A stretch of 43,170 bases of DNA from an uncultured Selenomonadaceae bacterium (GTDB lineage: Bacteria > Bacillota > Negativicutes > Selenomonadales > Selenomonadaceae). Below are positions 1-43,170 of this stretch, piece by piece (positions within the stretch are counted from its first letter, which is position 1; every line of letters begins with the position of its first letter). The notes under the pieces are model-generated. The model was given only the letters and a program-made list of their open reading frames with translations. It was not told the origin of the DNA and did not search any database. The DNA lies in the NCBI GenBank assembly GCA_905234045.1, contig CAJOGS010000009.1, positions 1 to 43,170 on the forward strand, given 5' to 3'. The position numbers and the translations under genes were made by a program.

Positions 1-117
1 TATTTTCAAATATCGCCGTTGCGTTCGGCAAATATTCTTGAGGGTTTTCAATTCTATGTAAGAAATGCGCCGGTCAAAGTTGTTTGACATTTGCATTTTT
101 GGCAGTTTCAGCCGCCT
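1..117 (-). repeat. Partial duplicate of the rnz 3' end
   Basis: Bases 1-117 match bases 174-290 inside rnz with only three mismatches (around 60, 73 and 75). The offset is a constant 173 bp, so this is a diverged tandem copy of the last third of the gene, lying just downstream of the intact stop codon. The copy runs off the left edge, so its full length is unknown. It has no start and is not an intact gene. Confidence 0.9.
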
Positions 118-123
118 TTCTTA

Positions 124-1050
124 CTAATCCTGGAATTTCAAATTTATTGACATTCCGTCATTGCCGCAAATTGTATTTTCAAATATCGCCGTTGCGTTCG
201 GCAAATATTCTTGAGGGTTTTCAATTCTATGTGAGAAATGCGCCAGCCAAAGTTGTTTGACATTTGCATTTTTGGCAGTTTCAGCCGCCTGTGCAAATGT
301 CATGTGTCCGTGTTTCAAGGCAACAGGGGATTGTTCATTTTCGCCGAAAGTTGCTTCAGAAATCATTAAATCTGCATTTTCAGCCGCCGCCGTCAATGAA
401 TTGCAGGGCGAAGTATCGCCGGTAAATACAAATTTTAAACCTTTGCGCGGTTCGCCCAAAACTTGTTCAGGCAAAATAATTTTATCACCGACTTGCAAAC
501 TTTTTCCTTGCTGTAAAAATTTCCATTGATTTATCGGTACGCCCAACTCTTTTGCTTTTTGCGGTAAAAATTTTCCGGCGCGTTCCAATGTAAAACAATA
601 ACCTTGACTCGGCACGCGGTGAACTGTTTTAAAACAAGATAACCGCGCCGCTGTCGCTTGATGATTCGCAATTTCTGAAAGTTTCAAGCCGTCATTTGGA
701 ATTTTAATAAATTTAACTTCATATGGCAACCAGTCAAGCCATTTTAAAAATGGTTCAAGCGATTCCCCAAAAGTTTCGGGACCTGTGATATAAAAAGGCT
801 CCGTTCGTCCAAGACGCGCTATAGTTTGCAAAAGTCCGGGCAGTCCAAAAATATGATCGCCGTGATAGTGCGTAAATGCCAACAAATTAATTTTCATCAA
901 ACTGACGCCCGCTTTTCGTGCCGCTGTTTGCGTTCCTTCGCCGCAGTCAAAAAGTATCGAAACGCCGTCATTGATAAGCGATACCGCCGTTAATGCTCGC
1001 TCAGGCGTCGGAAAAAGTGCCGCCGTTCCAAGTAAGGTAACATTTATCAT
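124..1050 (-). CDS. rnz: Ribonuclease Z (tRNA 3' processing endonuclease)
   Basis: The 308-residue protein is a metallo-beta-lactamase-fold tRNase Z, which cuts the 3' trailer from tRNA precursors in the cytoplasm. The zinc motif HYHGDH is at residues 61-66. Further expected ligands are H144 (TVHRVPS), D212 (FTGDTSP) and H271 (LAHFSHR), and the length is normal for the short bacterial form. The ATG start at 1050 follows a GAGGTGAGG ribosome site. It begins 9 bp after the DUF262 gene at 1060-3222, so it is probably the last gene of the upstream defence operon. The stop is TAG followed directly by TAA in the same frame. Its 3' end is partly duplicated at 1-117. Confidence 0.95.
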   Translation of the reverse strand: MINVTLLGTAALFPTPERALTAVSLINDGVSILFDCGEGTQTAARKAGVSLMKINLLAFTHYHGDHIFGLPGLLQTIARLGRTEPFYITGPETFGESLEPFLKWLDWLPYEVKFIKIPNDGLKLSEIANHQATAARLSCFKTVHRVPSQGYCFTLERAGKFLPQKAKELGVPINQWKFLQQGKSLQVGDKIILPEQVLGEPRKGLKFVFTGDTSPCNSLTAAAENADLMISEATFGENEQSPVALKHGHMTFAQAAETAKNANVKQLWLAHFSHRIENPQEYLPNATAIFENTICGNDGMSINLKFQD

Positions 1051-1059
1051 CGCCTCACC

Positions 1060-3222
1060 TCACTTACAATAAATATTTTTCCCGCTCCAATTTTTAAATT
1101 TTAAAATTCTGTCCTCAATGTCAATGCCGTTTCGCTGATTTATTTCAAGCCTGTCAACAATTTTGCTTGTGGCACTTTCTTTGACGACGTAAGCCGCATT
1201 TTCACATTCTATAAAATATTTTCCCCAATCAAGCCGCAAGCCGAAATAATCACGTGAAATTTTATTTTCGGCGTCAACTGCTTTCAAAAATGGTTGATAC
1301 GCCTTTTCTGACAAACGTTTCGGCGTCTGGTAAGCCGTAAAAAGGTACGGCGCATTTTTAAAATCATTCCAAGAATATTTGCCGAATAGTTGCGGACGAA
1401 ATTCTTTGTACTTAATGTAGTAGTAACTCCATTCAAAATTTTTTTTACGTTTGCAGTTTTCCAAATGTTCATCAATAATTTTTTTCAGATAACCATCAGT
1501 GAAATTTTCACATTCGCTTAACAAAGTCTCTAATGCAAGTTGCGTATCTTCAAAGTGTTCATTGTACTTGCTGAAATGAAAAAGATTTTGCCACGAACTT
1601 GGAGAGACTGAACCAAATTGATAAATTTTATTTTGGTTTTGGAAATAATTAGATCGACGAACCAAAAGCGCACAGTCAATTAAATCATAATCGCAATTAA
1701 AAAGCGAAATGAAACGCTTGAAATATTCGGGATAATTCAAGCCTACAATTCTGATTTGCCCGTACAAAAGATAATGATCTTCCAATTCAAATAAATCTTC
1801 TGCGTAATTTGGATTTTCTTTCAGCCATTCAATTTTTGCGCGTTCATCTTTTAATTGACTTTCGTTGAAATTTGGATCAACTGCAATAATTTTTTCTTCG
1901 AGTAAAATACTTTCAATCTGTTTCAACATTGCGGGTAAACGGTTACCGCCTTGTCGTTTTTCACTGTCGCTAAGTTCAGAGGCAACAGAATTATTTACCA
2001 GATTATTTATAATTCTGATTCGCCGACGAAAATTTTCATCAGAAATTTTATCTCTGTTACAAAGATAAAACGTAAAAGCATACAACATTATAGTTTTTCC
2101 GAGTGAAAATTTTTTGCTTGTTACGCAATCAGCAAAAATATTTGGATTGTCGAAATACACAATAATTTTTCCAATCTCGTGACGATTTACACCGCGTTTG
2201 CTTTTATCGCCGATTGTAATTCTTTCTTCAAAAAATTTATCAATATCAATATCGCGCCAACAATCAAAAAAATTTTCCAACAGTTCAATATTTTTTTTAA
2301 CGTTGTCAGAAAAAAATTCGTCCAACAAGTCAAAAAAACTTTCACGGCTGTAATTTTGCGGCGTATCGTTTTTTTTGTAAAGCAAAATATCGCAGATAAA
2401 TTGAAAATAACGTAAAAATCCACTGTCAACCAAATTATTTTCGTCGCGGTACTTCCAAAGAATATCCGTCCACACGGTATCAATTTTTAAAATGATTCTG
2501 TCAGAAATTGCAACGTCGAAGGCGTCAAGCCGCCGTTTAAATTCTGCCTTGAAATGTTCAAAATTTGTAAGTTGCTTGCCGCGTGAATTCATCGTTATAT
2601 AAATTTCGTCCGTCAAGCCCATATCTTTAATCGGCAAAAAATAAAATGAAATATTTTCCAGTTGTTGCCAAAGATTTTGAACGTTGGAAAATTTTTTATT
2701 AATGGCGTCCAACATTTCCAACATTGCACTGATTGAAGGATCTTTTTTCCAACTTAGCGGAAACCACGCCTGATCTTGAATTTCTGCCGACAAAATATTT
2801 TTAAATTGCGGTTGAAAATTTACAAGTTCGGCGCAAAAATCCCGCGTATCGGGGCGCGTCTCGTATGAAAAATTTTTCAGAAAACTGTATTCTGAATCAG
2901 AAATATTTTCGCGTTTAGCGGCGTACCAGTAAAGCAAAAACAAAGTCGTCAAACGCTGTTGCCCGTCCAGCGGCGTCAAAATTCCCTTGTCGTCCAAATC
3001 GCCGTAAATAAAATCTAAGGTTATCGGCGTATTTGTCACGGCGTCATAAAGTGCGGTTAAAAAATTTTTGCGAACGCGCTTAATATTGGCGGTATTTCTG
3101 CCCTGCGCGTAGTCCCGCTGAATTATCGGAATAATAATTTTTTGCACGGAAATAATTTTTCCGCCGTCAATTTCAATCGCCGAATTAAAAATATCTTTAA
3201 AATTAAATTTCTGTGTCTGCAT
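1060..3222 (-). CDS. DUF262 protein without a visible nuclease domain
   Basis: A 720-residue DUF262 (GmrS-type, ParB/sulfiredoxin-like fold) protein. The N-terminal PIIQRDYAQGR segment is at about 33-42 and the signature DGQQRLTTLFLLY at 86-98. A conserved YITMNSRGKQLT stretch lies at 208-219. DUF262 domains in GmrSD and SspE bind or hydrolyse nucleotides and control DNA cleavage of modified phage DNA. Here the long C-terminal half looks mostly helical, and I see no HNH/DUF1524 motif. It shares both DGQQRLTTLFL and a YETRP motif (120-124) with the preceding gene, so the two are paralogues. ATG at 3222 follows CGAGG; the gap to the upstream gene is 12 bp. A defence role is inferred from family and context. 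Confidence 0.85.
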   Translation of the reverse strand: MQTQKFNFKDIFNSAIEIDGGKIISVQKIIIPIIQRDYAQGRNTANIKRVRKNFLTALYDAVTNTPITLDFIYGDLDDKGILTPLDGQQRLTTLFLLYWYAAKRENISDSEYSFLKNFSYETRPDTRDFCAELVNFQPQFKNILSAEIQDQAWFPLSWKKDPSISAMLEMLDAINKKFSNVQNLWQQLENISFYFLPIKDMGLTDEIYITMNSRGKQLTNFEHFKAEFKRRLDAFDVAISDRIILKIDTVWTDILWKYRDENNLVDSGFLRYFQFICDILLYKKNDTPQNYSRESFFDLLDEFFSDNVKKNIELLENFFDCWRDIDIDKFFEERITIGDKSKRGVNRHEIGKIIVYFDNPNIFADCVTSKKFSLGKTIMLYAFTFYLCNRDKISDENFRRRIRIINNLVNNSVASELSDSEKRQGGNRLPAMLKQIESILLEEKIIAVDPNFNESQLKDERAKIEWLKENPNYAEDLFELEDHYLLYGQIRIVGLNYPEYFKRFISLFNCDYDLIDCALLVRRSNYFQNQNKIYQFGSVSPSSWQNLFHFSKYNEHFEDTQLALETLLSECENFTDGYLKKIIDEHLENCKRKKNFEWSYYYIKYKEFRPQLFGKYSWNDFKNAPYLFTAYQTPKRLSEKAYQPFLKAVDAENKISRDYFGLRLDWGKYFIECENAAYVVKESATSKIVDRLEINQRNGIDIEDRILKFKNWSGKNIYCK

Positions 3223-3234
3223 AGTAAAACCTCG

Positions 3235-4932
3235 TTAAATAGGCTGTGTAAGATATTCTTTCAAAGTGTCGTTAATAGCCGCAAGGTAGGCGTCCCTGTC
3301 CAACTTCGACCAAAAATGTATCTGATTTTTTTCTGACTTAGTGTAATATTTCAGAAAAGCCATTTTTGTACAGAACGGGATAAATTCGCCGTGCATATCC
3401 ATTTTAATAATCGAATTGCGTTTCACGTCGAAAGTTGAATTACTTAACGCGGAATTTTCGCTACATTTCAACAAGGCAAGATTGGCGATAGAATTTGCGT
3501 AGTCTTCATCAGTTTCATTTGGCGAAAATTTTTCCAAAATTTTATCTTGAAGTTTTGAAAATTCCTCGTAACGAAATTCTTTTTTGTCCAAAAGTTTTTT
3601 AATTTCCTCAATCAAATTTGTATCAGACGTTTCAAGCGATTCTAAAGATTCTTTGTGCAATTTCAACCATTCACGCCAATTTTCCTGAATACCTTTTCTT
3701 TCGTCAGTCTTTAAAGCGTGAATGTGTTCCAAACTCCACGCCGCCTTTTTGTCGTCCACAAATTTAAACTTATCGAACGGGAACCAATACGCTTTTTCAG
3801 AATTTTGCCGCACGGATTCAACATTAAACAAAAGTAACAGCTGCCAAATTTTGTCTTTGTTTTCGTTGTAGTTCCAATCTGAATAATTTTCATTTTTGCC
3901 GAGTTTAACGCTGTCACAAATTATTTCATCAAGCCGTCGCTTAAATTCTGTAGTAGTTTTTCTTTTGGATTCTTTGTAAATATCAGAAATATTTTTATAG
4001 TCCGACGCAATTAAATAACCGATTTTGTGATAAAATTCGTGGTCTTCGTGCCAATCCTTCAGCAACAGAAAAGTTTTGCGAATGTTAAGCCAAACTTCAT
4101 CTAAATTTTTTTCGCCGCGCAGGTCGTTAAAATAAAAAAAAGTTGAATAAACGTCTTTTTCGTCTGATTTTTTCCCCGCAATCAAATTCAAAATTAAATC
4201 TATACGTGTCTGATATTTTTCAGGCGGCTCATTCGTCAAGAAGTACCACAACGAATCATTATGCAATTCTTTTTCAAGATTATCCCATTGCAACGCAATT
4301 TCTTGCTGTTTATTTGCGTCGATATTTTTATTACTGCGACTAAGAAACATTGCTTTTACAAGTTCGGCATTTGTCAGCGGAATTTGCCCAATATTAAGGC
4401 GCGTAAAAAGTGCCGCGCTGTCTTCAGTGCCGTCAACTTCGTACCAAATAATTTGAGTATTTTTGGCAAGTAAATTTTTCATATCAGGCATAATCACAGA
4501 TTTTTCTCCGCCTGCAAAAAACCATTCAGAAATTTTTTTGTAGGCGTTCGCAATAAATAAAAAATCTATGTTGCTGTCAGCTTTGATAAAATCTATATTT
4601 TCAAGAAAAGTTGCAGAATTTGGGCGCGTCTCGTAGTTCAAAGAAAATTTCGGAGCTTCGATAAAGCCGCCGCTTTCTCGGTGCATATAATTATAAATTA
4701 AAAATAAAGTTGTAAGGCGTTGCTGTCCGTCGATAACTTCAAAATTATTTTCGCCCAAATTTTTTACAACAACCGGTTGAAGGCAATATTTTTTATCTGT
4801 GTCAACCAAGTTATAAATATCATCTAAAAGTCGCTCGACTTCCCTTTCTGTCCAGCGATAACCGCGCTGATAATTCGGTATAAAAAATTTTCCTGCAATT
4901 TGATTTATAAAAATAGTTTTCAATTCTGCCAT
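3235..4932 (-). CDS. DUF262-DUF1524 (HNH) protein, GmrSD/SspE-like
   Basis: A 565-residue protein with an N-terminal DUF262 domain (IPNYQRGYRW at 18-27, DGQQR at 68-72) and a C-terminal DUF1524-type HNH region. The latter shows EHIHA at 402-406 and NLALLKCSENSALSN at 484-498, the usual pattern of a degenerate HNH nuclease. This domain order is that of GmrSD-type type IV restriction enzymes and of SspE, which act on modified DNA; the trigger here is unknown. The usual Pro after the His of DUF1524 (HIxP) is replaced, HIHA, which could affect activity. ATG at 4932 follows the very strong GGGAGGTGAT. It is separated from the restriction enzyme gene by 51 bp holding a TAG-array hairpin. Confidence 0.88.
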   Translation of the reverse strand: MAELKTIFINQIAGKFFIPNYQRGYRWTEREVERLLDDIYNLVDTDKKYCLQPVVVKNLGENNFEVIDGQQRLTTLFLIYNYMHRESGGFIEAPKFSLNYETRPNSATFLENIDFIKADSNIDFLFIANAYKKISEWFFAGGEKSVIMPDMKNLLAKNTQIIWYEVDGTEDSAALFTRLNIGQIPLTNAELVKAMFLSRSNKNIDANKQQEIALQWDNLEKELHNDSLWYFLTNEPPEKYQTRIDLILNLIAGKKSDEKDVYSTFFYFNDLRGEKNLDEVWLNIRKTFLLLKDWHEDHEFYHKIGYLIASDYKNISDIYKESKRKTTTEFKRRLDEIICDSVKLGKNENYSDWNYNENKDKIWQLLLLFNVESVRQNSEKAYWFPFDKFKFVDDKKAAWSLEHIHALKTDERKGIQENWREWLKLHKESLESLETSDTNLIEEIKKLLDKKEFRYEEFSKLQDKILEKFSPNETDEDYANSIANLALLKCSENSALSNSTFDVKRNSIIKMDMHGEFIPFCTKMAFLKYYTKSEKNQIHFWSKLDRDAYLAAINDTLKEYLTQPI

Positions 4933-4937
4933 TAAAT

Positions 4938-4988
4938 CACCTCCCGTGTAGTAGATAGTGGTTAGCGGTTAGAGAACTACCGACTACC
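4938..4988. repeat. Convergent TAG-array pair (short hairpin)
   Basis: Plus-strand TAG units (TAGTAGATAGTGGTTAG and on) face minus-strand units that start with the TAG stop codon of the restriction enzyme gene (TAGTCGG, TAGTTCTC). The two halves are complementary and can form a stem. No mobile element lies between them. Confidence 0.7.
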
Positions 4989-6258
4989 GATCTACCAAGC
5001 GAACAATCCAACTAATCCAATGCTTTATAGTTGACGCCCTGCGCGAATATGTGCTTTTACTTCCAACGTGATATAAATTTGAGTTTTCCATAATCTGAAC
5101 AATTTCATCTGTAGCAGGCATTACGCCGCGTTCAAAATATTTTTTCAGAATGTCGGAAAAAACTTTGTGCGATAAAATACATTCGCAGTAAGAAAGTTGC
5201 CGCTGCTTAAATTTTAAATTCAAAATCTTTTTGCCGCGTTCGGTAATGCAGTAATTGCCGGGACTTAATTTTTGAACCAACCCCAAATAAATCGCAGCAT
5301 TTGCATAATAATCTGTCTGCCGTTCGACAAATTTATATTCATCTGTAATTGAGTCGTCCGTCATTTCGTTTTTATTCAAAAGTTCGCAAAGATTTATCAC
5401 ACGTTCAAAACTGTCTGCTTGCGGAAAAGGTATCTCCGGCTCGGATTTTAATTCAGTCTTACGCAAAATATTTTGAATTTCTTCAAGATTTATTTCTGTG
5501 TCTTCAACAGAATAATTTTTCTGCTTAATGAGTTTCAGCGAATTATAATTTTGCGGATTCTCAAATTCATATTCGTAAAGTCGGTAAATTCCATTTGAAT
5601 AAACAAAAAATATTGTCTTAATCGGCTTGGTAATTTTTTCCCGCCACGTTCGATAAGGATAATACAACTGACGAATTAAAAAATCTTCGAAAATTTCGCG
5701 CTTAGCCTCGAAAAGCGATAAATATTTTACGCCTTCATACGCCGCGTCAATTTCAATCTGCGAATTTTGAACTTGTACATTATACGGCAAATTATTTTTA
5801 ACATCAGTAATGTTGAAATTAAAAATTCCTGAACTCATTCGACCGGCAACAGTTGCAGTAATATTTTCGTCGCTGACAAAATCAGCGATAATTCCGGCGG
5901 CAAAGGCAGTATTTAAAGCAACCGTTTCGCTGAAAACAGTTTCACTGTCCAGACTCTGAATGTGATTCGGCAAAGAAATTTTTACAATTTTTTCGTCAGT
6001 ATTTTCAAATTTATGATAAGAATCAAAATTTCCAATCAAATAATCGCCGCGCGTAATTGGCAAAATTGATAAATTATTGTTGCTAAAAATTTTTGGAAGA
6101 TTAACTTTATGATCAAATTTCACCATTAAACGCGGCTCTCTAAATTCTTTTATTTGCTCGGCGGAAATTTTAAAAATTTTGTCCTTTTCAACGCAATGCA
6201 AAATATCGTATTTCTGAAAAATTTTTTGCCACGCCGTTTCATTTTTACCTTCAGCCAT
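4984..6258 (-). CDS. Type II restriction endonuclease, PD-(D/E)XK fold
   Basis: A 424-residue protein encoded directly after a Dam-type methyltransferase; its ATG overlaps the methyltransferase stop by 8 bp, which argues for translational coupling of R to M. A PD-(D/E)XK core is visible: IEID ending in D171, then FEAK with E184 and K186, followed by a conserved helix FLIRQLYYPYRTW (193-205). The C-terminal 80 residues (GSKSTYSRRASTIKHWI near the end) look like a winged-helix DNA-binding module. I believe this matches the DUF6997/DUF7226-type restriction enzymes, but that name is from memory. The recognition site is presumably that of the partner enzyme. The stop TAG opens the array at 4938-4988. 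Confidence 0.8.
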   Translation of the reverse strand: MAEGKNETAWQKIFQKYDILHCVEKDKIFKISAEQIKEFREPRLMVKFDHKVNLPKIFSNNNLSILPITRGDYLIGNFDSYHKFENTDEKIVKISLPNHIQSLDSETVFSETVALNTAFAAGIIADFVSDENITATVAGRMSSGIFNFNITDVKNNLPYNVQVQNSQIEIDAAYEGVKYLSLFEAKREIFEDFLIRQLYYPYRTWREKITKPIKTIFFVYSNGIYRLYEYEFENPQNYNSLKLIKQKNYSVEDTEINLEEIQNILRKTELKSEPEIPFPQADSFERVINLCELLNKNEMTDDSITDEYKFVERQTDYYANAAIYLGLVQKLSPGNYCITERGKKILNLKFKQRQLSYCECILSHKVFSDILKKYFERGVMPATDEIVQIMENSNLYHVGSKSTYSRRASTIKHWISWIVRLVDR

Positions 6259-7087
6259 AATTTCTAATCACAACCTCCTCAACATCTCCGCGTTTACTTG
6301 CCACAGAATTAACCGCACGTTTCGCCTTTACCGTCGTTATATTGTAATTTGCGTAAATTTCACGGATAAAATCAGTTGCCGAATTTGACAGCATAAATTT
6401 AATTTTGCGTTCGTTCAAATCGTTGCAACAATTACGCAATCGAATTTGTTCATCACGATTAAAGCCGCCTTTAACGTAGCCTGTAAAATTCGCAGTTTCT
6501 GAAATCGGATCATAAGGCGGATCAAGGTATACAAAAGTTTTTTTTGAAATTGAATTTAAAACTTCGGCATAATCCAAAGAAGTAATTGTAACATCAGCAA
6601 CATTGAGATAACGGCTGACCGCTTTTAAAACCGGCGCATTAACAATGTTGGGATTCTTATAACTGCCGAAAGGCGTGTTAAATTCGCCGGCATTGTTGAC
6701 GCGGTACAAGCCGTTAAAACAAGTTTTATTCAGATAAATTATCCTTGCGGCGCGTTCAACTTCCGACAAAGCCGCGTATTTTTTTTTGTCTCTGTCTAAA
6801 TCACGTACAGCGTAAAAAGTTTCAGCGTCGTTTTTATATTGCGCCAGCGCGTCAATTAAATTTTCCACGTCGTCACGAATTACTTCATAAACCAAAATTA
6901 AATTTTCGTTAATGTCATTTATAAACGCCTTTCGCGGTTGAAGGTAAAAAAGCATTGCGCCGCCGCCTAAAAATGGCTCGCAGTAATTATTGGTATTTTT
7001 GGGCAACATTGGAATTAAAGTCGGTAAAAGTTGCCGCTTGCCGCCGACCCATTTTAACACGGGCATTACAAGATCATTTTTCGCCAT
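6251..7087 (-). CDS. D12-class Dam-type adenine-N6 DNA methyltransferase
   Basis: A 278-residue class-alpha adenine methyltransferase. The order is KWVGGKRQL (12-20), the AdoMet motif EPFLGGGAM (37-45), NKTCFNGLYRVN (120-131), the catalytic DPPY (189-192) and a C-terminal AVNSVASKRGDVEEV block. These are features of the Dam/DpnII methylase group, which usually methylates GATC; specificity here is inferred. The start was set at 7087 because GGAG lies 7 bases before that ATG; an upstream in-frame ATG at 7243 would overlap the MBL gene by 155 bp and lacks such a site. It protects host DNA from the restriction enzyme at 4984-6258. Confidence 0.92.
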   Translation of the reverse strand: MAKNDLVMPVLKWVGGKRQLLPTLIPMLPKNTNNYCEPFLGGGAMLFYLQPRKAFINDINENLILVYEVIRDDVENLIDALAQYKNDAETFYAVRDLDRDKKKYAALSEVERAARIIYLNKTCFNGLYRVNNAGEFNTPFGSYKNPNIVNAPVLKAVSRYLNVADVTITSLDYAEVLNSISKKTFVYLDPPYDPISETANFTGYVKGGFNRDEQIRLRNCCNDLNERKIKFMLSNSATDFIREIYANYNITTVKAKRAVNSVASKRGDVEEVVIRNYG

Positions 7088-7088
7088 T

Positions 7089-7871
7089 TTAAAACTCCAA
7101 AAAACTGCCTGTAGAAAATTTAGTGCGAATTTTATCGCCGGAACAATGGCACAGCTTGAAACTTTGTACGCCCAAATTTTCCAACGTGTCAAAAGTTTTT
7201 TCAATTCTTTCATCAGAGGCGTTAAGCAGATGAACGCCGCCAATCAAAGATTTTATCGGCAAGTCCAAACGTTTCTGAACGGTCGAAACAATATTTAAAA
7301 TGCCGACGTGCGAACAGGCAACCACAACCGCCACGCCGTCGCCTTCGCGCAGTACCAAACAAATTTCATCGTCGAAGTTGTCGGCAATTTTATTTTCGCC
7401 GCGCACAAATTTTTCAGGTATCGTTTCAAATTTGTACCAACGCTGAAAATTTCCAATCAGCCAGCTGTCGTTATCAAGTTGCAGAATGTCATCACAAACT
7501 TTTTGCTCAATCTTCCAACGCGCCAAATCTTGAAAAGTAAAACCTGCGCCACGATATTTAAAGCCGTCCGCAGTTTTTGAAAATTTTTCCTGCCAAAAAT
7601 TTCTGCCGGTATAAATAAATTTCGGCTTAACAAATTTAGTCAGCGCAGGAAAGCCCCCCGCGTGGTCAAAATGGGCGTGACTTATCACGACAAAATTAAT
7701 TTTCTTCAAGTCAACGCCCAACTTTTCCGCGTTTTTCCACGCCAAATCACTTTGCCCGCAGTCAAAAATAAATTTTAGCGTCGGCGTCTCGACATACAAA
7801 GATAAACCGTGCTCACATTCAAGGTCGGGATTGAAAGTAGTATCTTCAATCAAAACTTTTAAAGTTATCAT
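7089..7871 (-). CDS. MBL-fold metallohydrolase
   Basis: A 260-residue metallo-beta-lactamase-fold protein with HAHFDH at residues 65-70 and later His residues in ACSHVG, GGVHLL and LCHCSG, as expected for a two-metal site. It resembles the archaeal/bacterial group annotated as dihydropterin-linked synthase-like MBL proteins; the substrate cannot be told. Its stop sits 1 bp before the methyltransferase ATG, so it is probably the first gene of the operon MBL-M-R-DUF262-DUF262-rnz. ATG at 7871 follows AAGGA. Whether it takes part in defence is unknown. Confidence 0.85.
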   Translation of the reverse strand: MITLKVLIEDTTFNPDLECEHGLSLYVETPTLKFIFDCGQSDLAWKNAEKLGVDLKKINFVVISHAHFDHAGGFPALTKFVKPKFIYTGRNFWQEKFSKTADGFKYRGAGFTFQDLARWKIEQKVCDDILQLDNDSWLIGNFQRWYKFETIPEKFVRGENKIADNFDDEICLVLREGDGVAVVVACSHVGILNIVSTVQKRLDLPIKSLIGGVHLLNASDERIEKTFDTLENLGVQSFKLCHCSGDKIRTKFSTGSFLEF

Positions 7872-7893
7872 CAGTATTTTTCCTTAGCAGTAG

Positions 7894-8127
7894 TTAGGTG
7901 CGGTTGAACAATACAATTTTTTTATTTTTTTGAACGTACATTCTTTTTTCCGAAGCAAAAAAAGTACTAAAGAGCATGCACGCAAGTACCAAAGAAAAAG
8001 TGCTTTTGGGAATCCGCAAAGTTGCTACAAGTAAATCCCTAGTCTCTAGTCCTTAGCCCTTAGCCCCTATACTGCCGCACTTTGCGGATTTTTGAAAAAT
8101 ATTTCTGAATTATTCAACACGCCCTAG
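7894..8127. mobile_element. MITE-like element M1
   Basis: The right end TATTCAACACGCCCTAG (8111-8127) is the family terminal repeat. The left end TTAGGTGCGGTTGAACAA is a degenerate inverted copy. Inside, AATCCGCAAAGT (about 8011) and ACTTTGCGGATT (about 8080) form inverted arms around a heptad TAG array (8034-8069). No coding capacity. Confidence 0.7.
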
Positions 8128-8159
8128 TTTAGTAGTAAGATAGTTGGATAGTGGAATAG

Positions 8160-8397
8160 TAAAAAAATTTTAGTTCGATGAAAGCGGTAAACTAGATGCG
8201 CGCAAGGACGCGCGCTCACATAGCCGCCGCGCGCAGGTTGCCGGAAGCGACCGCAGTATGCGCGGCTAGCGTTTTCTTGCAAAGGCGACGAGTAGGAGCG
8301 TTTGCTTACTTTCTTTTTCGCAATGCAAAAACAAAGTACTTTTAATATAAAAATTATTGAAATAAAAATTTACCGACAACCGCTAGTATATAAAACG
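8160..8397. repeat. MITE interior module without clear ends
   Basis: This part of the 7872-8418 gap holds modules also seen in other elements (TTCGATGAAA, TTGCAAAGGCGACGAGTAGG, AAAGTACTTTTAATAT). Between them is an unusually GC-rich stretch at about 8195-8275. I see no gene and no family terminal repeat on its right side, so it may be a truncated element. Confidence 0.5.
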
Positions 8398-8421
8398 CTA
8401 ACAACTAACAACTAACCACTA
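8398..8421 (-). repeat. Heptad TAG array starting at the gatA stop
   Basis: On the minus strand the gatA TAG stop is followed by TGGTTAG, TTGTTAG and TTGTTAG, a strict 7-base period. Successive TAGs therefore fall in all three reading frames. Confidence 0.8.
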
Positions 8422-9852
8422 ATCCCTATTCTGTTCAAAAGTGAACGCGGCGCGGATAATTGTTTCTTCGTCAAGCGGTTTTCCAATCAGTTGCAAACCA
8501 ATCGGCAAATTTTCTTTATTAAAACCGCACGGCACAGAAATTCCCGGCAGTCCCGCCAAATTTACCGGCACTGTACAAATATCTTGCAGGTACATTTTCA
8601 AGGGATCGTTAGCCATTTCGCCAATTTTAAACGCAACAGTCGGCGCGGTCGGCGTCAGTACAACGTCAACATTTTTGAAAGCGTCGGTAAAATCTTTCTG
8701 AATCAGCGTGCGAACTTTCAACGCCTTCAAATAATAAGCGTCATAATAACCTGCGCTAAGTGCGTAATTGCCAATCATAATGCGGCGTTTGACTTCTTCG
8801 CCAAATTTTTCTGTGCGGGTATTAGTCATCATTTCCACAACGTCAACGCCGTCAACTCTTGCGCCGTAACTTACGCCGTCATAGCGTTCAAGATTTGTAG
8901 CCGCCTCTGCCGGTGCAATTAAATAGTAAGTCGAAATTGCAAAGCCTGTGTGCGGAAGTGAAATTTCAACAATTTCTGCGCCGAGTTTCTCAAAAAGTTT
9001 CGTCGCAGATTTTACGGCGTCAGCAACTTCATTATCCATACCGTCAACAAAATATTCTTTCGGCAAGCCGATTTTCAAGCCTTTAACGTCGTTTACGAGA
9101 CTTTTTGTAAAATCAGGAACGGCGGCGGCGGTTGAAGTGGAATCCATTTCATCAAGCCCGCAAATTGCATTTAAAACCGTCGCACAGTCGGTAACGTCTT
9201 TTGTCAGAGGTCCAATTTGATCGAGTGAAGACGCAAAAGCAACTAAGCCGTAACGAGAAATGCGCCCGTAAGTCGGTTTAAATCCAACTACGCCGCAATA
9301 GCTGGCAGGTTGACGAATTGAACCGCCTGTATCACTGCCGAGCGTGAAAATTGCTTCTCCTGCCGCTACAGCCGCCGCACTGCCGCCGCTACTGCCGCCC
9401 GGTACTCTTTCCAAATTGTGCGGATTTTTTGTTGTATGATACGCCGAATTTTCGGTTGAGCCGCCCATTGCAAATTCGTCCATATTGACTTTGCCGAGCA
9501 TTACGGCATTTTGAGAATTTAATTTTGTCATAACCGTTGCATCATACGGCGGCACAAAATTTTCAAGAATTTTCGAGGCGCAAGTTGTTTTAACGCCCTT
9601 CGTGCAAATATTATCTTTAATCGCGCAGGGAATACCTTCAAGTGGTGCAATTTCTTCGCCGCGTGAAATTTTTTCGTCAACGCGCTTTGCAGTCTCCAAT
9701 GCTTGTGACTTTGTAATTTCCAAATACGCGCCGATTTCTTTTTCTTTTTCGTCGATACGTTCAAATAAATTTTGTGTAAGTTCGGTTGCGCTGATTTCTT
9801 TCGACTTTAAAAGGTCGTGCAATTCGTGCGCGGTTTTTTCGTACAATTTCAA
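8419..9852 (-). CDS. gatA: Glutamyl-tRNA(Gln)/aspartyl-tRNA(Asn) amidotransferase subunit A
   Basis: GatA is the amidase subunit of GatCAB, which converts Glu-tRNA(Gln) (or Asp-tRNA(Asn)) to the amidated form using glutamine. The amidase Ser-cisSer-Lys triad is present: K79 (CAIKDN), S154 (PGGSSGGS) and S178 (DTGGSIR), the same residue numbers as in Staphylococcus aureus GatA. The 477 residues are close to the usual 485. The start is TTG at 9852 with GGAGGAATAAA before it; no in-frame ATG is near. gatC lies upstream, but an acetolactate decarboxylase gene has come between. gatB is not in the window. The TAG stop opens the array at 8398-8421. Confidence 0.95.
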
Positions 9853-9888
9853 ATTTATTCCTCCATTTAGCTTGATAATTTTAAAATT

Positions 9889-9940
9889 CGGTAGCCTGAC
9901 TGTTCTACCGTCAAACTACCGAACTTGAACTATCACTAAT
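9889..9940. repeat. Convergent TAG-array pair between gatA and the decarboxylase gene
   Basis: Plus-strand GGTAG units at about 9889 face minus-strand units (GGTAGTTTGACGGTAG and TAGTGATAGTTC), giving a short imperfect hairpin with no inserted element. It may end or weaken transcription into gatA, but there is no T-run. Confidence 0.55.
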
Positions 9941-9957
9941 TGCCGTTTTGTCAATTT

Positions 9958-10770
9958 TTACTGATTTTTTACCGTTGAATCGTTTTCTGCCTTGTGAATA
10001 TCTTTGCTTAAATCCTGACCCAAATTCAATTCTTGGAAGTTTTTCTTATTTGGAAGTTTCAAATTAAAATTGTTGGTTTTATCAAATTGCGCTTCGCCGG
10101 TTTCAACGCTCAATTCCAAAACGTGTCCGCCGATGGTTTTATCTTCAGAAATAAAATGGAAATGCCAGCCGACACTGTTTAAACCGCCCATATACGGCGG
10201 GCAATAAAGTCCGACGATTGTGCCTTTGATATTTTCGCAAGTCATTTCTTTTTGAGTTGCCTCAAGTGCTTGTACCAAAGTCGGATAAGGTTTTTTCTGT
10301 CCCGCTTCACTGCGAATTGTGATTTTACTGAACGTGGCAGGAATTTTTACAAAGTAAAAACTGTTTGTGCCGCGTTTTTCTACGAGTTCATTAAATTTAG
10401 TTTCAAGTGAATTTTTGCTTACAATATTTTTGAGTTTGGCAGAAAAATCTCTTTCAAAGAAGGTTACATTTGAAAACGGGATTGTAACATTGTCGGAAAC
10501 AACGTTAATTTTTAAATCTTGATTGGCGCGATAAATTACGCCGTCAAGCATAATTAATTCACCGTCAAGCCCTTCAAATGTCCCGATTCCGATATCGCCA
10601 AATTTTTTCCATTCTTTCGCAGTAATGCTGCCGTCAAAATGCCCCAACGCCAAAGATTGCAAAAGTGCAATTTGATTATTGGTTTCACGTTCGATAGGCG
10701 CAGCGTTTGCCGAAAAACTGTTAAACAAGAAAGTTCCTGCAACTGCCGATAATGCCAAAAATTTTTTCAT
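9958..10770 (-). CDS. Exported alpha-acetolactate decarboxylase
   Basis: A 270-residue acetolactate decarboxylase (AlsD/BudA family), which makes acetoin from 2-acetolactate. The zinc ligands are H203 and H205 (GWHFHF) and H216 (GGHVLEL), the 2- and 11-residue spacing of the Brevibacillus brevis enzyme. R153 (TIRSEAG) and E71 fit the catalytic residues. An N-terminal signal peptide is clear (MKK, a hydrophobic core, then SANA before API), so it is probably exported, as is the B. brevis enzyme. Its GGAGG ribosome site lies inside the last codons of gatC, so it is coupled to gatC. No acetolactate synthase is nearby. Confidence 0.93.
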   Translation of the reverse strand: MKKFLALSAVAGTFLFNSFSANAAPIERETNNQIALLQSLALGHFDGSITAKEWKKFGDIGIGTFEGLDGELIMLDGVIYRANQDLKINVVSDNVTIPFSNVTFFERDFSAKLKNIVSKNSLETKFNELVEKRGTNSFYFVKIPATFSKITIRSEAGQKKPYPTLVQALEATQKEMTCENIKGTIVGLYCPPYMGGLNSVGWHFHFISEDKTIGGHVLELSVETGEAQFDKTNNFNLKLPNKKNFQELNLGQDLSKDIHKAENDSTVKNQ

Positions 10771-10772
10771 TT

Positions 10773-11047
10773 TTATTCCTCCAATACACGCGGCACTTTA
10801 AAATAGCCGTATTCTTTAAGCGGTGCGTTTGAAAGCGCAAGTTCTCTATCAAGTGAAGATTTAACTACATCTGCGCGAAAAACATTTTGCATTGGCAACG
10901 CATAAGTGTTGTGTCGATTGAGTTCAAATTTTCAACATAGGTTAAAATTTTGTTAAGATTTTCAAGGACTTTCGCCGATTCGTCATCACGAATTTTGAGA
11001 CGCGATAAAGTTGCGACGGTTTTAATATCCTGTTCGGTTATCTTCAT
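10773..11047 (-). pseudogene. gatC: gatC, disrupted by a short deletion and frameshift
   Basis: GatC is the small stabilising subunit of GatCAB. The start (ATG at 11047, strong AAGGGGGTGG site) encodes a normal N-terminus from EQDIKTVATLSRLKI to NLNSIDTT. That frame stops at 10865. The C-terminus, [14 protein letters not shown] to VPRVLEE, is intact in another frame and ends at a TAA at 10773. Relative to the family, about six residues (the usual NVEPTT-like linker) and one further base are missing near 10905-10915. A loss of roughly 19 bases would explain both. I see no slippery heptamer at the junction. It could be a true lesion, with function supplied elsewhere, or an assembly or read error. 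Confidence 0.82.
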
Positions 11048-11130
11048 TCGTCCACCCCCTTAAAATTACCCGCAAATTTTACCACAATTAAAATAAAAAA
11101 AAAATAGCGGAAATATCCGTCATAAAAATT

Positions 11131-13122
11131 TTATGATGCCAACATTCTTTCACCGATACTGCCAATGCGAATTTCGCCGATATTAAAACTGGTCTGCCGA
11201 ATTGAATCGCGCAGTTTTGAAACGTAATCTCTAAAATCGTCGGCTGATTCACTATCAGAAAAATAAAAGCGCATATCCAGTTGATTTTCTTCGTAAACGC
11301 GGAAAATTAATTCAACCGCGCCGATATGGTCGGTCAAAACGCAAATTCTAAGCCACGTTTCCTTTTTATTTTCGCCGGTTTCGGGGTCTTTGGTACTCTC
11401 GTCGAAAATGCTCAAATAAGTCGGGTAATTCGTCGAATCCGCGCCCAAAAAAATTGGAACCATCATTTGAAAAGAACGCTGATTTTGAACAGTGGTATTG
11501 TCACTGCTTGAAAAATTTCTCATGATATTTGCGAAGTCTGAAACTTCCCGCCCTGCGCGTTTAAAAGCGCGTGGCGTCATTTTTGAAGATAAATTCGCCA
11601 TATCGCAAAGTTGCATAAACGCCCAAAGGCGCGGCAAATCCGGCAATTTATGTTGAACTGCGGCTTGCTGTACGACTGACGGCACATTTTGCTGACACAG
11701 GCGCAATAAATTTTGCAAATGGCGCGCCTCTGCCTCCGGCATAACTTTCTGCGTGTTGTTTACGAAATTTTGTAAAAGCGTGGTTTCGTGTTGCGAAAGT
11801 GATTGCGAATTTTTCATTAAAAAATGTGCAAGGCTTTTCATTGTGTCCATAGTCTGCTGAGTATTTTGCAACGGTTGTTTCAGCAAAAGATTTTTGGCGT
11901 CCTGCATTTGGTTTTTGAGTTCCTGCTGTTTCGATACGAAATTTTGATCGAGTTGAGGAATTTCTCCGCGCAGAAATGACGATTGAGTTTGTGAAGTTGC
12001 TTGCGGTTGATTTAAATTTTGCGGCTGAGAATTTTGTTGAGACTGATTTAAATTTTGCGGCTGTGAATTTTGTTGAGACTGATTTAAATTTTGCGGCTGA
12101 GAATTTTGTTGAGACTGATTTAAATTTTGCGGCTGAGAATTTTGTTGCTGATTTAAATTTTGTGGCTGTGAATTTTGTTGAGACTGATTTAAATTTTGCG
12201 GCTGTGAATTTTGTTGCTGATTTAAATTTTGCGGCTGTGAATTTTGTTGCTGATTTTGATTTTGAGTTTGACTTTCGGATTGCAAATTTTGTGGCATTTG
12301 ATTTTGAGCCGCCGCCTGTTGTTTAGGCAAATTTGCATAAGGGTCATCAAGTTGGCGGTACATAGAATTTAAAAGCCGCTGTGTCGGCGTAGGCGTAGGG
12401 CGTTGCTGAGTTTGCTGTTGCATTTGCTGTTGATTCTGTTCCTGATTGGCGGTAGCAGTTTCAGCAGTGGGACGCGGCATAAAAAATTTTACCAACTGAT
12501 TTAAAAATTGCATACCTTCAGATTGTTGCGGCTGATTTGCCGAAACTGTTGAAGGTTGTGCAAGCTGTGAAAGAATTTCATACAATTCTTGCGGCATTTG
12601 TTCCGGGTTTTTGTGGTCGATTAATTCAAACGCCGATTTTGACATTAAAACCGGTTCAAAAATATTGCCGCCGTTTTCCGTGACGAGTAAATTTTTAAAC
12701 TGCGTCAAAAGTATTTTAGTTTCGTCGCTGAGTTCCATTGAAAAACCTTTGTCGGCAAGTGCGCCGATTTGCGCCAACATTCTTGCCAGAATCATTAATT
12801 GATCGTTGGAAAATCTTTGACTTTCAATGGTACTGCCGATACCTTGCGAAAGTGTGGCATCGATTGAAAATGATTGTTGCAAAATATTTCTTACAACTTG
12901 CCCAATATCTTGCGGCAATTTTTCCAAGCCAAATTTTTCTTGCGAAGAGATTTTTGAAAGTGTACCGGCTAAATCTGAAATGGCAGTTTTTAAAGCTACG
13001 GTTGTCTGCGGTCTAAAACCGCCGTCAGTAACGTCGCCGCGCCTGTGTAGTCCTTCAGTTTCGCCGGTCGGTCGTTGTGGAGCTACGGACGGTACGCCTA
13101 TCGCTCCGGCGTTTATTGGCAT
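11131..13122 (-). CDS. Q/N-repeat protein, YlqG/FliK-like
   Basis: A 663-residue protein of unknown function. Residues about 50-200 are helical. Residues 210-390 are very rich in Gln, Asn and Pro and contain seven near-perfect 11- or 12-residue repeats around NSQPQNLNQ (about 291-370). The C-terminal 110 residues (LRICVLTDHIGAVELIF, then MRFYFSDSES) look like a compact beta-rich domain similar to the C-terminal part of flagellar hook-length proteins. It follows rnhB, as the FliK-like ylqG does in Bacillus subtilis; that synteny is my main reason for the name. ATG at 13122 follows AAGGAG. No flagellar gene is in the window. It ends in TAA. Confidence 0.55.
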   Translation of the reverse strand: MPINAGAIGVPSVAPQRPTGETEGLHRRGDVTDGGFRPQTTVALKTAISDLAGTLSKISSQEKFGLEKLPQDIGQVVRNILQQSFSIDATLSQGIGSTIESQRFSNDQLMILARMLAQIGALADKGFSMELSDETKILLTQFKNLLVTENGGNIFEPVLMSKSAFELIDHKNPEQMPQELYEILSQLAQPSTVSANQPQQSEGMQFLNQLVKFFMPRPTAETATANQEQNQQQMQQQTQQRPTPTPTQRLLNSMYRQLDDPYANLPKQQAAAQNQMPQNLQSESQTQNQNQQQNSQPQNLNQQQNSQPQNLNQSQQNSQPQNLNQQQNSQPQNLNQSQQNSQPQNLNQSQQNSQPQNLNQSQQNSQPQNLNQPQATSQTQSSFLRGEIPQLDQNFVSKQQELKNQMQDAKNLLLKQPLQNTQQTMDTMKSLAHFLMKNSQSLSQHETTLLQNFVNNTQKVMPEAEARHLQNLLRLCQQNVPSVVQQAAVQHKLPDLPRLWAFMQLCDMANLSSKMTPRAFKRAGREVSDFANIMRNFSSSDNTTVQNQRSFQMMVPIFLGADSTNYPTYLSIFDESTKDPETGENKKETWLRICVLTDHIGAVELIFRVYEENQLDMRFYFSDSESADDFRDYVSKLRDSIRQTSFNIGEIRIGSIGERMLAS
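12011..12253 (-). repeat. Seven in-frame coding repeats of 36 or 33 bp
   Basis: Units beginning TTTAAATTTT on the plus strand start at 12011, 12047, 12083, 12119, 12152, 12188 and 12221, so the spacing is 36, 36, 36, 33, 36 and 33 bp. All lengths are multiples of three and keep the frame, so copy number could vary without breaking the protein. Confidence 0.93.
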
Positions 13123-13190
13123 TTTCTCAACTCCTTTTGATTTTAAAATTTTGTGGTATCAGGATTAAAAAAATTTAAAGTATTTTTGTA

Positions 13191-13412
13191 GTTAAGACAA
13201 ATTGAAAAATCTGCAAAATATTTTTCAAAAAATCCGCAAAGTGCGGACGGTTTGTAGTGTGTTAGTGTTGTAGTGTTATAGTTTTAACTACCGCACTATC
13301 CCACTATCACACTATCTAACTACTAAACGGCTTCGGAAAAAAGAAAGTACATTTAATAAAATTTAAGTAACTAAATTTAATCAGTAAAATTTTATTTATT
13401 CAACACGCCCCA
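13191..13412. mobile_element. MITE-like element M2 with an internal TAG hairpin
   Basis: The right end TTCAACACGCCCCAG (13398-13412) abuts the rnhB stop codon. The left end TTAAGACAAATTGAAAAATC at about 13191 is a weak match. It contains the AATCCGCAAAGT motif seen in M1 and a TAG hairpin at 13254-13325. There is no gene between 13123 and 13413. Confidence 0.6.
13254..13325. repeat. TAG-array hairpin
   Basis: The left half has plus-strand units such as TAGTGTGT, TAGTGTTG and TAGTGTTA. The right half has the complementary form (ACTATCCC, ACTATCAC). Together they make a long imperfect stem with a small apex near 13284. Confidence 0.8.
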
Positions 13413-13413
13413 G

Positions 13414-14097
13414 CTACAAATTAAAAAGCGTCGGTTGCAACATATCTTTTACAGGTTTAAAACTGCGCCTGTGAATTTCGGTAAAACCAATTTTTTTAAT
13501 AATGTCCAAATGATACTTTGTACCGTAGCCGCGATTTTTTTCAAAACCGTATTGAGGATAAATTTTCGCCCAATCATCAGCCAGTCTGTCACGTGTAACC
13601 TTCGCAATGATAGAGGCGGCGGCGATTGATGCAGACAGCGCGTCGCCGTGAATTATGGATTTATGCGGAATATTTTTGAAAGCTACTTCCATTGCGTCAA
13701 TCAAAACAAAATTCGGCTGAATGTTCAAAGTTGCCACAGCCTTTTGCATACCCTTCAAAGTGGCGCGGTAAATGTTCAACTTGTCAATTTCTTCAACGCT
13801 GACGGCAATGCTTGAAACTGCAATGGCGTTGTAAACTATTTCGTAATAAAGTTTTTCACGAACTGCCGAAGAAAGTTTTTTAGAATCGTCAAGGCGTTCA
13901 ATGTAAAAATTCGGCGGCAGAATAACCGCGCCTATTACCAGAGGTCCTACAAGTGAACCGCGCCCCGCCTCGTCAACGCCCGCAATTAATTTGTAACCTT
14001 GATTATAAAATTCGTCTTCGTATCGGTAAAGTTTTTGAACGCGCTCCCTTTCGGCGTCGGGATTCAATTTTTTTATCGTCATTTCAACACCGCTCAT
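13414..14097 (-). CDS. rnhB: Ribonuclease HII
   Basis: RNase HII removes RNA from RNA-DNA hybrids and single ribonucleotides from DNA. The type 2 signature GVDEAGRGSLVGPLVIGAV gives the catalytic Asp-Glu pair near residues 43-44. DSKKLS, LIDAM and HGDALSASIAAASIIAK carry the remaining conserved acidic and basic residues. The length (227) is normal. Two starts are possible: ATG at 14097, with no visible ribosome site, or ATG at 14082, preceded by GAGCGGTG; I cannot choose firmly. The TAG stop is next to the right end of M2. Confidence 0.95.
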   Translation of the reverse strand: MSGVEMTIKKLNPDAERERVQKLYRYEDEFYNQGYKLIAGVDEAGRGSLVGPLVIGAVILPPNFYIERLDDSKKLSSAVREKLYYEIVYNAIAVSSIAVSVEEIDKLNIYRATLKGMQKAVATLNIQPNFVLIDAMEVAFKNIPHKSIIHGDALSASIAAASIIAKVTRDRLADDWAKIYPQYGFEKNRGYGTKYHLDIIKKIGFTEIHRRSFKPVKDMLQPTLFNL

Positions 14098-14130
14098 TAA
14101 TTTTTTTTCAAATTATATCACAGCTAAATA

Positions 14131-14164
14131 AAAAAATCCCTACGGCTTACAATGCTTAAGGGAT
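14131..14164 (-). terminator. Rho-independent-like terminator after ligA
   Basis: On the minus strand, ATCCCT (14164-14159) and AGGGAT (14141-14136) can pair around a 17-base loop, followed by a T-run. The stem is only six pairs. Confidence 0.6.
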
Positions 14165-14199
14165 AAGATTTTTCAATCATTCTAAAATTTTTTAGCAAT

Positions 14200-16227
<2,028 letters not shown>

Positions 16228-16277
16228 TTAGGTTTTTTGGAAATTTTTTTATTGGATAGTCAAATGTCTGTGGTGTG

Positions 16278-16489
16278 TTAGGGCGTGTTGGAAAAGTCAA
16301 AAATAGTGTAACTTGAAACGGCGGTCACGGACGACCGCCGCCGCAACTAAAGAGCACGCTTGCTACGCAACCGCGCATGATTCAGGACTGAATCTCTGGC
16401 GGTTAAAAGCCCTTTCTTTTGTTACTTTTCTTTGGGCTAGCAAAGAAAGTAATTTTAATAAAAAAATTAAATTATTCAACATCCCCTAG
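16278..16489. mobile_element. MITE-like element M3
   Basis: 212 bp with good terminal repeats: TTAGGGCGTGTTGGAAAAG on the left and TTATTCAACATCCCCTAG on the right. The interior has a GC-rich inverted repeat (CGGCGGTC / GACCGCCG near 16320-16345) and the shared module CTTTGGGCTAGCAAAG. It fills most of the 306-bp ligA-pcrA gap. Confidence 0.85.
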
Positions 16490-16497
16490 TTACTGAC

Positions 16498-16533
16498 CAT
16501 CTGGCAATCTGACAATCTGACAATCTAATCATC
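16498..16533 (-). repeat. Octad array at the pcrA stop; one arm of a 17-bp inverted repeat
   Basis: On the minus strand the pcrA stop lies in GATGATTAGATTGTCAG and is followed by further ATTGTCAG-type units of 8 bases. The 17 bases at 16517-16533 are repeated exactly in inverted orientation at 18826-18842, just upstream of pcrA. Confidence 0.8.
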
Positions 16534-18804
16534 TATTTGCACCTTAGAAATTGGAGCAATGGCGGCGTTTAACTTTTTCTCTCCAATTTCGGGATTTGCA
16601 AATTTTATCGTCAAATTATCCTTGTTAATTTCCATAATTGTACCGACGCCCCATTTTTTGTGCGTCACTTGATCGCCGACTTGCCAATTTACAGTATTTT
16701 TTACAGCCGTTTTCTTATTTGAAAAGGAAATAATTTTGTTTTCCTTTTTCGATTTCGCAGGAGCGGAATATTTAGTTGCTGAAGGATTTTTTACATAATT
16801 CATTGACTGGATATAATTTTCAGAATTACTGTCATTGAGTTCAGAGAAACTTGACATAATTCCGGGCGGAATTTCGGAAATAAATCTTGAAACTACAGAA
16901 TCATAAGTACGCCCAAAAGTTCGACGAACTGCGGCAGCCGTCAAATAAAGTCTCTCTTTTGCGCGCGTCATTGCAACGTAACAGGCGCGGCGTTCCTCTT
17001 CCAATTCATCTGAATAAATCATTGAATTTGAATGAGGCAAAATTCCTTCTTCCATGCCCGTTACAAAGACAACCGGAAATTCCAATCCTTTTGCAGAATG
17101 AATTGTCATAAGTGAAACGCGGGAATTTTCTTCATCTAATGAATCAATATCCGCAACCAGTGAAACGTGTCCAAGAAAATCTTCAAGTGTTGCGTTTGGT
17201 GTAATTTCATCAAATTCAGTTACACCGTTTATAAAAGAATCCAAATTTTCTTTGCGGGAAATATTTTCGGCTTTTTCGCCCTCTTCGCCTTCAGTCAAAG
17301 ATTTCAAATAGCCTGATTCATTTAAAACAGTTTTGACTAATTCTGAAACCGACAAATTTTCTTTTGCTTTTGAAAAATTTGTCAGCAGTGAAACAAATTC
17401 GCGCAAATTTTGTTTGCATTTGGCGGAAAGTTGCGGCACTTGCTCCAACATAATTCTTGAAGATACAATTTCAAAAATTGAAATTTCTCTTAAACTTGCG
17501 AAATTTTTCAAGCGTTCCAAAGATGTAGGACCAATTCCACGACGCGGAACATTTACCACGCGCAAAAAACTGATGTCATCACGAGGATTTTCAATTAAAC
17601 GCAGATATGCCAAAATATCTTTTATTTCCTTGCGTTCATAAAATTTCAAGCCGCCGATAATGATATAGGGAATGTCAGTTTGCATAAATTTTTCTTCAAA
17701 GACGCGGGATTGCGAATTGGTACGGTACAAAATGCCGATGTCTTTGTACTGAAAATGTTGATAATGGATGAGTCTTTTTATTTCCTGTGCAATGAAATGC
17801 GCTTCTGCTTTGTCAGTTTGGCATTGAATAAAATTAATCTGATTGCCGTATTCGTTTTCAGTCCAAAGAACTTTTTCCTTGCGCTTGACGTTATTTGCAA
17901 TAACGGAGTTAGCCGCCTGCAAAATAGTTTTTGTGGAACGATAATTTTGCTCCAACAAAATAACTTTTGCGTCAGGATAGTCCTTCTCAAAGTTCAAAAT
18001 ATTTTGCATATCCGCGCCGCGCCAACCGTAAATAGATTGGTCAGAATCGCCGACAACGCAAAGATTTTTGTATTTATTTGAAAGCATTTGAGTCAAAATA
18101 TATTGCGCGGTATTTGTGTCTTGATATTCATCAACCAAAATATATTTGAAACGTTCTTGATATTTTTCCAAAATTTCCGGGTGTTCGCGGAAAAGTTTTA
18201 CCGTAACAAAAATTAAATCATCAAAATCAAGCGCGTTAATTGAAATCATTCTTTGTTGGTAAAGTTCGTAAATGGCGATAACGTATTTGTCAAATTCTGT
18301 ACTGTTTAGATTGCTTAAAACCATTTCACGATACTTTTGCACGTCGATTAATTTATTTTTGAGATCGGAAATTTTGTTAATTGCGGGCTTGAATCTGTCA
18401 GGATCTAATCCAAGTTTTTCAAGACATTCATTAATGATAGTTTTTGTATCTGATGTATCGTAAATCAAAAAATTTTTTTTGTAAGTGCCGGTGGCATCAA
18501 TTTCAAAACGCAAAAGTTTCGCGCAGAGCGAATGAAAAGTACTGAGCCAAACTTTTTGAGCAGGTTCGCCAATCATTTTTTCGGCGCGGGATTTCATTTC
18601 ATTTGCGGCTTTATTTGTAAAAGTTATCGCCAAAATATTATAAGGTTGAACGCCGTGTGCCAATAAATTGGCAATACGGCAGGTTAAAACTTTAGTTTTG
18701 CCGGAACCTGCGCCCGCCATTACAAGCAGTGGCCCTTCAAGGTAATTCACTGCCTCTTTTTGTTGCGGATTTAATCCGGCTAAAATTTTTTCTTCATTTC
18801 CCAA
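16525..18804 (-). CDS. pcrA: ATP-dependent DNA helicase PcrA (UvrD family)
   Basis: A 759-residue superfamily 1 3'-5' helicase for repair and rolling-circle replication. Walker A AGAGSGKT is at 30-37. Then come VDEYQDTN (motif II), GDSDQSIYGWRGAD (III), LEQNYRST (IV), TIHSAKGLEFPVVF (V) and YVAMTRAKERLYL (VI). The C-terminus has the PcrA tudor-like domain (VGDQVTHKKWGVGTIMEI), which contacts RNA polymerase in the family. The start is TTG at 18804 behind AAGGAGG; no ATG is in frame nearby. The gene is bracketed by the exact inverted repeats at 16517-16533 and 18826-18842. Confidence 0.97.
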   Translation of the reverse strand: MGNEEKILAGLNPQQKEAVNYLEGPLLVMAGAGSGKTKVLTCRIANLLAHGVQPYNILAITFTNKAANEMKSRAEKMIGEPAQKVWLSTFHSLCAKLLRFEIDATGTYKKNFLIYDTSDTKTIINECLEKLGLDPDRFKPAINKISDLKNKLIDVQKYREMVLSNLNSTEFDKYVIAIYELYQQRMISINALDFDDLIFVTVKLFREHPEILEKYQERFKYILVDEYQDTNTAQYILTQMLSNKYKNLCVVGDSDQSIYGWRGADMQNILNFEKDYPDAKVILLEQNYRSTKTILQAANSVIANNVKRKEKVLWTENEYGNQINFIQCQTDKAEAHFIAQEIKRLIHYQHFQYKDIGILYRTNSQSRVFEEKFMQTDIPYIIIGGLKFYERKEIKDILAYLRLIENPRDDISFLRVVNVPRRGIGPTSLERLKNFASLREISIFEIVSSRIMLEQVPQLSAKCKQNLREFVSLLTNFSKAKENLSVSELVKTVLNESGYLKSLTEGEEGEKAENISRKENLDSFINGVTEFDEITPNATLEDFLGHVSLVADIDSLDEENSRVSLMTIHSAKGLEFPVVFVTGMEEGILPHSNSMIYSDELEEERRACYVAMTRAKERLYLTAAAVRRTFGRTYDSVVSRFISEIPPGIMSSFSELNDSNSENYIQSMNYVKNPSATKYSAPAKSKKENKIISFSNKKTAVKNTVNWQVGDQVTHKKWGVGTIMEINKDNLTIKFANPEIGEKKLNAAIAPISKVQIDD

Positions 18805-18820
18805 AAAAATTTACCTCCTT

Positions 18821-18860
18821 GATTAGATGATTAGATTGTCAGTGTTTCAGATTGTTAGCA
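18821..18860 (+). repeat. Octad TAG array upstream of pcrA
   Basis: Plus-strand TAGATGAT, TAGATTGT and related units point away from the pcrA start. Bases 18826-18842 match the array at the pcrA stop in inverted orientation. Confidence 0.75.
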
Positions 18861-19045
18861 ATACTATTTTGAAATTTTTTTTGTAATAATATTAAATGTA
18901 CTTTTTCTTTGCGCGTCCAAAGAGCAAACGCACCGCCCGCGCCGCACGTCCTGTGCGCCATCTTAGTTTTTCGTTCTCGTTTAGAAAAATTTAATTCGCT
19001 AATCATCAGTAGTACAACATTCAGTCAATTATTCAACACACTCTA
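18855..19045. mobile_element. MITE-like element M4
   Basis: The right end ATTATTCAACACACTCTAG (about 19027-19045) is clear. The left end is not certain. The interior carries the shared modules GTACTTTTTCTTTG and CACGTCCTGTGCGCCATC. Its final CTAG is also the first CTAG of M5. Confidence 0.55.
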
Positions 19046-19336
19046 GGGCGTGTTGAATAAGTCCAAAATCCACAATTTTTTTTTAATCCGCAAAGTGCGG
19101 ACGGAAATTACTTGCTAAAGGCGTGCGGTAAAGTTGGTGCGACCAAAAGGAGCTTACCTAATAAGGGCGTACGGCATTCTAGCAGCTTTGCGGATTCATT
19201 AAAAGCAGTTTTTCTTTGGTACTTGCGTGCGTGCTCTTTAGTACTTTTTTTGCTTCGGAAAAAAGAAAGTACATTTAAAAAAATTTCAGAAACAAAAATT
19301 CATCAGTCAAATTTGATTTTTTTCAACACGCCATAG
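19042..19336. mobile_element. MITE-like element M5
   Basis: 295 bp from CTAGGGCGTGTTGAATAAG to TTTTTTTCAACACGCCATAG. It contains AATCCGCAAAGTGCGGAC and a facing AGCTTTGCGGATT, as in M1, plus TTTTTTCCGAAGC-type modules. M4 and M5 share a CTAG, so one seems to have entered at the end of the other. Together they fill most of 18805-19412. Confidence 0.85.
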
Positions 19337-19378
19337 AAAAAAATTCTTAGCAAAAAAAATCTCAGCAACTAAGAATTT
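19334..19378 (-). terminator. Terminator of the hybrid kinase gene
   Basis: A perfect 10-bp inverted repeat, AAATTCTTAG (19341-19350) and CTAAGAATTT (19369-19378), is followed on the minus strand by a run of seven T. Confidence 0.7.
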
Positions 19379-19415
19379 ATCAACACACACTAAACTATAC
19401 CGTACTACCCGACTA
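19379..19415 (-). repeat. TAG array starting at the kinase stop
   Basis: The TAG stop is followed on the minus strand by TCGGGTAG, then TACGGTATAG and TTTAG. The spacing is less regular than in other arrays. Confidence 0.6.
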
Positions 19416-21701
19416 CGCCAAAACTTTTTTTAATTCTTCCATAAGTTTTGGAATATCAATCGGCTTTGCAATATGTCCGTTCATACCGGCGGCGAACGCG
19501 GCTTTTATATCTTCGTCAAAGGCGTTTGCAGTCATCGCCAAAATCGGCACGTTTGCAAGTTTTTTATTTTTCAGCTGACGAATTGCCGCCGTTGCCTCGT
19601 AGCCGTTCATTACAGGCATTTGCACGTCCATTAAAACAACATCAAAATAGCCTGCGCCTTTGTTTTTAAGTATTTCAATCGCGTCTTCGCCATTTATTGC
19701 CGTTTCAACTTCAAAGCCGCTCATTTCCAAAATCGCCGTGCCAATTTCGCGGTTTACGTCAATATCATCTACCAACAAAATTTTTTTGCCCTCTAAATCT
19801 GAAATATCATCAGAAATATTTTTGTCGCATTGTTTTTCTTTTTGAAGTTGCCGACCAATCGTATTTAATAAAGTTTGATGAAGTTCCGAACGAAAAACCG
19901 GCTTGTTGCAAAAAGCATTAACGCCCGCTTCCAACGCTTCATCTTTCACTGACACCCAATCATAAGCCGTCATTAAAATTATTACAGGTTTATCGCCGAC
20001 AATTTTACGAATTTGGCGCACAACTTCAAGCCCGCCCAAATCCGGCAATTTCCAATCAATGACGTATAAGCCGAATTTTTCGCCGACTTCGCCGGAATGT
20101 TTCGCACGCAGTACAGCCTCTTTGCCTGAAAGTGTCCAACTTGGATTCATTCCAAACGCGGATAACATTTTCGCCACGCCGTCGCAAGCGTCAAAATCAT
20201 CGTCAACTACAAGCGCATGAATTCCTTTCAATTCGGCAATGCTGAAATCTTTGTCATCGTCCTGAGCGATTCTGAAATTTGCACGAACAATAAATTCTGT
20301 ACCTTCGCCGGGCGCGGTTATAACTTCAATGGTGCCGTGCATTAAATCGACGATTCTTTTTGTAATCGCCATACCTAAGCCCGTGCCTTGAATACCGCTT
20401 ACAGTCGAAGTTTTTTCACGAGTAAACGCCTCAAAAATCGTTTCTGAAAATTCCTGCGTCATTCCCATTCCGTTATCTTTAACACGAATTTCATATTTGC
20501 CGTAACCTTCAGGCGCGCCTTCATGTTGAGAAACTTTCACAAATATTTTTCCGCCGGCTTGAGTATATTTAATTGCGTTCGATAAAAGATTTAACAGAAT
20601 TTGATTCAGCCGCAATTTGTCGCAAATAATATTTTCGTTCGTGACGCCCACCGCGTCCATAAAAAGCTCCTGCTGTTTCGCTTCTGCCTGTCCAATTATA
20701 ATTGTGTTTAAATCGTGTAAAATTTTCGGCAAACTGCAGAGAGATTCATCAAGTTCAATCTTGCCGCTTTCAATTCGGCTCATTTCCAAAACATCATTAA
20801 TCAGCGAAAGTAAATGACTTGAAGACGCCTTAATTTTTGCAAGATAATCAGTAACTCTTTCGGTGTCGCTAACGTCCTTCATTGCCAAATCGGTAAAACC
20901 AATTATGGCATTCATCGGCGTCCTTATATCGTGGCTCATTGAAGACAGAAAAGCCGTTTTCGCTTTAGATTTTTCTTCGGCGGCGATTTTTTCTTTTTCA
21001 AGTGCGATATTTTTTTCTCGCATCAAAATATCCGTGTAATGAATGTAAACAAAAATATCCGCCAGCGTCAATCCGTAACAAAGAATCGGTATCCGCCAAT
21101 CAATCGTTTGCAGAGGACCGCACGCAATGAAAAACAGCGGGAATGCAATACTGACTTTAAACTGTGTGATTTTTTCCGCAAAAGTTTTATTGCGGTTACG
21201 GTAAAGAAATGACATTAACGCGGCGGCAGGATACAGGCAATTTATGGCAAGCATTACTTTCCAGAGTATGCCAAATTTTACCGTTAAATCATCAGTGACG
21301 CTGAAATATAAACCTGTCAGCGGCGTTGTTACAAGCAGAGAAATATTTATCAGAAACGGCAAAAATATCAGCGTACGTTTATTTTTTAATTCCTCCGCGT
21401 CTTGATAAAGTTCCAAATATAAAAAAGCCTTGAACGCGCAAATTGCAAATAGTCCGAAATTCGTCATATCGACGCAATAAATTATCGGTATACTTTTTGG
21501 CAAATTGCCGTTCATAACCAAAATCAGCACAATGCAAGAAAAAAAATATGCCAGCTGAATTATAAGTACGTGCGAAAAACTTTTTTGCACGGGAGTTTCA
21601 TTAAAAACTTTCAACTGCTTGTAAAGTAAAATCGCAATCGCCGCCATACAAAAAGCGTTGGCGTAAACGTAGTTGAATACGTGATTTGAAAGTGAATCCA
21701 T
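19413..21701 (-). CDS. Membrane hybrid histidine kinase with two receiver domains
   Basis: A 762-residue sensor kinase. Residues 1-225 contain about seven hydrophobic segments. A short coiled coil (230-250) leads to the dimerisation domain with H257 in FLSSMSHDIRTPMNA. The ATPase domain has NLLSNAIKYT (371-380), the DNGMGM box (409-414) and GTGLGMAITKRI (439-450). Two receivers follow: D549 (VIDWKLPDLGG) and D692 (LMDVQMPVMNG), each with acidic pairs near 500-502 and 645-646 and a conserved Lys (K600, K746). There is no HPt domain, no DNA-binding output and no partner gene nearby, so the signal and target are unknown. ATG at 21701 follows AAGGGTGAT. It ends in TAG at an array. Confidence 0.93.
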   Translation of the reverse strand: MDSLSNHVFNYVYANAFCMAAIAILLYKQLKVFNETPVQKSFSHVLIIQLAYFFSCIVLILVMNGNLPKSIPIIYCVDMTNFGLFAICAFKAFLYLELYQDAEELKNKRTLIFLPFLINISLLVTTPLTGLYFSVTDDLTVKFGILWKVMLAINCLYPAAALMSFLYRNRNKTFAEKITQFKVSIAFPLFFIACGPLQTIDWRIPILCYGLTLADIFVYIHYTDILMREKNIALEKEKIAAEEKSKAKTAFLSSMSHDIRTPMNAIIGFTDLAMKDVSDTERVTDYLAKIKASSSHLLSLINDVLEMSRIESGKIELDESLCSLPKILHDLNTIIIGQAEAKQQELFMDAVGVTNENIICDKLRLNQILLNLLSNAIKYTQAGGKIFVKVSQHEGAPEGYGKYEIRVKDNGMGMTQEFSETIFEAFTREKTSTVSGIQGTGLGMAITKRIVDLMHGTIEVITAPGEGTEFIVRANFRIAQDDDKDFSIAELKGIHALVVDDDFDACDGVAKMLSAFGMNPSWTLSGKEAVLRAKHSGEVGEKFGLYVIDWKLPDLGGLEVVRQIRKIVGDKPVIILMTAYDWVSVKDEALEAGVNAFCNKPVFRSELHQTLLNTIGRQLQKEKQCDKNISDDISDLEGKKILLVDDIDVNREIGTAILEMSGFEVETAINGEDAIEILKNKGAGYFDVVLMDVQMPVMNGYEATAAIRQLKNKKLANVPILAMTANAFDEDIKAAFAAGMNGHIAKPIDIPKLMEELKKVLA

Positions 21702-21711
21702 AGGGCATCAC

Positions 21712-21757
21712 CCTTATTTAGATGGCTAGATGGTTAGATGGTTATATAGTTAGGTTT
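21712..21757 (+). repeat. Octad TAG array upstream of the kinase gene
   Basis: Plus-strand units TAGATGGC, TAGATGGT, TAGATGGT and shorter TAG steps lead straight into the left end of M6. Confidence 0.75.
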
Positions 21758-21934
21758 TAGGGGCTGTTGAATAAGTCTGTTATCAAATTTTTTCTTATTA
21801 AACTTACTTTTCTTTGTCTTGTCAAAGAGCAAACGCTCCTACTCGTCGCCTTTGCAAGAAAGATGCTTTTTGCGGTGCTGTTTTTTCGTTCTTAGTCAGC
21901 GTTTTTTAGTTCGCTAATCATCAGCTGTTTTTCT
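21757..21934. mobile_element. MITE-like element M6 (right end unclear)
   Basis: The left end TTAGGGGCTGTTGAATAAGT is clear. The interior has TCTTTGTCTTGTCAAAGAGC, CTCGTCGCCTTTGCAAG and GCGGTGCTGTTTTTTCG, all shared with M8, M10 and M12 in opposite orientation. I cannot see a good right terminal repeat. Confidence 0.6.
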
Positions 21935-21963
21935 AAAACCTAAAACCTAGTACCTAGAACCTA
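21935..21963 (-). repeat. Heptad TAG array starting at the PilP/GspC-like stop
   Basis: On the minus strand the TAG stop is followed by GTTCTAG, GTACTAG, GTTTTAG and GTTTTAG: five TAGs at an exact 7-base period. Confidence 0.85.
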
Positions 21964-22554
21964 ATCACTGCCTAAATCAATGTTCAAAATTTCGCCGTCT
22001 TCAAGAATTACAGAATCAGTAGCAATATCGACAATTTTTTTGCCGTTGATATTGTCGCCAATTCCCAAAATCAAATTTTCTTCGCCGGATTTTTTATCGT
22101 TATCAATAATTTTTTGAAATATCGCAGATTTATTTGCACCGACAATGGCAATGCCGCGCAAAATAAATTTAGTTTTAACCTGCGCGACGGGCGGCGAAAT
22201 AATTACAGACGGCAATTCAGGCGGCTTTTCAATTTTTTCTTTTGGCGGAACTTTGAAAGGATCGCCGACAAATAAATCATCAGAATTTGCGCCGACAACA
22301 ATTTTTATATTTTCATTGACGTTGGAATTTTCAGCGCGTTTTATCGTGACAATATTTTTATTTGTGTCGGCAGTTTCGACAACTTCAGGCGGCGGCGTTT
22401 CAGTCAAAATAATTTCTTCGCCGCCGCTGTCGTCCGTCAAAAATAAACCTGCCGCAAATATAAAACAAATGCACAAGCCCGCAAATCTGATTTTATTTTC
22501 TCGAATTTCTTTGAGGTCTTTCTGCCAAATATTTTTTAGTTCATCGTCGAACAT
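21961..22554 (-). CDS. Single-pass membrane protein with a PilP/GspC-like C-terminal domain
   Basis: A 197-residue protein with a short charged N-terminus, one membrane helix at about 24-40, a Pro/Glu-rich linker (52-120), and a C-terminal domain (about 127-195). The domain runs FILRGIAIVGANKSAIF to GDNINGKKIVDI to VILEDGEILNI. This pattern resembles the homology region of GspC and PilP, inner-membrane parts of type II secretion or type IV pilus machines. That is a pattern match only; no other secretion gene is nearby. Its ATG overlaps the pyrG stop as TAATG, so the two are translationally coupled. The TAG stop opens an array. Confidence 0.6.
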   Translation of the reverse strand: MFDDELKNIWQKDLKEIRENKIRFAGLCICFIFAAGLFLTDDSGGEEIILTETPPPEVVETADTNKNIVTIKRAENSNVNENIKIVVGANSDDLFVGDPFKVPPKEKIEKPPELPSVIISPPVAQVKTKFILRGIAIVGANKSAIFQKIIDNDKKSGEENLILGIGDNINGKKIVDIATDSVILEDGEILNIDLGSD

Positions 22555-24159
22555 TATTTATTTTCCAGAAGTTGCAACGCGGCATTAACAAATGCCTTGA
22601 AAAGCGGGTGCGGGTGATTGGGACGCGATTTTAATTCAGGGTGAAATTGGCAACCGACAAACCACGGGTGTAAATTTTTATTCAATTCGACAATTTCAAC
22701 CAAACTGTCATCAGGCAAAACGCCCGCAATTACCATACCTTTTTCAGTGAAAATTTCACGGTATTTATTATTGAACTCGAAACGATGGCGATGGCGTTCC
22801 TGAATTTCAAAAATTTCATTGTCGCCGAAATAAGCCGCCGCAGTAAAAGTATTTGGCGTAACCTTGCAAGGATACGCGCCGAGCCGCATTGTACCGCCTT
22901 TATTTATTACGTTTAATTGAGAATCCATTAACGCAATAACGGGATTTTCAGTTTCAGGATTAAATTCAGTTGAATTTGAATCAGCAAAATTGCAAACATT
23001 GCGGGCAAATTCAATAACCGCGCATTGCATACCGAGACACAATCCCAAAAATGGAATTTTATTTTCACGGGCGTATTTAATCGCTTTAATCTTGCCTTCA
23101 ACGCCTCTATCGCCAAAGCCGCCCGGTACAAGAATACCTTTGCAACCGTTGAAAATTTCGTCCAAATCTGTTTCAGGATTTTCAATAGCTTCTGCGTTGA
23201 CAAATTTAACGCTGACGGCGGCAGAGTTGTCAATTCCCGCGTGATTAAGTGCCTCAACTACCGAAATATAAGCGTCAGGCAATTCAACATATTTGCCGAC
23301 GACCGCAATTTTAATTTTGTATTCGGGATTTTTAATTTTGTAAACCATACGTTCCCAATCTTCCATTTTTGCGGGAGATTGCGGCAGGTTCAATTTTTCC
23401 AAAACAATTTTATCAAGCCCTTCATTTTGCATAATCAAAGGCACTTCATAAATTGTGGACGCCGTGCGATTTTCAATTACTGCATCTTCGTCAACGTCGC
23501 AGAAAAGCGCAATTTTTTTCTTCATTGCGCGGGAAATAGTTTGCTCCGTGCGGCAGACCAAAATATCCGGCTGAATCCCGATTGAACGCAATTCTTTAAC
23601 GCTGTGTTGCGTAGGTTTAGTTTTGAGTTCGCCCGCCGCGCCAATGTACGGCAATAACGTAACGTGAATATAAAGCGCGTCATTTTTGCCGACTTCTTTT
23701 TTGACTTGGCGAATTGCTTCCAAAAACGGCAGTGATTCAATATCACCGACAGTGCCGCCGACTTCAGTTATAACAACGTCCGCTTGATCTGATTCGGCAA
23801 CCACGTAAACTCTGGCTTTAATTTCGTTTGTAACGTGCGGAATAACTTGCACGGTTGAGCCGAGATACTGACCAATAAATTTTGCCCGTCGTCGTATTTG
23901 AATTTTTCGTCAGATTGATATCAATAAATCTTTCGTAGTGTCCCAAGTCTAAATCCGTTTCCGCGCCGTCTTCAGTAACAAAAACTTCGCCATGTTGGTA
24001 AGGACTCATTGTGCCGGGATCTATGTTTATATATGGATCAAACTTTTGAATTGTAACCTTAAGACCGCGACTTTTTAAGAGCCTGCCAAGTGCCGCCGCA
24101 GTTATGCCTTTGCCGAGCGATGAAACTACTCCGCCCGTCACGAAAATATATTTAGACAT
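22554..24159 (-). pseudogene. pyrG: CTP synthase, frameshifted by an apparent 26-bp deletion
   Basis: PyrG makes CTP from UTP, ATP and glutamine. The first 104 residues are normal ([10 protein letters not shown] at 9-18, then [13 protein letters not shown] to TTGKIYWSV). That frame then reads into nonsense and stops at 23818. The rest is intact in another frame from [18 protein letters not shown], with the glutaminase Cys (FLGLCLGMQ) and the His-Glu pair (CQFHPE). The family has about eight residues (a KERRG-type segment) at the junction. The junction word GGTCAGTA (23866-23873) can encode both the upstream W-S-V and the downstream G-Q-Y, so loss of 26 bases between two copies of that 8-mer would produce this. 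ATG at 24159 follows AAGGGAG. Real loss would require CTP salvage. Confidence 0.9.
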
Positions 24160-24174
24160 TGAAAAACTCCCTTC

Positions 24175-24268
24175 GGTAGTTTAGTAGTGCGATAGTTTGA
24201 TAGTGCGATAGTAAATCACTATACTACTACCACACTATAACACTATAACACTATACCACTACAAAACT
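24175..24268. repeat. TAG-array hairpin between pyrG and rpoE, no inserted element
   Basis: The plus-strand arm has GATAGTTT and GATAGTGC units of 8 bases. The minus-strand arm starts with the TAG stop of rpoE and continues TAGTTTTG, TAGTGGTA, TAGTGTTA, TAGTGTTA, TAGTGTGG. The arms pair around AAATC. It looks like the unoccupied form of the sites that hold MITEs elsewhere. Confidence 0.88.
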
Positions 24269-24572
24269 ACTCCATCATTTCATCAGTTCTATCTTGTTTA
24301 GTACGAGTTGCCCCGCGCTTTTTGGTTTCCGGCGGATCCCATTCAGCCAAGCCCCATTTTTTCTTTTCGGGATTGTATTGAAAGCGGCTGTCCATGTTAA
24401 TCATTGTATAAACTTCTGAAATCGCCGCCGCCTCGTTTTGCGTAGATTTATTTTTCAGCTTGAAAATTTCTAAGATTAAATCTTTGTAATAAATGTGGTT
24501 ATCTTTTCCGGCGTCATTTAAAATTTTATACGCCAAATCAACCTCCGACATATCTTCAAATTTTTTCGTCAT
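24267..24572 (-). CDS. rpoE: DNA-directed RNA polymerase subunit delta
   Basis: A 101-residue protein with the HARE-HTH domain of the Bacillota delta subunit (SEVDLAYKILNDAGKDNHIYY at the start, then SRFQYNPEKKKWGLAEW). Delta displaces RNA from polymerase and speeds recycling. The typical long acidic tail is almost missing: after the domain there are only about 25 mixed-charge residues. The ATG at 24572 was chosen because GGGAGG lies 7 bases before it; a TTG 15 bases further up overlaps that site. It follows the L,D-transpeptidase gene by 18 bp, and pyrG comes next, the usual rpoE-pyrG neighbourhood. Confidence 0.88.
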   Translation of the reverse strand: MTKKFEDMSEVDLAYKILNDAGKDNHIYYKDLILEIFKLKNKSTQNEAAAISEVYTMINMDSRFQYNPEKKKWGLAEWDPPETKKRGATRTKQDRTDEMME

Positions 24573-24590
24573 TATTTTACCTCCCAAAAA

Positions 24591-25268
24591 TTAAATTTCA
24601 CCGCCGAAATTTTCCAGTGAATCAATTACAACAACGCAATTTTCTTGTACATTTTGAATAACGAAAAGCATTTTTTCTTCAGGAATTGCGACACAGCCGC
24701 CTGTCCAAGGCTTTTTATCTCCGAAGCAGTGCAGGAAAATTGCAGAGCCTTTGCCGGGCGTGCCGTTTTCATTGTAGCTGATGTTCAAGCAATACATGTA
24801 TTGCGGATTGTAATCAATAATATGTTCGCCGGCTGCCTTGTTGAGCGCGGGGAAATCTTTGATATTAACCATTTCGTTATATTTGTAGTTGGAATCGCCG
24901 CTCCAATAAAAATTTTCGTCAACTTGAATATAAGGGAGCATACAACCGGGATTGTAAGCAATGCCGAATGCCTTTGTAAAATGGAAAGTGCCTACAGGGG
25001 TTTTGTTGTCGCCTTCTCTGGTTTTACCGAGACCTTCTTTGCCGATAAAACCGGGCGTAGACATAATCTGTTGCCAAACACCGTCAATTTTTTCATGCAT
25101 TGAAATCCAAGCAGTAGTTTTTTCGCCGAGTTGCGCAACTACAAAAAGTTGAGTAGCGTTTTGAGCGGCGGGAAGATTTTTAACCCATTGCGGCGATTCT
25201 GCAGCTGAAACTTTACTTACTAACAAAAAACTCACCACTAACATTAAACTAAAAAATTTTTTAAGCAT
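24591..25268 (-). CDS. Exported L,D-transpeptidase (YkuD domain)
   Basis: A 225-residue protein with a signal peptide (MLKKFF, a hydrophobic core, then VSAAES) and a YkuD catalytic domain. H180 (IFLHCFGD) and C192 (WTGGCVAIPEE) give the His-Cys pattern; the motif reads TGGC instead of the usual SHGC. This type sits outside the membrane and forms 3-3 peptidoglycan cross-links or attaches proteins. KTREGDNKTPVGTFHF is the typical substrate-side loop. ATG at 25268 follows GGAG. It is probably co-transcribed with rpoE, 18 bp downstream. Confidence 0.9.
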   Translation of the reverse strand: MLKKFFSLMLVVSFLLVSKVSAAESPQWVKNLPAAQNATQLFVVAQLGEKTTAWISMHEKIDGVWQQIMSTPGFIGKEGLGKTREGDNKTPVGTFHFTKAFGIAYNPGCMLPYIQVDENFYWSGDSNYKYNEMVNIKDFPALNKAAGEHIIDYNPQYMYCLNISYNENGTPGKGSAIFLHCFGDKKPWTGGCVAIPEEKMLFVIQNVQENCVVVIDSLENFGGEI

Positions 25269-25312
25269 TTTTATTTTCTCCAGTATTTCAAAATAATTTA
25301 AAAATGTTTTTT

Positions 25313-25345
25313 GTAGATCTACAGTAGATAGTGATTAGTTACTAG
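25313..25345 (+). repeat. TAG array left of M7
   Basis: Plus-strand TAGATAGTGATTAGTTAC leads directly into the CTAG that opens M7. Confidence 0.65.
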
Positions 25346-25488
25346 GGCGTGTAGAATAAATCAATTTTTACTGATGAAATTTTTTTAAATGTACGTTCTT
25401 TTTTCCGAAGCAAAAGTAGTTGGATAGTGGTGTAGCTATCAGCTATTGGCTATCGAACTACTTTTGCGGATTTTTCAACACGCCCTAG
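25342..25488. mobile_element. MITE-like element M7, shortest complete copy
   Basis: 147 bp, from CTAGGGCGTGTAGAATAAA (25342) to TTTTTCAACACGCCCTAG (ends 25488). The ends are near-perfect inverted repeats with CTAG at both edges. The interior has only TTTTTTCCGAAGCAAAAG, an array-like segment and TTTTGCGGATTTTTC, so it may be close to the minimal mobile form. Confidence 0.92.
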
Positions 25489-25529
25489 TCCCTAGTCTCT
25501 AGTCCCTACCCACTAACCACTACCCACTA
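25485..25529 (-). repeat. Heptad TAG array starting at the argS stop
   Basis: On the minus strand the argS TAG stop is followed by seven-base units TGGGTAG, TGGTTAG, TGGGTAG, GGACTAG, AGACTAG and GGACTAG. The last CTAG is the edge of M7. Confidence 0.9.
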
Positions 25530-27185
25530 CATGGAGGTTGGAGCAGAAACGCCCAAAAGATTCAGCGCGTGTTTGATTGTATGCGCGGTAATTTTTACAA
25601 GTGCAAGCCGCGCCTTTGCCAAATCTTCATCAACTCCCAAAATTCTGCAGTCACGATAAAAGCTGTGGAATTGCGCCGCCAAATCGTAAACATAACGCGC
25701 TATTCTTTGCGGTGCAAATTCTGCCGCCGCCTTTTCAATTTCATCTGGATATTCAAAAATTTTATTAATCAAGTCAATTTCTGCGGCAGTCGTCATCATT
25801 GAAAATTTTGGCGCGTCTGGAACTGTTAAGCCGACTTCGGCAGTTTGGCGGAAAATGCTGCAAATTCTGGCGTGTGCATATTGAATATAATACACGGGAT
25901 TTTCTGAACTTTGTTTTTTCGCCAAATCCAAATCAAAATCGAGTTGGCTGTCAATCGAACGCATTAAAAAGAAATATCTTGCCGCGTCCGTGCCGACTTC
26001 TTCCATTAACTCACGAAGTGTAATACTTTCGCCGGTACGTTTGGACATTTTGACGAGTTCGCCGCCCCTGTACAGTGAAACCATTTGCAGGAGCAAAATT
26101 TTCAAATTATCGGCATTGTAACCGAGTGCGGACATTGCCGCCTTGACTCTGCAAATATAGCCGTGATGATCTGCGCCCCAAAGATTTATCAGCTGACTAA
26201 ATCCGCGTTCAAATTTGTCTTTGTGGTAGGCAATATCTGCCGCCAAATAAGTCGGCACGCCGTTTTCACGAACTACAACGCGGTCTTTGTCGTCGCCGTA
26301 CTTCGTGGAGGCAAGCCATAACGCGCCGTCTTTTTCGTAAATTTCGCCGCGTTCGCGCAGAACTTTTATAGCGTCGTTAATTTTGTCGGGGTGCAATTTT
26401 CTTTCACTGAACCAAACATCAAAATTAACTTGGAAATTCGCCAAATCTTTTTTGAGTTCGGCAAGTTTGTCGGCGTAAGCTAAATCTTCCAAAACTTTCA
26501 GGCGTTCATCTTCCGGCAATGACAAATATTTATCGCCGTCGCGTTCGATAATTTTTTTAGTCGTGTCGATAATGTCAACAGCATGATAGCCGTTTTCAGG
26601 AAATTCGACAGGTTGCCCCAAAAGTTCCAAATATCTGGCGTTCACTGACTTTGCAAGATTTTCCATTTGATTTCCGGCGTCGTTAATGTAATATTCGCTT
26701 TCGACGTTGTAACCTGCGGCGCGCAAAATATTTACAATGGCGGAACCTGCCGCCGCGCCGCGTCCGTGTCCTACGTGCAAAAGTCCCGTCGGATTTGCGC
26801 TGACATATTCAATTTGAATCGGAATATTTTTTTTGTTTGGCAGTTGCCCAAAATTTTCCAATTCGTCAAAAATATTTTTCAGTTCGCTGTAAATTACGTC
26901 CGCTTTCAGATAAAAATTCATAAAGCCCGCGCCCGCAATTTCGATTTTTTCAAGCCATTCTTCAGAAATTCTTGATTTAATTTCATCAGCAATTTTTCTC
27001 GGTGCAGTATGAAAAATTTTAGCAGTCTGCATTGCAAAATTGGTTGAAAAGTCGCCAAATTCTTTTTTTGGCGGAACTTCCAAAGAAATTTCCGGCAATT
27101 CGCCTGTAGATTTTAAAACGCCTTCAGAAATTGCGGATTCAGCCGCAACTTTTACCGCGTCAATGATTTTTTGTTTTACGTCCAA
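25527..27185 (-). CDS. argS: Arginyl-tRNA synthetase
   Basis: A class I synthetase of 552 residues that charges tRNA(Arg). The HIGH motif is HVGH at 137-140, in NPTGLLHVGHGRG; KMSKR is at 379-383. The N-terminal Add1 domain and the C-terminal anticodon-binding domain (YIQYAHARICSI, then LNLLGV near the end) are present. The start is TTG at 27185 behind GGGGG, since an ATG just upstream is out of frame. An inverted repeat GCGCCG/CGGCGC (27225-27230 and 27251-27256) lies in the leader; I see no T-box sequence. Confidence 0.96.
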   Translation of the reverse strand: MDVKQKIIDAVKVAAESAISEGVLKSTGELPEISLEVPPKKEFGDFSTNFAMQTAKIFHTAPRKIADEIKSRISEEWLEKIEIAGAGFMNFYLKADVIYSELKNIFDELENFGQLPNKKNIPIQIEYVSANPTGLLHVGHGRGAAAGSAIVNILRAAGYNVESEYYINDAGNQMENLAKSVNARYLELLGQPVEFPENGYHAVDIIDTTKKIIERDGDKYLSLPEDERLKVLEDLAYADKLAELKKDLANFQVNFDVWFSERKLHPDKINDAIKVLRERGEIYEKDGALWLASTKYGDDKDRVVVRENGVPTYLAADIAYHKDKFERGFSQLINLWGADHHGYICRVKAAMSALGYNADNLKILLLQMVSLYRGGELVKMSKRTGESITLRELMEEVGTDAARYFFLMRSIDSQLDFDLDLAKKQSSENPVYYIQYAHARICSIFRQTAEVGLTVPDAPKFSMMTTAAEIDLINKIFEYPDEIEKAAAEFAPQRIARYVYDLAAQFHSFYRDCRILGVDEDLAKARLALVKITAHTIKHALNLLGVSAPTSM

Positions 27186-27307
27186 AACATTTCCCCCTGT
27201 AAAAAATTAGCCATTACGCCAAACGCGCCGCCTTATTTAAAGAAAAATGACGGCGCAATTATTTTTCAAAATATTTTTTTCAATTATACAATGACGCCGC
27301 TTTTATG

Positions 27308-27359
27308 TCAAAATAGTTGGATAGTGCGATAGTTGGATAGTGTGATAGCAATTTACTAG
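27308..27359 (+). repeat. Octad TAG array left of M8
   Basis: Plus-strand units TAGTTGGA, TAGTGCGA, TAGTTGGA, TAGTGTGA have an exact 8-base period and lead toward the CTAG of M8. Confidence 0.85.
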
Positions 27360-27634
27360 GGCGTGTTGAAAAATTGATTGAAAATGCTAACGAATTATTT
27401 TTTGTTCGATGAGAACGAAGAACTAAGAGGCCGCACAGGACGTGCGGCGCGGGCGGTGCGTTTTTTTCGTGGACGAAAAAACAGCACCGCAAAAACGCCC
27501 TTTCTTGTTGGTACTTTTTCAGCTAAAGAGCACGCTTGCTACGCAACCGCGCAGGGCAAGCAAAGAAAAAGTACGTTAAATATATAAAAACTTTCAAGAA
27601 AAAATTTGATAACAGAATTTTTCAAAACACACTA
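27356..27634. mobile_element. MITE-like element M8
   Basis: Starts CTAGGGCGTGTTGAAAAATT; the right end TTTTTCAAAACACACTAAC is degenerate. The interior carries GGACGTGCGGCGCGGGCGG, AAAAAACAGCACCGCAAAAA and CAAGCAAAGAAAAAGTACG modules. The short open frames in it are by-products of the repeat. It accounts for most of the 513-bp gap 27186-27698. Confidence 0.8.
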
Positions 27635-27662
27635 ACACACTATAAAACTACACAACTACTTT
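27626..27662 (-). repeat. Octad TAG array right of M8
   Basis: Minus-strand TAGTTGTG, TAGTTTTA, TAGTGTGT and TAGTGTG units face the array at 27308-27359 across M8. This one begins about 36 bp after the ABC gene's TGA stop, not at the stop. Confidence 0.75.
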
Positions 27663-27698
27663 TCTTGTTAAAAAAATTTTTTTAATTTCAATCATCAC

Positions 27699-29171
27699 TC
27701 AAATTTTTTCTCGACTGCGATTTTTTGGATCTATTCTTTGTGAAATTTTATCTGTCACGAACATTAATAATTTTGAAAGTAACAAATACACTATCGCAAT
27801 AGTTATTATCGGGACAAAAGCGTCATAAGTTCGCGCACGAATTAAATCAGCCATTTTGGTTAAATCTTTAACAGAAATATAGCCGACTATGGAGGTTTCC
27901 AATAAAATTACGTTTAAACTTAGCCGGTACGACAAAAAATAATTTCTGATTATTTGTGGCAAAATAAATTTTATAAATGCCTGCCGCTCTGAAAATCCTA
28001 ACGATAACGCCGCCTCCATTTGTCCTTTTGAAATACTTTCCGCGCCGCTTTTCAACATAACGAATACTGAAATGCTCAACACGATTGAAAAAACTATAAC
28101 CGCTGTAAAAATCGGCGAGATTTCAACATTGCCGAAAACAACGTAATAGAAAAACAGCATTAAAACCATTGTCGGCAAGCCCTGCAACGTTCGGTAAGTT
28201 ATATCAAGTATTTTGTTTACGAACGAAATTTTTTCACGGTAGAGAATGTACAACGCCAAGCCCAACAATGTACCGAAAATTATTGCTCCAATCGTTATAA
28301 ATAACGTTATTCGTGCGCCGTCAAGAATCATTTTCCAACGTGATTCAAAGATTAGAGAATTTTTAACTCTGTCTGCAACCTTGAAAAGGCTTGAAGATTC
28401 AGAATTAATAATTGCGACTGCTTGCTCCGTGTAATTCGGATTACTTAAAAACAATTTTTTTTCACGTTCAGGCAATTTTTCAATAGCGTTAATGGCAATA
28501 TCACATTTGCCGGTAGAAACATCAAGTAATGTTGTTACAAAATCGCCAATTTTCACTTCGTAATTATAGCCGTAAGCCGCGCAAAAATTATTTAACAATT
28601 CTATTTCATATCCGACTATTTCGCCTTCACGCAGATAAATAAATGGAGGGCTGCCTCCTTCAGTGCAAATTTTCAAAGTGCCGTTTTCTCCGGTCAAAAC
28701 TTTCTTTTGAAAAATTTTGCTTTTCTCGTCTCCCGTGAACCATTTATTTTTCAATTCTTCAAATTCGTCGCTGGCTTCAATTTTGGCAAGATATTCATTC
28801 ATTTGACTACAGATTTTTTGCCCGCGTTCATTTTTTGTAAAAGCATAACTCAAAGGAACATCGCCGAGTGATTGCGTCAAATATTTAACGTCAATTCCTT
28901 CGCTCTTGATATTATCCGCGTAACCTTTCCCCAAAACGAAGGCGTCAATTTTATGTTGCAACAAATTTTGAACCATATCACTTATTGTATAGAAATAGAT
29001 ATATTCCGCATTAGGCAAAACTTCCCGCGCCCTCAATTCGTATGCTGAAGTTTGCCATACTCCGATTCTTGCATTTTTCAAATCGTCCAAAGAATTTATT
29101 TCTTGAACTTCGTTTTGACAGCCGCAAGTTAAAATAGCGGCTAACACTGTCATTAAAAATATTTTTTTCAT
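27699..29171 (-). CDS. Amino-acid ABC transporter, binding protein fused to permease
   Basis: A 490-residue fusion. An N-terminal export signal ends LTCGCQN and is lipoprotein-like, though not a perfect lipobox. Residues about 28-160 and 163-255 look like two successive family 3 solute-binding segments, since each restarts with a RIGVW or LKICTEGG strand. From about 285 on comes a permease of the His/Glu/Gln family (about five helices) with the ATPase-docking loop EAALSLGFSERQAFIKFILP. Such fusions take up polar amino acids together with a separate ATPase, and none is in the window. ATG at 29171; GGAGAG lies unusually far upstream. It ends in TGA and has no stop array. Confidence 0.87.
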   Translation of the reverse strand: MKKIFLMTVLAAILTCGCQNEVQEINSLDDLKNARIGVWQTSAYELRAREVLPNAEYIYFYTISDMVQNLLQHKIDAFVLGKGYADNIKSEGIDVKYLTQSLGDVPLSYAFTKNERGQKICSQMNEYLAKIEASDEFEELKNKWFTGDEKSKIFQKKVLTGENGTLKICTEGGSPPFIYLREGEIVGYEIELLNNFCAAYGYNYEVKIGDFVTTLLDVSTGKCDIAINAIEKLPEREKKLFLSNPNYTEQAVAIINSESSSLFKVADRVKNSLIFESRWKMILDGARITLFITIGAIIFGTLLGLALYILYREKISFVNKILDITYRTLQGLPTMVLMLFFYYVVFGNVEISPIFTAVIVFSIVLSISVFVMLKSGAESISKGQMEAALSLGFSERQAFIKFILPQIIRNYFLSYRLSLNVILLETSIVGYISVKDLTKMADLIRARTYDAFVPIITIAIVYLLLSKLLMFVTDKISQRIDPKNRSREKI

Positions 29172-29320
29172 TTTGTAATTTTATTCTCTCCAATCTTATT
29201 GAAGAATTTCATATTAAATTTTTTGGTTGCTGATGAAAAATAATTCTTGCGAAAGTTTAGCAAGTAATTTTTTCGCAGTCAATTTTTAATGCTACAGATT
29301 TTTTTATGGATTAAAATTTA

Positions 29321-29474
29321 TTAGGGCGTTTTGAAAAAATCTAAAATCTGCGAAGTGCCGGGTGTGTTGAATAAATTAATTGAAAATGCTGATTCACGAA
29401 TAAAATTTTGTTCGATGAAAACGAAAAAACAGCACCGCAGAAAGCGTCTTTCTTTTTGGTACTTTTTCTTTGGG
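29321..29474. mobile_element. Overlapping MITE left ends and fragments (M9)
   Basis: Two left ends lie close together: TTAGGGCGTTTTGAAAAAATC at 29321 and GGGTGTGTTGAATAAATTA at about 29360. They are followed by GAAAATGCTGATTCACG and CAGCACCGCAGAAAGCG modules as in M12. No right end precedes M10, so these appear truncated or interrupted by M10. Confidence 0.6.
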
Positions 29475-29783
29475 CTAGGTGCTGTTGAATAATAAATTTA
29501 ACTACTGCTGATGAATTAGCAAACTAAATTTTGCTGACTAAGAACGAAAAACTAAGATGCCGCGCAGGACGCGCGGCTCGGGCGGTGCGTTTTTTTCGAG
29601 GACGAAAAAACAGCACCGCAAAAAGCGTCTTTCTTGCAAATGCGAGGAGTACGAGCATTTGCTGTACTTGCAAAGGCGACGAATAGGAGCGTTTGCTCTT
29701 TGACAAGACAAAGAAAAAGTACGTTCAATATATAAAAAATTTCAAAAAAATTTTTGATAACAGATTTTTTCAACACGCCCTAG
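29475..29783. mobile_element. MITE-like element M10
   Basis: 309 bp, from CTAGGTGCTGTTGAATAATA to TTTTTTCAACACGCCCTAG. Contains GGACGCGCGGCTCGGGCGG, AAAAAACAGCACCGCAAAAA, a TTGCAAATGC / GCATTTGC inverted repeat around GAGGAGTACGA, and TTTGACAAGACAAAG. A stray right-end-like sequence (ACCAACATGCCCTAA) follows at 29848-29862. With M9 it fills the 773-bp gap 29172-29944, which has no gene. Confidence 0.88.
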
Positions 29784-29890
29784 CAAAGAAAATTAAATTT
29801 AATAAAAAATATTTTACCAACATATAAAAATTCTAAAATTTAGTTTACCAACATGCCCTAATCAGCAGAAATTTTGCGAAAAATATAAAC

Positions 29891-29920
29891 TAAAAAACGA
29901 CGCCCTTTTCGGATGCCGTT
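29891..29920 (-). terminator. Terminator after the sugar-binding protein gene
   Basis: On the minus strand AACGGCATCC pairs with GGGCGTCGTT (one mismatch, two wobble pairs) around GAAAA, then a T-run. Confidence 0.7.
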
Positions 29921-29944
29921 TTTATTCCGTGTCAAATTAAATTT

Positions 29945-30967
29945 TTAATTTCCCGCAATGGCATTAACATTTGTTTTGTCAATAATCATCGGTGTGCAAA
30001 GGAAGGACGGTACAACCTTAACGCCGTTGTTGTAGTTTGTAACGTCGTTAATATCCGGTTGAACGCCTTCAACAACCGCTTTAATCATACGAACGCATTT
30101 GGCAGTTAAAACGTCGGGATCTTTTCCGATTGTGAAAGTTTGCTTACCTTGTTTGATACGTTCAAAGGCGGCGGGGTCGCCGTCAAGCCCTGAAATAATA
30201 GGATAAGGTTTACCGGCTTTTTCAATTTCGCCGAGAATTACGCCGGCAATATCGTCATTCGGACTGAGTACAACTTGCAAAGGCGCGTCGGTATAATAAT
30301 TGTTGAGCAATTCATTGATACGCGGCGCGGCGTTTGCAGAATTCCAATCAGCAACTGCAACTTTATCAAATGTAACTTGTCCCGAACGGCAAACAAGTTG
30401 CCCGCTCTTCAAATAAGGTTCCAAAATTTTCATCGTGTTTTCAAAGAAAATGTGTGCGTTGTTATCTGAAGGACCGCCGGCGAAAAATTCAATGTTGTAA
30501 GGACCGCCGCCGTTTTTCAAATTCAACGCCGCCGCAATGTATTCGCCCATTCCGTCGCCGATGGCGTAGTTATCGAAACTGGCGTAATAACTCAAAGCGT
30601 CGGTATTCATGATAATTCTGTCGAACGCAATGACGGGGATATTTCTCTTTTTGGCGTCTTCCAAAACATCAGACAATGCTGATGAATCAATCGCACCGAT
30701 TACCATACAATTTGGCTTTTTGGCAATGGAGTCTTTAATTTGTTGTTTTTGTTCGTCAACAGTTGCCGAAAATTGAATATTAACTTCAAAGCCGTCTTCT
30801 TCAAGGAGCTTTTGGAGTGAATCGCCGTTACGTTGCCAACTCGGCGTAGTATTCGGGAAACAAACTGCAACTGTACGAGTTTCTTTTTGGGCACTTGAGC
30901 CGCAACCGCTTAAAACTGTAGCGAAAACTAAAAGCATTGCCACGCACAAATATTTTGCATATTTCAA
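29945..30967 (-). CDS. Sugar-binding lipoprotein (periplasmic binding protein, family 4 type)
   Basis: A 340-residue substrate-binding protein. The lipobox LSGC gives a lipidated C22. The mature fold is that of ribose/galactose/xylose-type binding proteins (VAVCFPNTTPSWQRN at the first strand, then AFDRIIM, SPNDDIAGVI and ISGLDGDPAA), closest in pattern to ChvE-like multiple-sugar binders. The start is TTG behind AGGTGATTTAA. It follows a chemoreceptor gene by 15 bp, and no sugar ATPase or permease gene is in the window. I infer that it delivers a sugar signal to that receptor, as ChvE and MglB do elsewhere, or serves a transporter encoded elsewhere. Confidence 0.9.
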   Translation of the reverse strand: MKYAKYLCVAMLLVFATVLSGCGSSAQKETRTVAVCFPNTTPSWQRNGDSLQKLLEEDGFEVNIQFSATVDEQKQQIKDSIAKKPNCMVIGAIDSSALSDVLEDAKKRNIPVIAFDRIIMNTDALSYYASFDNYAIGDGMGEYIAAALNLKNGGGPYNIEFFAGGPSDNNAHIFFENTMKILEPYLKSGQLVCRSGQVTFDKVAVADWNSANAAPRINELLNNYYTDAPLQVVLSPNDDIAGVILGEIEKAGKPYPIISGLDGDPAAFERIKQGKQTFTIGKDPDVLTAKCVRMIKAVVEGVQPDINDVTNYNNGVKVVPSFLCTPMIIDKTNVNAIAGN

Positions 30968-30982
30968 TTAAATCACCTGCTT

Positions 30983-32683
30983 TCAGATTTTGAATTTTTC
31001 GGCAGATTCCGTCAATTCGCTTGCAAGGTCGGAAAGTTTTTGGCTTGCACTTGCAACCTCGTCGATTGAGGCTGATTGATCTTCGGTTGCCGCTCTGACT
31101 GATTCGGTTTCAACGCTGACATCTTCACTGGATTTACTGAGTTCGTCCATTGAATGAACAAGTTTTTCGACGCGGGTTGAGGCGTCTTTGGCGTTATTTT
31201 GGATAACTTCTGCGTCTTTCGTCAATTTAATAATAGCTTCGGTAATATTTTTGAAAGAGTCGCCCGCCTCTGCAACGACGACGCGCCCGCTTTCAACTTC
31301 TTGGTTGCCTTGTTCCATTTGTTTAAGAGCTTGTTCCATTTCAGATTGAATGGTACTGATTAAAGCCGCAATTTGAGAGGCGGCTGAACTTGAACTTTCA
31401 GCAAGTTTTCTGACTTCATCTGCAACAACTGCAAAACCTCTGCCGGCTGTACCTGCGCGCGCCGCTTCAATAGCCGCGTTCAATGCAAGTAAGTTAGTTT
31501 GTTCTGCAATTCCTGCGATAGTTGCGCTGATATTTCCAATTTGCGTTGAACGTTCGGCAAGTTGTTTAATAACTTCAGCAGATTTTTCAACACTTTCGGC
31601 AACTGCCGACATTTGATTAACCGCGCCGCGAACTGCCGTACGTCCGGTTTCAGCAATAGTTTCGACGTTTTGAGCACTGCGAACTGATGAATTAGCCTTG
31701 CTTTCAAAATCCTGCAACAATTCTGCAAAAGTTCTGATATCCTCTGTAGCTTGATAAATTGCGTAACCTTGATTCAAAGAATTTTCTGCAACGTTGCTGA
31801 TTGATGCCGTAACTTTTTGAGTAATTTCGGTACTTTGTGCGGCATTTTCGTTTAATTGTGATGCAAAATCAGAGGCGGCTTGTGCATTGCGCTGAATTTT
31901 TGAAACGAGTACGCGCAAATTTTCAATAGTGTTTGCAAAAATTGCGGTAAGTTGTCCAAATTCATCGTCATTTTTCGGCACAGCTTTAACAGTCAAATTA
32001 CCTGCCGCCATTTCTTTTGAAACATCGGAAAGATATTCAATCGAGTTAAGAATCGTACGACTGAGAATAATTGCCATAACTATTGAGAATGCTACAACAG
32101 CAATTATAGTTATAATTAAGATAATACGTGCTTGATTATAACTTGATTGAGCGTCAACAACTTCTTCATGAATAAAATCTTTGCGGTTGTCGAGGATTTT
32201 ATTCAATTTAGATTGAATGTAGTTGTACTTGCTGCTTGAACTTTCAAGCGCGGCGGACGCTTCACGAGCATTGCCAGCCTTTGCCAACTCAATAACTTTT
32301 ACGGAATTAGTTTTGTATTGATCCCACATTTTGCGCATATCAGAAAATTCTGAGGCAACGTTGCCTTCAAGACTTTCTTGGATATAGTCAAAAGTAATGT
32401 CAATTTGATCCGCAAGTTTTTGAGTAGATTGAGCGGCGTAAATTCTTGCCGGTAAACTTGTGGCGTTGATAACAGAATATTCGCCTTGTCTGTAGTCGCT
32501 TACCGAGCGACTGGATTCTGACGTTGAAATAACGCCTTGTAAGTGTTCTGTTGCAATTCGCAACGCACCTTCATTAATTGAAGATAATGCAGTAGTTGAG
32601 TAAATGCCGTTGGCAATAAATACAACTATCAGCAAAATGAACACAAAAAATAATTTTTCTCGAATTGACATCGAGTGTTGCAT
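30983..32683 (-). CDS. Methyl-accepting chemotaxis protein
   Basis: A 566-residue transmembrane chemoreceptor. Membrane helix 1 is near 9-28, a four-helix-bundle-like ligand domain spans 29-185, helix 2 spans 186-208, a HAMP domain about 209-262, and a long coiled coil ends in the CheA/CheW hairpin tip [18 protein letters not shown] (394-411). The start at 32683 is an ATG with GGAGGG before it; a GTG further up overlaps that site. It is the first gene of a pair with the sugar-binding lipoprotein. No C-terminal NWETF-like tether is seen, as it ends SAEKFKI. Confidence 0.95.
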
Positions 32684-32740
32684 AATTAATCCCTCCTGCA
32701 CTTTTTTATCAAAATTCCCTGTTTTAAAAAAATATCCTGC

Positions 32741-32974
32741 CTACTTTTTGAAAATTTGTTTTGCGGCAGATTTTATCCAATTTCCATGCCACGCAATATG
32801 AAAAATTAAACCGACTGCCATAATATAGCCGCTGTAAGTGTGAATTTTTCGCATAAGCCGAAATATTTCCATATCGCCACGCGGAAAAATATGAAAGTCC
32901 AGACAAATTCCCGTTACAATGCAAATTAAACCGCTGATAAAAATTAAAACGTCCAGACAAAAATTTTTTTTCAT
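32741..32974 (-). CDS. Small two-helix membrane protein, DUF4405-like
   Basis: A 77-residue protein with two hydrophobic helices (about 7-25 and 44-62). A His in HTYSGYIMAVGLIFHIAWHG and others near it resemble the haem-binding histidines of cytochrome b561-type DUF4405 proteins. Haem binding is inferred, not shown. ATG at 32974 was chosen since GGAGTGAT lies just before it. It sits between an NlpC/P60 gene and the chemoreceptor; a hairpin terminator overlaps its leader, so it may have its own promoter. Confidence 0.65.
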   Translation of the reverse strand: MKKNFCLDVLIFISGLICIVTGICLDFHIFPRGDMEIFRLMRKIHTYSGYIMAVGLIFHIAWHGNWIKSAAKQIFKK

Positions 32975-32986
32975 TAAAATCACTCC

Positions 32987-33012
32987 AAAAAAAATAGACG
33001 GTTAAAGCCGCC
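32987..33012 (-). terminator. Terminator after the NlpC/P60 gene
   Basis: On the minus strand GGCGG and CCGTC (one wobble pair) enclose CTTTAA and are followed by TATTTTTTTT. The stem is short. Confidence 0.55.
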
Positions 33013-33026
33013 CAAAAATTTTCAAT

Positions 33027-34247
33027 TTATCTCGGAAAAACAATATCAGTTAATCTGTCAATCATTAACGCACCTGAAGCACTGCTGAAATTTAAATCTG
33101 AAACAATAACTTTTCTAAGTGAGCCGCCAATAGAATGAATGATAATCGGCGTGCCGCTTTCATCGTTGCCAAGTTTCATCATTACGTGAGTAGGCATTAA
33201 CAAAAGTGAACCGACGGGAGCGCGGCGGACAATATCAACTCTTTCTGCGCGTGTTACGTCATTGAATACTGAAACAATAGGAACGCAACCGGCTTGTCTG
33301 TCTGCGTCACGCGGAATAAAAATCCCGATACTGCGATAAACATTTTGAACCAAAGACGAACAGTCAACGCTGTTTTCTAAGCCGCCCCAGCCGTAAATAT
33401 TGCCCAAAAATTTGAAACTTTGACGAATCAAATTATTTTTTGTAGGTTGCAAATAATCCGTGCCGACATTTTCGTCATTTAAAACTTTCGCCGAAACTTC
33501 TTTTAAATTGCCGTTTTCAGCTATTGGAAGACGTGCAACCCAAAAATTATTTTCCAACGCGGAACTTTGGAGCGGAATTTTTGCGCCCATCTGGAAAAGA
33601 ATAATTTTGCCGTTCACATTGACGAATTTTTTATTTGTCATAACGACGAGAAATTTTTCAGGTTCAATGTAAGTTTTCCACGTTTCACGGTCGGTAAACG
33701 CCAAAGAATTTTTATTTACCCAGCCGAAATAATATTTTGCCTGTACGAAAGAAAATTTGCCGTCTTTACTTTCCCATAAAATTGCAACAGGTTCGGCAGG
33801 ATCCAACGCCGTACCTTGAATTTTATCAAATTTTTCACCTGTTGGAGGTTGCGGCAAAAGTCTGATATTTACTCTTTCAGTCGTCACGGCATATTGAACG
33901 TTAATATCATATTGCAATTCATTCAAATTTCTATTCGCCATAACAGCTTGACTGCCGATAAGTCGAACATCATCAGTAATTTTTGCAATTTTCGCCCGCA
34001 ATTTGTCAGCCGTGATTGTTTCGGGATAATTCATTAAATCCGCCGCGTAGTCGTCGCGTTCCAAAATTTCGGTGTTTAATCTGTCAATTTGTTTGTACGT
34101 GAATAAAAGTTTGTCGCCGTCAGGATTTTTAGCCGTCCAATATTCCGGCGTGGCGCGTTCGTCTTCAATTTCAATACCTGCGGCAAATGTTTTATTGTTC
34201 ATTAAAAATATCAGCAGAAAAACTGCAAAAAAAATTTGGTATTTCAT
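33027..34247 (-). CDS. Exported SH3-NlpC/P60 peptidoglycan hydrolase
   Basis: A 406-residue exported protein (signal peptide ending TFAAG). After a helical segment (45-110) come two SH3-type domains (about 120-185 and 195-255), then an NlpC/P60 cysteine peptidase domain: C296 in NSVDCSSLVQNVYRSIGI, H354 in MPTHVMMKLG and H371 in IIIHSIGG, the expected Cys-His-His set. Family members cut gamma-D-Glu-diamino acid bonds in stem peptides. This order resembles the YkfC/dipeptidyl-peptidase VI group with added SH3 domains. ATG at 34247 follows AGGAG. It looks monocistronic, since a hairpin follows. Confidence 0.92.
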   Translation of the reverse strand: MKYQIFFAVFLLIFLMNNKTFAAGIEIEDERATPEYWTAKNPDGDKLLFTYKQIDRLNTEILERDDYAADLMNYPETITADKLRAKIAKITDDVRLIGSQAVMANRNLNELQYDINVQYAVTTERVNIRLLPQPPTGEKFDKIQGTALDPAEPVAILWESKDGKFSFVQAKYYFGWVNKNSLAFTDRETWKTYIEPEKFLVVMTNKKFVNVNGKIILFQMGAKIPLQSSALENNFWVARLPIAENGNLKEVSAKVLNDENVGTDYLQPTKNNLIRQSFKFLGNIYGWGGLENSVDCSSLVQNVYRSIGIFIPRDADRQAGCVPIVSVFNDVTRAERVDIVRRAPVGSLLLMPTHVMMKLGNDESGTPIIIHSIGGSLRKVIVSDLNFSSASGALMIDRLTDIVFPR

Positions 34248-34320
34248 TTTTTTATTCTCCTGTCTGTTTAGCTTATTATATTTTGGTAACTGCTACTGAC
34301 AATTTATTTTTTAATTTTTT

Positions 34321-34555
34321 AATGCATTGTTGAATAATTTTATTTTAAGTTTTTTTTATCTTTTAACGTACTTTTTCTTTGTCTTGTCAAAGAAAAAGTA
34401 CCAAAAAGAAAGACGCTTTTAGCGGTGCTGTTTTTTCGTCCTCGAAAAAAACGCACCGAGCAAATGCTCTTATTCATCGCATTTGCAAGGCGCACGTCCT
34501 GTGCGCCATCTTAGTTCTTCGTTCTTAGTCTGCAAAAATTTATTTGATAATCATC
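34321..34555. mobile_element. MITE-like element M11 (degenerate ends)
   Basis: A left-end-like GCATTGTTGAATAATTTT starts near 34325. The interior has TCTTTGTCTTGTCAAAG, GCGGTGCTGTTTTTTCG, CGCATTTGCAAGG and CACGTCCTGTGCGCCATC, the same modules as M4 and M6. A clear right end is not seen. Confidence 0.55.
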
Positions 34556-34595
34556 AGCTACAACACTACAACACTACCACACTACACCACTACAA
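34556..34595 (-). repeat. Octad TAG array right of M11
   Basis: Minus-strand units TAGTGGTG, TAGTGTGG, TAGTGTTG, TAGTGTTG with an 8-base period. The jag terminator lies between this array and jag. Confidence 0.8.
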
Positions 34596-34601
34596 AGAAG
34601 G

Positions 34602-34628
34602 TAAAAAAATAAACGCTGTAAAGGCGTT
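34602..34628 (-). terminator. Terminator of the rpmH-jag operon
   Basis: AACGC (34628-34624) and GCGTT (34616-34612) on the minus strand enclose CTTTACA and are followed by TATTTTTTT. Confidence 0.7.
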
Positions 34629-34673
34629 AAATCTTTGAATGAAAATCTACAATATCAGTATATTTGATTAGCC

Positions 34674-35510
34674 TTAGCGTTTTTTCTTTGGCGAAATGAT
34701 GATATAGCGGTAAGGGTCTTCACCTGCGCTGTGAGTTTCAACCTTTGTACTGTCCTGCAACGCAGTATGAATAACTTTGCGTTCACTGCGGCTCATTGGC
34801 TCCAGTTTAACATCTTGATGAGTACGAACTGCGCGTTCAGCAACGCTTTTAGCCAATTTCTTTAAAGCAGTGGCGCGGCGACTGCGATAATTTTCAACGT
34901 CCAAAACGAAATAAACGCGCTCTTCTGAATCATGAACATTTGCTGACAAATTTGTAAGATATTGCAAGGCGTCTAAAGTTTGCCCGTGCTTTCCAATTAA
35001 AACGCCTAAATCTTTGCCGACCAAATCTAAAACGACTTCAGAATCATTTTCAACAACGTTTACGGTAACTTCAATTTTCATGGCGGAGAAAACTTCAGTT
35101 AAAAATTTTTGCGCTGTAGCGATAACGGCGTCTTTATCAAAAGTGGATTTAACTTCTTCATTCGTAACATTTTCGGGAACGAGTTCAACTTTTTTTGCAA
35201 TTTCCGCAGGTTCAATTTTGGTTTCTTCAAGTACGGGTTCAATTTTTTCTTCGACTTCAGTTTTAAAATTTTCAACAGGTGTGGGAATTTCAGTTTTAAC
35301 CTCTTCAGTAATTTCAGGTTTAACTTCTTCGGTAACTTCTTTAAGAGTGACTTTAATTTTGGCGGGCTTTGCGCCGAATCCAAAGAAACCTTTGGACGGA
35401 TTTTCTAAAATTTCATAATCAACATTTTCGGCAGCCACGCCTAGTTCTTCAAGTGCCGCGCTTAGTGCGTCCTCCACAGTCTTACCTGTTGTTTCAATTA
35501 CTTTAGCCAT
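34674..35510 (-). CDS. jag: RNA-binding protein Jag/KhpB
   Basis: A 278-residue protein with a Jag-N domain (1-60; FFGFGAKPAKIKV), a Glu/Lys/Pro-rich linker (60-130), a KH domain with GKDLGVLIGKHGQTLDALQY, and an R3H domain (SRSERKVIHTALQ). Jag/EloR/KhpB binds RNA with KhpA and affects cell elongation in related bacteria. It starts 2 bp after yidC, with its ribosome site GGAGAAGG inside the yidC end. It is the last gene of the operon before the terminator at 34602-34628. Confidence 0.95.
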   Translation of the reverse strand: MAKVIETTGKTVEDALSAALEELGVAAENVDYEILENPSKGFFGFGAKPAKIKVTLKEVTEEVKPEITEEVKTEIPTPVENFKTEVEEKIEPVLEETKIEPAEIAKKVELVPENVTNEEVKSTFDKDAVIATAQKFLTEVFSAMKIEVTVNVVENDSEVVLDLVGKDLGVLIGKHGQTLDALQYLTNLSANVHDSEERVYFVLDVENYRSRRATALKKLAKSVAERAVRTHQDVKLEPMSRSERKVIHTALQDSTKVETHSAGEDPYRYIIISPKKKR

Positions 35511-35512
35511 TG

Positions 35513-36193
35513 TTAAGCCTTCTCCTTTTCAGAATTTGAGTTTTTATTTCTGTAAATTAAAAGTTGCTGAATAATTTGAACTACGTTTTGAGTTGTCCAA
35601 TAAAGTACAAGCCCCGCCGGAAGATTTATGCTGATAAATCCCATGAACAGCGGGAAGAAAATCATCATTATTTTTGTTTGCTGATTTACTTCGACGGTTG
35701 AAATTTTTTGCATTAAAAAAGTTGTACCGGCGGCAAGTAACGGCAAAATATACAAAGGATCTGTTTCTGATAAATTCGGTACCCACAAAAATGAAGGCGC
35801 GCTCCCGCCGTAATCGAAACTGAAAAATGTATAATACATTGCCATTAAAATTGGCATTTGAATTAACATCGGCAGACAGCCTGCCAATGGATTAACGCCC
35901 GCTTCTTGATAAAGCTGGAGCATTTTTTGTTGCAAAAGTTGCGGGTTATCCTTGTGCTTTTCCTGTAATTTTTTCAATTTCGGTGCAATTTCCTGCATAC
36001 CTTTCATTGACTCAATTTGCTTTTTTGTCAGCGGGTATAACAAAGTTTTTATGATAACCGTTAAAATAATAATCGCCAAGCCGTAACTGCCGACGCCGAA
36101 TTTTTCGAGTATGGAATAAAGCGCAGTTAAAACTGCCGTGAATAAATCTGTTATCGGCGAGAAAAGGCTCACCAAGAAAAAAGGTTCTTCCAA
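35513..36193 (-). CDS. yidC: Membrane protein insertase YidC
   Basis: A 226-residue YidC/Oxa1 insertase with five predicted helices. The core starts SYGLAIIILTVIIKTLLYPL, which holds the conserved Lys/Arg region of the hydrophilic groove, followed by the cytoplasmic coiled loop (QEIAPKLKKLQEKHKDN), NPLAGCLPMLIQMPILMAMY and the last helices near LPAGLVLYWTTQN. There is no large periplasmic domain, as in Bacillota, but also no lipoprotein signal. The start is TTG at 36193 with AGGAAGTG before it; no in-frame ATG lies nearby. Confidence 0.95.
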   Translation of the reverse strand: MEEPFFLVSLFSPITDLFTAVLTALYSILEKFGVGSYGLAIIILTVIIKTLLYPLTKKQIESMKGMQEIAPKLKKLQEKHKDNPQLLQQKMLQLYQEAGVNPLAGCLPMLIQMPILMAMYYTFFSFDYGGSAPSFLWVPNLSETDPLYILPLLAAGTTFLMQKISTVEVNQQTKIMMIFFPLFMGFISINLPAGLVLYWTTQNVVQIIQQLLIYRNKNSNSEKEKA

Positions 36194-36252
36194 ATTTTCA
36201 CTTCCTATTTTAATTTTTATTTTTTATTAAAAATTTATGCAAATAAAATAAT

Positions 36253-36462
36253 TCAAGGAACGGGATCATAACCGCCCTTGCAAAATGGTTGACAGCGCAA
36301 AATTCTTTTTATGGTTAAAAAAGAGCCGCGCCGCCAGCCGTATTTTTGTAGAGCTTCAACGGCGTATGCCGAACATGTGGGGAAAAATCTGCAGGTTGGC
36401 GGTTTAAGCGGCGATAACCATTTTTGGTAAAATCGAACTGCCGCAATTAAAAATTTTGTCAT
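36253..36462 (-). CDS. yidD: Membrane protein insertion efficiency factor YidD
   Basis: A 69-residue YidD family protein with [20 protein letters not shown], a conserved Cys pattern (TCRFFPTCS), [17 protein letters not shown] and a final GYDPVP. It is thought to help YidC-dependent insertion. Its start is 2 bp after the rnpA stop. ATG at 36462. Confidence 0.95.
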
Positions 36463-36464
36463 AG

Positions 36465-36812
36465 TTAATCAATCCAAATTTTGGCGCGTTTGCAAAGATC
36501 GCAAAAAGATTTTATTGCAACTTCGCATTTTGCCTCAACAAGATTTTTTCTGCCCATGAGAATAATAGCGCAATTCGGCTTAATGTTATGCTGATTCAGC
36601 CTGTAAGCTTCGCGCAGGAGCCTTTTAACGCGGTTACGCACAACGGCGCAACCCAATTTTTTACCGGCGGCGAATCCTACTTTGCCGCGCAAATTTTCAT
36701 CTTCCAAAATGTAAATTACAATTTCGCGGTTGGCAAGCGAACGCCCTTTTGAATAGACTTTGTTAAATTCACGCTTGCCACGAAAAATTTTATTTCTGCC
36801 GAGTTCAAACAT
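36465..36812 (-). CDS. rnpA: Ribonuclease P protein component
   Basis: A 115-residue basic protein that assists the RNase P RNA in 5' tRNA maturation. The RNR signature [15 protein letters not shown] is present, with [13 protein letters not shown] near the N-terminus. The start at 36812 was chosen because GGAGG lies 5 bases before that ATG; an earlier ATG at 36845 would lie inside the hairpin between rpmH and rnpA. Confidence 0.95.
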
Positions 36813-36832
36813 AAAAACCTCCGCATAACAAG

Positions 36833-36858
36833 AAAAAAAGGTCACTGTATTAGTGACC
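36833..36858 (-). terminator. Hairpin with T-run between rpmH and rnpA
   Basis: GGTCACT (36858-36852 on the minus strand) and AGTGACC (36846-36840) form a perfect 7-bp stem with loop AATAC, followed by seven T. It should end part of the transcripts and could lower rnpA-yidC expression relative to the ribosomal protein L34 gene. Confidence 0.8.
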
Positions 36859-36869
36859 TGCGCGTTTTC

Positions 36870-37004
36870 TTATGCTGTAAGCACTTTTCTTCCGCGTTGA
36901 CGACGCCTTTTAATGACTTGGCGACCGCCCAAAGTCTTCATACGTTCACGAAATCCATGTGTTTTTTTGCGCCAACTGGAATTCGGTTGAAATGTTCTCT
37001 TCAA
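36870..37004 (-). CDS. rpmH: 50S ribosomal protein L34
   Basis: The 44-residue L34 is [20 protein letters not shown] and on, ending GRKVLTA, the normal family length. The start is TTG at 37004 with AGGAGGTG 5 bases before it. Longer in-frame versions would translate the promoter region. It is the first gene of rpmH-rnpA-yidD-yidC-jag. Confidence 0.95.
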
Positions 37005-37062
37005 ACAGGACACCTCCTGATAAAAATCAAAAATAAACCTCTTGCCGAATGGCAACATATAA

Positions 37063-37091
37063 ATTATAACGGCGTACGGCGTCTCTGTCAA
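37063..37091 (-). promoter_or_regulatory. Consensus sigma-70 promoter of rpmH
   Basis: On the minus strand, TTGACA (37091-37086), a spacer of exactly 17 bases and TATAAT (37068-37063) match the consensus perfectly. The spacer holds a direct repeat GACGCCGTACGCCGT, with ACGCCGT twice apart from one base. Transcription would start about 50 bases before the rpmH TTG. Confidence 0.88.
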
Positions 37092-37132
37092 GAAATTATT
37101 TTATTATACTTTTTATTTTTTTTGAAATTTGA

Positions 37133-37138
37133 TATAAT
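37133..37138 (+). promoter_or_regulatory. Probable -10 box of the PLD/AAA gene
   Basis: TATAAT lies 19 bases before the ATG at 37157; the -35 region about 17 bases upstream is only T-rich. The 149 bp between this gene and rpmH hold two divergent promoters and no sequence I recognise as a DnaA box. Confidence 0.5.
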
Positions 37139-37156
37139 TTTATCGAGGCGATTTTG

Positions 37157-39247
37157 ATGAAAGACAATTCAATGAATCTTTTTGAGTCAGTAGAAAAAAT
37201 TCCGCTCAACAGCCTTTTTGTCGTACACAATTCAACTGTTAAAAAAATGAAAGTCTCAGAAATTTTTGACGCCAAACGCTACAAAGATTTAAAAGCCGTC
37301 AGCTATGTTTCTTCGCCGAAATTTTTTGCCGAGACTGTAAAAAATTTTCAATCTGTAATTTTTATTTTGGGAATTGATAATGTTGACGTATTAAATAAAT
37401 TTAGTGACGGTTTCAGCGCACTTTTTAACAGCGAAGAAAATGTAAAATTTTTTAACGAGTTGCCGGACGAAACTAAAAATCTTGTCGTCGATGACAAAAT
37501 TAAAATTCGCTACGGTAAGTCCGGCGTTATGATTCACGATAAAATTTATTTGCTGTCTAACGAAGAAACCGGCGATTATCGCGTTATAATCGGCTCTGCA
37601 AATTTCAGCACTTCCGCTTTTAATTCTGAAAATCTCAATTTTGAAAACATTCGTATTGACGATTCAAAAAATCTCTACGAAATTTATTTGGAACGTTTCA
37701 ATTTTTTGATTAAACAAACTGAAGATTATATTCCCGACCTTTGCCGCAAGTATTACAAGGAAAGTAAAACTATTGTAACGGTTACGCCGGAAACTAATTT
37801 TCAAATGTTTATGGAGAAAATTCAAAATCAAAATTTTGCATTGGTTGTTAATGAAGAACAAATGGAAATCGCCCAAAAATTCGCCGCGCAACGTGAAAAT
37901 GAAAAAATTGAACTCGATAAATCTAAACGACTTATAGAAGTTTTACTTGAAAAGAAAAATAAAGACGGCGTTTTCAAATTAAAATCGCCCGACGTTATCT
38001 TGAGCAAGAAAAGCACTATTCAGGAAATTTATCACCGCACTTACAAACGCAAAAATAAAGCTGAAGAAGATATTAGAGAATTGTTGCTGATGGATAAAAA
38101 TACCTACGCGCTTTACAAAAAAATTTCTGACGCAAATGAACTTTTGATTTATTCACAGCCGATTGAAACTTCACAAATTAAAAAGACGCTTGAAAAAATT
38201 AATGCTTTTACGCAGGCGTATTTTGATTTTGCCGTGTCTCCGAATATTGAAATTTCTTCAAAGATTTATGAGTTGATTTTATATGCATTTACCGCGCCGT
38301 TTATTTGGAAAATTCGCCAAAAGTGCGCTATGACTTACGATAAATCTTCAGTTGCCGATATTCCGATGTTTTGTATTTTGGGCGGCGTCCGTGAATCCGG
38401 CAAAACTACCGCGCTAAGATTTGCGGCAAAACTTTTGGGGCAAATTGACGGAAAACAAATTTTTGACTATTCACGGGAACTTGACACCGCCGGAATTATT
38501 TTTCGTATGATTACAGAAAATAATTCAATGCCGATTTTCGCAGATGAAATCAGTTTGAATTTTTTCAAGCGCAGTCATTCCGCACAAAAAGGCGAAGAAA
38601 TGATTAAAAGTCTTGCAAATGAAATTCCGCACGAACCGGCAGGAACTTTAATTGGCACAACGAATTTATCAGAGTTTTCTTCGAGTGGGCAAATTATGCG
38701 GCGAATTTATTATTTGGAAGTCAGCAGTATGTTTAATTCCAAGAAAAAACGCGCGTCTGTAGAATATTTGCGAAGCATTCACGAAGATTTAGATGATTCG
38801 CTTTTCAAGGATTTTACATATAGATTTTCACGCGCAATTTGCGATAACGAAGAACTTTTTAACATTGAAGATTTTCTAATATTGACGCGCAAAATTTTTC
38901 TAAACTACTACGAAGAAAGCGGCGTTAAAGTTCCAAAATATTTTCCACGCCAAATTTTCAGCGATTACGATAACAGAAAAGTTAAAACGTGGAAGGAGTT
39001 ATTTAAAGCCAACAGGAATTTCTTTATTGACACAGGCGAAAAAATTCAAGTGAATATTGATGAAATTTTCAAAAATTCTCCAAATGTAAAAACTCAAAAA
39101 GATCGACTGATAAATTTTCTTGATGAAAATTGCATTGCGTCAGATTTTGGAATTGGAGTAAATTGGTTTCTAAAAAAAGCCGAATTTTATAAATTTATAG
39201 ATTATCAACCAACATTTTTGGAAAAATTTAAAAATCTTTTAAAATAG
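37157..39247 (+). CDS. PLD-like nuclease domain fused to an AAA-type ATPase
   Basis: A 696-residue protein. Residues about 20-200 look like one phospholipase D-superfamily domain with HDK at 127-129 and GSANFS at 146-151, the HxK-N signature. Residues 200-390 are helical and charged. An ATPase domain follows: Walker A GGVRESGKT (409-417), Walker B PIFADE (459-464), an IGTTN sensor-like segment (499-503) and Arg residues at 515-516. PLD nucleases joined to an ATPase or helicase occur in defence and DNA-processing proteins. The role here is inferred and I do not recognise a named system. ATG at 37157 follows GAGGCG; a TTG one codon earlier is less likely. Confidence 0.7.
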   Translation: MKDNSMNLFESVEKIPLNSLFVVHNSTVKKMKVSEIFDAKRYKDLKAVSYVSSPKFFAETVKNFQSVIFILGIDNVDVLNKFSDGFSALFNSEENVKFFNELPDETKNLVVDDKIKIRYGKSGVMIHDKIYLLSNEETGDYRVIIGSANFSTSAFNSENLNFENIRIDDSKNLYEIYLERFNFLIKQTEDYIPDLCRKYYKESKTIVTVTPETNFQMFMEKIQNQNFALVVNEEQMEIAQKFAAQRENEKIELDKSKRLIEVLLEKKNKDGVFKLKSPDVILSKKSTIQEIYHRTYKRKNKAEEDIRELLLMDKNTYALYKKISDANELLIYSQPIETSQIKKTLEKINAFTQAYFDFAVSPNIEISSKIYELILYAFTAPFIWKIRQKCAMTYDKSSVADIPMFCILGGVRESGKTTALRFAAKLLGQIDGKQIFDYSRELDTAGIIFRMITENNSMPIFADEISLNFFKRSHSAQKGEEMIKSLANEIPHEPAGTLIGTTNLSEFSSSGQIMRRIYYLEVSSMFNSKKKRASVEYLRSIHEDLDDSLFKDFTYRFSRAICDNEELFNIEDFLILTRKIFLNYYEESGVKVPKYFPRQIFSDYDNRKVKTWKELFKANRNFFIDTGEKIQVNIDEIFKNSPNVKTQKDRLINFLDENCIASDFGIGVNWFLKKAEFYKFIDYQPTFLEKFKNLLK

Positions 39248-39258
39248 GAGTGATTTAT

Positions 39259-39459
39259 TTGATAACGCCTGAATTTTTGGCGAGAATCAACGAATTGGCG
39301 AGGAAAAAGCGAACGACAGGACTTTCTGAAGATGAAGCCGTTGAACAAAAAAAACTTTACGATGTTTATTTGGCGGCAATACGCGGGCAAGTGACAGGCT
39401 TGCTTGAAAGTATAGAGTTCGTTGACGAACCGCCGAAAACTCAAAAAAAAACACAATAA
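39259..39459 (+). CDS. DUF896 (YnzC-family) protein
   Basis: A 66-residue protein with the YnzC/UPF0291 pattern: PEFLARINELARKKRTTGLS, EQKKLYDVYLAAIRGQV. YnzC-family proteins are small helical hairpins; the function is not well defined, and B. subtilis has an SOS-linked member. TTG at 39259 was chosen, with AGGAG 7 bases upstream; the GTG at 39250 overlaps that site. It follows the PLD/AAA gene by 11 bp and precedes proC by 36 bp. Confidence 0.85.
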   Translation: MITPEFLARINELARKKRTTGLSEDEAVEQKKLYDVYLAAIRGQVTGLLESIEFVDEPPKTQKKTQ

Positions 39460-39495
39460 TACAAAAAAAATTAATTTGGAGCGTGTAATTCACTG

Positions 39496-40299
39496 ATGAA
39501 AAATTTTAATGTTGGATTTATTGGCGGCGGCGCACTTGCCGAATCCGTCATCAAAGGTATTTCAAAAAATCTTTTTGCGGCTGAAAAAATTTTTGTTGCC
39601 GAAAAAATTCCTGCGCGTAGAGATTATTTAATTGAAAAATATTCAATCAACGTGGCGGCAGATTTTGCAAATTTCGCAGATAAAATTAATTTGCTGATAG
39701 TAGCAGTCAAGCCGAAAGATTTGGACGCGGCACTCTCAGAAGTTCAAAAAAATATCACGGCGACAACTTTGGTAATGTCAGTGGTTGCCGGTTGCAAACT
39801 TTCAAAACTTGAAAGTTATTTGCCGAATCAAAAAATTATTCGCATTATGCCGAATGTTGCAGTTTTGGTTGAAGAAGGAATGATGGCGTACGCGGCGGGC
39901 AAAAATGCAACTGCCGAAGATATGGAAATTGCGAAAAAATTTTGGTCGGCGATTGGGCGCACTGTTGAAGTTGACGAAAAATTAATGGACGCTGTAACAG
40001 GTTTAAGCGGTTCCGGCCCGGCATATGCATTTTTGATGATTGACGCACTTGCAGACGGCGGAGTTGCGGCGGGTCTTCCCAGAAATTACGCTATTGAACT
40101 TGCGGCGCAAACTTTACTCGGCGCGGCTAAAATGGTACTTGAAACAGGCGAACATCCCGACGTACTGCGCGACAGAGTTACAAGCCCTGCCGGTACCACT
40201 ATTGAAGGTATTCGTATTTTGGAAAAAAATAATTTCCGCAGTGCATTAATTGAGGCGGTTATTTCTGCCACAGAAAAATCTAAAGATTTAGGGAAGTAG
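39496..40299 (+). CDS. proC: Pyrroline-5-carboxylate reductase
   Basis: The last enzyme of proline synthesis. The Rossmann motif GFIGGGALAESVIKG is at residues 7-21. The signature MPNVAVLVEEGM and the C-terminal dimer region LSGSGPAYAFLMIDALADGG and SPAGTTIEGI are present. The 267 residues are standard. ATG at 39496; the nearest GGAG is 13 bases upstream, longer than usual. The TAG stop opens an octad array, and no terminator is clear. Confidence 0.96.
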   Translation: MKNFNVGFIGGGALAESVIKGISKNLFAAEKIFVAEKIPARRDYLIEKYSINVAADFANFADKINLLIVAVKPKDLDAALSEVQKNITATTLVMSVVAGCKLSKLESYLPNQKIIRIMPNVAVLVEEGMMAYAAGKNATAEDMEIAKKFWSAIGRTVEVDEKLMDAVTGLSGSGPAYAFLMIDALADGGVAAGLPRNYAIELAAQTLLGAAKMVLETGEHPDVLRDRVTSPAGTTIEGIRILEKNNFRSALIEAVISATEKSKDLGK

Positions 40300-40342
40300 T
40301 GGTGTAGTGTGGTAGTTGGGTAGTGTGATAGTTGGGTAGTTT
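40297..40342 (+). repeat. Octad TAG array starting at the proC stop
   Basis: The proC stop TAG is followed by eight-base units TGGTGTAG, TGTGGTAG, TTGGGTAG, TGTGATAG and TTGGGTAG. This shows the same rule on the plus strand: the array follows the gene's own stop in its own direction. Confidence 0.9.
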
Positions 40343-40444
40343 TGAAAAATTCAAGTTTAAAATTTTGCGTGATTTATTTTTTGAAATTTACTTTTATTTT
40401 TAAAAGAAAAGAAAAAAAATTGAACAGGTTGCACAGTTTTTTTA

Positions 40445-40679
40445 CTAGGTCGTGTTGAGAAATTAATTGAAAATGCTGATTCACGAAAAAAATTTTGTTC
40501 GATGAAAACGAAAAAACAGCACCGCAAAAAGCGTCTTTCTTGCAAATGCGAGGAGTACGAGCATTTGCTGTACTTGCAAATTCGACGAATAGGAGGATTT
40601 GCTCTCTGACAAGACAAAGAAAAAGTACTTTAAATAAGAAAAGAAGTTTTAAAAACAGATTTATTCAAAAGCACCTAAC
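40445..40679. mobile_element. MITE-like element M12 upstream of folD
   Basis: The left end CTAGGTCGTGTTGAGAAATT is clear; the right end TTATTCAAAAGCACCTAAC is degenerate. The interior has AATGCTGATTCACG, AAAAAACAGCACCGCAAAAA, the TTGCAAATGC / GCATTTGC hairpin and CTGACAAGACAAAGAAAAAG. It ends about 37 bp before the folD start and gives folD a spurious open extension. Confidence 0.8.
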
Positions 40680-40698
40680 CACTAACGATCTAATCATT
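40676..40698 (-). repeat. TAG array facing M12 on the folD side
   Basis: CTAACCACTAACGATCTAAT reads on the minus strand as TAGATCGTTAGTGGTTAG, opposing the proC array across M12. It is short. Confidence 0.6.
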
Positions 40699-40716
40699 AA
40701 AAAGGGAGCGAATATA

Positions 40717-41580
40717 TTGTCAGCAAAAATTTTGTATGGAAAAGAATTTGCCGCGCAAATAAAAGAATCTGCGCGAATTGAAATTGAAAAAATTAAAAAT
40801 AAATTTAACGTAACGCCGGGACTTGCCGTTATAATCGTCGGCGAAAATCCCGCGTCTCAAGTTTATGTTCGCAATAAACATAAATCTTGCGAAGAACTCG
40901 GAATTAAATCTGTAGTCGTCGAAATGCCGGAAAGTACAACGAAAAAAGAACTTTTGGCGAAAATTGACGAACTCAACGCCGATAAAACTATTCATGGAAT
41001 TTTGGTACAACTGCCGCTGCCAAATGCAATTAAATCATATTCTGATGAAATTTTGAACAGAATCGACCCGATGAAAGATGTTGACGGTTTCCACCCGATG
41101 AACGTCGGCAAATTGGTAACGGGAACGCCCGCGCTTGTACCTTGCACGCCCGCAGGCTGTATCGAAATGTTAGACTTGGCAGGAATCCCGATTGACGGCA
41201 AACACGCCGTTATAATTGGGCGCAGTAATATAGTCGGTAAACCAATGTTACATTTGTTAATGGCGCGTCATGCTACGGTTACAGTATGCCATTCGCACAC
41301 AAAGCACCTTGCCGAAATTACACGCGAAGCAGATATTTTGGTTGCGGCAATGGGCAAGCCGCAATTTGTAAAAGCAGATATGATTAAACCGGGCGCGGTC
41401 GTTATCGACGTTGGAATAAATCGCATTGAGCCGAAAAAATTAGTTGGAGACGTAGATTTTGAAGCGGCGGTTGAAGTGGCAAGCGCAATAACGCCTGTAC
41501 CGGGCGGCGTCGGACTTTTAACAGTTGCAATGCTGATGAAAAATGTTGTAACCGCCGTGAAATTGCAAATTGGAGCTTAA
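40717..41580 (+). CDS. folD: Bifunctional methylenetetrahydrofolate dehydrogenase/cyclohydrolase
   Basis: A 287-residue enzyme of one-carbon folate metabolism. Y50 and K54 (SQVYVRNKHKSCEELG) match the catalytic pair of Escherichia coli FolD by number. VQLPLP, DVDGFHPMNVG, the nucleotide motif GRSNIVGKPM and PGGVGLLTVAML follow. The start is TTG at 40717 with AAAGGGAGCG before it. An open frame continues 222 bp upstream, through M12, but it is repeat sequence, not protein. Confidence 0.95.
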   Translation: MSAKILYGKEFAAQIKESARIEIEKIKNKFNVTPGLAVIIVGENPASQVYVRNKHKSCEELGIKSVVVEMPESTTKKELLAKIDELNADKTIHGILVQLPLPNAIKSYSDEILNRIDPMKDVDGFHPMNVGKLVTGTPALVPCTPAGCIEMLDLAGIPIDGKHAVIIGRSNIVGKPMLHLLMARHATVTVCHSHTKHLAEITREADILVAAMGKPQFVKADMIKPGAVVIDVGINRIEPKKLVGDVDFEAAVEVASAITPVPGGVGLLTVAMLMKNVVTAVKLQIGA

Positions 41581-41583
41581 GAA

Positions 41584-42738
41584 ATGTTTCTTGTAGCTGT
41601 AGCGGGAATTTTGGCGTTGATTCTGTTTTTGGGAATAATCAGCGTCAATTTTTTATGGACGGGCGAAAATAAAAAACGGCTGTCAAAAATTATCGTTAAT
41701 ATAAATCTGCTGATGATTTTAATAATTTTCGGCGGCTTTTTACTTCGCAAATTTATTCCAAATTCAGTTGTTGAAATTTTGGGAAGTGTCGCCACAGTTT
41801 TTTTGCTGACACAATTAATTTGCGGCGTGTTGGTAGTAATTGCGCTGATTGTGCGAAAATTTCACAAGCCGACGCCTTACAATGAAGAACGGCGAAAAGC
41901 ATTAAAATGCGGCTTAATTTATCCGCTAATGGGGCTTGCAGTTTCACTTTACGGCAACAGAATCGAACGCCTTAAAATTGTTGACAATTTTTTCAACATA
42001 CCGATAAAAAATTTGCCGCCTGAATTGAACGGCTTTACAATCGCTCAAATTTCCGATGTGCATTTGGGCGCGTATTTTTCGCTTGAAAGACTTGAACAAC
42101 TTTTAGAAAGAATCGCAGTTGCAAAGCCGGATATTTTGGCGATAACCGGCGACATTTTCGACGACAATTCACTAAATGACGCGGCAATTAAATTAGTTGA
42201 CAGCTATTGCGACAGGTTTAAATACGGGATTTATTATTGTCACGGCAACCACGAACATTTCAGAGGTATTCAGCACATTGAAGAGCAACTTGCAAAAACT
42301 AAAATTCATTGGCTTGAAAATGAATCGGCGAATGTTATTTCAAATTTGTATATTGCGGGCGTCGATTATCCGCCTGCGGCACCTGTTATGAAAAGCGGCG
42401 GGCGCGGCGAAAAGGACGAACTTTTTTATAATCAGATGAAAAGTTATCTTGAACAATCGCTGAAAAATATTCCCTACGATTCAAATGTAATTTTGTTGGC
42501 GCATCACCCTGAATTTTTTGATTACGCAATACCGAAAAATATACCGCTGACATTGACGGGACACACGCACGGGGCGCAAGTTTGGGGCTTGCATTTGCTG
42601 GAGGTTTTCAAATATACACGCGGAATGTATCAAAATGACAACTGCTATTGCTATGTTCATTCAGGTTGCGGCAGTTGGTTTTGTTTCAGATTGTTTACTC
42701 CGCCGGAAGTTGCCTATTTTACTTTGAATGTTCAATAA
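41584..42738 (+). CDS. Membrane-anchored metallophosphoesterase (YkuE-like)
   Basis: A 384-residue protein with three or four N-terminal membrane helices (about 3-22, 37-55, 70-90 and 107-122), then a calcineurin-like phosphoesterase domain with DVHLG, TGDIFDD, GNHEHF, LAHHPEFF and GHTHGAQ, all five metal-binding blocks. The substrate is unknown; related YkuE-type proteins act outside the membrane on lipid or nucleotide phosphates. It starts 3 bp after folD, with GGAG inside the folD end, so the two are co-transcribed. A terminator follows. Confidence 0.92.
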   Translation: MFLVAVAGILALILFLGIISVNFLWTGENKKRLSKIIVNINLLMILIIFGGFLLRKFIPNSVVEILGSVATVFLLTQLICGVLVVIALIVRKFHKPTPYNEERRKALKCGLIYPLMGLAVSLYGNRIERLKIVDNFFNIPIKNLPPELNGFTIAQISDVHLGAYFSLERLEQLLERIAVAKPDILAITGDIFDDNSLNDAAIKLVDSYCDRFKYGIYYCHGNHEHFRGIQHIEEQLAKTKIHWLENESANVISNLYIAGVDYPPAAPVMKSGGRGEKDELFYNQMKSYLEQSLKNIPYDSNVILLAHHPEFFDYAIPKNIPLTLTGHTHGAQVWGLHLLEVFKYTRGMYQNDNCYCYVHSGCGSWFCFRLFTPPEVAYFTLNVQ

Positions 42739-42745
42739 AAAAAAT

Positions 42746-42772
42746 AAGCTCGTCGAAAAGGCGGGCTTTTTT
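42746..42772 (+). terminator. Rho-independent terminator after the phosphoesterase gene
   Basis: AAGCTCGTC (42746-42754) pairs with GGCGGGCTT (42760-42768) through seven Watson-Crick and two wobble pairs around GAAAA, followed by a T-run. Confidence 0.85.
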
Positions 42773-42793
42773 AGTGTGTTAGTGCTGTAGTTA
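42773..42793 (+). repeat. Octad TAG array
   Basis: TAGTGTGT, TAGTGCTG, TAG follow the terminator, again pointing away from the gene. Confidence 0.65.
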
Positions 42794-42819
42794 ATTGTTG
42801 CTGATTTATCTGGGACGTG

Positions 42820-43170
42820 TTAGTAAACTTTTTTTAATTTTTTAAAATGTACTTTATTTTTGCATTGCGAAAATGGTAGCTAGTGGCTAGGGAGTGTTGG
42901 TAAACTCTTTTTTATATATTTTTTTATAATTAAATGTACTTTTTCTTTGTCTTGTCAAAATTACTCGTCGCCTTTGCAAGTACAGCAAATGCTCGTACTC
43001 CTCGCATTTGCAAGGTTTTTCGCGTTTAGCGCGGTAAAAATTCCAGCCGTTTAGCCGCGTCATACCTTTTACACCACTTTTAATAACAGGCAAAAACAGA
43101 GACGGGGCGCGGGTAAACTGACAAAAAGAAAATTGCTAAGGGTTGAGAAATTCCAACTTGCTAATTTTTT
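42820..43170. mobile_element. Two MITE-like left ends and shared modules (M13, M14) at the window edge
   Basis: Left ends CTGGGACGTGTTAGTAAACT (42820) and CTAGGGAGTGTTGGTAAACT (42886) are followed by GTACTTTTTCTTTGTCTTG and the inverted form of the TTGCAAATGC hairpin module (about 42965-43015). No right end before 43170. I see no gene after the terminator at 42772. Confidence 0.6.

Follow-up and report, generated by a model that had tools for sequence, protein, structure and literature searches.

The window analysed here is the whole stretch of 43,170 nucleotides from an uncultured Selenomonadaceae bacterium, and its type site is the gap between rpoE and pyrG at 24175-24268. Two arrays of short TAG-containing units face each other in this gap, five units on the plus strand and seven on the minus strand, with the rpoE stop codon as the first of the seven, just as an earlier note on this DNA described the site. 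The two arms are separated by a 7-base centre, and about 20 bp with the ribosome-binding site of pyrG are spared. A GC-rich hairpin followed by a U tract, which would define an intrinsic terminator, is not found, as no T run follows the pair within 24160-24270. The pyrG gene itself (22554-24159, minus strand) is broken into two overlapping frames of 113 and 432 aa; since the other matching members of the genus mostly carry a single open frame, at least about 540 aa long, the split in the window is a frameshift or an assembly error. The arrays and related features of the window are as follows.

4949-4994, no single strand: facing pair at the stop codon of the gene with the DUF6997 domain
8125-8159, plus strand: TAG array of five units, sharing its gap with the gatA array
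8398-8428, minus strand: TAG array of five units at the gatA stop, one unit of which extends into the gene
13255-13281, plus strand: TAG array within a MITE-like element (about 54 genome matches)
13288-13322, minus strand: facing partner of 13255-13281 in the same MITE-like element
16493-16527, minus strand: array at the pcrA stop, TAG and then CAG units
19390-19415, minus strand: short irregular array at the hybrid kinase stop (TAGTCGGGTAGTACGGTATAG)
21719-21737, plus strand: facing partner of 21933-21963, with a MITE-like element between the two
21933-21963, minus strand: TAG array of five units at the stop of a 197-aa gene
24177-24211, plus strand: TAG array of five units facing the rpoE array, ending about 20 bp short of the start of pyrG (pyrG on the minus strand)
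24219-24269, minus strand: TAG array of seven units, unit 1 being the rpoE stop (chain listing of the window)
24267-24587, minus strand: rpoE, RNA polymerase delta subunit (NCBIfam TIGR04567), whose TAG stop is unit 1
25417-25460, no single strand: facing pair joined at TAGCTA in a MITE-like element with GCAAAAG/CTTTTGC flanks
25485-25529, minus strand: 7-bp TAG array of seven units, from the argS stop onward
27314-27348, plus strand: TAG array of five units upstream of argS, adjoining a MITE-like element
40289-40339, plus strand: 8-bp TAG array of seven units at the proC stop, one unit of which lies inside the gene
8160-8400, 13323-13410, 16250-16490, 18850-19400, 21755-21930, 25340-25485 and 27350-27630: the MITE-like family in the window

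The earlier note named eight genes whose TAG stop opens such an array, and the chain listing of the window reveals a TAG stop followed by 7/8-bp units at all eight. Two of the arrays are weaker than claimed: that of the hybrid kinase contains one 9-bp step, and that of pcrA continues from its TAG in CAG units (TAGATTGTCAGATTGTCAG). The gene names hold for gatA, pcrA, rpoE (as the RNA polymerase delta subunit), argS, proC and the hybrid histidine kinase, all by NCBIfam matches, but not for the two genes called a restriction enzyme and PilP/GspC-like, for neither of which a confirming domain match is obtained; the product of 4984-6258, the supposed restriction enzyme, matches DUF6997, DUF6996 and DUF7226 domains only, and the PilP/GspC-like product has no match in Pfam or NCBIfam. 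The occurrence of arrays on both strands is likewise confirmed. The window also holds repeats of other kinds, namely a 36/69-bp tandem repeat at 12008-12264 within a 663-aa ORF (11131-13122, no Pfam or NCBIfam match) and a near-identical 34-bp tandem pair (CTTGCAAAGGCGACGAATACGAGCATTTGCTGTA) at two places, 29633-29697 and 40539-40603.

The genome scan for 7/8-bp TAG chains proposed in the earlier note was performed on stretches of the window's own genome (G000) amounting to 767 kb of 2.66 Mb, with the chain count made on 416 kb and genes taken from plain ORF calls with a minimum length of 80-100 codons; the genomes used are mostly fragmented, incomplete assemblies. A strong excess tied to TAG stops is observed: chains of at least four TAG at 7/8-bp spacing number 106 in the 416 kb and 0 in the shuffled control, and TAG chains at periods of 5, 6, 9 or 10 give no comparable signal there. 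As the core of such chains, TAG/CTA (with the overlapping AGT/ACT) far exceed all other trinucleotides in the same 416 kb. A period search that makes no assumption about TAG also returns 7, 8 and the multiple 14 in intergenic DNA, with nothing comparable at neighbouring periods, and TAG, CTA or CAG is present in about 94% of the 7/8-period segments of the genome. Chance or base composition is rejected as the cause by the empty shuffled control and by this TAG-free search. Each unit is 7 or 8 bp long and combines a constant TAG core, in some cases CAG, with a G/T-rich spacer that varies.

Placement and polarity are equally regular. Only 1 of 138 arrays lies within an ORF, and facing pairs outnumber diverging pairs by 29:1 in G000, which bears out the facing polarity claimed earlier, and by 16:0, 7:0 and 12:1 in three further genomes of the genus. 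Closely packed genes lack arrays, as also claimed: an array is found at 1 of 164 genes where the gap is shorter than 15 bp, compared with 74 of 325 where it is at least 80 bp. The array ends at a median of 21 bp before the next start codon, which leaves the ribosome-binding site free. As separate observations, arrays occur in the short gaps of a same-strand, operon-like run of the relative G034 (L150, 8481-11519), in which intra-operon junctions are not avoided, and ribosome-binding sites often lie within a small hairpin with a GACTGAAAGGA-like loop and varying complementary stems such as AAAAGC...GCTTTT and AATTGC...GCAATT (for example, in gaps of L018 and L150).

The association with stop codons strongly favours TAG. 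In the 767 kb, an array is present at the gene end for 73 of 136 TAG stops and for 14 of 468 TAA or TGA stops (odds ratio 38, p about 1e-41). When three genomes are taken together, the unit closest to a TAG stop coincides with that stop in 96 of 109 arrays, in which the stop serves as unit 1 (65 arrays), unit 2 (25) or unit 3 (6); some arrays thus run on into the coding region and specify the final residues of the protein. The anchoring claimed in the earlier note is therefore real. One reading of it is that the arrays provide translation stops in all frames, because neither 7 nor 8 is divisible by 3 and TAG would fall in every frame to block read-through; the start of arrays at the stop and the restriction to periods 7 and 8, with none at 6 or 9, agree with this. 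However, TAA or TGA would serve equally and the core is TAG or CAG, CAG is no stop at all, and neither the antisense array nor the arrays of divergent gaps could serve this purpose, which makes this reading extremely unlikely.

The C-termini of array genes mostly match those of array-less orthologues (argS ends in SAPTSM before its stop in three species). The stop is TAG in the genome with the array and TAA, TGA or TAG in the orthologue without it; these orthologues carry 11 TAA, 6 TAG and 2 TGA in our own sum over the tables, and the comparison tally for TAG genes without arrays is 8 TAA, 2 TGA and 1 TAG. Conversion of stops by arrays is a possible alternative that was set aside, as ordinary stop turnover with seeding at TAG explains the tallies about equally well; the counts are compatible with arrays having been seeded where a gene already ended in TAG.

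The 7-bp TAG pattern is found in 57 of 66 species of the genus; its counts span 0 to about 2,500 and those of the controls lie near zero, so the array pattern is not an artefact of one assembly. The unit words are species-specific (TAGGAAT, TAGCTGT, TAGGGAC, TAGTAAG, TAGGGAA and others), and TAG is constant in them. The pattern is nearly absent from the rest of the family, and a few distant genera of the class have it. Beyond G000, the octamer form (TAGTNNNATAGTNNNATAGT) is found in G025 and G034 only among 36 same-genus relatives searched, and it recurs in Anaerolineae and other Chloroflexota in a scan of named genomes. In the Chloroflexota loci, which were selected for carrying arrays, 12 pairs face and 0 diverge, and 17 arrays are in register with TAG stops; an extra sample from two such genomes, in which arrays are sparse, yields a facing-to-diverging ratio of 3:0 and three TAG-anchored arrays. 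The octamer pattern of viral contigs, with no facing and two diverging pairs, is a different thing, and the long pure octamer repeats of Maribacter and Helicobacter, which are single-strand tracts with high control counts and lack the facing anatomy, are ordinary simple repeats. In two genomes from another family of the class (G089 and G097; L216 and L217), CTAGTCA arrays occur in a conserved element adjoining a GCGCTGTGAAAAAAT terminator and are possibly an unrelated repeat.

A comparison of the rpoE-pyrG gap across relatives, made on cleanly parsed loci only, reveals that its content changes from species to species. G000 carries 8-bp TAG units; in G025, a TAA stop is followed by TAGGGAA units that face TAGTGGG units; G013 shows a different TAG family; G078 has CAGTGGT units after TGA; and several other relatives have 0-4 bp and are array-free. 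Other orthologous gaps likewise exhibit different unit families in sister species or no array. Arrays nevertheless recur at orthologous gaps somewhat above chance (G025, 5/7 vs 5/29, p=0.01; G034, 3/15 vs 0/28, p=0.04), a persistence that could be explained either by function or by permissive gaps.

A protein that reads spaced TAG or UAG sites in nucleic acid, with selection holding TAG and the spacers drifting, would account for a TAG/CAG core with free spacers across many unit families and for the different families that sister species carry at one gap; additionally, a repeat-binding protein was proposed by MacGregor for TAACTGA arrays (PMC4679880). This explanation is quite unlikely in our view, because TAG is equally invariant in arrays on transposon-like copies, co-directional gaps put both orientations into one transcript, a single genus spans counts of 0 to about 2,500, and no candidate protein was found.

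Gap class and RNA folding bear on a role in the transcript. Arrays occupy 92 of 369 co-directional, 15 of 58 convergent and 15 of 58 divergent gaps in G000 (25, 26 and 26%), and this equal use of the three classes speaks against a function linked to the 3' ends of mRNA; few arrays are found in the divergent gaps of G025 and G079, for which the samples are smaller. The idea that arrays specifically mark stop codons or 3' ends is thus not upheld, divergent and convergent occupancy being the same, and the functional reading is supported in part only. In the L021 gap, G000 and G025 both carry arrays, of different families, that follow the stop codon and precede a conserved canonical terminator, which indicates that the arrays are not the terminator, and in G062 (L213:16889) an array lies inside a terminator loop.

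The hairpin that the earlier note expected from each facing pair is physically plausible, with a predicted RNA fold of -38.2 kcal/mol (z -5.2) at the window site and mean z values of -4.5 over 50 pairs in G000, -6.2 in G034 and -3.9 in G025, but no co-adaptation of the facing arms is seen. Complementarity of facing spacers in G000 is 0.45 vs 0.53 by chance, slightly below expectation, and it does not exceed chance in G000, G034 or G025; in G079 it does (z +3.0). Arms exchanged between loci fold equally well in G000 and G025 and lose stability in G034, where the cost probably comes from mixing 7-mer and 8-mer families. Compensatory or G-U pairing in the sense transcript was sought and not found.

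Selected stem-loops at mRNA ends or between cistrons, stabilising or processing transcripts in the manner of REP/BIME sequences, are a possible but unlikely explanation of these data. The fold energies, the stem that begins at the stop codon, the persistence at orthologous gaps and the better folding of G034 arms with their own partners speak for them, and these points are opposed by the equally occupied divergent gaps of G000, the missing spacer complementarity in three genomes, the presence of arrays in MITE-like elements, and the sister species with only 0-4 bp at the rpoE-pyrG junction.

The MITE-like elements provide a view of how arrays change. The family has YTAGGGCGTGTTGAATAA ends, a length of about 140-320 bp and some 52 paired ends in the 767 kb; a TAG array lies inside 17 of the 52 elements, and several elements lie between two facing arrays. 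One element, with about 54 matches genome-wide, holds a facing array at one place, and about thirty copies keep its outermost units (TAGTGTGG TAGTTCGA in the left arm, TAGTTGGA in the right) and diverge toward the array centre in unit family, number and sequence. Among the 24 complete copies, unit identity falls from the outside inward as 0.62, 0.35, 0.25 and 0.17 in the left arm and from 0.41 to 0.07-0.15 in the right arm, with 0.09-0.12 at the centre. TAG is retained throughout, although the spacers are replaced. The copies lie in unrelated contexts, so selection for TAG at each locus seems an unlikely cause, and a TAG-dependent process would be the better fit. We take this central turnover that respects TAG as the strongest clue to the process, with the qualification that it comes mainly from one element family in one short-read MAG. 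Copy-and-paste of whole arrays is rejected as the sole mode: 7 pairs share at least 36 nt vs 1.25 simulated, and they are mostly copies of the one MITE-like element. Seeding at pre-existing palindromes is rejected as well, flank stems of at least 6 bp being present in just 2 of 25 non-stop arrays.

The same elements raise the alternative that the arrays are footprints of transposons with TA or YTAR targets, each insertion and excision leaving TAG plus 4-5 bp. The MITE-like ends lie at YTA followed directly by GGGCGTGTTGAA, TAG could consist of the target TA and the G of the element, and 29 of 252 end matches (loosely defined, chance hits included) abut units vs 33 of 714 random intergenic points. 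Such an origin is highly unlikely, as the spacers do not resemble the element ends, arrays exist without elements and also in Chloroflexota, and the periods of 7/8 and the facing polarity are left unexplained.

The position, polarity, TAG-stop register, genus-wide spread with species-specific units and centre-focused turnover observed here are read by us, with about even confidence, as those of a DNA-level repeat that is seeded at TAG and turns over at its centre, stop codons being tolerated seeds. Arrays would start from TAG trinucleotides, and units would be added or exchanged toward the centre at the DNA level, by slippage or by break and repair, with TAG microhomology possibly helping. A TAG stop may be a good seed because units added behind it leave the protein intact. 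Selection would then merely confine arrays between the stop and the ribosome-binding site, and the RNA hairpin would be a by-product, which may affect the mRNA without maintaining the array. The equal use of gap classes, the arrays in MITE-like elements, in a terminator loop and before a conserved terminator, the unchanged C-termini at stop-anchored arrays, the facing polarity in four genomes, the inward loss of unit identity, the missing spacer complementarity in G000, G034 and G025, and the orthologous gaps that differ or are empty favour this DNA-level reading. Against it, plain slippage predicts neither an invariant TAG nor strict facing polarity, and the enzyme or break involved is putative; the above-chance persistence, which could mean function, the complementarity in G079 and the better folding of locus-matched arms in G034 also tell against it.

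An origin from a telomerase-like reverse transcriptase of the DRT10 type, or from a REP-associated tyrosine transposase (RAYT), would suit the G/T-rich strands of both arms, which run centreward like fused telomere ends; DRT10 makes tandem-repeat DNA, according to the accessible part of one report (PMC12632851), and REPs carry GTAG (PMC3733652). This origin has next to no probability. RVT_1 is found in 21 of 66 genomes and is missing from several array-rich ones, with no match in G062, G002, G072 and G015 within MAG completeness, and Y1_Tnp occurs in 7 of the 66 and is unrelated to array counts; since neither domain tracks the arrays, a reverse transcriptase or RAYT was dropped as the array maker. 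Loss of SbcCD was also dismissed as a permissive factor, SbcD being present in 63 of 66 genomes. A bolder form of the DNA-level reading, that facing arrays gain or exchange 7-8-bp units at their centres through a TAG-recognising DNA process common to distant phyla, with stops as natural seeds, appears unlikely to us; if true, it would define a new class of self-propagating repeat without an element-encoded enzyme.

To our knowledge, heptamer repeats are widespread in bacteria and have no accepted origin or role. Across 66 species of the genus, counts of the 7-bp pattern run from 0 to some 2,500, and the units at a given gap are particular to the species; in addition, one array is carried with differing centres by dozens of paralogous transposon-like copies. 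This makes the mode of growth directly testable.

The likeness to heptanucleotide repeats noted earlier is borne out: the cyanobacterial STRR are 7-bp intergenic tandem repeats, and GGGGA(C/T)T arrays are described in Nostoc (PMC4692102), although the accessible text of that report gives few facing pairs for Nostoc and mentions no stop-codon register. The closest counterparts in the same text are the GGGAATC arrays of Xanthomonas, with 70-75 facing pairs per genome, located near or overlapping the stop codon, mostly at the same gene pairs in two species with strong variation in length and sequence, and with no function found (PMC4692102). They share with the present arrays the 7-bp intergenic tandem unit and a repeat strand that reads away from the genes to give facing pairs. 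As far as that text goes, they differ in having neither a TAG core nor a reported stop-codon register, in being rarer between divergent ORFs (in G000, 15/58 divergent vs 92/369 co-directional gaps are occupied), in showing no association with mobile elements, whereas the present arrays also lie inside a MITE-like family, and in lacking 8-bp units, which are equally unlike the Nostoc heptamers (PMC4692102). The Xanthomonas and Nostoc arrays prefer four units and have G-quadruplex potential in the same account (PMC4692102); a G4 motif is present in 0 of 200 arrays here, which are thus not assigned to the quadruplex-forming family.

The TAACTGA arrays of Beggiatoaceae, Cyanobacteria and Bacteroidetes are a second counterpart: the reverse complement of this 7-bp unit, TCAGTTA, contains the CAG form of the present core, the arrays adjoin the start codon in the corresponding polarity, and 14 sets overlap the end of the upstream ORF (PMC4679880). 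They differ in being one fixed heptamer, in 2-6 copies in Beggiatoaceae, and in forming a single inverted repeat (PMC4679880). Stop anchoring is therefore not unprecedented, though the earlier note knew of no such case, since Xanthomonas arrays overlap stops with the same polarity in the accessible text (PMC4692102) and some Beggiatoaceae TAACTGA arrays extend over upstream stops (PMC4679880). REP/BIME sequences are also short, dispersed, intergenic, RNA-folding palindromes with a GTAG/TAG motif (PMC3733652), but they are fixed palindromes of 20-40 bp thought to be mobilised by RAYT and not arrays, and the present arrays have no RAYT correlation. The CRISPR definition of long direct repeats, unique spacers and cas genes is inapplicable to a unit of 7-8 bp.

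On the published descriptions accessible here, the present arrays belong with the Xanthomonas and TAACTGA kind of heptamer array, with other repeat words. As far as this literature shows, the new features are the register between TAG core and stop, the mixed 7/8 period, the equal use of all gap classes in G000, the presence of arrays in MITE-like elements and the turnover focused on the centre. The TAG-stop register, together with the octamer anatomy in Chloroflexota, points to a common rule behind the separately described repeats of Xanthomonas, Nostoc and Beggiatoaceae.
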